Source: Streptomyces sp. WMMC500 (GTDB lineage Bacteria > Actinomycetota > Actinomycetes > Streptomycetales > Streptomycetaceae). Taken from it: a DNA stretch of 64,000 nucleotides. Position numbers and translations under genes: made by a program. Below, piece after piece: positions 1-64,000 of this stretch. The notes under the pieces were generated by a model. The model saw only the letters and a program-made list of their open reading frames with translations. It was not told the origin of the DNA and did not search any database. Location of the stretch: contig NZ_CP114905.1 of assembly GCF_027497195.1 (NCBI RefSeq), forward strand, positions 7,480,001 through 7,544,000. The letters run 5' to 3'. How positions within the stretch are numbered: position 1 is the first letter of the stretch; the number at the start of each line of letters is the position of its first letter.

Positions 1-1395
<1,395 letters not shown>

Positions 1396-1507
1396 ATAGC
1401 TGCTTGCGTCCACTGTGTGGTTCCCAGACAACAAACCATTGTTTGCTGGGTTGGCCTGAGTTTGTTCACTTAATTGAAGAGTGTGCTTGTTCGCTGACCC
1501 ATTGAGG
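1396..1507 (+). other. 23S-5S intergenic spacer of the rRNA operon
   Basis: This 112-base transcribed spacer is clearly more AT-rich than the flanking protein genes. It contains an inverted repeat around ACAAACCATTGTTTGCTGG (about 1429-1450), the sort of processing stem expected between 23S and 5S in actinobacterial rrn operons. No tRNA cloverleaf is visible. Confidence 0.6.
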
Positions 1508-1626
1508 GTTTCGGTGGTCATAGCGTTGGGGAAACGCCCGGTCTCATTCCGAACCCGGAAGCTAAGCCCGACCGCGCCGATGGTACTGCATGGGGGACCG
1601 TGTGGGAGAGTAGGTCACCGCCGAAC
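1508..1626 (+). rRNA. 5S ribosomal RNA
   Basis: Starts GTTTCGGTGGTCATAGCG and ends GTAGGTCACCGCCGAAC, the normal actinobacterial 5S termini that pair with each other. The internal loop-B/C region CCGAACCCGGAAGCTAAG is typical. Length about 118-119 nt fits the family. It follows the 23S gene as the last gene of the rrn operon. Confidence 0.95.
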
Positions 1627-1634
1627 AATTATTG

Positions 1635-1676
1635 AGGACCTGTGGTCCCAGCGTGAGCGCTGGGACCACAGGTCCT
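1635..1676 (+). terminator. rRNA operon intrinsic terminator
   Basis: A perfect 19-bp stem (1635-1653 with 1658-1676) closes a 4-base TGAG loop and runs into five T residues at 1676-1680. This is a textbook intrinsic terminator, 9 bases after the 5S gene. It has a true U-tract, unlike the other hairpins in this window. Confidence 0.95.
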
Positions 1677-1721
1677 TTTTGTTTGCCGTTCCGGTGCGAC
1701 CGGAGTTAGAGGAGCGTAGTG

Positions 1722-3470
1722 ATGACCACCAATGGGCCCGACCGGCGTGACGAGGACCGTGACGGCCGCGGCCGGCGTCGTGACGGTGACGGGCGTGGTT
1801 TCGACCGGCGGGACGGCGAGCGGCGCGGGAGTCCGCGTCGTGGGGACGGCGACCGGCAGGGGCGTGGTCCGTGGCGTCAGGATGACCGGCCGCGGCGTGA
1901 TTTCCGGCGTGATGACGATCGGCCCCGTGGTCCCCGCCGTGACGACGACCGGCCGCGGCGTGATTTCCGGCGAGATGACGACCGGCCGCGCGGTCCCCGC
2001 CGTGACGACGACCGGCGGGGAGACGACCGGTCGCGGGGCTTCCGGCGTGATGACGACCGGCCGCGGCGGGATTTCGGCCGGGGCGACGATCGCCCGCGGC
2101 GTGACTTCCGACAGGGTGACGACCGTCCGCGGCGTGATTTCCGCCGTGATGACGATCGGCCCCGTGGTCCCCGCCGTGACGATGACCGTCCGCGGCGTGA
2201 TTTCCGGCGTGACGATGACCGTCCGCGCCGTGATTTCCGCCGTGATGACGACCGGCCCCGTGGACCGCGGCGTGACGATGACCGGCCGCGGCGTGATTTC
2301 CGGCGTGATGACGACCGGCCCCGTCGTGACTTCGGCCGGGGCGACGACCGTCCGCGGCGCGACTTTCGGCGCGACGACGATCGGCCCCGTGGTCCCCGCC
2401 GTGACGATGACCGTCCGCGGCGTGACTTCCGGCGTGATGACGACCGGCCCCGTCGTGACTTCGGCCGGGGCGACGACCGTCCGCGCCGTGACTTCCGGCG
2501 CGACGACGACCGCTCCCGGGGTCCCCGGCGGGACGGGTACGCGCGTGGAGGGCGGTTCGAGCGGCGTGACGACCGGCGCGGCGGCGATCGGGCGCGTGGG
2601 CCTCGGCGTGAGGGGGAGCGGGCGCCTGTGCGGCGGCTGAGCATTCCCGAGGACGTCACCGGGCAGGAGATCGACAAGGCCGTACGGCAGGAGTTGCAGA
2701 GCCTGCCCAAGACGCTTGCCGACGACGTGGCGAAGAACCTGGTCATGGTCGCCCGGCTGCTCGACGAAGACGCCCCCCGGGCCTACGAGCACGCCAAGGT
2801 GGCGCTGCGGCTCGCGTCCCGCGTCGGTGCCGTGCGGGAGGCCGCCGGCTTCGCCGCGTACCACACGGGGCGGTATCAGGAGGCGCTGGCCGAGTTCCGG
2901 GCCGCGCGGCGGATGAGCGGGCGCCCCGACCTCTGGCCGGTGATGGCCGACTGCGAGCGCGGTATGGGGCGGCCGGAGCGGGCTCTGGCGATGGCGGGTG
3001 AGCCGGAGGTGCAGCGGCTGGACAAGACCGGGCAGGTGGAGATGCGGCTCGTCGCGGCAGGGGCGCGGCGTGACATGGGGCAGGCCGACGCCGCCGTCGT
3101 CACTCTGCAGAGCCCGGAGCTGGCGTCGACCGGTGTGCACCCGTGGACCGCGCGGCTGCGGTACGCCTACGCCGACGCGCTGCTGGAGGTCGGGCGCGAG
3201 GAGGACGCGCGGGAGTGGTTCGCGAAGGCCGTCGAGGCCGACCACGAGGGGCTCACGGACGCCTCCGACCGGTTGGCCGAGCTGGACGGCATCGAGTTCA
3301 CCGACGCGCTCGACCCGGATGTCGAGGATGACGAGGACGACAACGACGGAGAGGCAGGCGGGGAGGAGCCGGCGGCTTCTGCGGGCGAGGGTGCCGGCGT
3401 GCCCGAGGTGAGTGACAGCGACGTCACCGACGACGACGATCCCGCCGGCGACGAGGATTCCCGTCGCTGA
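1722..3470 (+). CDS. Arg/Asp-repeat protein with C-terminal TPR-like region
   Basis: A 582-residue protein of unknown function. Residues about 50-265 are some 20 tandem 10-11-residue units alternating DDDRPRRDFRR and DDDRPRGPRR, a highly charged, probably disordered array. Residues about 300-500 form an ordered helical region with TPR character (for example AAYHTGRYQEALAEFRAARR), and the last 60 residues are strongly acidic. GAGGAG at 1709-1714 lies 7 bases before ATG 1722; GTG 1719 is a possible alternative. It directly follows the rRNA terminator and converges with the DUF1015 gene, with only 1 base between the stop codons. Similar TPR proteins with R/D-rich heads are known in Streptomyces. 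RNA or ribosome association is only an inference from the charge pattern and position. Confidence 0.85.
   Translation: MTTNGPDRRDEDRDGRGRRRDGDGRGFDRRDGERRGSPRRGDGDRQGRGPWRQDDRPRRDFRRDDDRPRGPRRDDDRPRRDFRRDDDRPRGPRRDDDRRGDDRSRGFRRDDDRPRRDFGRGDDRPRRDFRQGDDRPRRDFRRDDDRPRGPRRDDDRPRRDFRRDDDRPRRDFRRDDDRPRGPRRDDDRPRRDFRRDDDRPRRDFGRGDDRPRRDFRRDDDRPRGPRRDDDRPRRDFRRDDDRPRRDFGRGDDRPRRDFRRDDDRSRGPRRDGYARGGRFERRDDRRGGDRARGPRREGERAPVRRLSIPEDVTGQEIDKAVRQELQSLPKTLADDVAKNLVMVARLLDEDAPRAYEHAKVALRLASRVGAVREAAGFAAYHTGRYQEALAEFRAARRMSGRPDLWPVMADCERGMGRPERALAMAGEPEVQRLDKTGQVEMRLVAAGARRDMGQADAAVVTLQSPELASTGVHPWTARLRYAYADALLEVGREEDAREWFAKAVEADHEGLTDASDRLAELDGIEFTDALDPDVEDDEDDNDGEAGGEEPAASAGEGAGVPEVSDSDVTDDDDPAGDEDSRR
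1875..2516 (+). repeat. in-frame tandem repeat array encoding DDDRP units
   Basis: About 20 imperfect direct repeats of roughly 30-33 bp, in frame inside the preceding gene. Two unit types (RPRRDFRR and RPRGPRR) are shuffled, suggesting unequal crossing-over or slippage. The array keeps several other frames open on both strands, producing long low-complexity antisense frames that are not real genes. Confidence 0.9.
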
Positions 3471-3471
3471 C

Positions 3472-4743
3472 TCACTCCAGGTCCAGCGCCCGCAGGACCA
3501 GCCCGGTGGCCGGCTTCGGGCCGAACGACGTGGACTTGCGCGGCATGGTCACCCCGTCCCGCGCAAGCTCCCGCACCACGTCCTCCGCCACCGGCTTCAT
3601 CAGCACGGCCGTTCCGCCCAGGCGCGCCGCCTGGGCGGCGGCGGCCCCGGCCTCGTGGACGTAGCCGATGTGCTCGGGGTCGTCGGGCAGTCGCCAGACG
3701 TGCTCGATGAGCGTGGCGTGCAGCACGGTGGCGTCGAGGGTGCGCCACGCCCGCGGGCGGTCGGTTCGTACGGTACGGGCCAGCAGGCCCGGATCCGGGC
3801 GGTCGACCAGGTGCAGGCCGTCCGCGCCCGCCAGGAGGAAGGCGTTGCCCCGCGCCTCTTCGAGTGCCGTCAGCGCCGCGGGCAGCGGTATGTCGAGCGG
3901 CCGGACGCGGGCGTCGTCGCCGAGGAGGCGCAGTGCGTCGGCGGGCGGGAGCGTGCGCAGGACGCGGTGGATGCCGCGGACGACGAGCGGGTGGCGGGCC
4001 GTGTCGACGAGGAGGACCAGCCCGTAGTCCCACGGCCCCGCTCTGTTCGCCGGCGCCGGTTGTTCGGCGCGTAGCCGCAGATACGTCGCCCAGCGGTGGT
4101 GTCCGTCCGCGATGAGGGCCTGCCGCCGGGCCAGGTCCGCGCGTACGGCCGCGATCTCGGCGGGGTCCGTCACCGCCCACAGCCGGTGCGCGTAGCCGTC
4201 GTCCGTAGTCGTGGCCAGCAGCGGGGTGCGCGCCGTGGTGCGGGAGACGAGGGCCGCCGTGCCGCCTGGCACGCCGTCGCTGCGGTACGACAGCAGCAGC
4301 GGCTCGGGATTGGCGGCGGTCTCGCGCATCAGGCCCGCGCGGTCGGCGACGATCTCCTCCATCACGTCCTCGTGCGGCAGTACCACGCCCTCAGCCGGCT
4401 CGCTGAGCGCCAGCAGCCCGATGACGCCGCGCTGCACCAGGTCGCCCCCGCGCTGCTCGTAGACGTAGAGCGCGGGCCGCGGGTCCGGGACGAGCACGCC
4501 CTCCGCGCGCCACCGGCGCAGTGTGTCGGCGGCCAGGCGGTGGCGGGCGGCGGGGTCGCCGGCCTGGGGGAGGATGAGCCGGACGATGTTGTACGGGTCG
4601 GCGGTCTCCAGGTGGTGCAGGCCGTCGGGCCGGACGACGACGTCGTAGGGCGGGGAGGTGACGGCGGCGAGGCTGCGCACCCGGGCCGGCGCGTAGCGCA
4701 GCCCGCGGAAGGGGCGGAGGTCGAGACCGGGTGAACGCTGCAT
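3472..4743 (-). CDS. DUF1015 family protein
   Basis: A 423-residue member of the DUF1015 family, whose biochemical role is not established. Near the N-terminus it has the family signature DLRPFRGLRYAP followed by SPPYDVV, and it keeps full-family length. The start at 4743 is supported by a TACGAT hexamer at 4751-4756 (read on the minus strand) ending 7 bases before ATG, indicating a leaderless mRNA; no Shine-Dalgarno sequence precedes it. It is divergent from the HAD phosphatase gene, with 75 bases between the starts, and convergent with the TPR gene. DUF1015 genes in other bacteria sit near serine-metabolism genes, but nothing here confirms such a link. Confidence 0.85.
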   Translation of the reverse strand: MQRSPGLDLRPFRGLRYAPARVRSLAAVTSPPYDVVVRPDGLHHLETADPYNIVRLILPQAGDPAARHRLAADTLRRWRAEGVLVPDPRPALYVYEQRGGDLVQRGVIGLLALSEPAEGVVLPHEDVMEEIVADRAGLMRETAANPEPLLLSYRSDGVPGGTAALVSRTTARTPLLATTTDDGYAHRLWAVTDPAEIAAVRADLARRQALIADGHHRWATYLRLRAEQPAPANRAGPWDYGLVLLVDTARHPLVVRGIHRVLRTLPPADALRLLGDDARVRPLDIPLPAALTALEEARGNAFLLAGADGLHLVDRPDPGLLARTVRTDRPRAWRTLDATVLHATLIEHVWRLPDDPEHIGYVHEAGAAAAQAARLGGTAVLMKPVAEDVVRELARDGVTMPRKSTSFGPKPATGLVLRALDLE

Positions 4744-4750
4744 GGACCGG

Positions 4751-4756
4751 ATCGTA
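4751..4756 (-). promoter_or_regulatory. -10 element (TACGAT) for leaderless DUF1015 gene
   Basis: TACGAT on the minus strand, ending 7 bases before the ATG at 4743. The expected transcription start therefore coincides with the A of ATG. No convincing -35 was found. Confidence 0.5.
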
Positions 4757-4818
4757 TGCGCCGGGACCGGTGCGCGATGATCGAGGCGTGGATATCGCCC
4801 GTTCGAGGAGCCGCCGAC

Positions 4819-5868
4819 GTGACCAGCCAGCTTGTCAGGACCCGTCCCGACGCCTGCGCGGAGCCGCTGTGCACGGCGTACGACACGGCGCTGCTGGACC
4901 TCGACGGCGTCGTCTACATCGGCGCTGAGGCCGTCGAGCACGCCGTCGGCGCACTGGGCGGCGCCCGGGCGCGCGGGATGCGGCTGGCGTATGTCACGAA
5001 CAACGCCTCCCGCCCCGCGGCCGTCGTCGCCGAGCAGTTGACCGCGCTGGGCGTGCCCGCGGGGCCGGCGGACGTGATCACCTCGGCGCAGGCCGTGGCG
5101 CGGCTGGTGGCGGAGGAGGTGCCGCCGGGGGCGCGGGTGCTGGCGGTCGGCGGGGAGGGGCTGTACGGGCCGTTGCGGGAGCGCGGGTTCGCGCTCGTGG
5201 AGTCGGCGGACGACGATCCCGCGGCCGTGGTGCAGGGGTACGGCGGGCCGGGGATGCCCTGGGGGCGACTGATGGAGGCGGCGTTCGCGGTGCAGCGGGG
5301 GGTGCCGTGGTTCGCGTCGAACGCGGACCTGACGATCCCGACCCCGCGCGGCATCGCCCCGGGCAACGGCGCCGCGCTGGCCATGGTGCGGCTGGTCACG
5401 GGCGCCGAGCCGCGGGTGGCGGGAAAGCCGCTGCCGCCGATGCACCGGGAGACGGTCATCAGGACCGGGGCGCGGCGTCCGCTGGTCGTCGGCGACCGGC
5501 TCGACACCGACATCGAGGGCGCGTACAACGGCGGCGTCGACGCGCTGCTGGTGCTGACGGGCGTCACCCGCGCCGCGGACCTGCCGGCGGCGCCGCCGCG
5601 GCACCGGCCGGCGTACGTGGCGGCGGACCTGCGCGCACTGTCGGCCGCGCAGCCGGAGGTGGCGGTGGCGGGCACGGGCGGGGGCGTCGTGGCGCGGTGC
5701 GGCGGCTGGAGCGCGTCCGCCGGCGGTACGGAGCCGGAGCTGCGGCTCGACGGCGAAGGGCAACCGCTCGACGGGCTGCGGGCGTTGTGCGCGGCGGCGT
5801 GGACGTACGCGGGGGAGGGCTCCTGCGATCTCGACCCGGGCAAGGCGCTGGCGCGCCTCGGGTTGTGA
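4819..5868 (+). CDS. HAD-superfamily (NagD-like) sugar-phosphate phosphatase
   Basis: A 349-residue class IIA HAD hydrolase, expected to dephosphorylate small phosphate esters such as p-nitrophenyl phosphate, glycerol phosphate or 2-phosphoglycolate. Visible HAD motifs: I, DLDGVVYIG (nucleophile and acid Asp); II, TNNAS; III, Lys in AGKPLPP; IV, GDRLDTDIEG. The family C-terminus normally ends soon after motif IV plus about 40 residues; here about 70 further residues follow (from about position 280) that I do not recognise. GTG 4819 is chosen because GAGGAG at 4805-4810 is 8 bases upstream; ATGs at 4756 and 4780 lack a ribosome-binding site. Divergent from the DUF1015 gene. Confidence 0.88.
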   Translation: MTSQLVRTRPDACAEPLCTAYDTALLDLDGVVYIGAEAVEHAVGALGGARARGMRLAYVTNNASRPAAVVAEQLTALGVPAGPADVITSAQAVARLVAEEVPPGARVLAVGGEGLYGPLRERGFALVESADDDPAAVVQGYGGPGMPWGRLMEAAFAVQRGVPWFASNADLTIPTPRGIAPGNGAALAMVRLVTGAEPRVAGKPLPPMHRETVIRTGARRPLVVGDRLDTDIEGAYNGGVDALLVLTGVTRAADLPAAPPRHRPAYVAADLRALSAAQPEVAVAGTGGGVVARCGGWSASAGGTEPELRLDGEGQPLDGLRALCAAAWTYAGEGSCDLDPGKALARLGL

Positions 5869-5892
5869 GCGTCCGCACACTCCACCCATTGA

Positions 5893-5911
5893 TCAGGGTA
5901 GGCTAACCTAA
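5893..5911 (+). promoter_or_regulatory. iron box (DmdR/IdeR-type operator)
   Basis: TCAGGGTAGGCTAACCTAA matches the 19-bp actinobacterial iron-box consensus TTAGGTTAGGCTAACCTAA at 17 of 19 positions. It ends 4 bases before the GTG start of the first permease gene. An iron-loaded DmdR/IdeR dimer bound here would cover both the -10 region and the start codon, so repression under iron sufficiency is the obvious reading. Confidence 0.88.
5904..5909 (+). promoter_or_regulatory. -10 element (TAACCT) inside the iron box
   Basis: TAACCT ends 6 bases before GTG 5916, placing transcription start at the start codon (leaderless mRNA). It lies within the right half of the iron box. The overlapping TAGGCT at 5899-5904 is an alternative -10 that would give a 4-5 base leader. 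Confidence 0.5.
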
Positions 5912-5915
5912 CTGC

Positions 5916-6968
5916 GTGTTGGTCGACGCTGTTGCCCGTACGGATACCGCATCCAAGGACGCCCCGCCGCGCCGCCGGTGGCTCTCGCCGCGCGCCGCCG
6001 GCCTCCTCGCCTCCTGCGCCGCGCTGCTGCTCGTCTGCGTGGCCAGCATCGCGGTCGGCGCCAAGCCCATCCCGCTGGACCAGGTCTGGCACGGCCTCTT
6101 CGGCTACGACGGCAGCGACACCGACGTCGTCATCCGGGAGATGCGCGTCCCGCGCACGATTCTCGGGCTCCTCGTCGGTGCCGCGCTCGGCCTCTCCGGC
6201 GCGGTGATGCAGGCCCTCACCCGCAACCCCCTCGCGGAACCCGGACTGCTCGGCATCAACGCCGGCGCCTCCGCCGCCGTCGTCAGCGCCATCAGCTTCT
6301 TCGGGGTCACCTCCGTCGCGGGCTACGTCTGGTTCGCGTTCGCCGGTGCCGCCGCCGTGTCCGTCGTCGTCTACGCCCTCGGCGGCAGCCGCAGCGCCAC
6401 ACCCGTACGCCTCGCGCTCGCCGGCACCGCCGCCACGGCCGCGCTCTTCGGCTACGTGCGGGCCGTCGAGCTGACGGACACCGCCGCGCTGGACAAGATG
6501 CGCTTCTGGACCACCGGTTCGCTCGCCTCCGCCGACATGACGACCATTCGGCAGGTGCTCCCGTTCCTCGCCACCGGCATCGTCGTCGCGCTGCTCCTCG
6601 CCCGCCCGCTGAACGCCATGGCCATGGGCGACGACACCGCCCGCGCCCTCGGCGCGCATCTCGCCCGCACCCGCGTGCTGTCCATGCTCGCCGTCACGCT
6701 GCTGTGCGGCGCCGCGACCGCCGCCTGCGGGCCCATCATCTTCGTCGGGCTGATGATCCCGCACATGGTGCGGGCCGTGACCGGACCCGACATGCGCTGG
6801 ATCCTGCCGTACGCGGCCGTGCTCGCGCCCGTGCTGCTGCTCGGCGCCGACGTGCTCGGCCGGGTGCTCGCCCGGCCCGCGGAGGTGCAGGTCGGGATCG
6901 TCACCGTGATCCTCGGCGGGCCGGTCTTCATCCATCTCGTACGACGCCGGAGGATGGCGCAGTTGTGA
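5916..6968 (+). CDS. FecCD-family iron/siderophore ABC permease 1
   Basis: A 350-residue integral membrane permease of the FecCD (BtuC-like) family, expected to form one half of the channel for ferric-siderophore import. About ten hydrophobic segments are visible. The family core RVPRTILGLLVGAALGLSGA followed by MQALTRNPLAEPGLLGINAG is intact, as is GLMIPHMVRAVTGPDMR near the C-terminus. The GTG start has no Shine-Dalgarno sequence, but it has a -10 hexamer 6 bases upstream and an iron box overlapping it. It overlaps the second permease by 4 bases, so the two are translationally coupled. No substrate-binding lipoprotein gene is in the cluster, so the importer must borrow one encoded elsewhere. 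Confidence 0.93.
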   Translation: MLVDAVARTDTASKDAPPRRRWLSPRAAGLLASCAALLLVCVASIAVGAKPIPLDQVWHGLFGYDGSDTDVVIREMRVPRTILGLLVGAALGLSGAVMQALTRNPLAEPGLLGINAGASAAVVSAISFFGVTSVAGYVWFAFAGAAAVSVVVYALGGSRSATPVRLALAGTAATAALFGYVRAVELTDTAALDKMRFWTTGSLASADMTTIRQVLPFLATGIVVALLLARPLNAMAMGDDTARALGAHLARTRVLSMLAVTLLCGAATAACGPIIFVGLMIPHMVRAVTGPDMRWILPYAAVLAPVLLLGADVLGRVLARPAEVQVGIVTVILGGPVFIHLVRRRRMAQL

Positions 6969-8002
6969 GAACGCTCAACGTACGCGGCACGAAGGGCGAT
7001 CTGTCGGTCCGCCTCGACCTGCGTGCCCTGCTCGTCTGCCTGCTGCTCACCGCCGCCGCGCTGGCCGCCGCCGTCGTCCTCATCGGCACCGGCGACTTCC
7101 CCATCTCCTTCGGCGAGGTGGTGCGCACGCTGTTCGGCGGCGGCACGCCCGGGCAGGAGTTCGTCGTCCGCGAACTGCGGCTGCCGCGGGTGCTCGTGGG
7201 GCTGCTCGTCGGCGCGGCGCTCGGTCTCGCCGGGGCGGTGTTCCAGGCCATCTCCCGCAACCCGCTGGGCAGTCCGGACGTGCTGGGCATCTCGCACGGC
7301 TCCGCCGTGGGCGCGCTCGTGGTCATCGTGCTGTTCAAGGGCGGCTCCGAGGCGGTCGCGTTCGGCGCCGTCGCCGGCGGGGTCGCGACCGGGGCGGCGA
7401 TCTACCTGCTCGCCTGGCAGCGGGGCGTGGCCGGCTACCGGCTCGTCCTCGTCGGCATCGGCGCCGCCGCCATCCTCACCGGCGTCATCAACTACCTGCT
7501 CACCAAGGCCGACCTGGTCGACGCCGCGCGCGCCACGCTGTGGATCACCGGGTCGCTCGGCGGGCGCGACTGGACGCACGTGTGGCCGCTGGTGGCGGTC
7601 TGCGCGGTGCTGGTGCCGGTCGTGCTCGCCTGCGGCCGGCCGCTGCGGATGATGGAGATGGGCGACGACACGGCGTACGCGCTGGGCGTCCCCGTCGAGC
7701 GGGTACGGCTCGTGGCGCTGGTGGCCGCCGTGCTGCTCACCGCCGCCGCCACCGCCGCCGCGGGGCCCGTCGCCTTCGTCGCCCTCACCGCGCCGCAGCT
7801 CGCCCGCCGGCTGACCCAGGCGCCCGGCCCCAACCTGGCGCCCGCCGCGCTCATGGGCGCCACGCTGCTGATCGTCGCCGACTGGGCGGCGCAGCGCGCC
7901 TTCGGCGCCGACCAGGTGCCCGTCGGCGTCGTCACCGGCGTGCTCGGCGGCGTCTACCTCCTCTGGCTGCTCGCCGCGGAACGACGGGCGGGCCGGATAT
8001 GA
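6965..8002 (+). CDS. FecCD-family iron/siderophore ABC permease 2
   Basis: A 345-residue second permease subunit, paralogous to the preceding gene and expected to pair with it as a heterodimer. It carries the same core (RLPRVLVGLLVGAALGLAGA, then QAISRNPLGSPDVLGISHG) and about ten membrane segments. The GTG start at 6965 overlaps the upstream stop codon in a GTGA arrangement. The stop overlaps the ATG of the ATPase gene in an ATGA arrangement. The three genes therefore form one operon under the iron box. Substrate specificity cannot be told from sequence alone. Confidence 0.93.
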   Translation: MRTLNVRGTKGDLSVRLDLRALLVCLLLTAAALAAAVVLIGTGDFPISFGEVVRTLFGGGTPGQEFVVRELRLPRVLVGLLVGAALGLAGAVFQAISRNPLGSPDVLGISHGSAVGALVVIVLFKGGSEAVAFGAVAGGVATGAAIYLLAWQRGVAGYRLVLVGIGAAAILTGVINYLLTKADLVDAARATLWITGSLGGRDWTHVWPLVAVCAVLVPVVLACGRPLRMMEMGDDTAYALGVPVERVRLVALVAAVLLTAAATAAAGPVAFVALTAPQLARRLTQAPGPNLAPAALMGATLLIVADWAAQRAFGADQVPVGVVTGVLGGVYLLWLLAAERRAGRI

Positions 8003-8841
8003 ACGACCGTACGCCGAACAGGAGCCCCGCAGTGAGCCGTCTCGCCGCCGAGAACGTCACCCTCGCCTACGACAGCCGGGTCGTCGCCGAGCACCTGTCG
8101 GTGGCCGTGCCCGACTCCTCGTTCACCGTCGTCGTCGGGCCCAACGCCTGCGGCAAGTCGACGCTCCTGCGGGCGCTGGCGCGGATGCTGAAGCCGCGCA
8201 CCGGCGCCGTGCTGCTCGACGGCCACGCGATCGGCACGCTGCCGGCGCGCAAGGTGGCGCGGATACTCGGGCTGCTGCCGCAGTCGTCCGTGGCGCCCGA
8301 CGGCATCACCGTCGGCGACCTCGTCGCCCGCGGGCGCTACCCCCACCAGGGGCTGCTGCGGCAGTGGTCGCGGGAGGACGAGAAGGTCGTCCAGGAGTCC
8401 ATGGCGGCCACCGGTGTCGGGGAGCTGGCGGATCGCTATGTCGACGAACTGTCCGGCGGGCAGCGGCAGCGGGTGTGGATCGCGATGGCGCTGGCGCAGC
8501 AGACGCCGCTGCTGCTGCTCGACGAGCCGACGACCTACCTCGACATCCAGCACCAGATCGAAGTCCTCGACCTGTGCGCCGAACTCCACGAGACCCAGGG
8601 GCGCACGCTGGTCGCCGTGCTGCACGACCTCAACCACGCCGCGCGCTACGCCACGCACCTGATCGCCATGCGCGACGGGCGGATCGTCGCGGAGGGGCAC
8701 CCGAACGACATCGTGGACGCGGAACTGGTCGAGCGCGTCTTCGGGCTCAAGTGCCAGGTGATAGCCGACCCGGAGACGGGCACGCCGCTGGTCGTCCCGG
8801 CGGCGCGCAAGGCGCGGGCGGCGGCGGCCGGCTGGGTCTGA
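7999..8841 (+). CDS. ferric-siderophore ABC transporter ATP-binding protein (FecE-like)
   Basis: A 280-residue ABC ATPase energising the two upstream FecCD permeases. Walker A GPNACGKST, Q-loop LLPQS, signature ELSGGQRQR, Walker B LLLLDEPTTYLD and H-loop LHDLNH are all intact and of the FecE/FhuC type. The start is ambiguous: ATG 7999 overlaps the upstream stop by 4 bases, but AGGAG at 8020-8024 lies 7 bases before an in-frame GTG at 8032, which would give 269 residues beginning just before the conserved domain. Last gene of the iron-controlled operon. Confidence 0.93.
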   Translation: MNDRTPNRSPAVSRLAAENVTLAYDSRVVAEHLSVAVPDSSFTVVVGPNACGKSTLLRALARMLKPRTGAVLLDGHAIGTLPARKVARILGLLPQSSVAPDGITVGDLVARGRYPHQGLLRQWSREDEKVVQESMAATGVGELADRYVDELSGGQRQRVWIAMALAQQTPLLLLDEPTTYLDIQHQIEVLDLCAELHETQGRTLVAVLHDLNHAARYATHLIAMRDGRIVAEGHPNDIVDAELVERVFGLKCQVIADPETGTPLVVPAARKARAAAAGWV

Positions 8842-8866
8842 CCGCGGTCCTGACGGTGGTTCGGGG

Positions 8867-8872
8867 TACCGT
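8867..8872 (+). promoter_or_regulatory. -10 element (TACCGT) for leaderless gene at 8880
   Basis: TACCGT followed by 7 bases and then ATG 8880, the spacing expected if transcription starts at the start codon. It gives the downstream group (8880, tlyA, nadK) its own promoter, separate from the iron-regulated operon. Confidence 0.5.
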
Positions 8873-8879
8873 CTGTGGC

Positions 8880-9548
8880 ATGAGCGAGCCCACGCCGATG
8901 CCCGCAGCGGAGCCCGAGCCCGCGGCCGCGCCGCCGTACGCGCCGCAGCCTGCCGCGCGGCGGCCCGGGCCGGACGCGGCGGGCGCCGCGGAGCCGGCGG
9001 GCGGGGGCGTAGCGGAACGGGAGTACGGGGCCGGAGCGGAACCGGGCTCCGGGGGCGTAGCGGACGGGGCCGACGGGGCCGTCGCGCCCACCCGGACCGC
9101 ACCGGAAGCGCGGCGGGAGGCCCGGCCGGAACCGGATCCGGAACCCGAGCCGGTGGACACCGGGCCCGAGCCGCTCGGGGTCGGGCGCACCCCCACCGGC
9201 AACGCCGACGTCGACGCCGCGCTCGACCGGCTGGCCGACGCCGACGAGCTGCCGACCGGCAGCCACCTGGAGGTCTACGAGGACGCCCACGCCCGGATGC
9301 GCGAGGCGCTGGAGGAGCTGGACCGCGCCGAGGGCCCGCCGCCCCCCGCTCCCGCCCACGCGCCCGGGACCACCGGCCCCGCGCACGCGCCCGGAGCCCC
9401 GCGCCCCGCAGGACCCGGCCCCGCGCCGTACGGCCAGGGCCACGCCCGTCCCGGCCCGCCCGCGCCCCCGCCTCCTCCCGTGTCCTACGGCCGCACCCCG
9501 CCCCACCCCGGGGCCCACCCGTCTCCGTACCGGCCGGGGAACCCGTGA
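8880..9548 (+). CDS. proline-rich conserved hypothetical protein
   Basis: A 222-residue protein that I can place only as a Streptomyces-type conserved hypothetical. Residues 1-100 and 155-222 are low-complexity Pro/Ala/Gly/Glu-rich. The only folded-looking part is about residues 100-145 (GNADVDAALDRLADADELPT, then a helix around VYEDAHARMREALEELDRA), likely a short helical hairpin. ATG 8880 is supported by a leaderless promoter hexamer. The stop overlaps the tlyA start by 4 bases, and that gene pairing suggests a role in the same transcript, but no function can be given. Confidence 0.75.
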   Translation: MSEPTPMPAAEPEPAAAPPYAPQPAARRPGPDAAGAAEPAGGGVAEREYGAGAEPGSGGVADGADGAVAPTRTAPEARREARPEPDPEPEPVDTGPEPLGVGRTPTGNADVDAALDRLADADELPTGSHLEVYEDAHARMREALEELDRAEGPPPPAPAHAPGTTGPAHAPGAPRPAGPGPAPYGQGHARPGPPAPPPPPVSYGRTPPHPGAHPSPYRPGNP

Positions 9549-10360
9549 GCGGTGCCCGGCGGCGCCGGCTCGACGCCGAGCTGGTGAGCCGCGAGCTGGC
9601 CCGCTCGCGCGAGCACGCCGGGCGCCTCATCGCCGCCGGCCGGGTCACCGTCGGCGGCCTCGTCGCCAGCAAGCCCGCGACGCAGGTCGAGACCTCCGCC
9701 GCCGTCGTCGTCGTCCCCGACGACGCCGACCCCGACTACGTCTCCCGCGGCGGCCACAAGCTCGCCGGCGCGCTCGCGGCGTTCGAGCCCCGTGGGCTGC
9801 GCGTCGCCGGCCGGCGCGCTCTCGACGCCGGGGCCTCCACCGGCGGCTTCACCGACGTGCTGCTGCGCGCCGGCGCCGCGCACGTCGTCGCCGCGGACGT
9901 CGGCTACGGGCAGCTCGCCTGGAAGCTGCAGAGCGACGAGCGGGTCAGCGTCCGGGACCGTACGAACGTCCGCGAGCTGACGCTCGACCACCTCGACGGC
10001 GAGCCGGCCGAACTCGTGGTCGGCGACCTGTCGTTCATCCCGCTCGGGCTCGTGCTGCCCGCGCTGGTGCGCTGCGCCACCCCCGACGCGGACCTCGTGC
10101 TCATGGTCAAGCCGCAGTTCGAGGTGGGCAGAGAGCGCCTGGGCAGCGGCGGCGTGGTCCGCAGCGCGGCACTGCGCGCCGAGGCCGTGCGCGACGTCGC
10201 CGGGCAGGCGGCGGCGCTCGGGCTCGGCGTGCTCGGCGTGACGGCCAGCCCGTTGCCCGGGCCGAAGGGGAACGTCGAGTATTTTCTGTGGCTGCGCGCC
10301 GGGGCGCCCGCGCTGGACCCGGCGGACGTGGCACGTGCCGTGGCGGAGGGGCCCGTATGA
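9545..10360 (+). CDS. tlyA: TlyA family rRNA 2'-O-methyltransferase / putative hemolysin
   Basis: A 271-residue TlyA-family protein. In mycobacteria TlyA 2'-O-methylates C1409 of 16S and C1920 of 23S rRNA, and its loss gives capreomycin resistance. An S4 RNA-binding domain occupies residues about 5-65 (RRLDAELVSRELARSREHA). The FtsJ/RrmJ-type methyltransferase fold follows, with SAM motif DAGASTGGFTDVLL and AADVGYGQL. Catalytic-type KDKE residues appear to be present (Asp in VGDLSF, Lys in MVKPQFE, and Glu in NVEYF). GTG 9545 overlaps the preceding stop. The next gene, nadK, overlaps its end by 4 bases; the tlyA-nadK-recN order is conserved in actinobacteria. Confidence 0.93.
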   Translation: MSGARRRRLDAELVSRELARSREHAGRLIAAGRVTVGGLVASKPATQVETSAAVVVVPDDADPDYVSRGGHKLAGALAAFEPRGLRVAGRRALDAGASTGGFTDVLLRAGAAHVVAADVGYGQLAWKLQSDERVSVRDRTNVRELTLDHLDGEPAELVVGDLSFIPLGLVLPALVRCATPDADLVLMVKPQFEVGRERLGSGGVVRSAALRAEAVRDVAGQAAALGLGVLGVTASPLPGPKGNVEYFLWLRAGAPALDPADVARAVAEGPV

Positions 10361-11250
10361 CAGACCGCACCGTGTTCCTGCTCGCCCACACCGGCCGCCC
10401 GGCGGCGATCCGCAGCGCCGAGCTGGTCGTCCGCGGCCTGCTGCGCTGCGGCGTCGGCGTGCGCGCGCTCGCCGCCGAGGCGGCCGACCTGCCGCTGCCG
10501 CCGGAGGCGGAGCTGGTGGACGCGGGCCCCGGGGTGATGGACGACTGCGAGCTGCTCATAGTGCTGGGCGGCGACGGCACGCTGCTGCGCGGCGCCGCGT
10601 TCGCCCGCCGCTCCGGCGTGCCGATGCTCGGCGTCAACCTCGGCCGCGTCGGCTTCCTCGCCGAGGCCGAGCGGGACGACCTCGACAAGGTCGTCGACCG
10701 CGTGGTGACGAGGGAGTACGAGGTCGAGGAGCGGATGACGCTCGACGTCCTCGTGCGCAACGAGGGCCGGACCGTGCACGCCGACTGGGCGCTCAACGAG
10801 GCGTCCGTCGAGAAGGCGGCCCGCGAGCGGATGCTCGAAGTCGTCACCGAGGTCGACGGCCGGCCCGTCTCCCGCTTCGGCTGCGACGGCGTCGTCTGCG
10901 CGACGCCGACGGGATCGACCGCGTACGCCTTCTCGGCCGGCGGGCCCGTCGTCTGGCCCGAGGTGGAGGCGCTGCTGATGGTGCCGATCAGCGCCCACGC
11001 GCTGTTCGCCAAGCCGCTGGTGACGTCCCCGGACTCCGTCCTGGCGGTGGAGGTGCAGCCGACGAACCAGCACGGCGTGCTGTGGTGCGACGGCCGCCGC
11101 ACGGCCGACCTGCCGTCCGGCGCGCGCGTGGAGGTGCGCCGGGGCGCGGTGCCGGTGCGGCTGGCGCGGCTGCACCACGCCTCGTTCACGGACCGGCTGG
11201 TGGCCAAGTTCGCGCTGCCGGTGGCGGGCTGGCGCGGGGCGCCGAACTGA
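10357..11250 (+). CDS. nadK: NAD kinase
   Basis: A 297-residue ATP/polyphosphate-NAD kinase, making NADP from NAD in the cytoplasm. The diagnostic GGDGT motif is at residues 71-75, followed by NLGRVGFLAEAE and the PTGSTAYAFSAGGP loop that binds substrate. Full length for the family. ATG 10357 overlaps the tlyA stop by 4 bases (ATGA), so the two are translationally coupled. recN follows after 134 bases with its own promoter. Confidence 0.96.
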   Translation: MTDRTVFLLAHTGRPAAIRSAELVVRGLLRCGVGVRALAAEAADLPLPPEAELVDAGPGVMDDCELLIVLGGDGTLLRGAAFARRSGVPMLGVNLGRVGFLAEAERDDLDKVVDRVVTREYEVEERMTLDVLVRNEGRTVHADWALNEASVEKAARERMLEVVTEVDGRPVSRFGCDGVVCATPTGSTAYAFSAGGPVVWPEVEALLMVPISAHALFAKPLVTSPDSVLAVEVQPTNQHGVLWCDGRRTADLPSGARVEVRRGAVPVRLARLHHASFTDRLVAKFALPVAGWRGAPN

Positions 11251-11372
11251 CGCGCGGCCCGTCCCACGCGCGGTCCTCCCGCCCGGCGCCGCGGCCCGGT
11301 GTCACCGCCCGCCCGCGTCGCGGGGCGGACCGCTGATCACGACGCCCCTCGCGACCCGGTGCCGGAACCTCG

Positions 11373-11378
11373 TATGGT
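11373..11378 (+). promoter_or_regulatory. -10 element (TATGGT) for leaderless recN
   Basis: TATGGT ends 6 bases before GTG 11385, consistent with a leaderless recN mRNA. No -35 and no clear match to the RecA-independent DNA-damage promoter (TTGTCRGTG-N8-TANNNT) was found: the only GTG upstream is 11 bases away rather than 8. Confidence 0.5.
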
Positions 11379-11384
11379 CGTACC

Positions 11385-13160
11385 GTGTTGGAGGAGATGC
11401 GGATCCAGTCCCTGGGCGTCATCGACGACGCGGTCGTCGAGCTGTCGCCCGGCTTCACGGCCGTGACGGGCGAGACCGGCGCCGGCAAGACCATGGTCGT
11501 CACCAGCCTCGGGCTGCTGCTCGGCGGGCGCGCGGACGCCGCGCTCGTGCGCATCGGCGCCAAGTCCGCCGTCGTGGAGGGCCGCCTCGCCGTGGGCGAC
11601 GGCTCGCCCGCCGCGGTACGGGCCGAGGACGCCGGTGCCGAGCTGGACGACGGCGCCCTGCTCATCAGCCGTACGGTCTCGGCGGAAGGCCGCTCCCGGG
11701 CACACCTGGGCGGCCGGGGCGTCCCCGTGGGGCTCCTCGGCGAGCTGGCCGAGGACCTGGTCGCCGTGCACGGGCAGACCGACCAGCAGGGGCTGCTGAA
11801 GCCGGCGCGGCAGCGGCAGGCCCTCGACCGGTACGCGGGTGACGCGGTCGCCGTGCCGCTGGCCAAGTACACGGCCGCGTACCGCAGGCTGCGCGCCGTC
11901 AGCGCCGAGCTGGACGAGATCACCACCCGGGCGCGTGAGCGGTTGCAGGAGGCGGATCTGCTGCGCTTCGGCCTGGAGGAGGTCTCCGCCGCGGAGCCGC
12001 GCGCCGGCGAGGACGTCGAGCTTGCCGCGGAGGCCGAGCGGCTCGGCCACGCCGAGGCGCTGGCCGCCGCCTCCGCAGCCGCACACGCCGCGCTCGCGGG
12101 TGAGCCCGCGGATCCCGAGGCGGTGGACGCCGGCACGCTCGTCGCGGGCGCACAGCGCGCCCTGGCGGCCGTACGGGCCCACGACCCGGCGCTCGCCGGG
12201 CTCGCCGACCGCCTCACCGAGGTCGGCATCCTCCTCGGCGACGTCGCGCAGGAGCTGGCGGCGTACGGGGACGGCATCGACGCCGACCCGCTGCGGCTGG
12301 CCGCGGTGGAGGAGCGCCGCTCGGTGCTCACCCACCTGACCCGGAAGTACGGGCACGAGCCGGCCGGCGGAGGAGCGGCCGGCGACGGCAGCGTGTCCGC
12401 CGTCCTCGCGTGGGCCGAGGCGGGCTCGGCCCGGCTCGCCGAACTCGACGGCGACGACGAGCGCATCGAGGAGCTGACCGCCGAGCGGGACGCGCTGCGC
12501 GGCGAGCTGGCGCAGTTGGCACAGGCGCTGACCGAAGCCCGCGCGGAGGCGGCGGAACGCTTCGGCGCCGCCGTCACCGACGAGCTGACCGAGCTGGCGA
12601 TGCCGCACGCGCGGGTGACGGTCGACCTGCGCCGCACCGAGGTCGCGGCGGACGCCGACGGGCTGGAGATCGACGGCCGCCACGTCGCGTACGGCCCCAC
12701 GGGCGTCGACGAGGCCGAGCTGCTGCTCGCCCCGCACCCCGGGGCCCCGCCCCGCGCGATCGCCAAGGGCGCCTCGGGCGGCGAGCTGTCGCGCGTGATG
12801 CTGGCGGTCGAGGTGGTCTTCGCCGGCGCCGACCCCGTGCCGACGTACCTCTTCGACGAGGTCGACGCGGGCGTCGGCGGCAAGGCCGCCGTCGAGGTGG
12901 GCCGCCGCCTCGCCCGGCTGGCGCGCGGCGCGCAGGTCGTCGTGGTGACGCACCTGCCGCAGGTCGCGGCCTTCGCCGACCGCCAGTTGCTGGTGGAGAA
13001 GACCAGCGACGGCGCGGTCACCCGCAGCGGTGTGACCGTCCTGGACGGCGAGGCGCGGGTGCGGGAGCTGTCGCGCATGCTGGCGGGCCAGGAGGACTCC
13101 GAGACGGCCCGCGCACACGCGGAGGAGCTGCTCGCGGCGGCCCGCGCGGGGGCGGAGTAG
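11385..13160 (+). CDS. recN: DNA repair protein RecN
   Basis: A 591-residue SMC-like ATPase acting early in double-strand-break repair. Walker A GETGAGKT sits at residues 29-36. A central coiled-coil region (about 160-390) is rich in Ala, Glu and Arg heptads. The ABC signature SGGELSR and Walker B YLFDEVDAGVGG lie near residues 465-500. Full family length. The GTG start at 11385 lacks a Shine-Dalgarno but has a -10 hexamer 6 bases upstream. It lies downstream of tlyA-nadK, the usual actinobacterial context. Confidence 0.95.
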   Translation: MLEEMRIQSLGVIDDAVVELSPGFTAVTGETGAGKTMVVTSLGLLLGGRADAALVRIGAKSAVVEGRLAVGDGSPAAVRAEDAGAELDDGALLISRTVSAEGRSRAHLGGRGVPVGLLGELAEDLVAVHGQTDQQGLLKPARQRQALDRYAGDAVAVPLAKYTAAYRRLRAVSAELDEITTRARERLQEADLLRFGLEEVSAAEPRAGEDVELAAEAERLGHAEALAAASAAAHAALAGEPADPEAVDAGTLVAGAQRALAAVRAHDPALAGLADRLTEVGILLGDVAQELAAYGDGIDADPLRLAAVEERRSVLTHLTRKYGHEPAGGGAAGDGSVSAVLAWAEAGSARLAELDGDDERIEELTAERDALRGELAQLAQALTEARAEAAERFGAAVTDELTELAMPHARVTVDLRRTEVAADADGLEIDGRHVAYGPTGVDEAELLLAPHPGAPPRAIAKGASGGELSRVMLAVEVVFAGADPVPTYLFDEVDAGVGGKAAVEVGRRLARLARGAQVVVVTHLPQVAAFADRQLLVEKTSDGAVTRSGVTVLDGEARVRELSRMLAGQEDSETARAHAEELLAAARAGAE

Positions 13161-13472
13161 CCGGGTCCGGTGTGATCCGGGGCGCTCGCGCGGGCGGCGG
13201 GCCGCGCGTGGGCCGAACGGGTGCCGAGGGGCAACCCGGCCCCTTCACGGTGCGTCTACCGGGATGGTCGGGCGGAATGCACCGTGCTGTCCGCACTCGT
13301 CGCGCGTCACCCGGCGCGCAACGGGCGTGCGGGACATCGCCCGGAAGGGTGGTGCATGTCTGACCTGTACGCCCGTACAGAGCGGTTGGCGGCGCAGAGC
13401 CGGGTCCGGTGGCTCCCCGGGAGTGGCATCCTGGGCAGGCCCTGCGACGCCACGGACAGGAGTTCCGGCCCA
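13161..13472 (+). other. recN to glycosyltransferase intergenic region
   Basis: These 312 bases hold no convincing gene. An in-frame ATG at 13356 could extend the glycosyltransferase by 39 residues, but those residues do not look like part of the fold. The only structure noted is a perfect palindrome, CTGTACG-CC-CGTACAG, at 13365-13380, which may be a regulator site. Confidence 0.4.
13365..13380 (+). promoter_or_regulatory. palindromic candidate operator
   Basis: Two perfect 7-bp arms, CTGTACG and CGTACAG, separated by CC. It lies 93 bases upstream of the glycosyltransferase start. The cognate regulator is unknown. Confidence 0.3.
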
Positions 13473-14609
13473 GTGAGCAGCACCCCCGCACCGCCCCACG
13501 GCCCCGCCGCGCTGCACGCCGTGCAGCTCGTCGGCCGCGGCGAGGCCGGCAGCGGTGTCCATGTGCGCTCGCTGGCGGCCGGGTTGGTGGCCCGGGGGAT
13601 CCGGGTCACGGTGGTCGCGACGCCCACCGCCGCCGAGCGCTACGGCTTCGCCGCCGCCGGCGCCCACGTCGCACGGCTGCCCGAGCACGGCGGGCTGGCC
13701 ACCGCCCCCCTGTGCACGGCGACCGCGCTGCGCGCGGCGTGCGCCGGTGCGGACCTGGTCCACGCGCACGGGCTGCAGTGCGGGCTGATGGCGTGCTCGA
13801 CGATCCTCGGCCAGCGCAGGCCGCTGGTCTTCACCTGGCACACCAGGAGCCATCCGGAGGGGGTACGGGGCCGGGTGCTGCCGCTCCTCGAACGACGGGT
13901 GTCCCGGTCCGCCCGCGTCGTCCTCGGCGCCACCACCGACCTCGTCGACGGCGCCCGCCGCCGCGGCGCCCGTGACGCCCGGCTCGCGCCCATCGCCGTC
14001 CCCGCGCCCCGGCAGCCGCACCCGGGTGGCGACGGCGCGGCGCTGCGCCGCCGGCAGGTACGCGCCGAACTCGGCGCCCCGGACCGGCCCCTGGTGCTCA
14101 CCGCCGCTCCGCTCGACGCGTACGGCGCGTACGAGCCGCTGCTCGACGCCGCCCGCAGGTGGCGGGCGCTGCCGGAGCAGCCGCTGCTCGCCGTCGCCGG
14201 CGAGGGCCCGGCGCGCGGGAAGCTGCAGCGCCGTATCGACGCCGAGAAGCTGCCCGTGCGGCTCCTGGGCCGCCGCGACGACCTGCCCCGGCTGCTGGCC
14301 GCCGCGGACGTCGCGGTGCTCTCCAGCCCGTGGGAGGCGCGCCCGGTGCTGGCGCAGGAGGCGCTGCACGCCGGCGCCCCGCTGGTGGCCACGGCGGTCG
14401 GCGGCGTCCCCGAACTCGTCGGCGACGCGGCCGAGCTGGTGCCGTACGGGGACGCCCGCGCGCTCGCCGACGCGGTGACGGCCCTGCTCCACGACCCGGC
14501 CCACCGCGCCGCCCTGTCCATCGCGGGCCGCGCCCAGGCCGCCTCCTGGCCGACGGAGGACGACACCGTCGCCCAGGTCCTCGCGATCTACGACGAGCTG
14601 ATGACGTAG
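13473..14609 (+). CDS. family 4 (GT4) glycosyltransferase
   Basis: A 378-residue GT-B fold glycosyltransferase with the glycogen-synthase/GT4 look. The N-terminal half holds HAVQLVGRGEAGSGVHVRSL and the DLVHAHGLQCGL segment. The C-terminal half holds the nucleotide-sugar site LLGRRDDLPRLLAAADV and the E-x7-E type region SPWEARPVLAQEALHAGAPL, with VATAVGGVPELV after it. Donor and acceptor cannot be assigned. GTG 13473 is preferred because AGGAG at 13459-13463 is 9 bases upstream. It converges with the GH15 gene, with a candidate hairpin between them. A role in cell-surface or trehalose/glycan metabolism with the GH15 neighbour is possible but unproven. Confidence 0.88.
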   Translation: MSSTPAPPHGPAALHAVQLVGRGEAGSGVHVRSLAAGLVARGIRVTVVATPTAAERYGFAAAGAHVARLPEHGGLATAPLCTATALRAACAGADLVHAHGLQCGLMACSTILGQRRPLVFTWHTRSHPEGVRGRVLPLLERRVSRSARVVLGATTDLVDGARRRGARDARLAPIAVPAPRQPHPGGDGAALRRRQVRAELGAPDRPLVLTAAPLDAYGAYEPLLDAARRWRALPEQPLLAVAGEGPARGKLQRRIDAEKLPVRLLGRRDDLPRLLAAADVAVLSSPWEARPVLAQEALHAGAPLVATAVGGVPELVGDAAELVPYGDARALADAVTALLHDPAHRAALSIAGRAQAASWPTEDDTVAQVLAIYDELMT

Positions 14610-14636
14610 ACGGCCCGGGATTCCCGGTGCCGGTAC

Positions 14637-14658
14637 GGGCCCGGCCCCCGGCGGGCCC
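14637..14658 (+). terminator. candidate bidirectional hairpin terminator
   Basis: GGGCCCG (14637-14643) pairs with CGGGCCC (14652-14658) around an 8-base loop, in the 61-base gap between convergent genes. No U-tract follows, as is common for high-GC actinobacterial terminators, so the assignment is tentative. Confidence 0.35.
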
Positions 14659-14670
14659 TCGCGCGGAGCG

Positions 14671-16476
14671 CTACCCGTACGCGCCCGACGCGCTCAGCCG
14701 CAGCGCCGTGTCGATCAGCGGCACGTGGCTGAACGCCTGCGGGAAGTTGCCCACCTGGCGCTGCAGCCGCGGGTCCCACTCCTCCGCGAGCAGCCCCAGG
14801 TCGTTCCGGAGCGCCAGCAGCTTCTCGAACAACTGCCGCGCCTCCTGCACCCGGCCGATCATCGCCAGGTCGTCCGCCATCCAGAACGAACAGGCGAGGA
14901 ACGCCCCTTCGTCGCCCGGCAGCCCGTCGCTGCCCGTCTCGTCGCCCGCCGTCGGGTAGCGCTTGATGAAGCCGTCGGGGGTGCCCAGCTCGCGCTGGAT
15001 GGCCTCGATGGTGCCGATGACGCGTTTGTCGTCCGGCGGCAGAAAGCCGACCTGCGGGATCAGCAGCAGCGAGGCGTCCAGCTCCTGCGAGCCGTAGGAC
15101 TGCGTGAAGGTGTTGCGCTGCCGGTCGTAGCCCTTCTCGCACACGTCGCGGTGGATGTCGTCGCGCAGCCGCTTCCAGCGCTCCAGCGGGCCGTCCGCCT
15201 CGCCGGACTCGATGAGCTTGATCGTGCGGTCGACGGCGACCCAGGTCATCACCTTGGAGTGCACGAAGTGCCGCCGCGGGCCGCGCACCTCCCACAGCCC
15301 CTCGTCGGGGCGGTCCCAGTTCTCCTCGACCCAGCGGATCATCTTGAGCTGCAGCAGCGACGCGTAGTCGTTGCGCGCGAGGCCCGTCATGTGCGCGAGG
15401 TGCAGCGCCTCGACGACCTCGCCGTAGACGTCGAGCTGCAACTGTCCCGCGGCGCCGTTGCCGGCGCGCACGGGGCGGGAGCCCTCGTACCCGGGCAGCC
15501 ACTCCAGCTCCGACTCGCCCAGCTCGCGCTCGCCGGCGATGCCGTACATGATCTGCAGGTTCTCCGGGTCGCCCGCGACGGCACGCAGCAGCCACTCGCG
15601 CCAGGCGCGCGCCTCCTCGTGGTACCCGGTGCGCAGCAGGGACGACAGCGTGATGGCCGCGTCGCGCAGCCAGGTGAAGCGGTAGTCCCAGTTGCGCACG
15701 CCGCCGATGTCCTCGGGCAGGGAGGTGGTCGGCGCGGCGACGATGCCGCCGGTCGGCTCGTACGTGAGGGCCTTGAGCGTGATCAGCGAGCGGATCACGG
15801 CGTGCCGGTACGGGCCGTGGTACGTACAGTGCTCGGTCCACTCCTGCCAGAAGTCCTCGGTGGCGGTGAGCGAAGCCTCGGGATCGGCGGGCTGCGGCGG
15901 CTCCCGGTGCGAGGGCTGCCAACTGATCGTGAACGCCAGCCGGTCCCCGGGGCCGACGGTGAAGTCGGAGTACGTCGTGAGGTCCCGGCCGTACGTCGGC
16001 ACCGGGGCGTCGATCCACACCGAGTCAGGGCCGGCGACGCCGACGGTGCGGCCGTCCTCGGTCTGGTGGACCCACGGCACGATACGGCCGTAGGAGAAGC
16101 GCATCCGCAGCGCGGAGCGCATCGGCACCCGGCCCGTGACGCCCTCCACGATGCGGATGAGCTGCGGCGAGGCGCCGTCGCGCGGCGGCATGAAGTCGAT
16201 CACACGGACCGTGCCCCGCGGGGTGTCCCACTCGGACTCCAGCACCAGCGAGTCGCCCCGGTAGCGCCGCCGGGTCGCCGGCGGCGGGCCGGCCTCCGGA
16301 GCGTACGCGGGGCCCACGCGCCAGAAGCCGTGCTCCTCGGTCCCGAGCAGGGAGGCGAACACCGCATGGGAGTCGAACCGGGGCAGGCAGAGCCAGTCGG
16401 CCGTGCCGTCGCGACGGACGAGCGCTGCCGTCTGCATGTCGCCCAGAAGTGCGTAGTCCTCGATCCGCCCGGCCAC
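14671..16476 (-). CDS. glycoside hydrolase family 15 protein (glucoamylase/trehalase-like)
   Basis: A 601-residue cytoplasmic GH15 protein with no signal peptide. The N-terminal beta-sandwich (about 1-220) starts RIEDYALLGDMQTAALV. The catalytic (alpha/alpha)6 barrel contains RNWDYRFTWLRDAA, the candidate general acid Glu in GLWEVRG, and the candidate base Glu in LAEEWDPRL followed by GNFPQAFSHV. Mycobacterial relatives of this type are trehalases, and others act on alpha-glucans, so the substrate remains open. The GTG at 16476 is preceded by a GGAGAGG-type ribosome-binding site. Divergent from pyrG across 271 bases. Confidence 0.9.
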   Translation of the reverse strand: MAGRIEDYALLGDMQTAALVRRDGTADWLCLPRFDSHAVFASLLGTEEHGFWRVGPAYAPEAGPPPATRRRYRGDSLVLESEWDTPRGTVRVIDFMPPRDGASPQLIRIVEGVTGRVPMRSALRMRFSYGRIVPWVHQTEDGRTVGVAGPDSVWIDAPVPTYGRDLTTYSDFTVGPGDRLAFTISWQPSHREPPQPADPEASLTATEDFWQEWTEHCTYHGPYRHAVIRSLITLKALTYEPTGGIVAAPTTSLPEDIGGVRNWDYRFTWLRDAAITLSSLLRTGYHEEARAWREWLLRAVAGDPENLQIMYGIAGERELGESELEWLPGYEGSRPVRAGNGAAGQLQLDVYGEVVEALHLAHMTGLARNDYASLLQLKMIRWVEENWDRPDEGLWEVRGPRRHFVHSKVMTWVAVDRTIKLIESGEADGPLERWKRLRDDIHRDVCEKGYDRQRNTFTQSYGSQELDASLLLIPQVGFLPPDDKRVIGTIEAIQRELGTPDGFIKRYPTAGDETGSDGLPGDEGAFLACSFWMADDLAMIGRVQEARQLFEKLLALRNDLGLLAEEWDPRLQRQVGNFPQAFSHVPLIDTALRLSASGAYG

Positions 16477-16747
16477 GTGCCTCTCCAGCTAGAAGTGCGT
16501 TCCGCAGAGGATAAAGCCTTCGCGTGCGCGCGTGCGCCACGGTCGCGGAATCCTCCTGGGCCGATCGGGTCGGGCGGCCGGCCGGCGGTCGGCCGCGGGC
16601 GGTGACCAGGGGATCACTGATACCCTGGTAGCCCGTGGAGCGGAGGGCCGGCCGGGTATGTGGCGGCGGCGCTCGCCGAGCGACCCACCTCGATCTGGGG
16701 CACCCCGCCACGCACCTCGTCAGCGACCACGGGAGCCCCTCTTGGCC

Positions 16748-18514
16748 ATGCCATCCACGACGTCAAAGCACATCTTCGTCACCGGAGGCGTCGCCTCCTC
16801 GCTCGGCAAGGGGCTCACCGCCTCCAGCCTGGGCGCGCTGCTCAAGGCGCGCGGGCTGCGGGTCACGATGCAGAAGCTCGATCCGTATCTGAACGTCGAC
16901 CCGGGAACGATGAACCCGTTCCAGCACGGTGAGGTCTTCGTCACCAACGACGGCGCCGAGACCGACCTCGACATCGGGCACTACGAGCGGTTCCTCGACG
17001 TCGACCTCGACGGCTCGGCGAACGTCACCACCGGCCAGATCTACTCCAGCGTGATCGCCAAGGAGCGGCGCGGCGAGTACCTCGGCGACACGGTGCAGGT
17101 GATCCCGCACATCACCAACGAGATCAAGTCCCGGATCCGGCGCATGGCCTCCGACGACGTGGACGTGGTGATCACGGAAGTCGGCGGCACCGTCGGCGAC
17201 ATCGAGTCGCTGCCGTTCCTGGAGGCCGTCCGCCAGGTGCGGCACGAGGTCGGCCGGGAGAACGTGTTCGTGGTGCACATCTCGCTGCTGCCGTACATCG
17301 GCCCGTCCGGCGAGTTGAAGACCAAGCCGACGCAGCACTCGGTCGCCGCGCTGCGCAGCATCGGCATCCAGCCCGACGCGATCGTGCTGCGTGCGGACCG
17401 CGAGGTGCCGGCGGCGATCAAGCGCAAGATCTCCCTCATGTGCGACGTCGACGAGGCCGCCGTCGTCGCCGCCATCGACGCCAAGTCGATCTACGACATC
17501 CCCAAGGTGCTGCACGCGGAGGGGCTGGACGCGTACGTCGTCCGCAAGCTGGACATGCCGTTCCGGGACGTGGACTGGACCGAGTGGGACGACCTGCTGC
17601 GGCGCGTGCACGAGCCGGCGCACGAGGTGACGATCGCGCTGGTCGGCAAGTACATCGACCTGCCCGACGCCTATCTGTCGGTCACCGAGGCGATCCGCGC
17701 CGGCGGCTTCGCCAACAACGCCCGCGCGAAGATCAAATGGGTCACGTCCGACGACTGCCGCACGCCCCAGGGCGCCCGCGAGCACCTCGCGGACGTGGAC
17801 GGCATCGTCATCCCCGGCGGCTTCGGCGAGCGCGGCGTGGAGGGCAAGATCGGGGCGATCACGTTCGCCCGTGAGAACCGCGTGCCGCTGCTCGGCATCT
17901 GCCTCGGCCTGCACTGCATCGTGATCGAGGCGGCGCGGAACCTCGCGGGCATCGCGGGTGCGAACTCCACGGAGTTCGACCGGGCCGCCACCGACCCGGT
18001 GATCTCCACCATGGAGGAGCAGCTCGACATCGTCGCCGGCGAGGGCGACATGGGCGGCACGATGCGGTTGGGCCTCTATCCGGCCAAGCTGGCGGAGGGC
18101 TCGGTGGTACGGGAGGCGTACGCGGACCAGCCGTACGTCGAGGAGCGCCACCGGCACCGCTACGAGGTCAACAACTCCTACCGCAGCGAGCTGGAGAAGA
18201 AGGCCGGCCTCGCCTTCTCCGGCACCTCCCCGGACAACAAGCTCGTGGAGTACGTCGAGTATCCGCGCGAGGTGCACCCGTACCTGGTCTCCACCCAGGC
18301 CCACCCCGAGCTGCGCTCGCGGCCCACGCGGCCGCACCCGCTGTTCGCCGGGCTGGCGAAGGCATGCGTCGCCAGACAGGACGAGGCACGACAGGAGGGG
18401 GCCGAGCGGACCGGGGCACGGCAGCCGGGCGGCGTACGGCAGCAAGCCGGTCCGCAGGGCGCGCGCGCCGGTGCGCAGCAGCGGGTGGCCGTGGTGCGCG
18501 AGGGGGGCGAGTGA
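16748..18514 (+). CDS. pyrG: CTP synthase
   Basis: A 588-residue CTP synthase converting UTP to CTP with glutamine. The amidoligase domain (1-270) begins [19 protein letters not shown], including the P-loop SSLGKG, and continues with [13 protein letters not shown]. The class I glutamine amidotransferase domain has the catalytic Cys in [10 protein letters not shown] and the oxyanion-loop GGFGERG. Compared with the usual 535-550 residues there is an Arg/Gln/Ala-rich C-terminal extension of about 40 residues, seen in other streptomycetes. GGGAG at about 16732-16736 precedes ATG 16748. The stop overlaps the start of the Nudix gene (TGATG). The long leader contains a TACCCT hexamer at 16621-16626 that could be the -10. 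Confidence 0.96.
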
Positions 18515-19146
18515 TGGCGGAGCGGCTGACGGACACGGAGGCCGAGTGGCGGGTCGTCGCCTCCCAGACGCCGTTCAGGGGCGCCAAGACCGCCGTGCGC
18601 ACCGACGACGTGGTGATGCCCGACGGCACCGTCGCCCGCCGCGACTACCAGGTGCACCCCGGCTCGGTCGCCGTCCTCGCCCTCGACGACGACGACCGGG
18701 TGCTGGTGCTCAACCAGTACCGCCACCCCGTACGGCACAAGCTCTGGGAGATCCCCGCCGGCCTCCTCGACGTGCCCGGTGAGAACCCGCTGAGCGCCGC
18801 GCAGCGCGAGCTGTACGAGGAGGCGCACGTCAAGGCCGACGACTGGCGCGTGCTGGTCGACGTCTACACCACTCCCGGCGGCTGCGACGAGGCCGTGCGC
18901 GTCTTCCTCGCCCGCGGCGTGACCGAGGCGGAGGGCGAGCGGTTCGCCGCCGAGGGCGAGGAGCTGGACCTCAGGCTCGACCGCGTCCCGGTGGCGGACC
19001 TGCTGCGCGGCGTCCTCGCCGGGGATCTGCACAACAACTGCCTGGCGGTGGGCGTGCTGGCGCTCCAGGCGGCCCGCGCGGACGGCGGTCTCGACGCGCT
19101 GCGCCCGGCGAACGCCCCCTGGCCGGCCCGCCCGTTCACGCCCTGA
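18514..19146 (+). CDS. Nudix hydrolase (ADP-ribose pyrophosphatase type)
   Basis: A 210-residue Nudix hydrolase, most like ADP-ribose pyrophosphatases. NQYRHPVRHKLWEIPAGLLD is the ADPRase hallmark. The Nudix box GLLDVPGENPLSAAQRELYE followed by EAHV differs from GX5EX7REUXEEXGU in two ways: one extra residue lies between Gly and the first Glu, and the final Gly is His. The REL-EE core that binds metal is intact. ATG 18514 overlaps the pyrG stop, so the two genes are co-translated; the pyrG-nudix pairing is conserved in actinobacteria. Confidence 0.92.
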   Translation: MAERLTDTEAEWRVVASQTPFRGAKTAVRTDDVVMPDGTVARRDYQVHPGSVAVLALDDDDRVLVLNQYRHPVRHKLWEIPAGLLDVPGENPLSAAQRELYEEAHVKADDWRVLVDVYTTPGGCDEAVRVFLARGVTEAEGERFAAEGEELDLRLDRVPVADLLRGVLAGDLHNNCLAVGVLALQAARADGGLDALRPANAPWPARPFTP

Positions 19147-19249
19147 GCGGGCGGGCGGCGGCCGCCGGGCGGTTGATCCGATGCGGTGATTTTCGTTCCG
19201 GCGTTCGGTCATGTGCCGTCACGTGACCCGCCCTTCACGCTGGGTGAAT

Positions 19250-19255
19250 TACGCT
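19250..19255 (+). promoter_or_regulatory. -10 element (TACGCT) for leaderless gene at 19263
   Basis: TACGCT ends 7 bases before GTG 19263. The surrounding bases CACGTGAC and GGTGAATTACGCTCACC include a GGTGA/TCACC inverted repeat flanking the hexamer (about 19242-19259), which could be an operator. Confidence 0.5.
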
Positions 19256-19262
19256 CACCGGC

Positions 19263-21629
19263 GTGACGGAACAGGCCGCCCCCCACCGGTTCGTCGGCAG
19301 GACCCGCGAGCTCGACGCCCTGCGCGCCGACATCGCGCGCGCCGGGCTCGACACCCTCGCCGGCCGCCCCGCCCCCCGCAGCAGGGTGCTGCTCATCGCC
19401 GGGCGGCCGGGGTCCGGGCGCAGCGCGCTCGCCGCCGAGCTGGCCCGCTCCGTCGCGGCCGGCTACCCCGGCGGCGTGCACACCGCGCGGCTCTCCGGCC
19501 CCGGCGGCCAGGCGGTGCCGCTGGAGCGGGCCGTACGCGACCTCTTCGACGCCCTCGGCGTCCCGCCGGTCGTGGGAGCCGGCCCCGGCCACCTCGCCGC
19601 GGAGCTGCGCGGCGCGCTGGCCGAGCGCTCGGCGCTGCTCGTCGTCGACGACGTCACCGCCCCCGAGCAGTTGCTCGAACTGGTCCCCGAATCGCGCGAC
19701 TGCCTCGTCGTCGCCGTCGCCGAGGGCCCGCTGAAGGGTGTGCCGGACGTGCGGCCGTGCACCCTGGGCGGGCTGGAGCCGGCGGCGGCGCTGGCGCTGA
19801 TCGCCTCGTACGCGGGGGAGACCCGCATCGCCTGCGACCCCGAGGCCACGCACGTGCTGGCCGAGGAGTGCGCCGGCCACCCCGCGGCGCTGGTGCTGGC
19901 CGGCGGCTGGCTCGCCGGGCACCCGCAGGCGTGCGTCGCCGACGCCCTGCGGGAGCTGCGCCGCAAGGGCGAGAGCACCGAGGGGTCCGCCGGGCGGCCG
20001 TCCGGGCCGAAGGCGCTGGCGCGGGCGTTCCGGCTCGTCTACGAATCGCTGCCGCCGTCCGTCGCGCACCTGCTGCGGCTGCTGCCGCTGGCGCCCGCCG
20101 GGCTCGTCGACGCCCACTCCGCCTCCGCACTCGCCGGCTGCACGGTCGCCGCGGCCCGCGGCACGCTCGCGGACTGTGCGAGCCAGGGCCTGCTGCGCGC
20201 GGTGCCGCGGCCGGAGCAGGTGAGCCTCACGCAGTACGAGGTGCCGGGCTGCCTGCAGCCGCTGCTGCGCGGGGTGCTGGAGGCCGGCGTGAAGCGGGAG
20301 GAGATGCTGCTCGCCCGGGCCCGGATGCTGGAGCGGTACGTACGCCTGCTGCAGTCCTGCCGCGCCGTCACGGAACCCCCGGGGTCCGCGGTGCACACCC
20401 GGCTCGCGGGGCTGCCGCGGGCGCTGCGCTTCCCGTCGCCGGAGGCCGCGGCGGCGTGGCTGCGCAGCCGGCTGCCGTCGCTGCTGGCCGCCGCCCGGTC
20501 GGCCGTCGCCGACGGGGAGCTGGACACGCTGGCGCGGCGGCTGGTCGCCGAGCTGTCGCGGGCGCTGGGGGCGCACCGGGACGAGGCGGACGCCGCCCCC
20601 GAGCAGTACCGGCTGCACGAGCTGGTGCTGGGTGTCGCCGAGCGGCGCGGGCTGGTGCGGGAGAAGGCGGCGGCGCTGCTCAACCTCGGCGACCTGGACC
20701 TGCGCGCGGAGCGGCCCGGGGAGGCGCTGGGCCGGTACCGGGGGGCGCTGGCGGCGGCGCGGGAGGTGCGCGATCCGCAGCCGGTGGGCCGGGCGCTGGA
20801 GTCGGTCGGGTCGGCGTACCAGGAACTACGGGACTGGGGCCGGGCGGCGGACTGGTTCGGGCGGGCGCTCGCGCTGCGGCAGATGCGCGGCGAGCTGGTC
20901 GACGAGGCGCGGCTGCGGGCACGGCTCGGCGCGGTGCACACGTACGCCGGGGCCTGGGGCTGGGCGCTGCGCGAGTGGCGCGGGGCGGCGGCGGCGTACC
21001 GCAGGCTCGGGGACGCCGGCGGGCACGCGCGGGCGCTGGGCGAGGTGGCGCGGGTGCAGCAGTACGCGGGATACCCGCGAGAGGCCATGAGGACGTGCAC
21101 GCGCGCGATGGACGCGGCGCGGCTCTCGGGCGACACCGCGCTGCGGGCGGCGGTGCAGCTCCGGCTGTCGGACCTCGTCGACGGCGCCGGCGACCCGCAG
21201 GCCGCGGAGCTCCACCGGGCGGCGGCGGGGCGGCTGGCGGAGCAGGTCCCCGAGGCGGCGGCGATGCCGGCCGCCGCGGCCGTTCCGCAACCGGAAGCGG
21301 AACCGGAAGCAGCACCGGAAGCGGAACCCGCACGTGCGGCCGAACCGGAGCCGGCGACCCCGGACGAGCCGGCTGAGCCGACTGGGCCGACTCAGCCGGC
21401 AGCGGAACCCGTGCCGGAGCCCGCGACCGGGCCGGAGCGCGCGGACGCAGAGACCCCGGGGGGCGCCGCGCAGGCCGGCTCCGGGACCCCGCCGGACGCC
21501 CCCGCGGAGCCGGCTCCCCGGCCCGCGGTGGTCGCCGCGGAGACCGGCCCCGAGGAGGGCCCGCAGGCCCCGCCCGAGGAGAGCCCGCAGGCGGGACCGG
21601 CGCCCCGGCCGGCCGCCGCGGACCTGTGA
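19263..21629 (+). CDS. NB-ARC-like ATPase with TPR-like repeats and proline-rich tail
   Basis: A 788-residue STAND-type protein resembling the ATPase-TPR part of AfsR/SARP regulators but with no DNA-binding domain. RFVGRTRELDAL at the N-terminus is the typical entry to these modules. The P-loop GRPGSGRS (residues 47-54) has Arg where Lys is usual, and Walker B is ALLVVDDV. Helical TPR-like repeats occupy about 450-670 (for example ALLNLGDLDLRAERPGEALG). The last 120 residues are Pro/Glu/Ala-rich and probably disordered. The GTG start has no Shine-Dalgarno and is assigned from the -10 hexamer. No target or partner is evident; the next gene, ald, is a separate unit. Confidence 0.82.
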   Translation: MTEQAAPHRFVGRTRELDALRADIARAGLDTLAGRPAPRSRVLLIAGRPGSGRSALAAELARSVAAGYPGGVHTARLSGPGGQAVPLERAVRDLFDALGVPPVVGAGPGHLAAELRGALAERSALLVVDDVTAPEQLLELVPESRDCLVVAVAEGPLKGVPDVRPCTLGGLEPAAALALIASYAGETRIACDPEATHVLAEECAGHPAALVLAGGWLAGHPQACVADALRELRRKGESTEGSAGRPSGPKALARAFRLVYESLPPSVAHLLRLLPLAPAGLVDAHSASALAGCTVAAARGTLADCASQGLLRAVPRPEQVSLTQYEVPGCLQPLLRGVLEAGVKREEMLLARARMLERYVRLLQSCRAVTEPPGSAVHTRLAGLPRALRFPSPEAAAAWLRSRLPSLLAAARSAVADGELDTLARRLVAELSRALGAHRDEADAAPEQYRLHELVLGVAERRGLVREKAAALLNLGDLDLRAERPGEALGRYRGALAAAREVRDPQPVGRALESVGSAYQELRDWGRAADWFGRALALRQMRGELVDEARLRARLGAVHTYAGAWGWALREWRGAAAAYRRLGDAGGHARALGEVARVQQYAGYPREAMRTCTRAMDAARLSGDTALRAAVQLRLSDLVDGAGDPQAAELHRAAAGRLAEQVPEAAAMPAAAAVPQPEAEPEAAPEAEPARAAEPEPATPDEPAEPTGPTQPAAEPVPEPATGPERADAETPGGAAQAGSGTPPDAPAEPAPRPAVVAAETGPEEGPQAPPEESPQAGPAPRPAAADL

Positions 21630-21770
21630 ATCCATCGACGCAATCGCAAAAAACTGTCTGTTTCAAAGGCTAGACTCGGAGTATTCCTTTATTTAAGAAT
21701 GACCGAGCCGCGGGCGGACACCCCGACCGGGGCCTGACGAGATTCCCTCACCCAAGGACCGTGATCCATC

Positions 21771-22886
21771 GTGAAGGTCGGCATCCCACGCGAGGTCAAG
21801 AACAACGAGTTCCGGGTGGCCATCACGCCCGCCGGAGTCCACGAGCTGGTCCGCCACCGCCACGACGTCCTCGTGGAGCAGGGCGCGGGCCTCGGCTCCT
21901 CCATCTCCGACGAGGAGTATGTCGCGGCCGGTGCGGAGATCCTGCCCACGGCCGACGCCGTGTGGGCCGCGGCGGACCTCGTGCTGAAGGTCAAGGAGCC
22001 GATCGCCGAGGAGTACCACCGCCTCCGCAAGGACCAGGTGCTGTTCACCTACCTCCACCTCGCCGCCTCCCGCCCGTGCACCGAAGCGCTGCTGGAGTCC
22101 GGCACCACCGCCATCGCGTACGAGACGGTCGAGGAGGCCGACCGGCAACTGCCGCTGCTCGCCCCGATGTCGGAGGTCGCCGGCCGGCTCGCGCCGCAGG
22201 TCGGCGCGTACCACCTGATGCGCTCGCAGGGCGGCCGCGGCGTTTTGCCGGGGGGCGTGCCCGGCGTGGTGCCGGGGCAGGCCGTCGTGATCGGCGGCGG
22301 CGTCTCCGGCTGGAACGCCACGCAGATCGCCGTCGGCATGGGCTTCCACGTCACGCTGCTTGACACCGACGTGCGCAAGCTGCGCGAAGCGGACAAGGTC
22401 TTCGGTACGAAGGTACGCACCCTGGCCTCCAACGCCTACACCCTCGGGCAGGCCGTCGTGGAGGCCGACCTGGTGATCGGCGCGGTGCTCATCCCGGGCG
22501 CGAAGGCGCCCAAGCTCGTCGACAACGAGCTGGTGTCGCGGATGAAGCCGGGAAGTGTCCTTGTCGACATCGCGATCGACCAGGGCGGCTGCTTCGCCGA
22601 CTCCCGTCCGACCACGCACGCGGAGCCGACCTTCCGGGTGCACGAGTCGGTCTTCTACTGCGTCGCCAACATGCCCGGCGCGGTGCCCAACACGTCCACG
22701 TACGCGCTGACCAACGCGACCCTGCCGTACATCGTCAAGCTCGCGAACCTCGGCTGGCGCGCGGCGCTGCGCGGCGACGCGGCGCTCGCGCGGGGCCTCA
22801 ACACCCACGAAGGACAGGTCGTTTACGGTCCCGTGGCGGAGGCGCACGACCTTCCGGCGGCCGAACTCGCGCGCGTGCTCGGCTGA
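21771..22886 (+). CDS. ald: alanine dehydrogenase
   Basis: A 371-residue L-alanine dehydrogenase catalysing NAD-dependent interconversion of alanine with pyruvate and ammonia. It starts MKVGIPREVKNNEFRVAITP, with catalytic Lys in VLKVKEP and His in LFTYLHLAAS. The Rossmann motif VVIGGGVSGWNAT and the C-terminal IDQGGCF region are intact, and the length is normal. The start is GTG 21771. The 140 bases upstream are strikingly AT-rich for this genome and contain TAGACT at 21671-21676, a possible -10. A strong hairpin follows the gene. Confidence 0.96.
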   Translation: MKVGIPREVKNNEFRVAITPAGVHELVRHRHDVLVEQGAGLGSSISDEEYVAAGAEILPTADAVWAAADLVLKVKEPIAEEYHRLRKDQVLFTYLHLAASRPCTEALLESGTTAIAYETVEEADRQLPLLAPMSEVAGRLAPQVGAYHLMRSQGGRGVLPGGVPGVVPGQAVVIGGGVSGWNATQIAVGMGFHVTLLDTDVRKLREADKVFGTKVRTLASNAYTLGQAVVEADLVIGAVLIPGAKAPKLVDNELVSRMKPGSVLVDIAIDQGGCFADSRPTTHAEPTFRVHESVFYCVANMPGAVPNTSTYALTNATLPYIVKLANLGWRAALRGDAALARGLNTHEGQVVYGPVAEAHDLPAAELARVLG

Positions 22887-22943
22887 CTTCGCGCAGGTGC
22901 GCGGCACATCGACCACATCGGCGACACTGTCAACTCCTGTTCA

Positions 22944-22976
22944 CCGGCCGAACCTTGTCACCAGCGGTTCGGCCGG
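22944..22976 (+). terminator. hairpin terminator after ald
   Basis: CCGGCCGAACC (22944-22954) pairs perfectly over 11 bp with GGTTCGGCCGG (22966-22976) around an 11-base loop, 57 bases after the ald stop. No U-tract follows, typical for GC-rich actinobacteria. Confidence 0.6.
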
Positions 22977-23051
22977 CCGCCGTGCCGCGGAAAAGGATGC
23001 CCGAAGTGGTGTTCCACACCCGACACATCGTGCTCTGTCTGCGGGATTGTG

Positions 23052-23081
23052 TTGCTGCGGGACCCCGACACGCCATAGAGT
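23052..23081 (+). promoter_or_regulatory. housekeeping-type promoter for the parA-like gene
   Basis: TTGCTG (23052-23057), an 18-base spacer, then TAGAGT (23076-23081) fits the principal sigma factor consensus TTGACN-N16-18-TAGNNT. The predicted start near 23088 gives a leader of about 66 bases containing the strong AGGAGGT ribosome-binding site. Confidence 0.45.
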
Positions 23082-23153
23082 CGCCAATCGTCGGCATGGT
23101 GCCACGCTGACCAATCGAGAAGTGCCCTGGTCACCTAGGAGGTAGGACGACTT

Positions 23154-24338
23154 GTGAATGAGTCGACATTTGCTCCCGGGGGTGGTCGTCCAGGCACGCC
23201 TGCGCGGGGCCACGGCCCCTCGGGGGTGGAGGCGCCTGTCGGCTCCGTCGCCGTCCACACCTTCTCGGCACACGCACACCAGGGCGGAAACGTATACCAG
23301 AGCATGGACGGTCATCACGTGAACGCCATGACCGGCAGCCAGAGCGGCGGCGAGGACACCACACGTCTCGCCGCATCCGCCGCCTCCGACTTCGAGGACC
23401 TGTCAGAAGGTCACTTCTACGATCCTGACGCGGACTACGAGCCGGACCCCGAGTACGCCGCCACGCTTGCCCCGGACGCCGCCCGGCAGCGCCGGGAGCG
23501 CATCGGTCCCACGGGCCGCCCGCTGCCGTACTTCCCCATCCCGGGCCCGGTCACCGACCACGGCCCGGCGAAGGTCATCGCCATGTGCAACCAGAAGGGC
23601 GGCGTCGGCAAGACCACGTCGGCCATCAACCTGGGCGCGGCGCTGGCCGAGTACGGCCGCCGCGTGCTGCTCGTGGACTTCGACCCGCAGGGCGCGCTCT
23701 CCGTCGGCCTCGGGGTCAACCCCATGGAGCTGGACCTCACGGTCTACAACCTGCTCATGGAGCGGGGCATGTCGGCCGACGAGGTGCTGCTCAAGACGGC
23801 CGTGCCCAACATGGACCTGCTGCCCAGCAACATCGATCTCTCCGCCGCCGAGGTCCAGTTGGTGAGCGAGGTGGCGCGGGAGCAGACGCTCCAGCGCGCG
23901 CTGAAGCCGCTGCTGCCCGAGTACGACTACGTCGTCATCGACTGCCAGCCGTCGCTGGGTCTGCTGACGGTCAACGCGCTGACCGCGGCGCACAAGGTGA
24001 TCGTGCCGCTGGAGTGCGAGTTCTTCGCGCTGCGCGGTGTCGCGCTGCTCACCGAGACGATCGAGAAGGTCCAGGAGCGGCTCAACCCCGACCTGGAGCT
24101 GGACGGCATCCTCGCCACGATGTACGACTCGCGGACCGTGCACAGCCGCGAGGTGCTGGCGCGCGTCGTCGAGGCCTTCGACGACCACGTCTACCACACG
24201 GTCATCGGGCGCACCGTCCGCTTCCCCGAGACCACCGTGGCCGGCGAGCCCATCACCTCGTACGCGTCGAACTCCGTGGGCGCGGCCGCCTACCGCCAGT
24301 TGGCCAGGGAGGTGCTCGCCCGGTGCCACGCCGAGTGA
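23154..24338 (+). CDS. ParA/Soj-family chromosome-partitioning ATPase (orphan)
   Basis: A 394-residue ParA-family ATPase with a 140-residue N-terminal extension of low complexity. The deviant Walker A KGGVGKTT is at residues 148-155, with LVDFDPQGALSVGLG, the Walker B region DYVVIDCQPSLGLLTVNAL, and the C-terminal GRTVRFPETTVAGEPI. AGGAGGT at 23138-23144 precedes GTG 23154. It is not the oriC-linked parA. It sits immediately upstream of an RHH protein, scpA and scpB, an order matching the Rv1708-scpA-scpB block of mycobacteria. Whether it loads or positions condensin is inference from that context. Confidence 0.9.
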   Translation: MNESTFAPGGGRPGTPARGHGPSGVEAPVGSVAVHTFSAHAHQGGNVYQSMDGHHVNAMTGSQSGGEDTTRLAASAASDFEDLSEGHFYDPDADYEPDPEYAATLAPDAARQRRERIGPTGRPLPYFPIPGPVTDHGPAKVIAMCNQKGGVGKTTSAINLGAALAEYGRRVLLVDFDPQGALSVGLGVNPMELDLTVYNLLMERGMSADEVLLKTAVPNMDLLPSNIDLSAAEVQLVSEVAREQTLQRALKPLLPEYDYVVIDCQPSLGLLTVNALTAAHKVIVPLECEFFALRGVALLTETIEKVQERLNPDLELDGILATMYDSRTVHSREVLARVVEAFDDHVYHTVIGRTVRFPETTVAGEPITSYASNSVGAAAYRQLAREVLARCHAE

Positions 24339-25069
24339 GCCTGCCCGGGGCCGACGAGCTTTTCCGCACCACCGGGGGGACCGCGCTCCAGTCGTCCACG
24401 CCGCAGTCGGACCGGCAGCGGGCCAACGGCGAGGCGCCCGGCGGCAGTCCGCGGGTGCCCGCGCCCAGCCGGGAGGGCGACTCGGAGGCCGTGGCATCCG
24501 GTTCCGAGGCGGAGTCCGACGCCGACGCCGAGGAGGCGGGCGCGGAGGACCCGGGCGACTCCGGCGGTCACGGCGACGGCGCGCGGGGCGTACGCGCGGG
24601 CACCGGCGGCAACGCCGGCCCGGCGGCTCCGGCGGGCAAGCGCACCGCGGGAGCTCCCGCGGCCCGGCGCGACCCCGAGGCGACGGAGCACGGCGGCCGG
24701 GAGGCGAGCGCCGAGCCGGCCGCCGGCGGGCGGGCCCGGCAGGGCGAGCGGGAGCCGGCCGCCCAGGCGCGTACGAAGTCCGCGCGGCAGAGCGGCGGTT
24801 CGGCCGCGGCTGCCCAGCCCCGGCGCGGCCGGGGCCGCGGCGCGGCGCGGCGGCCCAGCGGCCGGGAGCGGCACGACGAGAAGATCACGGTCTACGTCTC
24901 CGCCGAGGAGCTGATGGACCTGGAGCACGCCCGCCTCGTGCTCCGCGGCGACCACGGCTTGGCGGTGGACCGCGGCAGGATCGTCCGCGAGGCCGTCGCG
25001 GTGGTGCTGGCCGACCTGGAGTCGCGCGGCGACGCGAGCATCCTCGTACGCCGCCTGCGCGGCCGCTGA
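24323..25069 (+). CDS. predicted ribbon-helix-helix protein, possible ParA partner
   Basis: A 248-residue protein whose first 180 residues are low-complexity (Ala/Gly/Arg/Glu) and whose last 65 look like a ribbon-helix-helix DNA-binding domain: strand EKITVYVSAEEL, helix MDLEHARLVLRG, turn, and helix DRGRIVREAVAVVLADLE. GTG 24323 has GGAGG at 24308-24312 ten bases upstream; GTG 24335, which overlaps the ParA stop in a GTGA arrangement, is the alternative. The position between a ParA-like ATPase and the kleisin gene suggests it is the DNA-binding partner (ParB-like role) of this ParA. That is inference; I do not know a characterised homologue. Confidence 0.78.
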   Translation: MPRRVSLPGADELFRTTGGTALQSSTPQSDRQRANGEAPGGSPRVPAPSREGDSEAVASGSEAESDADAEEAGAEDPGDSGGHGDGARGVRAGTGGNAGPAAPAGKRTAGAPAARRDPEATEHGGREASAEPAAGGRARQGEREPAAQARTKSARQSGGSAAAAQPRRGRGRGAARRPSGRERHDEKITVYVSAEELMDLEHARLVLRGDHGLAVDRGRIVREAVAVVLADLESRGDASILVRRLRGR

Positions 25070-25198
25070 CGGCCCGCCCCTCCGCCCGGCCCGCACGCGC
25101 CGCCCGTCCGCGACGGCCGCGCCCTCCGCCCGGCCCGTACCGGATGACCTGGGCGCCGCCCCGCCGGACGGCAACCGGGCCCGCACCGCTCCGAGCGA

Positions 25199-25204
25199 TA
25201 CCCT
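25199..25204 (+). promoter_or_regulatory. -10 element (TACCCT) for leaderless scpA
   Basis: TACCCT ends 7 bases before ATG 25212. The scpAB group therefore appears to have its own start site, even though it is co-directional with the ParA/RHH pair. Confidence 0.5.
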
Positions 25205-25211
25205 GCGAGCG

Positions 25212-26462
25212 ATGGACGACAGGCACGACGACCCGCAGCGCCCCGCGCGTACCGCCCGGCGCTCCCTCGGCCGCGGCCCCGGGGTCGCCGCGACGCCCAC
25301 CAAGCCCGCGCCGCGGCCCGCCGACCCGGATCCGGTACGGGAGCCGTACCCCGAGCCGATGCCCCTGCCGCAGCCGGAGGCGCCGCCGCTGCCCATCCCC
25401 GCCCCCGCCCCGGGCCCCGACGAGCCGAGCCCCGCGCCCGGTCCTGCGGAGCCCGATCCGGAGCCGCGGCCGGACGACCCCGAGCCGGAGACCGAGCCCG
25501 CCCCGGCGGGCCCCGGCGGCACGGAGCCCGCCGAGGAGCCGCCCGGCGGCAGCGCCCCGGGACAGGCCGCGGAACCCGCCCCGGAGACCGGCGAGGGCGC
25601 CCCGGACGGCGAGCCGGACGACGCCCCCGACGACGGCGCCTTCCGGGTCCGGCTCGCCAACTTCGAGGGCCCCTTCGACCTCCTCCTCCAGCTCATCTCC
25701 AAGCACAAGCTGGACGTCACCGAGGTCTCCCTGCACCGCGTCACCGACGACTTCATGGCCCACATCCGCGCCATGGGCCCCGACTGGGACCTCGACCAGA
25801 CCACCGAGTTCCTCGTCGTCGCCGCCACCCTCCTCGACCTCAAGGCCGCCCGCCTGCTGCCCGCCGCCGAGGTCGAGGACGAGGAGGACCTCGCGCTGCT
25901 GGAGGCCCGCGACCTGCTGTTCGCGCGGCTGCTGCAGTACCGCGCGTACAAGGAGATAGCGGGCATCTTCCACCGCCGGCTGGAGGCGGAGTCGCAGCGC
26001 CACCCCCGTACGGTCGGACTGGAGCCGCACCACGCGGAGCTGCTGCCCGAGGTGGTCATCAGCATCGGCCCCGAGGGCTTCGCCCGGCTCGCGGTCAAGG
26101 CGATGCAGCCCAAGCCCGTGCCGCAGGTCTACGTCGACCACATCCACGCCCCGCTCGTCAGCGTCCAGGAACAGGCGCAGATCGTCGTCTCCCGGCTGCG
26201 CGCCCACGGCTCCGTCAGCTTCCAGGAGCTGATCGCCGACGCCCCCGACCCGCTGACCGTCGTCGCCCGGTTCCTGGCCCTCCTGGAGCTGTACCGGGAG
26301 CGGGCCGTGGCCCTGGACCAGGAGGGCGCGCTGGAGCCGCTGACGGTGCGGTGGACGGGGCGGGAGGATGTGGTGCCGGTGGTGACCGACGAGTTCGACA
26401 CGGCGCCCGGCGACGCGGACGCGGCCGGCGGGAACGAAGGCGAAGGCGAGGACGAGCGATGA
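25212..26462 (+). CDS. scpA: segregation and condensation protein A (kleisin)
   Basis: A 416-residue ScpA, the kleisin that bridges SMC heads in the chromosome condensation complex. Residues about 30-140 are a Pro/Glu-rich extension not found in short ScpA proteins. The conserved core starts about residue 142 with RVRLANFEGPFDLLLQLISK, continues through ATLLDLKAARLLP, and ends with the C-terminal winged-helix region around VSFQELIADAPDPLTVVARF that contacts the SMC head. ATG 25212 is chosen from the leaderless -10 hexamer. It overlaps scpB by 4 bases. Confidence 0.94.
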   Translation: MDDRHDDPQRPARTARRSLGRGPGVAATPTKPAPRPADPDPVREPYPEPMPLPQPEAPPLPIPAPAPGPDEPSPAPGPAEPDPEPRPDDPEPETEPAPAGPGGTEPAEEPPGGSAPGQAAEPAPETGEGAPDGEPDDAPDDGAFRVRLANFEGPFDLLLQLISKHKLDVTEVSLHRVTDDFMAHIRAMGPDWDLDQTTEFLVVAATLLDLKAARLLPAAEVEDEEDLALLEARDLLFARLLQYRAYKEIAGIFHRRLEAESQRHPRTVGLEPHHAELLPEVVISIGPEGFARLAVKAMQPKPVPQVYVDHIHAPLVSVQEQAQIVVSRLRAHGSVSFQELIADAPDPLTVVARFLALLELYRERAVALDQEGALEPLTVRWTGREDVVPVVTDEFDTAPGDADAAGGNEGEGEDER

Positions 26463-27175
26463 GCGACGCAGGGGTGGACGTGCCGGACGCGGCGGAGGCG
26501 GACGGGGCGGACGTGGACGGGGCGGACGCGACGGACACGGCAGCCGCCGCCGAGGCAGCCCGGCAGCCGGAGGAGGAGACGGAGACGAGCCCCACCGCGG
26601 GCCTCCCGCTGCGCCCTGCCCTCGAAGCCGTCCTCATGGTCGTCGACGAGCCCGTCACGCCCGAGCACCTGGCCAAGGTCCTCGACCGCCGCCCCCGCGA
26701 GATCGCCGACGCCCTGCGCGAGCTGTCCGACGAGTACACCGTCCAGGGCCGCGGCTTCGACCTGCGGCACGTCGCCGGCGGCTGGCGCTTCTACACCCGC
26801 GCCGCCTACGCGCCCGCCGTCGAGGGCTTCGTCCTCGACGGCCAGCAGTCCCGCCTCACCCAGGCCGCGCTGGAGACGCTGGCGGTCGTCGCGTACCGCC
26901 AGCCGGTCTCCCGCTCCCGGGTCTCCGCCGTCCGCGGCGTCAACTGCGACGGCGTCATGCGCACGCTGCTGCAGCGGGGGCTTGTCGAGGAGGCGGGCAC
27001 GGAGGACGGAACAGGTGCGATCCTGTACAGGACGACGAACTACTTCCTGGAGCGGATGGGCCTGCGCGGCCTGGACGAGCTCCCCGAGCTGGCCCCGTTC
27101 CTCCCGGACGCGGACGCGGTGGAGGGCGAGTCCCAGGAGGGCGTCCCGTCGTTCGACGTGGATGACGAGACCTGA
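26459..27175 (+). CDS. scpB: segregation and condensation protein B
   Basis: A 238-residue ScpB, the winged-helix dimer that binds ScpA in the SMC-ScpAB condensin. An acidic N-terminal tail of about 50 residues precedes the first winged helix (LRPALEAVLMVVDEPVTPEH). The second winged helix carries LTQAALETLAVVAYRQPVSR, the family hallmark. ATG 26459 overlaps the scpA stop (ATGA), so the pair is translationally coupled in stoichiometric fashion. The pseudouridine synthase gene follows after 27 bases. Confidence 0.94.
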   Translation: MSDAGVDVPDAAEADGADVDGADATDTAAAAEAARQPEEETETSPTAGLPLRPALEAVLMVVDEPVTPEHLAKVLDRRPREIADALRELSDEYTVQGRGFDLRHVAGGWRFYTRAAYAPAVEGFVLDGQQSRLTQAALETLAVVAYRQPVSRSRVSAVRGVNCDGVMRTLLQRGLVEEAGTEDGTGAILYRTTNYFLERMGLRGLDELPELAPFLPDADAVEGESQEGVPSFDVDDET

Positions 27176-27202
27176 CCAAACCAACGGACTGACGGTAGCT
27201 CG

Positions 27203-28249
27203 ATGCGAAGCAGCGGCGGCAGGAACAGCAGGAAGCCCTCGGGCTCCGACCCCCGGGGGGCGGGCGGCAGGCGGGACGCACCACAGCGCGGGCAGGGCCG
27301 CCCCCGCTCCGACGAGCGGGGACGCCCCCGCCCCGAGGAGCGGCGGTACGAGAAGTCCGGCGTCCCCCAGGGCGAGCGCCCGGGCGGCCAGGGGAAGGGC
27401 GGCCGCGGGCGCGGCGCCGCGCCCGCCAGGCCCGCGCGCTCCCGCGAGTACGACGCGCAGTTGGAGGAGCGGGCCAGGGCCCGGCACAGCAAGCCGCAGC
27501 GCGCGCTGCCGAAGACGTTCGGCGAACCGGAGGGCGAGCGGCTGCAGAAGGTGCTGGCGCGGGCCGGCATGGGGTCGCGGCGCGCCTGCGAGGAGCTGAT
27601 CGACCAGGCGCGGGTCGAGGTCAACGGGCGCATCGTCACCGAGCAGGGGCTTCGCGTCGACCCGGAGAAGGACGAGATCAAGGTCGACGGGCTGACCGTG
27701 GCCACCCAGTCGTACCTCTTCTTCGCCCTCAACAAGCCCGTCGGCGTCGTCTCCTCGATGGACGACCCGGAGGGCCGGCAGAACCTCGGCGACTACGTGG
27801 ACAACCGCGAGACGCGGCTCTTCCACGTCGGCCGCCTGGACACCGAAACCGAGGGCATCATCCTGCTCACCAACCACGGCGAGCTGGCCCACCGCCTCAC
27901 CCACCCCCGCTACGGCGTGAAGAAGACCTACCTGGCCGCCATCCAGGGCCCGCTCCCGCGCGACCTCGGCAAGCGGCTCAGGAACGGCATCCGGCTCGAC
28001 GACGGCTACGCCAAGGCGGACGACTTCCGGGTGGTGGAGAACACCGGCAAGAACTACCTCGTCGAGGTGGTGCTGCACGAGGGCCGCAAGCACATCGTGC
28101 GGCGGATGCTCGCGGAGGCGGGCTTCCCCGTCGACAAGCTGGTACGGACGCGCTTCGGCCCGATCGCGCTGGGCGACCAGAAGTCGGGCTGGCTGCGCCG
28201 GCTGACCAACACCGAGGTCGGGATGCTGATGCGGGAGGTCGGGCTCTGA
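27203..28249 (+). CDS. RluB/RsuA-type rRNA pseudouridine synthase
   Basis: A 348-residue pseudouridine synthase, probably modifying 23S (RluB-like) rRNA. Residues 1-110 are a basic Arg/Gly/Pro-rich extension common in actinobacterial members. The S4 domain (about 113-160) contains RLQKVLARAGMGSRRACEEL. The catalytic domain has the nucleophile Asp in GRLDTETEG, followed by LTNHGELAHRLTHPRYGVKK and the GRKHIVRRML segment. It follows scpB in the order conserved in actinobacteria and has no strong ribosome-binding site. Confidence 0.92.
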   Translation: MRSSGGRNSRKPSGSDPRGAGGRRDAPQRGQGRPRSDERGRPRPEERRYEKSGVPQGERPGGQGKGGRGRGAAPARPARSREYDAQLEERARARHSKPQRALPKTFGEPEGERLQKVLARAGMGSRRACEELIDQARVEVNGRIVTEQGLRVDPEKDEIKVDGLTVATQSYLFFALNKPVGVVSSMDDPEGRQNLGDYVDNRETRLFHVGRLDTETEGIILLTNHGELAHRLTHPRYGVKKTYLAAIQGPLPRDLGKRLRNGIRLDDGYAKADDFRVVENTGKNYLVEVVLHEGRKHIVRRMLAEAGFPVDKLVRTRFGPIALGDQKSGWLRRLTNTEVGMLMREVGL

Positions 28250-28274
28250 GGGCGGGTGCGGGCCGGGCGCCGCG

Positions 28275-28280
28275 TATCCT
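28275..28280 (+). promoter_or_regulatory. -10 element (TATCCT) for leaderless tyrA
   Basis: TATCCT ends 6 bases before GTG 28287, fitting transcription starting at the start codon. Confidence 0.5.
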
Positions 28281-28286
28281 TGCGCC

Positions 28287-29372
28287 GTGCGTACCGCCCT
28301 CGTCATCGGCACCGGCCTCATCGGCACCTCCGCCGCCCTGGCGCTGACCCGCAGAGGCGTCACGGTGTATCTCCGGGACGAGGACGCCGACCAGGCCCGT
28401 ACCGCCGCCTCCCTCGGGGCCGGCACCGACCAGCCGGCCCCCGGCCCGGTGGATCTCGCCGTCGTCGCCGTGCCGCCCGCGCTCACCGGCCGCACCCTCG
28501 CCGACGCCCAGCGCCGCGGCCTGGCCCGCGGCTACCTCGACGTCGCCAGCGTCAAGGGCGGCCCCCGCCGCACCCTCCAGGAGCTGGGCGGCGACCTCAC
28601 CCGCTACATCGGCAGCCACCCGATGGCCGGCAGCGAGCGCTCCGGCCCGCTGGCCGCCACCGCGGAGCTGTTCGAGGGCCGCCCCTGGGTGCTGAGCCCG
28701 GCGGAGACCACCGACACCGAGGTGCTGAACCTGGCGCTGGAGCTGGTCGCGCTCTGCCGCGCCGTGCCCGTGGTGATGGACGCCGACGCCCACGACCGCG
28801 CGGTCGCCCTCGTCTCGCACACCCCGCAGCTCGTCTCCAGCATGGTCGCGGCCCGGCTGCGGGACGCCGAGGAGGCCGCGGTGCGGCTGTGCGGGCAGGG
28901 CATCAGGGACGTCACGCGCATCGCCGCCTCGGACCCCGCGATGTGGATCGACATCCTCTCCGCCAACCCGGGCCCGGTCGCCGAGGTGCTGGCCGAGGTC
29001 GCCGCCGACCTCGACGAGACGGTACGCGCGCTGCGCGCTCTGCAGGCCGCCGACGACGCCAAGCGCCGCAGCGGCGCGGCCGGCATCGAGGACGTGCTGC
29101 GCCGCGGCAGCGCCGGCCGCGAGCGGGTGCCGGGCAAGCACGGCGCCGCCCCCGCGGACTACGAGACCGTCACCGTGCTCATCGGCGACCGGCCGGGCGA
29201 GCTGGCCCGCATCTTCGCCGACGCCGGCGCGGCCGGGGTCAACATCGAGGACGTACGCATCGAGCACGCCACCGGCCAGCAGGCCGGGCGGGTGCAGCTC
29301 ATGGTCGAGCTGTCGGCGGCGCCCGCGCTCACCGCGGCGCTGCGCGAGCGCGGGTGGCCCCTGAGGCAGTGA
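28287..29372 (+). CDS. tyrA: prephenate dehydrogenase
   Basis: A 361-residue prephenate dehydrogenase of tyrosine biosynthesis. The Rossmann motif is at the N-terminus (VIGTGLIGTSAALAL). The catalytic His lies in YIGSHPMAGSERSG, and the helical dimer domain includes VSHTPQLVSSMVA. A C-terminal ACT domain (from about residue 290, VTVLIGDRPGELARIFADAG) suggests feedback control by an aromatic amino acid. GTG 28287 is supported by the upstream -10 hexamer. It is followed by cmk after 89 bases. Confidence 0.94.
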   Translation: MRTALVIGTGLIGTSAALALTRRGVTVYLRDEDADQARTAASLGAGTDQPAPGPVDLAVVAVPPALTGRTLADAQRRGLARGYLDVASVKGGPRRTLQELGGDLTRYIGSHPMAGSERSGPLAATAELFEGRPWVLSPAETTDTEVLNLALELVALCRAVPVVMDADAHDRAVALVSHTPQLVSSMVAARLRDAEEAAVRLCGQGIRDVTRIAASDPAMWIDILSANPGPVAEVLAEVAADLDETVRALRALQAADDAKRRSGAAGIEDVLRRGSAGRERVPGKHGAAPADYETVTVLIGDRPGELARIFADAGAAGVNIEDVRIEHATGQQAGRVQLMVELSAAPALTAALRERGWPLRQ

Positions 29373-29461
29373 CGGGGGCCCGCGCGGGTGGCAGTACCCT
29401 TGGTCCCGCACAAGTTCGGCTTTACCCCGTCGTCGACCAGAGGAAGGGTGTCGTACGCCCC

Positions 29462-30172
29462 GTGGACAGCGCCGCCAAGGCCCAGCGGGCCCCCGTGATC
29501 GTCGCCATCGACGGCCCCGCCGGCACCGGCAAGTCGAGCACGTCCCGGGCCGTCGCCGCCCGGCTGGGCCTGCGCTACCTCGACACCGGCGCCCAGTACC
29601 GGGCCGCCGCCTGGTGGATGCTGGGCAACGGCGTGGACGTGAACGACGCCGCCGCGGTCGCCGCCGCCGCCGAGAAGCCGCAGATCGTCTCCGGCACCGA
29701 CCCGGGGTCGCCCACGATCACCGTCGACGGCGCGGACGCCGCCGGCCCGATCCGTACCCGGGAGGTCACCGCCGCGGTCAGCGCCGTCAGCGCGGTGCCG
29801 GAGGTCCGGACGCGGGTGACCGCGCTGCAGCGGTCGATCGCGGCGGAGTCCGCGAAGAGCGGCGGGATCGTGGTCGAGGGCCGGGACATCGGCACGACGG
29901 TGCTGCCGGACGCGGACGTGAAGATCTTCCTCACCGCCTCCGAGGAGGTACGGGCCGCCCGCCGCAGCAACGAGCTGAAGGGCAATGGCGCCCGCCACGT
30001 GGCGGCCACGCAGGCGTCGCTGGCCCGGCGTGACGCCGCCGACGCCGGCCGCAAGGTCTCGCCGCTCGCCAAGGCCGCCGACGCCATCGAGGTGGACACG
30101 ACGGAGCTGACCCTGGAACAGGTCATCCAGTGCGTCGTGACCCTCGTCGAAGAGAAGCAGCAGGGTCGGTGA
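29462..30172 (+). CDS. cmk: cytidylate kinase
   Basis: A 236-residue CMP/dCMP kinase. P-loop DGPAGTGKSST is near residue 15, YLDTGAQYRA follows, and VEGRDIGTTVLPDADVKIF is the CMP-kinase hallmark, with the LID arginines in RRDAADAGRKVSPL. The first Met-type codon in frame that keeps the fold is GTG 29462; AGAGGAAGG upstream serves as a rather distant ribosome-binding site. It overlaps the acyltransferase gene by 4 bases; the cmk-plsC-der order is conserved. Confidence 0.95.
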   Translation: MDSAAKAQRAPVIVAIDGPAGTGKSSTSRAVAARLGLRYLDTGAQYRAAAWWMLGNGVDVNDAAAVAAAAEKPQIVSGTDPGSPTITVDGADAAGPIRTREVTAAVSAVSAVPEVRTRVTALQRSIAAESAKSGGIVVEGRDIGTTVLPDADVKIFLTASEEVRAARRSNELKGNGARHVAATQASLARRDAADAGRKVSPLAKAADAIEVDTTELTLEQVIQCVVTLVEEKQQGR

Positions 30173-30828
30173 CAGAACCGGCCGGCGCGGTGCCGGAGAC
30201 ACGGGGTGCGCTCGTCGGGCGGCGGATGTCCGCGCCCGTCATGCACGGCTACTTCAGGCCGCGGATACTCGGCGCCTGGCGGATGCCCGCGAGCGGGCCC
30301 GTCATCCTGGCCGGGAACCACTCCCACAACGTCGACGGCCCGCTGCTCATGGGCACCTCGCCGCGGCCGGTGCACTTCCTGATCAAGCAGGAGGCGTTCG
30401 TCGGGATCGTAGGCTGGTACCTGCGCACCATCGGCCAGGTGGCCATCGACCGCACCACGGTCGACCGGGCGGCGATCACCCGCGCGCTGGGGGTGCTGGA
30501 CGACGGCGGGGTGCTCGGGATCTTCCCCGAGGGCAGCAGGGGAGAGGGCGACTTCTCCTCGATCCGCGGGGGCGTCGCGTACTTCGCGGTGCGCTCCGGC
30601 GCCCCGGTGGTGCCGGTCGCGGTGCTGGGCACGGCGGAGCGGCGCAGCCGCGTGGTCAAGGCCCTGCCGCCGGTCCGCTCCCACGTGGACATCGTCTTCG
30701 GCGAGCCCTTCCAGGCCGGCTCGCCGGACGGGCGGCGTACCCGCAAGGCGATGGACGAGGCGACGCTGCGCATCCAGGACCGGCTGACCGCGCACCTGGC
30801 CGCCGCCAGGCGCGACACCGGCCGCTAG
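30169..30828 (+). CDS. 1-acylglycerol-3-phosphate O-acyltransferase (PlsC-like)
   Basis: A 219-residue PlsC/LPLAT family acyltransferase of phospholipid synthesis. The HX4D catalytic motif is NHSHNVDGP and the phosphate-binding motif is [11 protein letters not shown] membrane-associated N-terminal hydrophobic stretch is modest. GTG 30169 overlaps the cmk stop (GTGA), coupling translation. The next gene, der, starts 70 bases downstream. This three-gene order is typical for actinobacteria. Confidence 0.92.
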
Positions 30829-30898
30829 ACCAGACTTGAGGCCGCTGCCCGGACGAACCGGGCCGTACGCGGCCGAGAACGCAAGGACGAGGAACGTG

Positions 30899-32401
30899 AT
30901 GAGCGAGACCGGCATCTCCCCGGAGCAGGGCCCGGACGGCGCGGCCCACGACGGGGGCCACGGCGACGAGCACGGGGAGCTGGGCGACGCCGAGTACGCC
31001 GAGTTCCTGGAGCTGGCCGCCGAGGAGGGCTTCGACCTCGACGAGGTCGAGGGCGACCTCGCGCGGGCCGGGCACGGCCCGCTGCCGGTGGTGGCGGTCG
31101 TCGGCCGCCCGAACGTCGGCAAGTCGACTCTGGTGAACCGCGTCATCGGCCGCCGCGAGGCCGTCGTGGAGGACCGCCCCGGCGTCACCCGCGACCGCGT
31201 GTCGTACGAGGCCGAATGGGCGGGCCGCCGCTTCAAGATGGTCGACACCGGCGGCTGGGAGCAGGACGTGCTCGGCATCCACGCCTCCGTGGCGGCGCAG
31301 GCCGAGTTCGCGGTGGAGGCCGCGGACGCCGTGGTCTTCGTCGTGGACACGCAGACGGGCGCCACGGACACCGACGAGGCCGTCGTGAAGATGCTGCGCC
31401 GGGCCGGCAAGCCGGTGGTGCTCTGCGCCAACAAGGTCGACGGGCAGTCGGGCGAGGCGGAGGCGGCGTACCTGTGGTCGCTCGGCCTCGGCGAGCCCCA
31501 CCCGGTCTCCGCGCTGCACGGCCGCGGCACCGGCGACATGCTCGACGCGGTGCTCGCCGTGCTCCCGGACGCACCCGCGCAGTCGTTCGCCGGCGGGCTC
31601 GGCGGGCCGCGCCGGGTGGCGCTCATCGGGCGGCCGAACGTCGGCAAGTCGTCCATGCTCAACAAGCTCGCCAAGGAGGACCGCGTCGTCGTGGACGACG
31701 TCGCGGGCACCACCCGGGACCCGGTGGACGAGCTGATCCAACTGGGCGGGCAGACCTGGCGCTTCGTCGACACCGCCGGCATCCGGCGGCGCGTGCACCT
31801 CCAGGAGGGCGCCGACTACTACGCCTCGCTGCGCACCGCCGCGGCGCTGGAGAAGGCGGAGGTCGCGGTCGTCCTCGTGGACGCCGGCGAGACGCTGGCC
31901 GTCCAGGACACCCGGATCATCTCGATGGCCGTCGACGCCGGCCGGGCGCTGGTCATCGCGTACAACAAGTGGGACCTGCTGGACGAGGAGCGCCGCTTCT
32001 ACCTGGAGCGCGAGATCGAGCGCGACCTCGTGCAGGTGCAGTGGGCGCCGCGGGTCAACGTCTCGGCCCGTACCGGACGGCACCTGGAGAAGCTCGTGCC
32101 GGCGCTGGAGACGGCGCTGGCGGGCTGGGAGACGCGGGTGCCCACCGGGAGGCTCAACGCCTTCCTCGGCGAACTCGTGGCCGGACAGCCGCACCCGGTG
32201 CGCGGCGGCAAGCAGCCGCGGATCCTCTTCGGCACCCAGGCGGGCACCCGGCCGCCGCGGTTCGTGCTCTTCGCCTCGGGGTTCATCGAGGCGAACTACC
32301 GGCGCTTCATCGAGCGGCGGCTGCGCGAGGAGTTCGGCTTCGAGGGCAGCCCGATCCGGATCTCGGTGCGGGTGCGGGAGAAGCGGGGCCGCAAGAAGTA
32401 G
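30899..32401 (+). CDS. der: ribosome biogenesis GTPase Der (EngA)
   Basis: A 500-residue tandem GTPase required for 50S subunit assembly. The first G domain has [23 protein letters not shown] and NKVD. The second has [25 protein letters not shown] and NKWD. The C-terminal KH-like domain ends [20 protein letters not shown]. About 55 acidic residues precede the first G domain, an actinobacterial feature. ATG 30899 (or GTG 30896) follows GAGGA at 30889-30893; an in-frame start at 30836 lacks a site. Confidence 0.96.
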
Positions 32402-32426
32402 CGGTCCCGGCCCCGCGCGGGTGCGT

Positions 32427-32464
32427 GTCCCGCGTACGCGCCCGGCGGGTACGCGGCACGGGAC
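32427..32464 (+). terminator. candidate hairpin terminator after der
   Basis: GTCCCG (32427-32432) pairs with CGGGAC (32459-32464); inside, CGTAC (32433-32437) pairs with GTACG (32449-32453) across a 5-base bulge. An imperfect GC-rich hairpin 26 bases after der and near the end of the convergent small gene; no U-tract. Confidence 0.35.
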
Positions 32465-32482
32465 GGCGGGTTCGCGCCCGCC

Positions 32483-32710
32483 CTAGTCCCCGGCCGCGCG
32501 GTGGCGGTGCACGTGCAGGTGTGACCGCAGGCGGCCCGTGGACGGCAGTGACGGGCGGGAGTTCATGATGGCGTCGAAGCGGAGCTGCTCCTCGCCGGAC
32601 CGGTCCCCGGGCAGCGCCCGGAAGAGCCGGCGGTACTCGGCGAACAGGGCGTCGTAGATCGGCGTCCCCGAGGTGCCGGCGGCCGCGCGGGGCTCGTGGG
32701 CGGGGCGCAT
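32483..32710 (-). CDS. small conserved hypothetical protein
   Basis: A 75-residue protein with an ordered centre (TPIYDALFAEYRRLFRALPG then EEQLRFDAIM) and a His/Arg-rich tail (HLHVHRHRAAGD). Comparable short proteins are common in Streptomyces; the function is unknown. The start could be ATG 32710 or an in-frame GTG at about 32722; no clear ribosome-binding site precedes either. It converges with der, and a 14-bp palindrome lies 23 bases upstream of its start. Confidence 0.65.
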   Translation of the reverse strand: MRPAHEPRAAAGTSGTPIYDALFAEYRRLFRALPGDRSGEEQLRFDAIMNSRPSLPSTGRLRSHLHVHRHRAAGD

Positions 32711-32732
32711 GCCGGGAATCACGTGGTATCGG

Positions 32733-32746
32733 TGCACACTTGTGCA
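32733..32746 (-). promoter_or_regulatory. palindromic candidate operator
   Basis: TGCACA-CT-TGTGCA, two perfect 6-bp arms, 23 bases upstream of the small gene at 32710. It may be an operator for that gene. A related half (ACTTGTGCACA) occurs upstream of the protease gene near 49941. Confidence 0.3.
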
Positions 32747-32820
32747 ACGAAGGCGCGGCACGCGGGGATACGGGTGCGCGTTGCTCCGATCAGGTACCGG
32801 TGCCCCGGCGGGGGCGGGGA

Positions 32821-33804
32821 TCAGGTTCCGGTGAGGGGCATCGTCGCGCCGACGAGGAGCCCGCGCCCGGCGGCCTGCGCCAGCGCCTCGCCGAGCAGGT
32901 CCTCGCGCGGCTGCCGCCCGATCGCGCCGACGGGCGCGGCGTACACCAGCACTTCCTGCTCCTTGGCCGCGGTGGCCCGCCAGCCGTCGGACACGTGCAG
33001 CGGCTGGTGCGCCCGCCACCAGGCGGTCGGCGGCTGACCGGCGGTGCCGGGCTGCATCACGGCGTGCAGGTGACCGGCGACGAGCAGCACGGACCAACCG
33101 GTCGCCGGCGCCGGGGGCTTGACCATGTCCATCACGGGCAGGAAGCCGCTCTCGATGAGCAGCGGCAGGAAGTCGTCGCCGGGGCCCTCGGAGCCGGGCC
33201 GGACGACGGGCGCGGTGGGCTCGACGACCAGCGCGGGCCGCGCGTCCTCGCCGCACATCACCAGCCCGCAGGTGACGCCGAGCACCGCCTGCGCCTCGCC
33301 CGGGTCGCCGCCGGTGTCCGCCGCGGGAGCGGGGGCGGAGGCGGCGGCCGGTGCGGCGTGCTGCGCGGGTGCCGCGGAGGGTACGACCGCGGCCGGGGAA
33401 GCGGGGGCGCCGGCGGAGACGTGGGGCTGCGGCGCCGGGAAGGCCGCGGGCGCGAGGGCGGCGGCGGCCACGTGCGGTGCCACGGGGGCGGGTGCGGCGG
33501 CCGGGGACGGGGCCCGCTCCGGTCCTTCGTCGGCGGTGATCGAGCGCACGGCGCCCTGCAGTTGGTCCTCGGAGACCGGGACGACCTGCGAGGGGATGCA
33601 GGTGGCGTGGGCGAAGGCGAGCACCGCGGTCTCCTCGCCGACGAAGAGCACGGTGCTCGTCCGCTCCTGCGCGGAGTCGCCGGGGGCGCGGCAGGAGGTG
33701 CAGTCGTACGCGCCGGGGGCGGACTCGCCGGCGGCGAGCCGGTCCGCCTCCTCGTCGCCGATCTCGGCGCGTACGGCGTCGCTCACTTCGAGCATGCGGG
33801 GCAC
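32821..33804 (-). CDS. conserved hypothetical protein with CxxC motif
   Basis: A 327-residue protein of unknown function. The N-terminal part (1-110) looks folded and includes YDCTSCRAPGD, a possible metal or thiol site. A Pro/Ala-rich linker covers about 105-190. The C-terminal domain starts near VLGVTCGLVMCGEDARPALV and includes WSVLLVAGHLHAVM. GTG 33804 is chosen because GAGGAG (33811-33816, minus strand) lies 6 bases upstream; an ATG 11 codons earlier has no such site. The gene is divergent from the Rpf-like gene across 388 bases. Confidence 0.72.
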   Translation of the reverse strand: MPRMLEVSDAVRAEIGDEEADRLAAGESAPGAYDCTSCRAPGDSAQERTSTVLFVGEETAVLAFAHATCIPSQVVPVSEDQLQGAVRSITADEGPERAPSPAAAPAPVAPHVAAAALAPAAFPAPQPHVSAGAPASPAAVVPSAAPAQHAAPAAASAPAPAADTGGDPGEAQAVLGVTCGLVMCGEDARPALVVEPTAPVVRPGSEGPGDDFLPLLIESGFLPVMDMVKPPAPATGWSVLLVAGHLHAVMQPGTAGQPPTAWWRAHQPLHVSDGWRATAAKEQEVLVYAAPVGAIGRQPREDLLGEALAQAAGRGLLVGATMPLTGT

Positions 33805-33916
33805 GAGTCGCTCCTCGGTGTCGTGGTGCCTGTTCATCTGGGCACAACGGGCGACCTGTGTGCGGAGTCACGCCCCCGGCGTCGATTGCCGGAACGGGGT
33901 GTACGGACCGTAGGGA

Positions 33917-33946
33917 GTTGACCGGAAATTCTCACTGTGAGTCAAC
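33917..33946 (+). promoter_or_regulatory. nested inverted repeat, candidate operator
   Basis: GTTGAC (33917-33922) and GTCAAC (33941-33946) are inverted copies flanking CTCAC-T-GTGAG (33931-33941). It lies about 113 bases upstream of the minus-strand gene start. Regulator unknown. Confidence 0.35.
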
Positions 33947-34101
33947 TGATGTGCGAATCACGGTCGTTGGTGCCGTGAGGCGAGCCACAGCTCGACCGAA
34001 GATTTGCCAGACAAAGCCTGATTTGACCGGCGCGGCACCCTGTCCGGTATTGATCGATACCCACGGTAACCGGCAACTGGCCTCGAATGACGGGGTCTTG
34101 G

Positions 34102-34885
<784 letters not shown>

Positions 34886-34892
34886 CCGGCCC

Positions 34893-35564
34893 TCAGCGGG
34901 CCGCCGTGCGCCACGGCGGCCCCACTTCGGCGGGCTCGCCGCTGAACACCACGTTGCCGCGACGGAGTTCGTGCACCACCGTCGCCGCGGCCGCAAGGCC
35001 GGGCGGCAGACTCTGCTCCGCGACGACGACGGTGGCGGCGAGCCCGCCGAGCAGTTCGTGCGTACGGGCCGCCACCGCGGCCGACATCCCCTGGCCCGGC
35101 TCGTCGAGCAGGACGAGCCGGGCGGGGGACAGCAGCGCGCGGGAGACGGCCAGCATCCGCTGCTCGCCGCCCGAGAGCGTGCCCGCGCGGTGCGTCAGCA
35201 GCCGCGCCAGTTCCGGATACGCGGCCAGCGCGGGGCCGGTGTCGCCGTCGCGGGCGGCGAGCCGCAGGTTCTCCGCCACGGTCAGCGAGCCGAACACCGC
35301 GCGCACCTCCGGAGTCAGCGACAGCCCGCGGCGGGCACGGGCGTACGCGGGCATCCGCGTGACGTCCTCCCCGCGCCACACCACGCGCCCCGCGGCCAGC
35401 GGCACGGTCCCGGCGAGGGCGCGCAGCGCGGTCGTCCGGCCGGAGCCGTTGCGGCCCAGCAGCACCGTGAGCCGGCCGGCGGGCACGGGGAGGTCGACGC
35501 CGTGCATGGCCTCCAGCGGGCCGTAGCGGACGCGGGCGCGGTGCAGCGCGATCTCGACGCTCAC
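34893..35564 (-). CDS. livF: LivF-like branched-chain amino acid ABC ATPase, Walker A Lys replaced by Arg
   Basis: A 223-residue ABC ATPase of the LivF type. Its Walker A reads GRNGSGRTT, with Arg in place of the invariant Lys, confirmed in the DNA around 35436-35462. The signature TLSGGEQRM, Walker B LVLLDEP and the VVVAEQ segment are intact. Such a substitution usually abolishes or weakens ATP hydrolysis, so the partner LivG domain may do most of the work, although its own signature is also unusual. The GTG start at 35564 overlaps the stop of the LivHMG fusion by 4 bases, the last gene of that operon. Confidence 0.9.
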   Translation of the reverse strand: MSVEIALHRARVRYGPLEAMHGVDLPVPAGRLTVLLGRNGSGRTTALRALAGTVPLAAGRVVWRGEDVTRMPAYARARRGLSLTPEVRAVFGSLTVAENLRLAARDGDTGPALAAYPELARLLTHRAGTLSGGEQRMLAVSRALLSPARLVLLDEPGQGMSAAVAARTHELLGGLAATVVVAEQSLPPGLAAAATVVHELRRGNVVFSGEPAEVGPPWRTAAR

Positions 35565-38500
35565 GGCGCCTCCGCGGCTGCCGTGCCCGTCGCCGCGAGC
35601 ACGTGGGCGGCGGTGCCGGAGGCGACGATGCGGCCGGCGGCCATCGCGTAGACGGTGTCGGCGAGTTCGCCGACGAGTTCGAGGTCGTGCTCGACCACGA
35701 GCAGGGCCGTGCCGTCGGCGGCGAGCGCACGCAGGACGCGGACGAGCGCGGCGGTTTCGGCGAGGTCGAGGCCGGCGGCGGGCTCGTCGAGCAGCAGCAC
35801 GCGGGGGCCGCCGGCGAGGGCGCGGCCGAGTTCGACCCGGCGGAGGACGCCGGTGGGCAGGTCCTCGGCCGGCGCGTCGCGCAGCGGCCCGTCGAGGCCG
35901 AGGAGCCGCAGCACGGGGTCGGTGGCCGCGGGGTCGCGGACGCGGCCCTGCTCGGCGCCGACGCCGACGTTCTCGGCGACGGTGAGGGTGGGGAAGACGG
36001 CGGGCTGCTGAAACGTCCGCGCCAGCCCGAGCCGGTTGCGCGCGTGCGCGCTGCGCCGGGTCACGTCCCGCCCGTCGAGCACGACCCGCCCGGCCCGCGG
36101 CCTGAGGGTCCCGGCGAGACAGTGGAACAGGGTGGACTTCCCGGCCCCGTTGGGCCCGACGAGGGCGGTGACCTGCCCGGCGGCGACCCGGAGGTCGACG
36201 CCGGAGAGCACGGAGAAGTCCCCGTACGAAACGGAGACGCCGCGCGCGACGAGCGGATCGCCTGCGGCGGGCACCGCGGACGGCCGCGCCCGGCGCGCAC
36301 CGCGGGGCGGCCTGCGGCCGGCGGCGCGGGGGTCGGTGGCGGACCGGTTGCCGGTATGCGGTGGTGGTGGTGGTGCGGCTTCGGCGGCGGGGGGTGCGGG
36401 TGCGTGTGGGCGGTCAGGGTTGCGTGCGTGGTCCGGGTCTTCGTGGGTCGGCCTGCGGCCGGCGGCGGGGGTGTCCGGGGTGGAGTGGGCGTCGGTATGC
36501 GGCGGATGTGCGGCTTGGTCGGTGGGGGGCGCGGGTGCGTCGCGGCGGTCAGGGGTGCGTGCGTGGTCCGGCTCTCCGCGGGTCGGCCTGCGGCCGGCGG
36601 CGCGGGTGTCCGGGTCGGTCTGGGTGCCGGTGTGCGCCGGTGGCGCGGGCGCGTCGCGGCGGTCAGGGTTGCGTGCGTGGTCCGGGTCTCCGCGGGTCGG
36701 CCTGCGGCCGGCGGCGCGGGTGTCCGGGTCGGTCTGGGTGCCGGTGTGCGCCGGTGGCGCGGGCGCGTCGCGGCGGTCAGGGTTGCGTGCGGCGTCCGGG
36801 TCTCCGCTGGCCGGCCTGCGGCCGGCGGCCCGGACGTCCGAGTCGGGCTCGGCACCGCCGACCCGTTGCGGTGCTTCGCCCGTGCTCGGCTCGGGCGTGT
36901 TCGGCACGGCGCTCGTCGGCCCCCGGCCGGGGGCCCGTGCGCCTTCGGCGCCGGACCGGCCGACGGGCGAGGGCCGCGCGGCTTCGCCCGCGGCCGGGCC
37001 GGGCGTGTCCCTTCCCCCGGGGTCCTCCGCGGCCCCCGCGGTCGCCCTGGAAGCCAGCTCGGCGGTGGCGTCCCTCGGCCACAGGGCTTCCGCCGGGCCG
37101 GGCTCCGCCGTGCCTTCCGCGCCGCTCTTTCCGCGCCTCGCCGCAGGCGCCGGGCTGTCCGTGTCCTGCGCCGGCCGGGGCCCGGCGACCGTGCGTGCCA
37201 GGAGCGGCCCGGTTCCGGCCGCCCCCGCCGGAGGCGCCACGCGTGTCGTCCCGACCGCCCGGGGCGCTTGTGCCAGGTGCGTGCGCAGCCGCAGGCCCCG
37301 CGGTGTCAGGCCCGGCCGCCGGAGGCGGCGGGACGCCGCGCGGTGGAGGGCCTCGTACAGGCCGCCCGGGAAGCGGCCCAGCAGGACCGCCAGGACGCCG
37401 ATGACCGCCGCCGCCATCCCGCCGCGGGTGCCCGCGTCCAGCCCCACCAGCAGCGCCGACGCCAGCAGCGCGCCCAGCATGCTGTCCGCGCCGACCACGA
37501 CCACCGCCGCGAACCACAGCAGACTCCGCACCGGGTCGAAGGCGTTGGGGTCGAAGGCGCGGGCGCCCATGGCCAGCATGCCGCCGCCCAGGGCCGCCAG
37601 GGCGGCGCCCGCCGCGAAGGCGGCGACCTTCAGCGACGGCACCGGCACCCCCGCCGCCGCGGCGCCCGACTCGTGGTCCCGCATCGCCGCCAGCGCGCGG
37701 CCCGGGCGCCCCCGGCGCAGGGCGTGGGCCGCCGTCAGCGCGCCGGCGAGCAGCACGAGTTCGAGGACGTAGAACGCCCGGTCCCCGGTGAAGCCCGCGG
37801 GGCGGCCCAGCGTCAGGCCCGAGGTCGCGTACGGCTGCGCGAAGACGAAGCGGCTCACCGCCACCCCCACCGCCAGCGTGACCAGCGCCAGCGCCAGGCC
37901 CTGCCGGCGGATCGCCGGGTACCCCGTGAGCAGCCCCAGCGGCGCCACCAGCAGCACCGCGACGCCGAGCGCCACCAGCTCCGGCAGCTCGGGCAGCCCC
38001 GGGAACCGCCCCGCCGCCAGCAGCGCCGTGAACAGTGCTCCCAGCCCGGCGTACGCCGCCTGCCCCAGCGAGACCTGGCCGCCGCGCCCCGTGACGACCA
38101 CCAGCGACAGCAGCACCACCGCCAGCGCCGGCACCTGGACCGACGTGGTCAGGTCGGAGCCCGCGAAGCCCAGCGGCAGCAGGAACAGCACCCCGGCGAC
38201 CAGCCACGTCCGCCCGTCGCCGGCCGCCGAGTCCAGCGTGTCGGCCGGTACCCGCAGGAAGCCGTCGCCGGAGCCCGTCCAGAGCCGCGGCAGGGCCAGC
38301 GCCGCCACCAGCAGCAGCACCGCGAAGAGGTTCGCGCCCAGCGCCTGCACCAACTGCTCGCCCCAGCCCCCCGGATGGAGCCGGGTCAACTGCGCCTGGC
38401 CCACGCCGACCGCCAGCGCCACCGCCACGACCGCCGGCAGGCTCCGCAGCCCGGCCGCGACCGCGACCCCGATGACGGCCATCACCAGCAGCGGCAGCCC

Positions 38501-39139
38501 GTACGGGTCGAGGCGGTACTCCGGTGCCAGCAGCACGCCCGTGACGCCCGCGGTGAACGTGCCGAACGCCCAGCCGGCGTCGGCGACCCGGTCGGCGTCG
38601 ATGCCGCTGAGTGCGGCGAGCCGCCGGTTGTCGACCACCGCGCGCAGCTCCCGCCCGAACCGGGTCCACCGCGTGACCGCCGCGACCGCGCCCGCCAGCG
38701 CCACCGCCGTACCGAGCTGCACCCACGGGTCGGACGGCAGCAGTTCGGGCGCGTCCGTGCGCGCGCCCGTGCCCCACAGGAGCCCCGCCGCGCCCATCAG
38801 CAGCACGAACACCCCGAGCGACGCCACCAGCGCCTGCGCGCCGCCGGCGCCGGCCCCGCCCGACTGGAGCACCGACAGCGGCCGGAAGACGAACCGCCCC
38901 ATGAGCAGCCCGATGCCGGGGGCGACGACGAGCAGGCTGACGGCCGCCGCCGCCCACAGCGGCCAGTCCCAGCCGACGGCGAGCTGGCGCATGACGTACG
39001 CGGTGAACATCGCGACCGCGCCGTGCGCCAGGTTGAGCACGCCGGTCGCGCGGTACGTGACGACGACGCCGATGCCGGAGAGCGCCGCGGCGCTGCCCAC
39101 CGCGAGCCCGGCCAGCGTCAGTTCGTAGGTGAGCGACAC
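35561..39139 (-). CDS. LivH-LivM-LivG fusion: ABC permease-permease-ATPase with repeat linker
   Basis: A single 1192-residue reading frame combining three normally separate subunits. Residues about 1-300 are a LivH permease (ATGVLNLAHGAVAMFTAYVM). Residues about 315-605 are a LivM permease (GQVSLGQAAYAGLGALFTAL). Residues about 605-955 are a low-complexity Pro/Arg/Ala/Asp linker with five copies of an AAGRRP-centred repeat. Residues about 958-1192 are a LivG ATPase with Walker A GPNGAGKST, LARTFQQPAVF and Walker B LLLDEP. The LivG signature is odd (LPTGVLRRVELG instead of LSYGQQRR). There is no internal stop or frame change. The GTG at 39139 lies 1 base from the upstream gene's stop, and the end overlaps livF. 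Fusion of both permeases with one ATPase is rare; a substrate cannot be named. Confidence 0.9.
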   Translation of the reverse strand: MSLTYELTLAGLAVGSAAALSGIGVVVTYRATGVLNLAHGAVAMFTAYVMRQLAVGWDWPLWAAAAVSLLVVAPGIGLLMGRFVFRPLSVLQSGGAGAGGAQALVASLGVFVLLMGAAGLLWGTGARTDAPELLPSDPWVQLGTAVALAGAVAAVTRWTRFGRELRAVVDNRRLAALSGIDADRVADAGWAFGTFTAGVTGVLLAPEYRLDPYGLPLLVMAVIGVAVAAGLRSLPAVVAVALAVGVGQAQLTRLHPGGWGEQLVQALGANLFAVLLLVAALALPRLWTGSGDGFLRVPADTLDSAAGDGRTWLVAGVLFLLPLGFAGSDLTTSVQVPALAVVLLSLVVVTGRGGQVSLGQAAYAGLGALFTALLAAGRFPGLPELPELVALGVAVLLVAPLGLLTGYPAIRRQGLALALVTLAVGVAVSRFVFAQPYATSGLTLGRPAGFTGDRAFYVLELVLLAGALTAAHALRRGRPGRALAAMRDHESGAAAAGVPVPSLKVAAFAAGAALAALGGGMLAMGARAFDPNAFDPVRSLLWFAAVVVVGADSMLGALLASALLVGLDAGTRGGMAAAVIGVLAVLLGRFPGGLYEALHRAASRRLRRPGLTPRGLRLRTHLAQAPRAVGTTRVAPPAGAAGTGPLLARTVAGPRPAQDTDSPAPAARRGKSGAEGTAEPGPAEALWPRDATAELASRATAGAAEDPGGRDTPGPAAGEAARPSPVGRSGAEGARAPGRGPTSAVPNTPEPSTGEAPQRVGGAEPDSDVRAAGRRPASGDPDAARNPDRRDAPAPPAHTGTQTDPDTRAAGRRPTRGDPDHARNPDRRDAPAPPAHTGTQTDPDTRAAGRRPTRGEPDHARTPDRRDAPAPPTDQAAHPPHTDAHSTPDTPAAGRRPTHEDPDHARNPDRPHAPAPPAAEAAPPPPPHTGNRSATDPRAAGRRPPRGARRARPSAVPAAGDPLVARGVSVSYGDFSVLSGVDLRVAAGQVTALVGPNGAGKSTLFHCLAGTLRPRAGRVVLDGRDVTRRSAHARNRLGLARTFQQPAVFPTLTVAENVGVGAEQGRVRDPAATDPVLRLLGLDGPLRDAPAEDLPTGVLRRVELGRALAGGPRVLLLDEPAAGLDLAETAALVRVLRALAADGTALLVVEHDLELVGELADTVYAMAAGRIVASGTAAHVLAATGTAAAEAP
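36309..36830 (-). repeat. tandem repeats encoding the LivM-LivG linker
   Basis: Five copies of a unit containing GGCCTGCGGCCGGCGG begin at 36309, 36450, 36585, 36699 and 36813 (periods 141, 135, 114 and 114 bp, all multiples of three). The copies at 36585-36698 and 36699-36812 are nearly identical, implying a recent duplication. The encoded unit is about 38 residues, with AAGRRPTRGDPDHARNPDRR at its centre. Confidence 0.88.
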
Positions 39140-39140
39140 C

Positions 39141-39677
39141 TCACGCCTCCGGCGCGGCGCCGGGCGCGGGGCCCGGCTCGCAGACCGGGCACGGGGTCAA
39201 CTCCCGCTCCGCACCCGCCGCTTCCGCCGGATCCGCGACCGGTACGGCGCCGGGCTTGCCGCCGACGAGGGGGCAGCCGGGGCGGTGGTAGAGCGTGCCG
39301 CCGGGCACCGCCAGGTACGGGGCGGCCCCGCCGGACTCCGGCCCGGGCGCGGGTCCCGGCGAGGCTTCGGCGTGAGACCCGTCCGCGTCGCCGTCCCTGT
39401 CAGCGGCCACGAGCAGCCCGTACAACTCCTCCACCCGCGCCGCCGCAAGACCCTGGTCGCCGCGCGACAGCAGCACTGCCCCGGCGACGATCAGCGCCGC
39501 CCCCGGGATCGTGCAGGACGCCAGGTACGGGATCTGCCGCTCGGCGAACCGCTCGCCCGACACCCCGTACCAGCCGACGGCGCACAGCACGGCCCCGGCG
39601 GCGAGCGCGGCCCAACTGCCCCACCGCAGGGCCATGGCCGTCAGCGAGTGCCCGCGCGCCGGGCCGGTTTGCCGCAT
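39141..39677 (-). CDS. small membrane protein with Ada-like Cys/His motif
   Basis: A 178-residue protein with two membrane segments (about 15-38 and 47-68). Its soluble C-terminal tail contains LYHRPGCPLVGGKPG and, after about 20 residues, ELTPCPVCEPG. The C...C-x2-C spacing with a preceding YHRPGC resembles the zinc-binding N-domain of Ada-type proteins, so metal or thiol binding is likely; the role is unknown. ATG 39677 follows AGGGGG 4-5 bases away; GTG 39713 is an alternative. It is the first gene of the liv operon, with one base separating it from the fusion gene. Confidence 0.75.
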   Translation of the reverse strand: MRQTGPARGHSLTAMALRWGSWAALAAGAVLCAVGWYGVSGERFAERQIPYLASCTIPGAALIVAGAVLLSRGDQGLAAARVEELYGLLVAADRDGDADGSHAEASPGPAPGPESGGAAPYLAVPGGTLYHRPGCPLVGGKPGAVPVADPAEAAGAERELTPCPVCEPGPAPGAAPEA

Positions 39678-39798
39678 TATGCCCCCTGTGCATGTCGGCC
39701 GCTTGGGATGCACTATGCCGTGTGTGGTTGTACTACGCAGTAGACCGCACGGATCGGCGGGACACTTGACGCATGACGACGTTCAGGGGTGAGGACGG

Positions 39799-40353
39799 AT
39801 GACCCGACGAGCACGCACGCGCAGCGCCGCGTGGCTGGCCGCGGCGGTACTGCTCACGGGGCTGGGCGCGGCCGGCTGCGGAGACGAGGGCGGCGGGGCG
39901 GACACGCCGGACAAAGCGCCGAGCGCGCCGGCGTCGGAGAGCAGCCCCGCCTCGGAGACGAGCGAGGGGGCGGACGACGGCGCCGGCGGCGCGGAACCGG
40001 CCGACCCGGCCGCGGCGGAGAAGGAGATCGAGGAGAACTGGACGACGTTCTTCTCGCCGGACTCCGACGCCGACGCGAAGCTGGCGGTCCTGGAGGACGG
40101 CGAGGCGATGCGGCCGCTGATGGTCGCCTTCTCCGACGACGAGCGCTGGAAGCAGGTCGCCGCCGAGGTCACGGCGGTGGAGTTCGAGTCCGCCGAGGAG
40201 GCGGAGGTGACGTACGACATCGCGCTGAAGGGCGAGACGGCCGTGCCCGGCGCCACGGGCATCTCGGTGCTGCAGGACGGCACCTGGAAGGTCTCGAAGA
40301 AGGCGATCTGCACCCTCGTGGAGATGAGCGGGTCGCCGGGCCCCGGGTGCTGA
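39799..40353 (+). CDS. MTB12-like lipoprotein
   Basis: A 184-residue lipoprotein. The signal peptide ends in the lipobox LGAAGC, so it should be tethered to the outer face of the membrane. A Ser/Glu/Pro-rich spacer (about 30-70) leads to a small domain (NWTTFFSPDSDADAKLAVLE ... GTWKVSKKAICTLV) that matches the low-molecular-weight antigen MTB12-like fold; its ligand is unknown. ATG 39799 has GAGGA upstream. It is divergent from the liv permease operon and lies one base before the binding-protein gene, so the three are probably one system. Confidence 0.85.
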   Translation: MTRRARTRSAAWLAAAVLLTGLGAAGCGDEGGGADTPDKAPSAPASESSPASETSEGADDGAGGAEPADPAAAEKEIEENWTTFFSPDSDADAKLAVLEDGEAMRPLMVAFSDDERWKQVAAEVTAVEFESAEEAEVTYDIALKGETAVPGATGISVLQDGTWKVSKKAICTLVEMSGSPGPGC

Positions 40354-40354
40354 G

Positions 40355-41689
40355 ATGAGCCGGTCGGGGGGTGCCGCGCTGGCGGCGGCGGTGCTGGTGC
40401 TGCTGACCGCCGCCTGCGGCAGCCGGGTGCCCGAGAGCGAGTTCGCCGAGCGGTCCGCCGTGCCCGAGGGCGCCCGGCCCGGCGGCGCCGCGCCCTCGGG
40501 CGAGGCGCGCGGTGAGCCGGTCAGGGTCGGCGTCATCGCCAGCGAGACCAGCCCGGTGGGCGACGCGTTCAGCGGGCCGCAGGACGGCGCGCGGGCCTAC
40601 TTCGAGGCGCTGAACGCGCGCGGCGGGGTGAACGGCCGCCCCGTCGAGGTCGTCACCTGCGACGACGGCGGCAGCGGCCTGGGCAACAGCGACTGCGTGC
40701 GCGAACTGGTGCTGAAGGAGAAGGTGTTCGCGCTCGTCGCCACGACCTCGCTGAACTACGCCGGCGCCCCGCAGGTCAGCGACGCCGGCGTGCCGGACAT
40801 CGGCGGCCAGCCGATCGGGGCCGCGTACGAGACGTACCCGCACCTGTACGGCATCTACGGCAGCCGCGCCCCGCGCACCGGCGGCGAGGCCGGCTGGGAC
40901 GGCGACCTGTACGGCGGCACCGAGGTGTACCGCTACTTCAAGCGGGAGCACGGCGCCCGCACCGCCGCCGTCGTCTCGTACAACCAGGCGGCCTCGGCCT
41001 CGTACGCGCGCAGCGTGACCAGCGGTCTGGAGGCCGAGGGCTACGACGTCGTCACCGCGCAGGTCGACTTCTCGCTGCCGAACTTCGACGCGGTCGCCGC
41101 CGACCTGCGCGCCCGCGACGTCGATCTGGTCTTCGACGCCGTCGACACCGGCGGCAACGCCAAGCTGTGCAAGGCGCTCGACGAGGCCGGCGTGGAGCTG
41201 ACCGCGAAGGTCACCAACGTGCAGAACTGGAACTCCGACGTGGCGGAGGACTACGCGGACGCCGAGCGCTGCCGCAACTCCCTCTGGGTCACCGGCTCCA
41301 GCCGCAACTACGAGGACGACGGCGACCCGGCGGTCAGGGCGTTCCGGGACGGCATGGACCGCTACGCGGACACGGACACCCGCTCGCAGTGGCAACTGGA
41401 GGGCTGGGCCGCCGCGATGTGGTTCGCGGACGCGGCGAAGTCCTGCGGGGCGGAGCTGACGCGCGGGTGCGTCGAGGACTTCATGACGCGCGCCGAGCCG
41501 TACGACGCCGGCGGGCTGCTGCTGCCCGTACGCTTCGAGCAGTTGCCGCAGCCGCCGAAGACCCGGCCCACGTGCGTGTCGGCGGCGCGCTGGCAGGACG
41601 ACGCGAACGACGGCGCGGGCGGCTGGGTCAGCCAGGGCGAGATGACGGAGAACTGCTTCACGGTGCCGCAGCTCCCGTACCGGCCCTGA
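40355..41689 (+). CDS. LivK-type ABC substrate-binding lipoprotein
   Basis: A 444-residue periplasmic-binding-protein-like lipoprotein (Peripla_BP_6, leucine-binding family). The lipobox is LTAACG. The fold starts RVGVIASETSPVGDAFSGPQ and contains YFEALNARGGVNGRPVEVVT and LFALVATTSLNYAG-type strands. Extra cysteines near the C-terminus (CGAEL, GCVEDF, TCVSAA, NCF) may form disulfides. It is expected to deliver substrate to the divergently encoded LivHMG/LivF transporter. ATG 40355 follows the MTB12-like stop by one base. Confidence 0.9.
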   Translation: MSRSGGAALAAAVLVLLTAACGSRVPESEFAERSAVPEGARPGGAAPSGEARGEPVRVGVIASETSPVGDAFSGPQDGARAYFEALNARGGVNGRPVEVVTCDDGGSGLGNSDCVRELVLKEKVFALVATTSLNYAGAPQVSDAGVPDIGGQPIGAAYETYPHLYGIYGSRAPRTGGEAGWDGDLYGGTEVYRYFKREHGARTAAVVSYNQAASASYARSVTSGLEAEGYDVVTAQVDFSLPNFDAVAADLRARDVDLVFDAVDTGGNAKLCKALDEAGVELTAKVTNVQNWNSDVAEDYADAERCRNSLWVTGSSRNYEDDGDPAVRAFRDGMDRYADTDTRSQWQLEGWAAAMWFADAAKSCGAELTRGCVEDFMTRAEPYDAGGLLLPVRFEQLPQPPKTRPTCVSAARWQDDANDGAGGWVSQGEMTENCFTVPQLPYRP

Positions 41690-41826
41690 CCCCCCGGGAG
41701 CCCCGGAACGCCCGGCCGGCCTGACCCGCCCCGACGGTGCCGACCTGCCGTGATGCCGAGGTGCGGCGGCTGTGCGAGGCTGAGGGCAGGGGACTGCCCG
41801 CACCCGTCCCGAGGTACCCGACCGCC

Positions 41827-42207
41827 ATGAGGATCTCGTTCCTGATCAGCAACGCGTACGCCGTCGGGGGCACCGTCCGCACCACCTTCACCCTCGCCCG
41901 CACGCTCGCCGAGCAGCACGACGTGGAGATCGTCTCGGTCTTCCGCCCCGAGGACGCGTACCGCGAGCACCTGCGGCTGCCGGGCGTGGCGGTGACCGCC
42001 ATCCCCAACGGCGTGCCGGCGCCGGACGTGCCGCCGTCCGACAACACCGCCCGCTGCGTCCTGGCCGCCGGGCGGCTCGCGCCGCTCAAGCGCTACGACG
42101 ACCTCTTCGCCCGCCTCCATGCCCACCGCCCGACGCTGCCGCTGACCGGCACGGTGCTCGGCGGGCTGTACGCCCACCGCACCCGGGAGGGCGCGGAGGC
42201 CGCCTGA
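41827..42207 (+). pseudogene. remnant of a GT4 glycosyltransferase
   Basis: A 126-residue frame whose ends look like pieces of one larger enzyme. Residues 1-45 (MRISFLISNAYAVGGTVRTT ...) match the extreme N-terminus of a large family of Streptomyces glycosyltransferases. After about 15 residues the sequence jumps to AIPNGVPAPDVPPSDNTARC and VLAAGRLAPLKRYDDLFARL, a region normally near residue 200. It then loses the donor-binding half. The intact family is about 400 residues. I interpret this as an internally deleted, truncated relic that happens to stay open. Confidence 0.7.
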
Positions 42208-42229
42208 GCCGCGCCCGCCCGCCCGCGCC

Positions 42230-43930
42230 TCACTCCGCCTCGGGGTCGAGCACGTCCCGTTCGCCGGCCGGCCCCCGCTGCTCCCGCGGTACGGCGTACG
42301 GGTGGTGCAGGTCGAAGGCCGGCGACTCGGAGCGGATCCGCGGCAGGGTGGTGAAGTTGTGCCGCGGCGGCGGGCAGGACGTGGCCCACTCCAGGGAGCG
42401 GCCGAAGCCCCACGGGTCGTCCACGTCGACCTTCTCGCCCTCCTTCGCCGTGCGCCACAGGTTGTACAGGAACGGCAGCGTGGAGGCGCCGAGGAGGAAG
42501 GCCCCGATGGTGGAGATCGTGTTGAGCGTGGTGAAGCCGTCGGCGGCGAGGTAGTCCGCGTACCGCCGGGGCATGCCCTCCACGCCCAGCCAGTGGTGCA
42601 CGAGGAAGGTGGCGTGGAAGCCGACGAACAGGGTCCAGAAGTGGATCTTCCCCAGCCGCTCGTCCAGCATCTTTCCGGTGAACTTCGGCCACCAGAAGTA
42701 GAAGCCCGCGAAGGTCGCGAACACCACCGTCCCGAAGACCACGTAGTGGAAGTGGCCGACGACGAAGTACGTGTCCGTGACGTGGAAGTCCAGCGGCGGC
42801 GAGGCCAGCAGCACGCCCGTCAGCCCGCCGAAGAGGAAGCTGACCAGGAACCCGATCGCCCACAGCATCGGGGTCTCGAACGACAGCGAACCGTTGATCA
42901 TCGTGCCGATCCAGTTGAAGAACTTCACCCCCGTGGGCACCGCGATGAGGAACGACATGAGGGAGAAGAACGGCAGCAGCACCGCCCCGGTGGCGAACAT
43001 GTGATGCGCCCAGACCATGATCGACAGGCCCGTGATCGCGATGGTGGCGGCGACCAGCATCACGTAGCCGAAGATCGGTTTGCGGGAGAAGACCGGGATG
43101 ATCTCGGTGATGATGCCGAAGAACGGCAGCGCGATGATGTAGACCTCCGGGTGGCCGAAGAACCAGAACAGGTGCTGCCACAGCAGCGCCCCGCCCACGG
43201 ACCCGTCGAAGACGACCGAGCCGAAGCGCCGGTCCGACTCCAGCACCAGCAGCGCCGCGGCCAGCACCGGGAACGCTTGGAGGACGAGGATCGAGGTGAA
43301 GAGGACGTTCCAGGTGAAGATCGGCAGCCGGAACATCGTCATGCCGGGCGCGCGCATCCCGATGATCGTGGTGAGGAAGTTGACCGCGCCCAGGATCGTG
43401 CCGAAGCCCGCCAGGGCCAGACCCATGATCCACAGGTCCGCGCCCAGGCCGGGGGAGTGCACCTCGCCGTTGAGCGGCGCGTACGCGAACCAGCCGAAGT
43501 CCGCGGGCCCGCTCGGCGTCAGGTAGCTGCTCAGGATGATCAGCCCGCCGAAGAGGAACAGCCAGTACGACAGCATGTTCAGCCGCGGGAAGGCCACGTC
43601 GGGCGCGCCGATCTGCAGGGGCATGATCTCGTTGGCGAAGCCGGCGAAGGTCGGCGTGGCGAAGAGCAGCAGCATGATCGTGCCGTGGATCGTGAACGAC
43701 TGGTTGAACTGCTCGGGGCTGAGGAGCTGCATCCCCGGCCGGGCCAGCTCCGCCCGCATCACCAGCGCGAGCACGCCGGCGAAGAGGAAGAAGGCGAACG
43801 AGGTGATCAGGTAGAGATGCCCGATCTTCTTGTGGTCCGTGGTGGTCAGCCAGTCCACGACCACCGAGCCGTGCCGGTGGTGGCGCGGGGGAGCAGGTGC
43901 CGGTGCCGGTGCCGCCTCTGTCGTCCCCAT
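42230..43930 (-). CDS. ctaD: cytochrome c oxidase subunit I
   Basis: A 566-residue aa3-type haem-copper oxidase subunit I, the catalytic core of the terminal oxidase. The haem-a ligand His is in [13 protein letters not shown]. The CuB ligands and cross-linked Tyr are in [24 protein letters not shown] supplies two further His, and [11 protein letters not shown] holds the haem His pair. Twelve membrane segments are visible. ATG 43930 begins MGTTEAAP; an in-frame start 17 codons earlier lacks support. No ctaC, ctaE or qcr genes are adjacent, so this is a stand-alone copy, distinct from the usual qcr-cta cluster. Confidence 0.94.
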
Positions 43931-44338
43931 CGCCTCTGCACCTTCCGCTTGTAGGTCACGTGTGACGACGCGCGCGTCCACGGCACGACGGTGCCATCGG
44001 TGTGCGGATCCGGCGCGCTACGCGCGTTCGCCCGGTGTGTCGCGGGAGCCACCCGGAGGATTTATGCGGAGCTGACACGGGCCGCCGCCGCAAGGGGGAA
44101 ATTCGATGAATTCCAGGGGGGCCGTCGGGTAAACAGCAGGTGCGATTAGAGCGGGTGGCAGCAATTCCCGATAGCCCGTCAGGAGACGCCTCTCGGACGC
44201 CTGTACGGGCCCTCTCGCGGGCCGCCCGGCGGCCGGCGGGCGCTGTGACAGAAGTGTGACCCGCGGTGAACAGGGCCGCGACATCCGCGTGGCCCGCTGC
44301 CCTACCGCGTCCGTGACCTGGGGCATAGCGTGGGCGCC
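43931..44338 (+). other. intergenic region between ctaD and the I78-like gene
   Basis: These 408 bases separate divergent genes. There is an AT-richer segment around 44055-44180 that includes GGAAATTCGATGAATTCC (about 44097-44114), a near-palindrome that may be an operator. A GGAGG followed by a 3-codon frame (ATG 44064 to TGA 44075) is present but too short to claim. No other gene is visible. Confidence 0.4.
44326..44331 (+). promoter_or_regulatory. -10 element (TAGCGT) for leaderless I78-like gene
   Basis: TAGCGT ends 7 bases before ATG 44339, implying a leaderless mRNA and excluding the in-frame GTG at 44330, which overlaps the hexamer. Confidence 0.5.
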
Positions 44339-44563
44339 ATGGCGACTCCACCGAACCTGCCGACACCGTCCTCGAACCCCGACGACGACACCGAGAGCTA
44401 CGTCGGCCTGGCCGCCGCCGACGCCGAGGAGCGGGCCAGGGGCCGCGGCTGGACCACGGTCCGCTCGCTGCCCCCGGGGGCCGTCATCACCATGGAGTTC
44501 ATGGGCGGACGGCTGAACTTCACCGTCCAGGACGGCCGGGTGACGCGCTGCTGGGTCGGGTAG
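44339..44563 (+). CDS. I78 family peptidase-inhibitor-like protein
   Basis: A 74-residue protein that closely follows the I78 proteinase-inhibitor pattern: YVGLAAADAEERARGRGWT, then LPPGAVITMEFMGGRLNF and a final GRVTRCWVG. Members of that family inhibit serine peptidases. There is no signal peptide, so it should be cytoplasmic unless released otherwise. Its stop lies 6 bases from the convergent PAP2 stop. A link to the secreted streptogrisin-like protease 5.6 kb away is only a speculation. Confidence 0.8.
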   Translation: MATPPNLPTPSSNPDDDTESYVGLAAADAEERARGRGWTTVRSLPPGAVITMEFMGGRLNFTVQDGRVTRCWVG

Positions 44564-44569
44564 GGCGGG

Positions 44570-45577
44570 TCAGCCGCCCGTGCGCGCCTGCGGCCGGCCG
44601 CCGGGGCGGTCCGACTGCGGCGGGCGGCGGTGGCCGGCCGGGGTGACCGGGGAGCGCTCGTGCCGCGTCGTGTGCGGGCGCGGCGCCAGGTGCGGCCAGG
44701 TGTCGGGCCGGGCGGCCGTGCCCTGGCCGGAGTTCGCGCGGGCCATCTCGCGGGTGGTCTGCCCGGCCCCCGTGGGGCGCTGCGAGACGATCGACACGCG
44801 CGTGGCCAGCGGCGACAGCGAGGCCGGCGCGGGCGAGCCGGCCGGGGAGCCGCGCAGCCGGTCGCGCAGGTGCAGCAGCCACGCCTCCGCGCGGGCCACG
44901 ACGGGCTCGAACCACGGCAGGGCCAGCAGCACGAGCAGGCCGGCCACCCAGCCGAGCAGCACGTCGCTGAGCCAGTGCGTACCGAGGTAGACCGTCGTCC
45001 CGCCGACGCCCAGCGCCACCATCGCGCAGACCACGGAGGCGGTCCTGCGGGCCCGCGGCGTCGTCGCCAGATAGGCCACGACACCCCAGGTCACGACGGC
45101 GTTCGCGGTGTGACCCGAAGGAAATATATCGCCGCCGGCCCACATCTCGTTCGAGCCGATCTCGGTGGCGTAGTGCGGGCCGAGCCGGCCCATGCCGATC
45201 TTCGCCGCCCCGACCGTGACGTTCAGCAGGAGCAGCGAGCCGGCCAGCATGAACAGCGGGCGCAGGGTGTGCTGCCGCCAGGCGCGCCAGCCGAGCCAGG
45301 CCAGCACGGCGACGGCGGTGGGGGCGCGCTGGCCGAGCACCACGAAGTAGTCCAGGAAGGCGTGGAACTCCGGCCACTGCTTGTACGGCCGGAAGAGCAT
45401 CAACTGCCAGTCGAGGTGCACCAGCCACGACGTGGTCACCACGGCCGCGACGATCGCCGCGTAGACGGCCAGCGACGACCAGAACAGCCACAGCCGGGTC
45501 CTGGTCATACGCGGCCGCCAGCCGCCGTGTGTGGTCGGACGCTCCGCTCCCTGCGGACGTCTCTCTTCGGTACGCAC
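44570..45577 (-). CDS. PAP2 family phosphatase
   Basis: A 335-residue membrane phosphatase of the type 2 phosphatidic-acid phosphatase superfamily, with about six hydrophobic segments. The tripartite active site is visible: KIGMGRLGP, then FPSGHT, then GTHWLSDVLLG. The first motif has Arg-Leu-Gly-Pro where KX6RP is canonical. The C-terminal 85 residues are a hydrophilic Pro/Arg/Ser-rich cytoplasmic tail. The GTG at 45577 is supported by TAACGT (45585-45590, minus strand) 7 bases upstream. Substrates could be undecaprenyl or phosphatidyl phosphates. Confidence 0.88.
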   Translation of the reverse strand: MRTEERRPQGAERPTTHGGWRPRMTRTRLWLFWSSLAVYAAIVAAVVTTSWLVHLDWQLMLFRPYKQWPEFHAFLDYFVVLGQRAPTAVAVLAWLGWRAWRQHTLRPLFMLAGSLLLLNVTVGAAKIGMGRLGPHYATEIGSNEMWAGGDIFPSGHTANAVVTWGVVAYLATTPRARRTASVVCAMVALGVGGTTVYLGTHWLSDVLLGWVAGLLVLLALPWFEPVVARAEAWLLHLRDRLRGSPAGSPAPASLSPLATRVSIVSQRPTGAGQTTREMARANSGQGTAARPDTWPHLAPRPHTTRHERSPVTPAGHRRPPQSDRPGGRPQARTGG

Positions 45578-45584
45578 GGAATCG

Positions 45585-45590
45585 ACGTTA
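45585..45590 (-). promoter_or_regulatory. -10 element (TAACGT) for leaderless PAP2 gene
   Basis: TAACGT on the minus strand ends 7 bases before the GTG at 45577. Confidence 0.5.
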
Positions 45591-45922
45591 CCTCGCCGAC
45601 TGCCGCGGATTGACCAATCGGCTGGATCTGTAATGCCTATGTGATGTGGACTGCGTGGTCAACGGCACTTACCCCACCGCCTTTTCAGGACTCATGTCTT
45701 CCGCTTTCTGGGAATATCTGAGTACGGCCAATCGGTCAATTGTTTTTCGCGCTCCTCCGTTTATCGGAGATTCGCCGTGCCGTTGCGGACCGTTCGCCTG
45801 GCGGACGCCCCGCGGGCGTGTGGCGGGTGCCACACATCGTGCGCAAAGCCCTCAACCAGTGACTTCCCGGACCGGGGGCGGGCAATCATGGCACGTCAGC
45901 GGAGCCGTTCCGGCGGACGGGC

Positions 45923-46003
45923 GAGGGGAGCAGGAGCAGGAAGGAGCAGGAAGGAGCAGAAAAGGGGTCGGGAAGGGGACAGGAAGGGACGGGAAGGGAC
46001 GGG
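45923..46003 (+). repeat. purine-rich repeats with potential G-quadruplex
   Basis: An 80-base tract of direct repeats (AGGAGCAGGA units) followed by seven runs of three or more G from 45964 to 46003, almost free of pyrimidines on the + strand. It lies about 105 bases upstream of the MFS start and probably within or just before its promoter. Confidence 0.7.
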
Positions 46004-46108
46004 CTTCGCCGCAACCGGTGGCGCCGTCACCTCAACGGGTAGTGCCGCCACCTGCGTCCGGAGGACTCGCGTACGCTGTCGACTCGCGCGAGTCCGGGAG
46101 GTGCGTAG

Positions 46109-47977
46109 ATGTCAGGGACGGCCACGGCCGCGAGCCCGCCGCGGGACGTTCCCGGCGCCTGCGGCGGCGGCGCCGGACGCTGGACCGTGCTCGCCGTCCT
46201 CTGCTCCAGCCTGCTGCTCGTCGCCCTCGACGCAACCGTCCTGCACGTCGCCGTCCCCGCGCTCACCGAAGACCTCAAGCCCGGCGCCGTCGACCTGCTC
46301 TGGATCGTCGACGCCTACCCCCTGGTCGCCGCCTCCCTGCTGATCCTCTTCGGCACCCTCGGCGACCGCGTGGGCCGCCGCCGCGTCCTGCTCCTCGGCT
46401 ACGCGATCTTCGGCCTGGCCTCCGCGCTCGCCGCCGCGGCGAGCGACCCGCACGTGCTGATCGCCGCCCGCGCCCTCCTCGGCGTCGGCGGCGCCATGAT
46501 CATGCCGGCCACGCTGTCGATCCTGCGCCAGGTCTTCCCCGACCGCCGCGAGCGCGCCGCGGCCATCGGCCTGTGGAGCGCCACCGCCGCCGTGGGCGCG
46601 GCCATCGGGCCGCTGCTCGGCGGCTTTCTGCTGGAGCACTTCTGGTGGGGCTCGGTCTTCCTGATCAACATCCCGCTGATGGTGATCGCCGTGCCCGTGG
46701 GCCGCTGGCTGCTGCCGGAGTCCACCGCCGACCGGGCCGGCCCCTGGGACGTCGTCGGCGCGCTGATGGCGGCGGCCGGCCTCTTCGGCGTCGTCCTCGC
46801 ACTGAAACAGGCCGGCGCGGGCGACGGGCCGCTGCACCCGGCCGTCGCCGGGCCGCTGCTCCTCGGCTGCGCGCTGCTCGTCCTCTTCGTCCGCAGGCAG
46901 CGCCGCCGCGCCCACCCGCTCGTCGACTTCGACGTCATCTCCTGCCGGTCCTTCGGCACCGCCGTCGGCTGCATCGTGCTGGCGCTCCTCGCCCTCGTGG
47001 GGCTGCAGCTCGTCGCCGTGCAGTACATGCAGCTCGTCCTCGGCCTCAGCCCGCTGGAGACCGGGCTGCGGCTGATCCCGCTGACCGTCGCCGCCGTGGC
47101 CGCGGGGCTCGCGGGCTCCCGGATGGTCGCCAGGCTCGGCCCGCGCGCCATGGTCGCGCTCGGCTTCCTGCTCACCGCCGTCGCCGTCGCCGGGCTGATC
47201 ACCCTGGGCGAGGAGGACCGGCCGCTGGTGCTGGGCGCGGGCTTCGTGCTGCTGGGGTACGGGCTGGAGACGACCATCTTCGGCGCGTACGAGTCGATGC
47301 TCAGCGAGGCGCCGGCGGAGCAGGCCGGCGGGGTCGCGGCCATCGGCGAGACCTCGTACCAACTCGGCGCGGGCATCGGCATAGCGCTGCTCGGCAGCGT
47401 CATGAACGCCGTCTACCGCCCCGCGCTCGGCACCGTGCCCGGCGTGCCGTCGAGTGCGACCGACGCGGCGGGCAACTCGCTGGGCGAGGCGTACGAGACC
47501 GCGGGCGAGCTGGGCGGCGCCGCCGGCGCCACGCTGCGGGACGCCGCGCGGGACGCGTTCGTCCACGGCATGCACGTGACGCTGGCCGTCAGTGCCGGGC
47601 TGCTGCTGCTCGGGGCGCTCACGGCGCTGCGGCTGCCGCGGTCGATGGAGTGCGGCGCGCCCGGCGAGGCGGGCGGCAGCGCGGCGAAGGGCGCCGGCGC
47701 GGCGCCCGGCGCGCGTCCCGTGGCCCCGGCCGGGGTGCGGCGCGAGCGGTGGGCGGCGGGCGGCGTACGGGACGGCGCCGGCCGGACGGGGGAGCGGAGT
47801 GCGCGGGCCGGGCGCGTACGGGGTGTGGAAGAGGTCACGCCGCGCGCGGCGAGGCTGGACGACGTGGAATACGCGCAAGTAGCGTCGGGCCGTGACCCCG
47901 ACGGCCGGCCGGAGGACGACAGCCATGCCCGCAAGCACTACGCCGCCGTTCAACCCCGGCGATCCGCTCGGAGTTGA
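46109..47977 (+). CDS. MFS drug efflux transporter (EmrB/QacA type)
   Basis: A 622-residue major facilitator transporter of the 14-TM DHA2 family. The N-terminal motif ALDATVLHVAVPAL, WIVDAYPL and motif A GDRVGRRRVLLLG are typical, as is the motif C-like GAAIGPLLGGFL. The hydrophobic part ends about residue 510. A 110-residue hydrophilic Ala/Gly/Arg tail follows, and its last 53 bases overlap the glutaryl-CoA-dehydrogenase-like gene. GGGAGG at 46096-46101 precedes ATG 46109. The substrate is unknown. The 531-base upstream region contains a G-rich tract and may be regulatory. Confidence 0.9.
   Translation: MSGTATAASPPRDVPGACGGGAGRWTVLAVLCSSLLLVALDATVLHVAVPALTEDLKPGAVDLLWIVDAYPLVAASLLILFGTLGDRVGRRRVLLLGYAIFGLASALAAAASDPHVLIAARALLGVGGAMIMPATLSILRQVFPDRRERAAAIGLWSATAAVGAAIGPLLGGFLLEHFWWGSVFLINIPLMVIAVPVGRWLLPESTADRAGPWDVVGALMAAAGLFGVVLALKQAGAGDGPLHPAVAGPLLLGCALLVLFVRRQRRRAHPLVDFDVISCRSFGTAVGCIVLALLALVGLQLVAVQYMQLVLGLSPLETGLRLIPLTVAAVAAGLAGSRMVARLGPRAMVALGFLLTAVAVAGLITLGEEDRPLVLGAGFVLLGYGLETTIFGAYESMLSEAPAEQAGGVAAIGETSYQLGAGIGIALLGSVMNAVYRPALGTVPGVPSSATDAAGNSLGEAYETAGELGGAAGATLRDAARDAFVHGMHVTLAVSAGLLLLGALTALRLPRSMECGAPGEAGGSAAKGAGAAPGARPVAPAGVRRERWAAGGVRDGAGRTGERSARAGRVRGVEEVTPRAARLDDVEYAQVASGRDPDGRPEDDSHARKHYAAVQPRRSARS
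47880..47885 (+). promoter_or_regulatory. -10 element (TAGCGT) upstream of the acyl-CoA dehydrogenase gene
   Basis: TAGCGT ends 6 bases before an in-frame GTG at 47892. Transcription from 47892 would give either a leaderless GTG start or a 33-base leader with GGAGG (47911-47915) for ATG 47925. It lies inside the MFS coding tail. Confidence 0.4.
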
Positions 47978-49115
47978 CGACCTCCTCAGCCCCGAGGACG
48001 TCGCCGTCCGCGACACCGTGCGCGGCTGGGCCGCCGACCGGGTGCTGCCGCACATCGCCGACTGGTACGAGCGCGGCGAGCTCCCCGGCATCCGCGAACT
48101 GGCCCGCGAACTGGGCGCGATGGGCGCCCTGGGCATGTCCCTCACCGGCTACGGCTGCGCCGGCGCCTCCGCCGTGCAGTACGGGCTGGCCTGTCTGGAG
48201 CTGGAGGCCGCCGACTCCGGCATCCGCTCGCTCGTCTCCGTGCAGGGCTCGCTCGCGATGTACGCGATCTGGCGCTTCGGCTCCGAGGAGCAGAAGCAGC
48301 GGTGGCTGCCGCGGATGGCCACCGGCGAGGTCATCGGCTGCTTCGGCCTGACCGAGCCGGACCACGGCTCCGACCCGGCCGGGATGCGCACGCACGCGAA
48401 GCGGGAGGGCTCGGACTGGGTGCTCACCGGCCGCAAGACGTGGATCACCAACGGCTCGGTGGCCGGCGTCGCCGTCGTGTGGGCCCGTACCGACGACGGC
48501 ATCCGCGGCTTCGTCGTCCCCGCCGACACGCCCGGCTTCGCCGCGCCCGAGATCAGGCACAAGTGGTCGCTGCGCGCCTCGGTCACCGCGGAACTGGTCC
48601 TGGACGAGGTGCGGCTGCCCGCCGACGCCGTGCTGCCGGAGGCCGCCGGGCTGCGCGGCCCGCTGAGCTGTCTGACGCACGCCCGCTACGGGATCGTCTG
48701 GGGCGCCATGGGCGCGGCCCGGTCGTCCTTCGACACGGCGCTCGAGTACGCCCGTACCCGCGAGCAGTTCGGCAGGCCCATCGGCGGTTTCCAGCTCACC
48801 CAGGCCAAGCTCGCCGACATGGCGGTCGAGCTGCACAAGGGCGTGCTGCTCGCGCACCACCTGGGCACGCGGATGGACGCCGGCACGCTGCGCCCGGAAC
48901 AGGTCAGCTTCGGCAAGCTCAACAACGTCCGCGAGGCGATCGAGATCTGCCGGACGGCCCGCACGATCCTGGGCGCGAACGGCATCTCGCTGGAGTACCC
49001 GGTGATGCGGCACGCCACGAACCTGGAGTCGGTGCTGACGTACGAGGGCACGGTGGAGATGCACCAGCTCGTGCTGGGCAAGGCGCTGACGGGGCTGGAC
49101 GCGTTCCGGGGCTGA
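47925..49115 (+). CDS. acyl-CoA dehydrogenase, glutaryl-CoA dehydrogenase-like
   Basis: A 396-residue FAD enzyme of the acyl-CoA dehydrogenase family. CFGLTEPDHGSDPAGMRTHA and KTWITNGSVAG are the FAD-binding signature. THARYGIVWGAMGAA and TYEGTVEMHQLVLGKALTG resemble glutaryl-CoA dehydrogenases, including the Arg that positions the gamma-carboxylate and the catalytic Glu in YEGT. It would convert glutaryl-CoA to crotonyl-CoA in lysine/tryptophan catabolism. ATG 47925 has GGAGG 9 bases upstream; GTG 47892 is an alternative. No electron-transfer or catabolic partner genes are adjacent. Confidence 0.9.
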   Translation: MPASTTPPFNPGDPLGVDDLLSPEDVAVRDTVRGWAADRVLPHIADWYERGELPGIRELARELGAMGALGMSLTGYGCAGASAVQYGLACLELEAADSGIRSLVSVQGSLAMYAIWRFGSEEQKQRWLPRMATGEVIGCFGLTEPDHGSDPAGMRTHAKREGSDWVLTGRKTWITNGSVAGVAVVWARTDDGIRGFVVPADTPGFAAPEIRHKWSLRASVTAELVLDEVRLPADAVLPEAAGLRGPLSCLTHARYGIVWGAMGAARSSFDTALEYARTREQFGRPIGGFQLTQAKLADMAVELHKGVLLAHHLGTRMDAGTLRPEQVSFGKLNNVREAIEICRTARTILGANGISLEYPVMRHATNLESVLTYEGTVEMHQLVLGKALTGLDAFRG

Positions 49116-49161
49116 GCCGCACGGCCCAGCCCCGGTCGCCGTCGTTCCGGCGGTCGTCGCG

Positions 49162-49605
49162 TCAGCTCTGGTTGAAGAACCCGCCCTGCGTGGAGCGGGG
49201 CACCTCGCCCGGCACGATCGCGTACTCCGCGGGGGTCAGCAGGAACACCCGCGTCGCCACCCGTTCGATGGAGCCGCGCAGGCCGAAGGTCAGACCCGCG
49301 GCGAAGTCGACGACGCGCTTGGCGTCGGCGGCCTCCAGCATCGTGAGGTTCACGATGACGGGGACGCCCTCGCGGAAGAGTTCGCCGATCCCGCGCGCGT
49401 CCCGGAACCCGTCCGGCGACACGGTGGCGATACGGCGCCCTTTCTCCTGGGCGGCCTGGGACGCCACGCGCACGCGCGGGTCCGTCGTCCAGGCGGCGTC
49501 TCCCTGGGTGTCCGCGCTGTCGTCTTCGTACCCGTCGTAGTAGCGCTCGTCTTCGTTGTCGTCGACGAGGCCGAGCCAGGCACTAGCCCTGCGTACCGAT
49601 CCCAT
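49162..49605 (-). CDS. SepF-like cell division protein (paralogue)
   Basis: A 147-residue SepF-family protein. An N-terminal amphipathic helix ([14 protein letters not shown]) would bind membrane. An acidic linker rich in Asp/Glu/Tyr follows, and the core domain has [40 protein letters not shown] and [17 protein letters not shown]. SepF tethers FtsZ to the membrane. Streptomycetes have several SepF paralogues; the dcw-cluster copy has different neighbours, so this is an additional one. GGAGG on the minus strand lies 5-6 bases before ATG 49605. The gene converges with the acyl-CoA dehydrogenase gene. Confidence 0.9.
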
Positions 49606-50136
49606 GACGCCTCCTCTCTCTCCCGCGGCGTGGGCTGTCCCCGGAGCGGTCCGGGGATGTCTGTCCGCTCACCTATGGTCATCCATGATGCGGATGATGT
49701 GCCAATCAGATAGAGGGCACGCGCCGGGTTCGTGACAGTACTGGCACAGAAACGGCTGTCGGTTCGTCAGAGTTCCCCCGGCGCAGGGGGTCTGACGGGG
49801 TGACAGGAGATTACCGCAGGGCCGGACGGGTGTTTCGGCGTCCGCTCGGGTGGTTGCCGCGCTGTTCGAGTGGACGGCGGCCCGCCCGGGCCGGTCGGCC
49901 GGGACGGGGGGCGTGATTGCGCCAACATGTCCAAGTGCCTACTTGTGCACACCTGTCATCGTCTGAATACTCTCAGCAGCGCTTGTCAGGGGCACGACGA
50001 AAATAAGGGGCCCGCACCCCCAACGGCCGGCAGTACGGAACCCGGCCGGGCGAGCCGCTTCGCGTTTTCCCGGCCCCGTGGCTGCGCCTCACGGACCTGC
50101 CCGCCGGCGGGTCCCCGAGCACACTCGGAGGACTGA
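49606..50136 (+). other. intergenic region between sepF paralogue and protease gene
   Basis: These 531 bases separate divergent genes. They hold a bulged hairpin at 49765-49797, a CAAGT/ACTTG inverted repeat at about 49932-49945, and a possible protease promoter TTGTGC-N19-TACTCT (49943-49973). The frames seen here are short and lack ribosome-binding sites, so I call no gene. Confidence 0.5.
49765..49797 (+). promoter_or_regulatory. hairpin in the sepF/protease intergenic region
   Basis: CGTCAGA (49765-49771) pairs with TCTGACG (49791-49797), and CCCCC (49775-49779) with GGGGG (49786-49790); GTT is bulged and the loop is GGCGCA. It may be a leader structure of the minus-strand gene or an isolated operator. 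Confidence 0.35.
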
Positions 50137-51054
50137 GTGAGGATCAAGCGCACACCCCCACTGAGCGGCACCAAGAAGCGACTGCGGCTGGTCGCCGCGC
50201 TGACCGCCGCCCTGGCCGGCGCCGCGCTCGCGGTACCGGCGTCGGGCGCCGCCCAGCAGCCCGAGGGCTTCAGCGCCGCCACCCTGGAGAGAGCCGGCGA
50301 CGCCGTGCTCGCCGCCGACGTCGGCGGCACCGCATGGGGCGTCGACAAGAAGTCCGGCACCCTCGTCGTCAGCATCGACGAGACCGTGACCCCCGCCGAG
50401 GTGGCCCGCATCAAGCGGACCGCGGGCCCCGACGCGGAAGCCATGCGGATCGAGCGCATGCAGGGCAAGCTCCAGCGCTACATCAACGGCGGCCAGGCCA
50501 TCTACGCGTCCGGCTGGCGCTGCTCGCTCGGCTTCAACGTCCGCAGCGGCAGCACGTACTACTTCGTCACCGCCGGTCACTGCACCGATGGCGCGGGCAC
50601 CTGGTGGAGCAACTCCGGCCGCACCACCACCATCGGCCCGACCGCCGGGTCGAGCTTCCCGACGAACGACTACGGGCTGGTCCGGTACACGAACTCGGCG
50701 CAGACCCACCCCGGCTCCGTGAACCTGTACAACGGCAGCAGCCGGGACATCACCGGCGCCGCCAACGCGACCATGGGCCAGTCCGTGCAGCGCAGCGGCT
50801 CCACCACCGGCCTCCACGGCGGCAGCGTCACGGGGCTGAACCAGACCGTGAACTACGGCGGCGGCGACGTCGTCTACGGCATGGTCCGCACCAACGTCTG
50901 CGCCGAGCCCGGCGACTCCGGCGGCCCGCTGTTCTCCGGCACGACGGCCCTCGGCCTGACCTCCGGCGGCAGCGGCAACTGCTCCAGCGGCGGCACGACC
51001 TTCTTCCAGCCGGTCGTCGAGGCGCTGAACGCGTACGGGGTGAGTGTCTACTGA
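50137..51054 (+). CDS. streptogrisin-like secreted serine protease (S1E)
   Basis: A 305-residue preproprotease very close to streptogrisin B. A signal peptide (about 1-38, ending SGA) precedes an alpha-lytic-type propeptide (about 39-115). The mature enzyme should start at Ile116 ([10 protein letters not shown]). The catalytic triad is His148 (TAGHC), Asp178 (TNDYG) and Ser261 (GDSGGP). Cysteines at 129/149 and 255/282 fit the family disulfides. GTG 50137 has GGAGG upstream. A strong hairpin terminator follows at 51087. It would act as an extracellular protease, secreted during growth-phase transition in other species. Confidence 0.95.
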
Positions 51055-51086
51055 CCCTGACGCGCGGGGCCTGAGCGCCCCGGCCG

Positions 51087-51121
51087 CCGCCCCCGCCCGG
51101 ACCCCCACCGGGCGGGGGCGG
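51087..51121 (+). terminator. hairpin terminator after the protease gene
   Basis: A perfect 14-bp GC stem (51087-51100 with 51108-51121) closes a 7-base loop 32 bases after the stop. The sequence then runs TGCGGTTTC, with only three T residues. Confidence 0.75.
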
Positions 51122-51268
51122 TGCGGTTTCCGGGCCGGACGGAGCGGGTTCCGGTACCGGGCGGCGCGCGACGCGGTACGGGCGCGGCGGCCGCACGCTG
51201 CCCCGGCCCGGCGTCGGGGCTACCGTGGAGACAGAACGGCTGACTCGCACACGACGCAGGGGGCCGTG

Positions 51269-52288
51269 ATGATCGAGGCACTGATCGCAGTAATAGTGGC
51301 CATCGTCTGCCTCGGGGGCATCTACGTGCTGGCCGGGGCCCGGGTGGTCAAGCAGTACGAGCGGGGGCTGGTCTTCCGGCTCGGCCGGCTCAGGCCCGGA
51401 ATCCGCGGCCCCGGCTTCAAGATGATCGTCCCGGTCGTCGACCGGATGCGCAAGGTCAACATGCAGATCGTGACCCTGCCCATCCCGGCCCAGGAGGGCA
51501 TCACCCGCGACAACGTGACGGTCCGCGTCGACGCGGTCGTCTACTTCAAGGTCGTGGCGCCGGTGGACGCCGTCGTGCAGGTCGAGGACTACCGCTTCGC
51601 CGTCTCCCAGATGGCCCAGACCTCGCTGCGGTCCATCATCGGCAAGAGCGACCTGGACGACCTGCTCTCCAACCGGGAGAAGCTCAACCAGGGGCTGGAG
51701 CTGATGATCGACAGCCCGGCGGTGGAGTGGGGCGTGACCATCGACCGGGTCGAGATCAAGGACGTGTCGCTGCCCGAGACGATGAAGCGCTCCATGGCCC
51801 GGCAGGCGGAGGCGGCGCGCGACCGGCGCGCGCGGGTCATCAACGCCGACGCGGAGCTGCAGGCGTCCCGGAAGCTGGCACAGGCGGCACGGCAGATGTC
51901 CGACCACCCCTCGGCGCTCCAGTTGCGGCTGCTGCAGACGGTGGGGGCGGTGGCGGCGGAGAAGAACTCGACGCTGGTGCTGCCGTTCCCGGTGGAGCTG
52001 CTGCGGTTCCTGGAGCGGGCGCAGTCCGGCATGGCCGGGCAGCCGCCGGCCGGCGGGCCCGGACCCGCGCCGCCGCCGGTGGACGGTGCGGAGCCCGGGG
52101 CGGAGGACGACGAGGACGTGCCGGCGCCGGTGGACCCGATCGACCCGCTGGGCGCGGTGGAGCAGATCGGAGGGCCGGAGGGCTCCGTGGATCAGGGGCT
52201 CGGGCCGGAGGCGGTGGACCCGGGCGACGTGGCGTCCGTCGAGGAGCTGGAGCCGCCGCCGCGGGACCGGCCGGACCGGGAGGACTGA
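51269..52288 (+). CDS. SPFH/stomatin-like membrane protein
   Basis: A 339-residue stomatin/slipin protein. One N-terminal membrane segment (about 5-25) is followed by the SPFH domain: VVKQYERGLVFRLGRLRPGI, TLPIPAQEGITRDNVTVRVD and AVVYFKVVAPVDAVVQVED. A coiled coil around 190-235 (ARQAEAARDRRARVINADAE) and a Pro/Gly/acidic tail of about 85 residues complete it. SPFH proteins form oligomeric microdomain scaffolds and often partner an NfeD protein; no nfeD gene is adjacent. ATG 51269 (or GTG 51266) follows an AGGGGG site. Confidence 0.9.
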   Translation: MIEALIAVIVAIVCLGGIYVLAGARVVKQYERGLVFRLGRLRPGIRGPGFKMIVPVVDRMRKVNMQIVTLPIPAQEGITRDNVTVRVDAVVYFKVVAPVDAVVQVEDYRFAVSQMAQTSLRSIIGKSDLDDLLSNREKLNQGLELMIDSPAVEWGVTIDRVEIKDVSLPETMKRSMARQAEAARDRRARVINADAELQASRKLAQAARQMSDHPSALQLRLLQTVGAVAAEKNSTLVLPFPVELLRFLERAQSGMAGQPPAGGPGPAPPPVDGAEPGAEDDEDVPAPVDPIDPLGAVEQIGGPEGSVDQGLGPEAVDPGDVASVEELEPPPRDRPDRED

Positions 52289-52397
52289 CGGCCGGAGCCC
52301 CGGCTCGTACGGGTCCGGAGTGCCGACGGCCCGGGCGCGGGCCGGCGGCGGTCGGCGGGCGGGTACGGGCGGTCCGCGGCGGTTCGCGCCGCGCGCA

Positions 52398-53138
52398 TCA
52401 ATCGCCGAAGGCCGCGAGCGCGTCTTCGGCGGAGTTGCGGGCCCACACGTACTCGTCCGCCCACGCCGCCGCGCCCGCGTAGCCGGATTCCGCCGCGATC
52501 CGCGCGCAGGCCGCCCCGTAGTCGTACGCCGTCCGCCGCAGCGCCACGCCGCCCGCGCCGAGCAGCGCCCAGTGGGCGCCGGGGCGGCCGTACGGCATGC
52601 CGACGCTGCCCGGGTTGACCACGAGGCGGCCGTGCGTGAGCCGGGCGAACGGCATGTGCGTGTGCCCGAGCACCACGGTCTCGACCTGCGGCCCGAGGCC
52701 GCCCAGCACCTCGGCCCAGCGCCCGGGCGCCGCGTCGACCAGCACCGTCTCGTCGTCGGCGCGCGGGGTGGCGTGGCAGAAGTACACCTGCCCGAGGCCG
52801 CCGACCGGCAGCGTGGCGCTCGCCGGCAGCGACGCCAGCAGCTCGACCTGCTCCGCGCGCAACTGCTCCGCCGCCCACGGCGCGATCGGGTCGGGGAGGG
52901 CGGCGCGGGCGCCGCGCCGGTACGCGACCAGCTCGCGGTCGGCGTTGCCGCCCACCCACACGGCGCGCCCGCCGAGCGCGGCCAGCGCGTCGAGGGTGCG
53001 GCCGGGGAGCGGTCCCGCGGCGAGGTCGCCGGTCAGGACGACGGTGTCGGCGGCGCGTACGTCGGGCTCGGCGAGCACGGCTTCGAGCGCGGGCAGCACG
53101 CCGTGGATGTCGGAGAGTACGGCGACGGACTCGGGCAT
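52398..53138 (-). CDS. calcineurin-like metallophosphoesterase
   Basis: A 246-residue metallophosphoesterase of the YfcE/MJ0936 type. Metal-binding motifs appear in order: VLSDIHG, TGDLAAG, GGNADRE, CHATP and GHTHMPF. The substrate is not predictable (phosphodiesters such as cyclic nucleotides or lipids are possible). ATG 53138 has no obvious Shine-Dalgarno. The gene lies downstream of and parallel to the P-loop kinase gene, 99 bases apart. Confidence 0.9.
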   Translation of the reverse strand: MPESVAVLSDIHGVLPALEAVLAEPDVRAADTVVLTGDLAAGPLPGRTLDALAALGGRAVWVGGNADRELVAYRRGARAALPDPIAPWAAEQLRAEQVELLASLPASATLPVGGLGQVYFCHATPRADDETVLVDAAPGRWAEVLGGLGPQVETVVLGHTHMPFARLTHGRLVVNPGSVGMPYGRPGAHWALLGAGGVALRRTAYDYGAACARIAAESGYAGAAAWADEYVWARNSAEDALAAFGD

Positions 53139-53237
53139 GGGACCAGGGTGCCGGGCGCCGGGGCCGTCGCGCGCGGGGATTCGCCGAGAGCAGGACGCCG
53201 CCGGCGACCCGGGGCGGGCGGCACCGTGCGGGCGGCC

Positions 53238-53786
53238 TCAGCACTCGACGCGGGCCTCCCGCCAGGCGCGGGCCAGGATCTCGTCCGCCGTCTCCGCCGG
53301 CGTCTGGCCGGAGGTGTCCAGCCACAGCCCGAGGCGCGGGGTCTCGTTGCGCAGCACGCCGTCCAGCTCCCGTACGCCCCACGCCGGCCCGTACGCCGTC
53401 TTCGCCCGCCCCGCCTCGCGGGCCGCCACCGCCTCCGGGCACGGCGCCAGGACGACGACGAGCAGCGGGTCCGTACGGAACAGCGCCGCGGTCCGCGGCA
53501 GCTCGGCACCCAGCACCACGTCCTGGGCGACCGCCGTGAAGCCGGCCGCCGCGTACGCGTCGGCGGTGCGGGCCATCAGCCCGTACCGCAGTCTCAACTG
53601 CCGCAGCGCCTCCGGCGAACCCTCCGGCGTCACCTCGGCGCGCCCTCCCACCACCATGCGGCGGAAGACGTCGCCGCGCACGTGCGCCGAGCGCGGCAGC
53701 CGTTCGGCGATCAACTGGGCGACGGTGGACTTGCCGGCGGCCTGGACGCCGGTCAGCAGCAGGACCGCCGGGGTGTCGGGGAAAAT
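53238..53786 (-). CDS. P-loop AAA/phosphotransferase-like kinase with apparent ATT start
   Basis: A 182-residue P-loop kinase. Walker A GVQAAGKST is at residues 13-21, and the fold resembles small AAA/phosphotransferase proteins with HVRGDVFRRM and AQDVVLG. The frame opens after a TGA at 53837-53835, and the next 16 codons contain no ATG, GTG, TTG or CTG. The first usable position is ATT at 53786, exactly 6 bases after GAGGAG (53798-53793, minus strand). Internal CTG codons 9-11 would truncate the first strand of the fold, and TTG 53714 would remove the P-loop. Start at the rare codon AUU is therefore the best reading. Substrate unknown. Confidence 0.72.
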   Translation of the reverse strand: MFPDTPAVLLLTGVQAAGKSTVAQLIAERLPRSAHVRGDVFRRMVVGGRAEVTPEGSPEALRQLRLRYGLMARTADAYAAAGFTAVAQDVVLGAELPRTAALFRTDPLLVVVLAPCPEAVAAREAGRAKTAYGPAWGVRELDGVLRNETPRLGLWLDTSGQTPAETADEILARAWREARVEC

Positions 53787-53876
53787 GGTCGGCTCCTCGG
53801 AATGCGGCCGTGAGGGTCGGCGTTGACGCTGGCGTCAGATGTTGCGTGTATCCGTACCACATCAGGGAGATGGCCC

Positions 53877-54497
53877 ATGGCGGCTGCCACCGGTGAAACG
53901 CCCAAGGTCGACTTCTACTTCGACCCCGTCTGTCCGTTCGCGTGGATCACCTCGCGCTGGATCCTCGAAGTGGAGCGGCAGCGGGACGTGGACCTGCGCT
54001 TTCGGGTGATGAGCCTGTCCGTGCTCAACGAGGGCCGCGACCTGCCGGAGGGGTACCGCGCGCTGATGGACCGGGCGTGGGGCCCGGTCCGGGTCTGCAT
54101 CGCCGCCGCGCAGCAGCACGGCGAGGGGGTCCTGCGCGACCTGTACACCGCCCTCGGCACCCGCATCCACAACGGGGGCGAGGAAGACCTGACGGCCGTC
54201 ATCGAGGCCGCCCTGGCCGAGGTGGGCCTGCCGGCCGAGCTGGCCGCCGCCGCGGAGAGCGACGAGTACGACAAGGCGCTGCGCGCGAGCCACCACGAGG
54301 GCATGGACCCGGTCGGCGAGGACGTCGGCACCCCGACGATCCACATCGACGGCGTGGCGTTCTTCGGGCCGGTGATGACCGCCATCCCGCGGGGCGAGGA
54401 GGCGCTGCGGGTCTTCGAGGGGGCGCTGGCGATGGCGGCGTACCCGAAGTTCTTCGAGCTGAAGCGGACGCGCACGGGCGAGCTGAACTTCACCTGA
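53877..54497 (+). CDS. mycothiol-dependent nitroreductase-like DsbA family protein
   Basis: A 206-residue DsbA-fold protein that closely parallels Mycobacterium tuberculosis Rv2466c, a mycothiol-dependent nitroreductase. Shared landmarks are [32 protein letters not shown] and [20 protein letters not shown]. The active-site motif is CPFA (Cys19, Ala22), where Rv2466c has CPWC, so the resolving Cys is gone and only a monothiol mechanism is possible. ATG 53877 has AGGGAG at 53864-53869. A perfect hairpin at 54534-54569 follows the gene. Confidence 0.9.
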
Positions 54498-54533
54498 GCA
54501 CGCCGGCGGGGACCGGGCCGGCGGGGAACGAGC

Positions 54534-54569
54534 GGTAAGGACCGGGCGCCGTGGCGCCCGGTCCTTACC
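54534..54569 (+). terminator. 17-bp bidirectional terminator between convergent genes
   Basis: A perfect 17-bp stem (54534-54550 with 54553-54569) with a 2-base loop between the DsbA-like gene and the convergent permease gene. Its right arm contains the permease stop codon (54565-54567). No U-tract follows on either strand. Confidence 0.75.
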
Positions 54570-55962
54570 CGTGTGCCGACGAACCGGCCCCCGTCGCCGG
54601 CCGGCGGCGTCTCGTGTACAGCCACGCCGCCGCCGTCACCGACAGCGGCCACAGCAGGTACGGGCCGGAGGCCACCAGCAGCGCCGCGACCGCGACGAGC
54701 GCCGGCACCGCCGCCTTCCGCCCCGCGCTCCCGCGCGGCAGCAGCCGGAACGCGGCGGCCACGCCCACCGCGTAGACGGTGGTGAACGAGCCCGTGGTCA
54801 GCAGCACCAGCGGCTTCGTGCCGGTGTCCGTCAGCGTCACCGCGGCCAGCGCCGCGAACGACAGCGCCGAGAGCACCGCCAGGCTCCGCCGCGGCACCTC
54901 CCCGGCCTCGCTGCCCCGCGCCAGCTTCGCCGGCAGCGCGCCGTCGCGCCCGAGGGCGGCGCCGAGCTTGGCGGCCCCGGCGTAGTAGACGTTCATGACC
55001 CCGAGGGTGAGGAGCAGCGCGGCGCCCGCGGCGAGCGGGCGGGCGGGGCCGCCGAGGCCGCGGGCCATGAGGTCGCCGAGCGGCGCGTCGGAGTCCGCCG
55101 CGGCGGGGCCGAGGACCGCGACGACGGCGAAGGCGACGGACAGGTAGAGCACCCCCACCAGCGCGACGGCCGCGCCCGTCGCGCGCGGCAGGTCGCTGGC
55201 CGGCCGGCGGAACTCGCCCGCCAGGTGCGTGATCGCCTCCCAGCCGGCGAAGCTCCAGACCAGCAGCGCGGCGGCGGGCGCGACGGCCGTCCAGCCGTGC
55301 GGCGCGAAGGGCCGCAGATGGTCCGTACGGGCATGGGGGAGCGACATCAGCACCGCGGTCACCAGGAGGACGACGAGCAGGACCGCGAGCGCCAGTTGCA
55401 GCCGGCCGGTCACCCGCAGCCCCGCGGCGTTGGCGGCGGTGACGGCGGCCATGAGGCCGGCGGCGGTGGCGGTGGTCGTCGCCGTGCCGCCGCCCACGGC
55501 GGCGGAGACGTACGCGCCGCCGAAGAGCGCGGCGGCCGCGGCGCCCGGGGGTATCGCGAGGAAGAAGCACCAGCCGACGACGGTCGCGGCGCGCTCGCCG
55601 AAGGCGAGCCGGGCGTACGTCGAGACGCCGCCGGAGTCGGGGTGGCGGGCACCGAGGGCGGCGAAGGTGGCGGCCAGCGGCACGGAGACCAGGACGAGCG
55701 CGGCCCACGCGACGAGGGAGGCGGGGCCCGCGGTGTCGGCGGCGAGCGCGGGCAGGGTGATGACGCCGGTGCCGAGGACGGCGCCGACGTACATCGCGGT
55801 GCCCTGCGCGGCGGTGAGGCCGCCGGGGGAGTGCGCGGGGGCGCGGCCCGGTGCCGGGGGGTTCGGGGCGCGTTCCGGGGTACGCCCCGGGCGTACCCGG
55901 GCCGCGGCATGCGTCGGCTCCGCGCCGCCCGCCGGGGCGGCGCCGCTGGTCGTGTCGGCCAT
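54565..55962 (-). CDS. APC superfamily amino acid permease
   Basis: A 465-residue amino acid/polyamine/organocation permease with about 12 membrane segments. After a 50-residue hydrophilic head it begins GLTAAQGTAMYVGAVLGTGV, with the family's unwound TM1 GAVLGTGVI motif and TFAALGARHPDSGGVSTYAR. FAGWEAITHLAGEFRRPASD is the typical TM6-7 region. ATG 55962 is preceded by GAGG. The gene is divergent from an AraC/GlxA-type regulator 71 bases away, which likely controls it. The amino acid transported cannot be told. Confidence 0.9.
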   Translation of the reverse strand: MADTTSGAAPAGGAEPTHAAARVRPGRTPERAPNPPAPGRAPAHSPGGLTAAQGTAMYVGAVLGTGVITLPALAADTAGPASLVAWAALVLVSVPLAATFAALGARHPDSGGVSTYARLAFGERAATVVGWCFFLAIPPGAAAAALFGGAYVSAAVGGGTATTTATAAGLMAAVTAANAAGLRVTGRLQLALAVLLVVLLVTAVLMSLPHARTDHLRPFAPHGWTAVAPAAALLVWSFAGWEAITHLAGEFRRPASDLPRATGAAVALVGVLYLSVAFAVVAVLGPAAADSDAPLGDLMARGLGGPARPLAAGAALLLTLGVMNVYYAGAAKLGAALGRDGALPAKLARGSEAGEVPRRSLAVLSALSFAALAAVTLTDTGTKPLVLLTTGSFTTVYAVGVAAAFRLLPRGSAGRKAAVPALVAVAALLVASGPYLLWPLSVTAAAWLYTRRRRPATGAGSSAHG

Positions 55963-56021
55963 GACCGGAGCCTCGCGTGCCGGCCCCCTGCGCGACCATG
56001 GGCAGAAATGCCTCTCTGCGC

Positions 56022-56027
56022 TAAATT
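56022..56027 (+). promoter_or_regulatory. -10 element (TAAATT) for leaderless AraC-type gene
   Basis: TAAATT ends 6 bases before ATG 56034. A GCAGA...TCTGC inverted repeat at about 56002-56019, immediately upstream, could be the operator shared with the divergent permease gene. Confidence 0.5.
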
Positions 56028-56033
56028 CCTGCC

Positions 56034-57044
56034 ATGCCCGCGCCGACCCGGAACCCGACGGTGACACCGACGCCGCGCCACGTCGTCGGGGTCGCCGTCA
56101 CGGACGGCGCCCCCGCCTACGAACTCGCCGTGCCCTGCGAGGTCTTCGGCCTCGACCGCAGCGACCTCGCCGACCCCTGGTACGAGCTACGCCTGTGCGC
56201 CGCCCAGCCCGGCCCGCTGACCACCGCCCCCGGGCTGCTCCTGCAGAGCCCGTACGGCCTGGACGACCTGGCCGAGGCCGACACCGTGCTCATCCCCGGC
56301 CTCACCCGCAGCCACCAGCTCGACCCGCCGCCCGGCCTCGTCGCCGCCGTGCGGAAGGCATACGAGGCGGGCAAGCGGATCGTCTCGCTGTGCGCCGGCG
56401 CGTACGTACCGGCGGCGGCCGGTGTGCTGGACAGGCGCCGGGCGACGACCCACTGGATGAACGCCGCCGACTTCGCCCACCGCTTCCCCCGCGTCCGCGT
56501 CGATCCCGACGCGCTCTACTGCGAGGACGGCCCCGTCTTCACCTCCGCCGGCACCGGCGCCGCCGTCGACCTCTGCCTGCACCTCGTCCGCCGCGACCAC
56601 GGCGCCGCCGTCGCCAACGAGGTCGCCCGGCGCATGGTCGTACCCCCGCACCGCGAGGGCGGCCAGGCCCAGTACGCCAAGCTCCCCCCGGCCCCGGCCC
56701 GCCCGGCCGCCCCCGACCACGGGCTGGCACCGGTGCTCGACTGGGCCCGCGCCCGCCTCCACGAGCCGCTCACCGTGGCCCGACTGGCCCGCGCCGCGCA
56801 CCTCGCGGAGCGCACCTTCGCCCGCCGGTTCCGCGACACCCTCGGCGTCACGCCGCTGCAGTGGCTGCTGCACGAGCGGGTCCGGCTGGCGCAGGAGCTG
56901 CTGGAGACCACGGACGTCCCGGTGGAGGCGGTGGCGCGGCGCGCGGGGCTGGGGAGCGCGGCGAACCTGCGGCACCAGTTCGCCCGGCAGACGGGGGTCT
57001 CGCCGCGGACGTACCGGCACGTGTTCCGCGACCGGGCGCGCTGA
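56034..57044 (+). CDS. GlxA-type AraC family transcriptional regulator
   Basis: A 336-residue regulator with an N-terminal DJ-1/PfpI-like domain (about 15-195, VVGVAVTDGAPAYELAVPCE ... RIVSLCAGAY) and a C-terminal AraC DNA-binding domain (about 225-330). The first helix-turn-helix is LTVARLARAAHLAERTFARR; the second lies around VEAVARRAGLGSAANLRHQF. Members such as AdpA bind many promoters, but this is a generic GlxA-like protein. ATG 56034 is supported by a leaderless -10. Divergent from the APC permease, its probable target. Confidence 0.92.
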   Translation: MPAPTRNPTVTPTPRHVVGVAVTDGAPAYELAVPCEVFGLDRSDLADPWYELRLCAAQPGPLTTAPGLLLQSPYGLDDLAEADTVLIPGLTRSHQLDPPPGLVAAVRKAYEAGKRIVSLCAGAYVPAAAGVLDRRRATTHWMNAADFAHRFPRVRVDPDALYCEDGPVFTSAGTGAAVDLCLHLVRRDHGAAVANEVARRMVVPPHREGGQAQYAKLPPAPARPAAPDHGLAPVLDWARARLHEPLTVARLARAAHLAERTFARRFRDTLGVTPLQWLLHERVRLAQELLETTDVPVEAVARRAGLGSAANLRHQFARQTGVSPRTYRHVFRDRAR

Positions 57045-57069
57045 CCGCGACCGGCGCGCACGGCGCGCG

Positions 57070-57720
57070 CTATGCGGCCTGCGTCACCGCCAGGTGCGTA
57101 CGGCGGTGGCGGGGCGACTCCGCCTCGTCCAGCAGGGCGACGGCGAAGTCCGGGTACGAGATGCGCGCCGCGGGGTCGCCGTGGGGGGAGACCCGGTAGC
57201 CGCGGTCCGTACGCCCGGCGCCGTGGTCGAAGTCACCGGCCGGGCTGACGTAGAGCCAGTCCAGCTCCGGCGGCGCCGCGCGGAGGGTCTCCAGGCCCGC
57301 CGCGTGCGCCTCGCAGAAGGGGCGGAACTCCGCGGGGAACCCCGGGGCGTCGAGCAGCCGGCGGCCCGTCGCGTCCGGCAGCAGCGACGACAGCCCCACC
57401 AGCACCAGCCGCGCCACCCCCGCCCGGGCGAGACCGGCCACCAGCGCCTTCGCCGAGCCGCGGAAGAATGCGTCCGGGTCCGTGCCCTCCCCGTACACCG
57501 CCGCCGCGGCGATCGCCGCGGTGCAGCCGGCGGCGCCGGCCGCCACCGCCCCGGGGTCCGTCACGTCTCCGGCCACCGGGCGTATGCCGTCGCCCGCGAG
57601 GTCCGCGTGCGTCGCCGGGTCCCGCACCGCGGCCACCACCTCGTGCCCCCGCCGCCGCGCCTCCGCCACCGCCTGGCGGCCGGCCCTGCCGCCCGCCCCG
57701 TACACCACGATCCTGCCCAT
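57070..57720 (-). CDS. NAD(P)H-binding (NmrA/SDR-like) protein
   Basis: A 216-residue Rossmann protein starting MGRIVVYGAGGRAGRQAVAE with the GxGGxxG dinucleotide motif. It continues VAAVRDPATHADLAGDGI and ends with a putative substrate region around PAEFRPFCEAHAAG. It is of the NmrA/SDR a5 type, often oxidoreductases or redox sensors. The ATG at 57720 is preceded on the minus strand by GGGAGG with 8-base spacing. Divergent from an HxlR regulator 96 bases away, a common pairing. Confidence 0.88.
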   Translation of the reverse strand: MGRIVVYGAGGRAGRQAVAEARRRGHEVVAAVRDPATHADLAGDGIRPVAGDVTDPGAVAAGAAGCTAAIAAAAVYGEGTDPDAFFRGSAKALVAGLARAGVARLVLVGLSSLLPDATGRRLLDAPGFPAEFRPFCEAHAAGLETLRAAPPELDWLYVSPAGDFDHGAGRTDRGYRVSPHGDPAARISYPDFAVALLDEAESPRHRRTHLAVTQAA

Positions 57721-57804
57721 GCCGCGTACCTCCCGCGTCGGTCGTCGTCGTCCGCGCACGCTAACGGGACCTGCGGTTTCCTCCGGGATACCGGGATCGC
57801 CGCC

Positions 57805-57810
57805 TACGCT
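57805..57810 (+). promoter_or_regulatory. -10 element (TACGCT) for leaderless HxlR gene
   Basis: TACGCT ends 6 bases before ATG 57817. Confidence 0.5.
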
Positions 57811-57816
57811 GGCGGG

Positions 57817-58209
57817 ATGAGCGAGCCGCTGCGTCCCGACATGTTCGACGAGCTGTGCCCGTCGTCGATGCTGCCGTTCCGCTTCGGCGACAAGTGGGCC
57901 GGCCTGATCCTCAGGTGCCTGGAGGACGGACCGCGCCGCTTCTCCGAACTCCGCGTTCCGCTGCGGCGGGTGACGCCCAAGGTGATGACCCGCTCGCTGC
58001 GCGGCCTCGAACGCGACGGGCTGGTGTCGCGCACGGTGGCCGAAGGGCCGCCGCAGCGGGTGGAGTACGCGCTGACGCCGCTGGGGCGGAGCATGCTGGA
58101 GCCGCTGGACGCGGCGTGCGCGTGGGCGGCGGAGCACTGGGACGAACTCCTCGACGCCCGGGAGGCGTACGAGCGGAGGGCGGTCGCCGCGGAGGCCGCC
58201 CGCGGCTGA
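57817..58209 (+). CDS. HxlR family winged-helix transcriptional regulator
   Basis: A 130-residue HxlR/MarR-like regulator. A Cys followed by Pro near the N-terminus (FDELCPSSM) is the position used by HxlR members for thiol-based sensing of aldehydes and oxidants. The winged helix is FGDKWAGLILRCLEDGPRRF followed by SELRVPLRRVTPKVMTRSLR. ATG 57817 follows a leaderless -10. Divergent from the NmrA-like gene, so autoregulation plus control of that neighbour is likely. Confidence 0.9.
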   Translation: MSEPLRPDMFDELCPSSMLPFRFGDKWAGLILRCLEDGPRRFSELRVPLRRVTPKVMTRSLRGLERDGLVSRTVAEGPPQRVEYALTPLGRSMLEPLDAACAWAAEHWDELLDAREAYERRAVAAEAARG

Positions 58210-58231
58210 ACCGGCGGCTCCCGCCGGGGCT

Positions 58232-58906
58232 TCAGCCCGCCCCCGCGTCCGCCTCCGTCCTCGCGTCCGCGTCCGTACCCGCGTCCGCCTCCGCGCCCGG
58301 CGGGCCGTGGCCGCCCGGGGGACCGTGGCCGCCCGGGGACGCACCCAGCGGGAAGCGCAGCCACTCCCGCCACCGCCTCCCGTCGTACGCGACGAGGTCC
58401 ACCGCCCCCACCCGCGCGGCCACCGGCAGCCGGGGCGCGAGGTCCGCCTCGATCGCCGCGTGCACCGCCTCACCGCCGCTGTTGGCGACCGTCAGGTGCG
58501 GGTCGAGATCGCCGAAGAGGCCGCCGTACGGAGGGTGGCCCGGCCACTGCCCGACGACCGCCTTCGTCAGCGCCCGCAGCGGGCCGTCCGGCTCGGGCAC
58601 CAGGTACAGCACCCCGGGGAAGCGGGCGCAGCGCCCGAAGGTCACCGGGAACGCCTCGTGCGCGGCGAACAGCCGCCGCAGCGCGGCGCGTACGGGGGCG
58701 CCGACGCGGTCGCGGTGCAGAAAGGGGTAGAGCACCGTGACGTGGGCGGTGCCGCCGTGGGCGGCGGCGGTGTCGTGGCGGGCGCGCCAGCGCCGTACGA
58801 CGGGATCCACCTCGGGCAGCGACACGCTCAGCGCCGTCGTGCCGGTCGCGGTGGGCCAGCCCTCCGGCTCTCGCGGCCGTGCGCGGGGTCGGCCGGGGCG
58901 CTGCAT
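58232..58906 (-). CDS. 2'-5' RNA ligase-like 2H phosphoesterase
   Basis: A 224-residue 2H-superfamily protein. Two HxTx motifs, HVTVLYPF and HLTVANSG, are placed in the two halves of the fold (about residues 55 and 140). The last 45 residues are a Gly/Pro/Ala/Asp/Thr low-complexity tail (GGHGPPGGHG then repeats of ADAGTDADAR). The ATG at 58906 is supported by TACGAT on the minus strand (58913-58918) 6 bases upstream. Divergent from the methyltransferase gene. The natural substrate (RNA 2',3'-cyclic ends or a small cyclic phosphate) is unknown. Confidence 0.85.
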   Translation of the reverse strand: MQRPGRPRARPREPEGWPTATGTTALSVSLPEVDPVVRRWRARHDTAAAHGGTAHVTVLYPFLHRDRVGAPVRAALRRLFAAHEAFPVTFGRCARFPGVLYLVPEPDGPLRALTKAVVGQWPGHPPYGGLFGDLDPHLTVANSGGEAVHAAIEADLAPRLPVAARVGAVDLVAYDGRRWREWLRFPLGASPGGHGPPGGHGPPGAEADAGTDADARTEADAGAG

Positions 58907-58912
58907 GCGGTG

Positions 58913-58918
58913 ATCGTA
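58913..58918 (-). promoter_or_regulatory. -10 element (TACGAT) for leaderless 2H phosphoesterase gene
   Basis: TACGAT on the minus strand ends 6 bases before the ATG at 58906. Confidence 0.5.
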
Positions 58919-59080
58919 CCGGCGTACGTTGCGCCGATGACAGACGACCGCCTCACGCTCGCCCGCCGGCCGTGCCGCCGCCGGGAGGAGAACGGCCTGC
59001 CGGGCGAGGACGGCGGGCAGTTGGCGGCCGACGCGGGTGCGCGTCGGCCGCCCGCGGTATCGGCGCGGGCGCGGGCGGCG

Positions 59081-59086
59081 TACCGT
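59081..59086 (+). promoter_or_regulatory. -10 element (TACCGT) for leaderless methyltransferase gene
   Basis: TACCGT ends 7 bases before ATG 59094. Confidence 0.5.
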
Positions 59087-59093
59087 GTCGATC

Positions 59094-59858
59094 ATGGATA
59101 CGGACCCCGAGCTGCACCGGCGGCGCGCCTCCTCCTTCGGCAGCCAGGCCGCCGCCTACGCCGAATTCCGCCCCGACTACCCCGTCGCCGCGGTCCGATG
59201 GGCCCTGGAGCCGGTCGCGGACCGCGGCGACCCGCACGTGCTCGACCTCGCCGCCGGCACCGGCAAGCTGACCGCCGCCCTGGTCGCCGAGGGCCTGCGG
59301 GCCACGGCCGTCGAGCCGGACCCGGCGATGCGGGCCGAGTTGCGGCGTACGCTCCCGGACGTGCCGGCGCTCGAGGGGACCGCCGAGCGGATCCCGCTGC
59401 CCGACGGCTCCGTGGACGCGGTGCTGGCGGGGCAGGCGTTCCACTGGTTCGACCCGGAGCGTGCCATGCCGGAGATCGCCCGCGTGCTGCGGCCCGGCGG
59501 GGTCGTCGCCGGGCTGTGGAACCAGGGCGACCACGAGGTGAACTGGATCGCCGGGCTGGACCAGATCACCCGCGGCGAAGCCTGCTTCGCCGACCTGTCC
59601 GACGAGGTGGAGCTGCCGGCGCACGAGGAGTACGAGCCGGTGCGGCGGCACCGGTTCCCCAACAGGATGCGGTACACGCGCGATTCGCTGACGGCGATGG
59701 TGGCCACGCACTCGCGGGTGCTGCTGCTGCCGGAGGACGAGCGGGCGCAACTGCTCGCCCGGGTGCTCGGATACCTGGCGGCGCGGCCGGAGACGCAGCG
59801 CACCGAGTTCGAGGTGCCGCTGGTCACGCTGGTCGACAGGGCGGTGCTGCGGGGCTGA
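59094..59858 (+). CDS. class I SAM-dependent methyltransferase
   Basis: A 254-residue methyltransferase of the UbiE/Trm9-like group. The SAM-binding motif I is VLDLAAGTGKLTAAL, the acidic loop is AVEPDPAMRAEL, and the post-motif region is GQAFHWFDPERAMPEIARVL. The substrate cannot be predicted. ATG 59094 follows a leaderless -10. An ATG-free extension upstream (from 59037) is not used. The gene stands alone between a divergent 2H phosphoesterase gene and the hydrolase gene. Confidence 0.9.
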   Translation: MDTDPELHRRRASSFGSQAAAYAEFRPDYPVAAVRWALEPVADRGDPHVLDLAAGTGKLTAALVAEGLRATAVEPDPAMRAELRRTLPDVPALEGTAERIPLPDGSVDAVLAGQAFHWFDPERAMPEIARVLRPGGVVAGLWNQGDHEVNWIAGLDQITRGEACFADLSDEVELPAHEEYEPVRRHRFPNRMRYTRDSLTAMVATHSRVLLLPEDERAQLLARVLGYLAARPETQRTEFEVPLVTLVDRAVLRG

Positions 59859-60005
59859 GCGGGCGCGCGGGCGGGAGCGGGCCCCGTACCCGTCGTACCT
59901 GAGAGCTACCCGGCGGATGGGCTCTCCGGCGGGACGCCGGCGAGGGCCGGCCGTCCGTAGCTTTCTCACCGGATCACGAGACGCACCCGGTGAGAGGACC
60001 CCGCC

Positions 60006-61133
60006 ATGGCACCGCCCCGCCCGCGCGCACCCGGCTTGAGCGGTGGGGCGATCGGCCGGCTTCCGCGCGGGGCCGGTGGTGCCGCGGGACCGCGCGACTC
60101 CCGGTTGCGCCGGGTCCGTTCGCGTGCCGCCCGGCTGCGGCGTGCGCTGCTCGCCGGCCTCGTCGCCGCGTCCGTGGCGCTGCCCGTGGCCGCCGCGGCG
60201 CGCCCCGCCGCCGTGCCGGCGCCGGTGCCGGACGTGCCGTTCGAGGTGGGTGCCGCGACCCCGGCGGCCCTCGCGCAGCGGTACGCCGCCAACCGGGACG
60301 GCATCCGCGCCGCCGAGCGGATGGCCGCCGCCCACGGCGACCGGCGCCGCGCCGGGTCGCTGCGCGCGATGGCGGCGCCCGGGCGGCAGTTCCTCTCGTT
60401 CGACGGCCGCGCCGGCGGGCGCAGCGCGGAGGTGTTCGGCGACCTGGCGCGCGCCCGGCGCATCGCCGTCCTCGTCCCCGGTTCCGACACCGGCCTCGAC
60501 TCGTACGGCCGCTTCCGCGCAGGCGCGGTGGCGCTGCACCGCGAACTGCGCGCCGGCGCCCCCGGCGACGGGGCGGGCGCCGTCGTCGCCTGGCTCGGCT
60601 ACGCGACGCCGGGCACGGTCGGCCCCGCGTCGCTGACCGCGGGCCGCGCCGAGGCCGCCGCACCCCGGCTGCGCGCCTTCGTCCGGTCGATGAACGCCGC
60701 CCGCCCGGGCGCCCGGGTCTCGCTGCTCTGCCACTCGTACGGCTCCGTGGTCTGCGGCCGCGCGGCGGAGGGGCTGCGGGTCGCGGACATCGTCCTGTAC
60801 GGCAGCCCGGGGACGGGCGCCGGCAGCGCCGCCGACCTGGGCGCGTCCGCCACGGTGTGGGCGGGCCGGGGCGCGGACGACTGGGTGGGGGAGGTGCCGC
60901 ACGTACGGGTCCCGCTGCTCGTGACGACGCTCGGCTTCGGCGCGGACCCCGTCTCGCCGGACTTCGGCGCCTGCCCCTTCGCCGCGGGGTCCGGCGGCCA
61001 CAGCGACTACCTGAACCCCGGCTCCGTACCGCTGCGGAACCTGGCCCGGATCGTGCGCGGAGAGGCCGGGTGCGCCGCCGCTCCGCACCCGCGTCCGTCC
61101 GCCCGCACCGCCCCCGGCGGCACCCGTGCGTGA
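60006..61133 (+). CDS. secreted alpha/beta hydrolase (DUF1023 type)
   Basis: A 375-residue exported protein. A long basic head and a hydrophobic segment (about 45-62, LRRALLAGLVAASVALPVAA) form the signal peptide or anchor. The DUF1023-type alpha/beta hydrolase follows: VLVPGSDTGLDSYGRF, a nucleophile elbow in LLCHSYGS, and the late YGSPGTG and GGHSDYLNP (catalytic His). A role as lipase or esterase is inferred from the fold. GAGAGGA precedes ATG 60006. Its end overlaps the acyltransferase gene by 8 bases. Confidence 0.87.
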   Translation: MAPPRPRAPGLSGGAIGRLPRGAGGAAGPRDSRLRRVRSRAARLRRALLAGLVAASVALPVAAAARPAAVPAPVPDVPFEVGAATPAALAQRYAANRDGIRAAERMAAAHGDRRRAGSLRAMAAPGRQFLSFDGRAGGRSAEVFGDLARARRIAVLVPGSDTGLDSYGRFRAGAVALHRELRAGAPGDGAGAVVAWLGYATPGTVGPASLTAGRAEAAAPRLRAFVRSMNAARPGARVSLLCHSYGSVVCGRAAEGLRVADIVLYGSPGTGAGSAADLGASATVWAGRGADDWVGEVPHVRVPLLVTTLGFGADPVSPDFGACPFAAGSGGHSDYLNPGSVPLRNLARIVRGEAGCAAAPHPRPSARTAPGGTRA

Positions 61134-62238
61134 CGCCGTGCCACGCGCCGCCGCTCCGGTCACCCGCGACCGCGGGATCGACGCCCTGCGCGCCGTCGCC
61201 ATCCTCGGCGTCGTGCTCGGCCACTGGCTGGTCACCGCCCTCGTCGTCGACAGCGGCACCGTGCGCGCCGCCAGCCCGCTCCAGTACACGCCCGCGCTGA
61301 CACCCGCCTCCTGGGTCTTTCAGACCCTGGCCGTCTTCTTCTTCGTCGGCGGTTACGTCGCCGCCCGCGGCTCCGCCTCGACCGGCGCCGCCCGGGCCCT
61401 CCGCCCCCGCCGGCTCCGCGCCCGGCTCGGCCGGCTCTTCCGGCCCGTCGGCGCCCTGCTCGCGGTGTGGGCGGCGGTGCTCGGCGTGCTGCTGGCGGGC
61501 GGCGCCGGGTACGTGACCGTGCGGGCCCTCGGCAAGCTCGCGCTGTCGCCGCTGTGGTTCCTGCCGGTGTTCGCCGCGCTGACCGCGGCGACCCCCGTGG
61601 CCGCCCGGCTGCACCCGCTGTGGCCGCTGGCCGTGGTCGGCTGCGTGGACCTGTGGCGGCTGCGGTTCGACGGGCCGCCCGCGCTGGGCTGGGTGAACGT
61701 CGCGGCGGGCTGGCTCGTGCCGTACGCCCTGGGCGCGCGCGGCGCCCGCCGCGGGCTGCCGGGGCGGCGTACGGCGTGGGCGCTGCTCGGCTGCGGTGCG
61801 GCGGCGACGGCGGGGCTGGTGCGGTACGCCGGCTACCCCGCGGCCATGGTCGGCGTGCCCGGTGCCGAGGTCTCCAACCTGAACCCGCCGACCCTCGCCG
61901 CCGTCACCTTCGGCCTCGCCCAGTGCGGCGCCGCGCTGCTGCTGCTCGGGCCGCTGCGCCGGGTGCTGCGGCGGCCGGCGGCGTGGGCGGCGGTGGCGCT
62001 GCTCAACCTGTCGGCGATGACGGTCTTCCTCTGGCACCAGACGGCGATGATGGCGGTCTCGGCTCTCGGCCTGCTCGCGGGCGGCCCGCTGCCGGGGCTG
62101 CACACGGTGCCGGACGGGGGCGGCTGGGTGCCGGCCCGGCTGCTGTGGCTGCCGGCGTTCGCGGCGGTGCTGCTGGTGTGCCGGGCGGCCTTCCAGCCGT
62201 ACGAGCATCCGTACGAGAGAAGTCCGCGAGGTACCTAG
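61126..62238 (+). CDS. acyltransferase 3 family membrane protein
   Basis: A 370-residue membrane acyltransferase with about ten hydrophobic segments. It begins DRGIDALRAVAILGVVLGHW, the acyltransferase-3 entry with the conserved Arg, and continues ALAVFFFVGGYVAARG-like TM3 and SPLWFLPVFAALT. Members acylate sugars, lipids or peptidoglycan. GTG 61126 overlaps the upstream hydrolase frame by 8 bases, suggesting translational coupling and a joint role. The kinase gene follows 25 bases after its stop. Confidence 0.88.
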   Translation: MRDAVPRAAAPVTRDRGIDALRAVAILGVVLGHWLVTALVVDSGTVRAASPLQYTPALTPASWVFQTLAVFFFVGGYVAARGSASTGAARALRPRRLRARLGRLFRPVGALLAVWAAVLGVLLAGGAGYVTVRALGKLALSPLWFLPVFAALTAATPVAARLHPLWPLAVVGCVDLWRLRFDGPPALGWVNVAAGWLVPYALGARGARRGLPGRRTAWALLGCGAAATAGLVRYAGYPAAMVGVPGAEVSNLNPPTLAAVTFGLAQCGAALLLLGPLRRVLRRPAAWAAVALLNLSAMTVFLWHQTAMMAVSALGLLAGGPLPGLHTVPDGGGWVPARLLWLPAFAAVLLVCRAAFQPYEHPYERSPRGT

Positions 62239-62263
62239 GGTGGGGCGAGGGAGGGAGGGGAGG

Positions 62264-63631
62264 ATGGCGAAGCGACCGGCCGACGGGCTCCGCACGGTGA
62301 TGCGGGCGCTGCGCGCGGACCTGTGGACGACGGCCGTCAGCCCGGCGCCACGTACGCCACCGGCCACCGCCGGGCGCTCCCGGCTGCGCGAGTGGCTGCC
62401 GGCGCTGGCCGTGCCGGCCGTGCTGGTGCTCGCGGCCCTGCACATCGCCGCCACCAACCAGTACGCCTTCGGCTACGACATGGGCATGCGCGTCGCCAGC
62501 CTGCTCGCCGCACTGCAGTCCGCGGCTGTCCTCGTCGCGGTCGTCCGGCCGGTGCTCGCCTGGTGGGTCGCGACGGCGGTCATGCCGGTGGTCGCGCGGT
62601 ACGCGGACGTCTCCGCCCCCGGCCCGGACGCGATGTTCCCGTGGACCGCCACCGGGCTCGTGCTGCAGGCCGCGGTGCTCTTCGCGGTGGCGCTGCGGTG
62701 CCGGCCGCGGATCGCGGCCGAGACGCTGGCGATCAGCGTGCTGGCCGGCCTCGGCTACGGCCTGTTCGCCACCGGCGACACCGAGGGCGTGCCGTTCGCC
62801 GTGCTGGTCCTCGGCCTGTGCGCCGGCGGCGGCGTCGCGCTGCGCGGGCGCCGGGTGGCCCGTACGGAACTGGCGGCGCAGGAGGAGCTGACCGCGGAGG
62901 AGCGGGCCCGGCGCGTTCTGCTGCAGGAGCGCACCAGGATCGCGCGGGAGCTGCACGACGTGGTCGCGCACCACATGTCGGTGATCTCCATCCAGGCGCA
63001 GGTCGCGCCGCACCTGGTGCGGGATCCGCCGGCGGAGCTGAGGGAGAACCTCGCGGGGATCCGCGCGAGCGCCGTCGAGGCGCTGACCGAGCTGCGCCGG
63101 GTGCTGGGCGTGCTCCGCGCCGACGACGGCGGCACGGGCGGCACGGGGGCCGCGGAAACCCCCGGCGCCCCCGCGCTCCACCCCCACGACGTGCGCCACG
63201 CCCCGCAGCCCACCCTCGACCGCCTCGGCGACCTCGCCGCCGCCGTGCGCCGCGCCGGGGTCGGCGTCGACACCCGGACCACCGGCGAGCCGTACGCGCT
63301 GCCGCCCGGCATCGAGCTGTCCGCGTACCGCATCGTGCAGGAAGCGCTCAGCAACGTGGCCCGGCACGCGCCCGGGGCCCGCGCCCGGGTCGAGATCGGC
63401 TACCACCCCGCCGGGCTCACGGTCCGCGTCGCCAACACCGCGCCCGAGCGCGCCGCCCCGCCCTGGGCGGGCGCGGGGCACGGGCTGCTCGGGATGCGGG
63501 AGCGGGCGGCGATGCTGGGCGGCGAGCTGGCCGCCGGCACCATCCCCGACGGCGGCTACGAGGTCACGGCGATACTGCCCGTGGCGCCGCCCGCCGCGCC
63601 CGCGACCCCGGACGGTGAGGACACCCCGTGA
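62264..63631 (+). CDS. sensor histidine kinase (NarL/HisKA_3 type)
   Basis: A 455-residue membrane sensor kinase. About six membrane segments (residues 45-200) precede a short coiled coil. The phosphoacceptor His lies in RTRIARELHDVVAHHMSVIS. The ATPase domain holds the N-box YRIVQEALSNVARHA and GHGLLGMRERAAMLGGE. There is no extracellular sensing domain of note. ATG 62264 is preferred over GTG 62240 because GGGAGG lies just upstream; the gap is short. It overlaps the response-regulator gene by 4 bases. Confidence 0.92.
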   Translation: MAKRPADGLRTVMRALRADLWTTAVSPAPRTPPATAGRSRLREWLPALAVPAVLVLAALHIAATNQYAFGYDMGMRVASLLAALQSAAVLVAVVRPVLAWWVATAVMPVVARYADVSAPGPDAMFPWTATGLVLQAAVLFAVALRCRPRIAAETLAISVLAGLGYGLFATGDTEGVPFAVLVLGLCAGGGVALRGRRVARTELAAQEELTAEERARRVLLQERTRIARELHDVVAHHMSVISIQAQVAPHLVRDPPAELRENLAGIRASAVEALTELRRVLGVLRADDGGTGGTGAAETPGAPALHPHDVRHAPQPTLDRLGDLAAAVRRAGVGVDTRTTGEPYALPPGIELSAYRIVQEALSNVARHAPGARARVEIGYHPAGLTVRVANTAPERAAPPWAGAGHGLLGMRERAAMLGGELAAGTIPDGGYEVTAILPVAPPAAPATPDGEDTP

Positions 63632-64000
63632 CGAACATCCGCGTGCTGATCGCCGACGACCAGGTCATGGTGCGCCAGGGCTTCACCGTGCTGCTCGACG
63701 CCGAGCCCGGCATCGAGGTCGTCGGCCAGGCGGTGGACGGCGCCGACGCCGTCGCGAAGGCCGCGGAACTGCGCCCGGACGTCGTACTGATGGACATCCG
63801 GATGCCCGGCCTCGGCGGCATCGAGGCCACCCGCCGCCTCACCGAGCCGCCGGCCTCGCCGGACGCCGACGTCCGGGTGCTGATCCTGACCACCTTCGAC
63901 CTCGACGAGTACGTGTACGAGGCGCTGCGCGCGGGCGCGTCCGGGTTCCTGCTGAAGGACGCCTCGGCCGCGGAACTGGCCCACGCCGTACGGGTCGTCG
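63628..64000 (+). CDS. response regulator (NarL/LuxR type), 3' end beyond window
   Basis: The first 124 residues of a response regulator; the rest lies past the window edge. The receiver domain has the acidic pocket IADDQ, the phosphoacceptor Asp in VVLMDIRMPG, the conserved Thr in LILTTFD and the Lys in FLLKDAS. The C-terminal LuxR helix-turn-helix is expected but not visible. GTG 63628 overlaps the kinase stop (GTGA), so kinase and regulator form one operon. Confidence 0.9.
   Translation, partial: MTNIRVLIADDQVMVRQGFTVLLDAEPGIEVVGQAVDGADAVAKAAELRPDVVLMDIRMPGLGGIEATRRLTEPPASPDADVRVLILTTFDLDEYVYEALRAGASGFLLKDASAAELAHAVRVV

Follow-up and report, generated by a model that had tools for sequence, protein, structure and literature searches.

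A conserved LivH-LivM-LivG fusion in Streptomyces, paired with a LivF-like ATPase that leaves the second ATP site predicted to be degenerate

Results

Gene content of the locus

The window, by which we mean the whole 64,000-nucleotide stretch of Streptomyces sp. WMMC500 DNA that was analysed, holds a putative ABC importer locus (Table 1) built around one minus-strand gene that joins LivH- and LivM-like permease domains to a LivG-like ATPase. The initial annotation had proposed this fusion from the letters alone, and the proposal holds, with a frame that runs from a GTG start at position 39139 to a stop at 35561-35563 without interruption and with Pfam domains in H-M-G order along the chain (BPD_transp_2 in two stretches, ABC_tran once). 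The LivH-like part has its family match at G000:C1 7518381-7519115 and the LivM-like part at 7517421-7518143 of the same contig; both assignments also draw on the AlphaFold model, in which the LivH-like part shows helices. As had been stated, the LivF-like ATPase is the sole free one at the locus, and its gene overlaps the fused gene by four bases. Of 72 relatives drawn from the best 80 of 292, 69 show this NTGA stop/start overlap where the LivF start is expected, or 71 if two with a shifted expected start are included.

Table 1. Features of the importer locus, numbered from the first nucleotide of the window
Feature	Position	Strand	Basis or remark
LivF-like free ATPase, 223 aa, signature LSGGEQRM	34893..35564	(-)	Pfam ABC_tran
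LivF Walker A GRNGSGRTT, residues 37-45, Arg43 replacing Lys	35430..35456	(-)	sequence
Overlap of fused-gene stop and LivF start, GTGA, 4 bases	35561..35564	(-)	sequence
Fused LivH-LivM-linker-LivG gene	35561-39139	(-)	single frame, 1192 codons
LivG-like ATPase domain, residues 963-1192	35564..36253	(-)	Pfam ABC_tran, residues 978-1121
LivG signature LPTGVLRR, residues 1094-1101, non-canonical	35837..35860	(-)	sequence
LivG Walker A GPNGAGKST, residues 995-1003, Lys present	36131..36157	(-)	sequence
Linker, residues 601-962 (362 residues)	36254..37339	(-)	composition, low pLDDT, hypervariability
Tandem array inside linker, 114 bp x 2.8 copies, 38 residues per unit	36528..36846	(-)	Tandem Repeats Finder
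LivM-like permease domain, residues 291-600	37340..38269	(-)	Pfam BPD_transp_2, residues 333-573
LivH-like permease domain, residues 1-290	38270..39139	(-)	Pfam BPD_transp_2, two stretches
Accessory membrane protein gene	39141..39713	(-)	80/80 loci (best 80 of 292)
Small lipoprotein-like gene, divergent	39799..40353	(+)	80/80 loci (best 80 of 292); alignment of 22
LivK-like substrate-binding lipoprotein gene, divergent	40355..41689	(+)	Pfam Peripla_BP_6; 80/80 loci (best 80 of 292)

A LivK-like gene had been described as the divergent neighbour of the fusion; its divergence stands, whereas two conserved small genes lie between it and the fused gene. The first of these encodes an accessory membrane protein and is placed directly upstream of the fused gene in the same direction, and the second, which encodes the small lipoprotein-like product, sits upstream of the binding-protein gene. 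Neither product matches a Pfam family above cut-off, the membrane protein giving a weak DUF6233 match in 20 of 25 sequences (best E 6.3e-05), and neither has a convincing PDB relative. The tail of the membrane protein carries a conserved H-R-x2-C ... C-P-x-C pattern in an alignment of 25 sequences. Taken as a whole, the neighbouring genes bear out the earlier view that the fusion sits in a transporter context.

Class of importer and substrate

E. coli LivHMGF/LivJK and cyanobacterial UrtABCDE are HAAT-type importers. The locus shares with them two BPD_transp_2 domains, here in one chain, two ABC_tran ATPases of the LivG and LivF types, and an adjacent gene for a Peripla_BP_6 binding protein, and its uninterrupted H-M-G frame also places it among LivHMG fusion proteins. 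Unlike those importers, it has H, M and G in a single chain, two extra conserved small proteins, Arg in the Walker A motif of LivF, L[PS]TG as the signature of LivG, and ATPases that fall far under the NCBIfam cut-offs. The fused ATPase scores 148.7 against UrtD (cut-off 304.1) and 133 against LivG (cut-off 362), and the free ATPase scores 144.2 against UrtE (cut-off 285.8) and 104.5 against LivF (cut-off 441), so that neither reaches the curated cut-off of a LivG, LivF, UrtD or UrtE equivalog. The urea-transporter ATPase models UrtD/UrtE are the best for both, with LivF second for the free ATPase. The model of the binding protein (mean pLDDT 72) matches HAAT binding proteins, and leucine, aromatic-acid, urea and amide binders are all among its 50 listed matches. 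By sequence its PDB relatives are all distant, and the permease part has no solved relative at a meaningful E-value. Because the ATPases lie so far under the cut-offs and the binder model fits many substrate classes, the label 'BCAA transporter' is unproven for this locus, which we file as a probable HAAT-type importer rather than as a LivHMGF equivalog.

Conservation of the fusion

A scan of species genomes confirmed 292 relatives, of which the best 80 were kept; this set leans toward near relatives, and every record in it is titled Streptomyces. Both the permease part and LivG are present in 73 of these 80 loci, and in 72 of the 73 they share one open frame. The exception (L043) keeps the linker and the LivG Walker A in an open frame and breaks further on, inside the LivG domain. 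Of the remaining seven loci, six run into a contig edge near or within the linker; in the last (L041) homology to two relatives ends just beyond the permease and gives way to a segment that is located elsewhere in them. Der and CtaD genes adjoin the locus, each in 69 of the best 80 of 292 loci.

When the permease part served as a database query, 1715 of 8000 scored candidates matched at E <= 0.001. The best 120 of these 1715 are 695 to 1192 residues long, show permease identities mostly of 72-76%, and carry ABC_tran as well in all cases except P0038, a partial record, and P0078. Several of the 120 bear the record name 'branched-chain amino acid ABC transporter permease/ATP-binding protein'. 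The architecture had been presented as one not known from described transporters, a view that does not survive the databases, where it already has a name and is common in Streptomyces. At E <= 1e-60, 14 of 37 same-genus genomes contain the permease part, as do 44 genomes of the same genus within a set of 147 from the order; among these whole-genome matches the short-frame ones and a few others were read, and the rest were judged from the length of the open frame. Interruptions were seen as a frameshift within the linker (L133), an in-frame TAG within the linker (L135) and a frameshift within the LivH part (L137), while three copies (L132, L136, L140) are cut off by contig ends and two (L138, L139) are fused. 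The fusion is real and conserved, already stands in databases under a fusion name, and taken alone is ordinary for actinobacteria.

No description of an H-M-G fusion was found among the titles and abstract openings listed in searches of open-licence papers, and the available portions of PMC2821768, PMC3983516, PMC10973024, PMC12136057 and PMC7756269 describe neither such a fusion nor a degenerate site in a Liv/Urt-like family. The phthalate transporter PatDABC was considered as a described fusion and set aside, as the available portions of the reviews PMC3983516 and PMC10973024 give its parts separate roles or none.

A linker that drifts while the frame stays open

The linker had been described as low in complexity and repeat-bearing, and both its composition (residues 611-955 are rich in Ala, Pro, Arg, Gly, Thr and Asp, and the DNA is about 80% GC) and the 114-bp tandem array agree with that description. 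In the AlphaFold model of the fused protein, which was built from 49 sequences and has a mean pLDDT of 64.5, confidence is low from about residue 627 to 956, with a pLDDT of about 33 over residues 630-950 against about 92 for the ATPase (961-1180). Among the 72 fused relatives from the best 80 of 292, linkers span 56-338 residues with a median of 118 and 59 distinct lengths, and the window's own linker is longer than all of them. Median sharing of four-letter words across the 72 relatives is.043 for the linkers vs.616 for the permeases. Tandem arrays occur in 27 of the 72 linkers, and their period is a multiple of three in 46 of 51 arrays, a partly circular count given that the linkers were preselected as open. 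The stop counts (0 in frame vs 22 to 95 in each other frame) are likewise partly circular because those 72 were chosen as open, and the fair figure is the 72 of 73 loci given above. Depending on the frame, 19 to 56 of the 72 linkers hold at least one stop in the other five frames. Codon bias lends only weak support to a coding linker because GC3 drops there, from.98,.98 and.95 in the LivH, LivM and LivG domains to.88 and.84 in the linker halves; in the repeat half GC3 (.838) is hardly above first-position GC (.832), and in the sub-window from residue 901 the third position is the lowest in GC. The linker appears to behave as a disordered tether that is held in frame and little else.

These data bear directly on a possible error of sequencing or assembly, by which two genes would look joined because a frameshift or stop within a GC-rich repeat had been missed. 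The repeats and base composition of the linker, the six contig edges, the homology break of L041 and the linker interruptions of L133 and L135 speak for such an error, yet a single frame is kept across the many linker lengths of the relatives, near relatives from separate assemblies (L035, L036) concur with the window's fusion, and the alternative frames are frequently closed. The survey of relatives rejects this reading for the family, and with it the earlier caution that a frameshift or stop in the linker might underlie the fusion; we regard it as highly improbable.

A second reading of the same frame is that the product is split, with internal initiation or proteolysis of the linker releasing LivG so that an ordinary complex results. 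A disordered linker rich in Pro, Ala and Arg is a plausible protease target on general grounds, and in 10 of 10 fetched loci of the sister family LivG, where present, has a separate frame of its own. A scripted test of the window, however, found no start with a Shine-Dalgarno-like site ahead of the LivG domain, and an open frame in nearly all loci is something that split chains would not need. We consider a split product unlikely, and the chain would instead persist in the cell as an intact single polypeptide. The earlier claim that fusion imposes a fixed stoichiometry contributes little, because an ABC importer in any case contains two permease domains and two ATPase domains.

Motif states of the two ATP sites

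In an ABC ATPase pair, each ATP sits between the Walker A motif of one ATPase and the signature of its partner. At this locus, site 1 is made of the LivG Walker A GPNGAGKST and the LivF signature LSGGEQRM, both of which are canonical. Relatives from the best 80 of 292 all share this LivF signature (72/72) and all keep the LivG Walker A Lys (73/73, L043 included), and the LivG Walker B and H-loop His are fixed in the 72-73 readable loci. Site 2 is made of the LivF Walker A GRNGSGRTT and the LivG signature L[PS]TG. In the same set of relatives LivF has Arg instead of Lys in Walker A (72/72), Gln in the H-loop (72/72) and a retained Walker B Asp-Glu (72/72), and the L[PS]TG signature of LivG is found in 73 of 73. 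In the two separate-gene Liv systems read from this genome, LivF has Lys in Walker A and LivG has LPYGEQ or LPYGLQ; the LivF H-loop Gln is present in both of them as well, so that the asymmetry is in part a general trait of the family. In a pattern test, the best 30 of 150 ABC matches in the genome all had a Lys-type Walker A and none had Arg.

The changed Walker A with its opposing changed signature, set against a canonical other site, matches ABC transporters with one degenerate site. Many degenerate sites lose the Walker B catalytic Glu, a loss that is common but not universal and that is not seen here, and a Walker A Lys-to-Arg change need not abolish hydrolysis. From these motifs site 2 is predicted to be degenerate, a feature on which the initial annotation had not remarked, and we infer that it is catalytically dead. 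Among the titles and abstract openings listed in searches of open-licence papers we found no description of a degenerate LivF/LivG site, and these searches likewise yielded no paper on the LivF H-loop.

A degenerate site could also mark a decaying transporter, with the lost Walker A Lys and altered signature as remnants. The patchy presence across same-genus genomes and the four interrupted copies (L043, L133, L135, L137) point that way. Against decay, the readable loci show no change in the Walker A, Walker B and H-loop His of LivG, in the signature of LivF or in its Walker B Asp-Glu, the LivF Arg is itself invariant, the permeases remain similar among the best 120 of 1715 relatives, and the binding-protein, lipoprotein and membrane-protein genes are kept in all of the best 80 of 292 loci. 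Decay of the transporter is accordingly quite improbable.

Order of events

The history of these changes was read from one tree of the permease part (42 rows, quick IQ-TREE with SH-aLRT), which has long branches among the distant rows. On this tree the LivF Arg arises once, in a 17-row clade (SH-aLRT 100) that comprises the Streptomyces rows together with L123, L125, L127 and L131, and the LivG fusion likewise has a single origin, in a 13-row clade (SH-aLRT 100) nested within the Arg clade. Outside the order, all 17 loci in which LivF is readable keep its Lys, as do L124, L126 and L134, and the single ATPases of L128-L130 also have Lys in Walker A. L[PS]TG is found in every readable LivG of the clade across the class and coexists with a Lys-type LivF in all 17 of the distant loci. 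All 10 sister-family loci that were fetched (8 genomes) have LivH and LivM in one frame and no fused LivG, with only one ATPase gene found nearby in three of the 10; in other families of the class LivH and LivM are fused without a fused LivG in 18 of 18 fetched loci (33 genomes matched). The query behind this sample was itself LivHM-fused and so favours LivHM-fused relatives. The LivHM-fused systems L123-L127, L131, L134 and L141-L158 belong to the same permease clade as the window, have the accessory membrane gene in most cases and share its L[PS]TG; unlike the window they have a separate LivG, and their LivF has Lys save in the L123, L125, L127 and L131 rows of the Arg clade.

Read from the tree, the order would be that the permeases were fused, the LivG signature was altered, the LivF Lys was lost and LivG was fused last. 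The LivHM stop lies within ATGA or GTGA in all 7 loci inspected, and the separate LivG of L123 begins in such an ATGA overlap with the LivHM stop, so that fusion of LivG would have needed little beyond loss of the stop.

This distribution also informs the alternative that the importer is effectively two-site, with Arg standing in for Lys, L[PS]TG functional and the fusion neutral. Pairing of L[PS]TG with a Lys-type LivF in the distant relatives makes this signature compatible with a canonical Walker A, which means that it may still function, and the Walker B Glu of LivF is retained. Set against this, the Arg arose once and has been retained in every one of the 17 rows sampled from its clade, and the ABC matches compared within the genome all keep a Lys-type Walker A. 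We consider an importer that works at both sites unlikely.

A second fusion lies in the same genome (G000:C1 365605-368292, 895 aa). This paralog resembles the window's fusion in being a LivH-LivM-ATPase chain with a second free ATPase gene adjacent, and it differs in that its fused ATPase is LivF-like and its free one LivG-like, its linker is short, and both Walker A motifs have Lys. The LivF-like type of the fused ATPase was read in the paralog itself. A search with this protein gave 3363 hits, the best 120 of which all carry both domains and include H-M-ATPase fusions of another clade in genera such as Actinomadura, Nonomuraea and Streptosporangium. Since the paralog carries a LivF-like ATPase, at least two separate events seem to have linked LivHM to an ATPase.

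Discussion

Degenerate ATP sites have been described mainly for ABC exporters. The second site of this importer looks disabled, and its loss seems to predate the fusion of LivG; on these motif and tree data it would be a more unusual feature than the fusion itself. Human ABCG5/G8 offers the closest motif pattern, as the available part of PMC7756269 describes a composite ATP site made from two ATPases and, for the degenerate site of ABCG5/G8, pairs changes in the signature with a Walker A Lys-to-Arg change. These signature and Walker A changes are the ones that the source names, as at the present site, where LivF retains its Glu; ABCG5/G8 is eukaryotic and lies outside the importer families, and the likeness is confined to the motif pattern. 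E. coli DppABCDF, although from a different transporter family, is like the present locus an importer with two different ATPases. In the available part of PMC12136057, nucleotide is modelled in DppF when DppBCDF is prepared with ATP-gamma-S, and both DppD and DppF are described as able to bind and hydrolyse ATP once activated; the modelled nucleotide in DppF gives uneven ATP sites in importers a precedent.

We think it likely that the locus as a whole encodes a vertically inherited HAAT-type importer that works mainly through one ATP site and carries its LivG on a disordered leash. In such a Streptomyces Liv/Urt-like importer, both membrane halves and the LivG-like ATPase at the end of the long disordered leash would form one polypeptide, and the fused LivG would pair with the LivF-like ATPase encoded by the overlapping gene. 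ATP would be hydrolysed at site 1, formed by the Walker A, Walker B and His of LivG with the LSGGEQ of LivF, and site 2, formed by the Arg and H-loop Gln of LivF with the L[PS]TG of LivG, would bind ATP weakly or in a static manner and serve as a hinge, as has been proposed for other ABC transporters with a degenerate site. Transport would run in the direction of import. The linker would be required only to be flexible and in frame, free to drift in length and letters and to be lengthened by repeat expansion.

A related account, which we hold as possible with clearly less confidence, is that of a HAAT lineage with a single catalytic site in which the second site degenerated in two steps and LivG was tethered afterwards, the leash compensating for a weaker ATP-driven pairing of the ATPases. 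Tethering would then date to the ancestor of the Streptomyces copies, with a leash that drifts freely and is disordered.

For the importer with mainly one working site and a leashed LivG that we favour, what is new would be the degeneracy of the second site, the timing of that change with respect to the fusion, and a tether under so little constraint, the fusion alone being ordinary. The hypervariable in-frame linker shows that the constraint on a tether between permease and ATPase is weak. An importer lineage with a traceable order, in which the permeases seem to have been fused, the second site degraded and the ATPase then tethered, would provide a natural series on what the second ATP site is for.

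Accessory genes flanking the fusion

The small membrane protein encoded next to the LivH-LivM-LivG fusion is also detected in 13 of the 18 loci from other families of the class, and a Pfam search returned no confident family for it. The H-R ... C ... C-P-x-C arrangement conserved in its tail looks like a putative metal-binding site, perhaps of the Ada type. The lipoprotein-like protein has two invariant cysteines close to its C-terminus in an alignment of 22 sequences; searches found nothing over the cut-off in Pfam and no convincing relative in the PDB.

Accessory genes and second fusion
Feature	Position	Strand	Context
Small membrane protein gene	39141-39713	-	Adjoins fusion in 80/80 Streptomyces loci (best 80 of 292 confirmed)
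Small lipoprotein-like gene	39799-40353	+	Adjoins binding-protein gene in 80/80 Streptomyces loci (best 80 of 292 confirmed)
Second fusion (LivH-LivM-LivF-like)	L002 703-3390 = G000:C1 365605-368292	- (in L002)	

Variant architectures and the linker

The second fusion, in the same genome, is a single chain adjoined by a LivG-like ATPase gene. Three sister-family loci (L128, L129 and L130) encode LivHM in a single frame with one ATPase gene detected nearby; this lone ATPase retains the Walker A lysine and an LSGG signature, and the motor is possibly homodimeric. Locus L041 lacks both LivG and LivF, and its homology to two relatives ends just past the permease, followed by a segment sited elsewhere in both, indicating either rearrangement or misassembly.

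Two Streptomyces copies are broken within the linker, L135 by an in-frame TAG and L133 by a frameshift. Both LivG and LivF can otherwise be read in these copies, and the breaks could represent errors, decay or natural un-fusing. Large tandem arrays occupy the linkers of other species, with units of 144 bp (L101), 159/177 bp (L033) and 153 bp (L091). Judged by array position, the linker is a site of recurring repeat growth.
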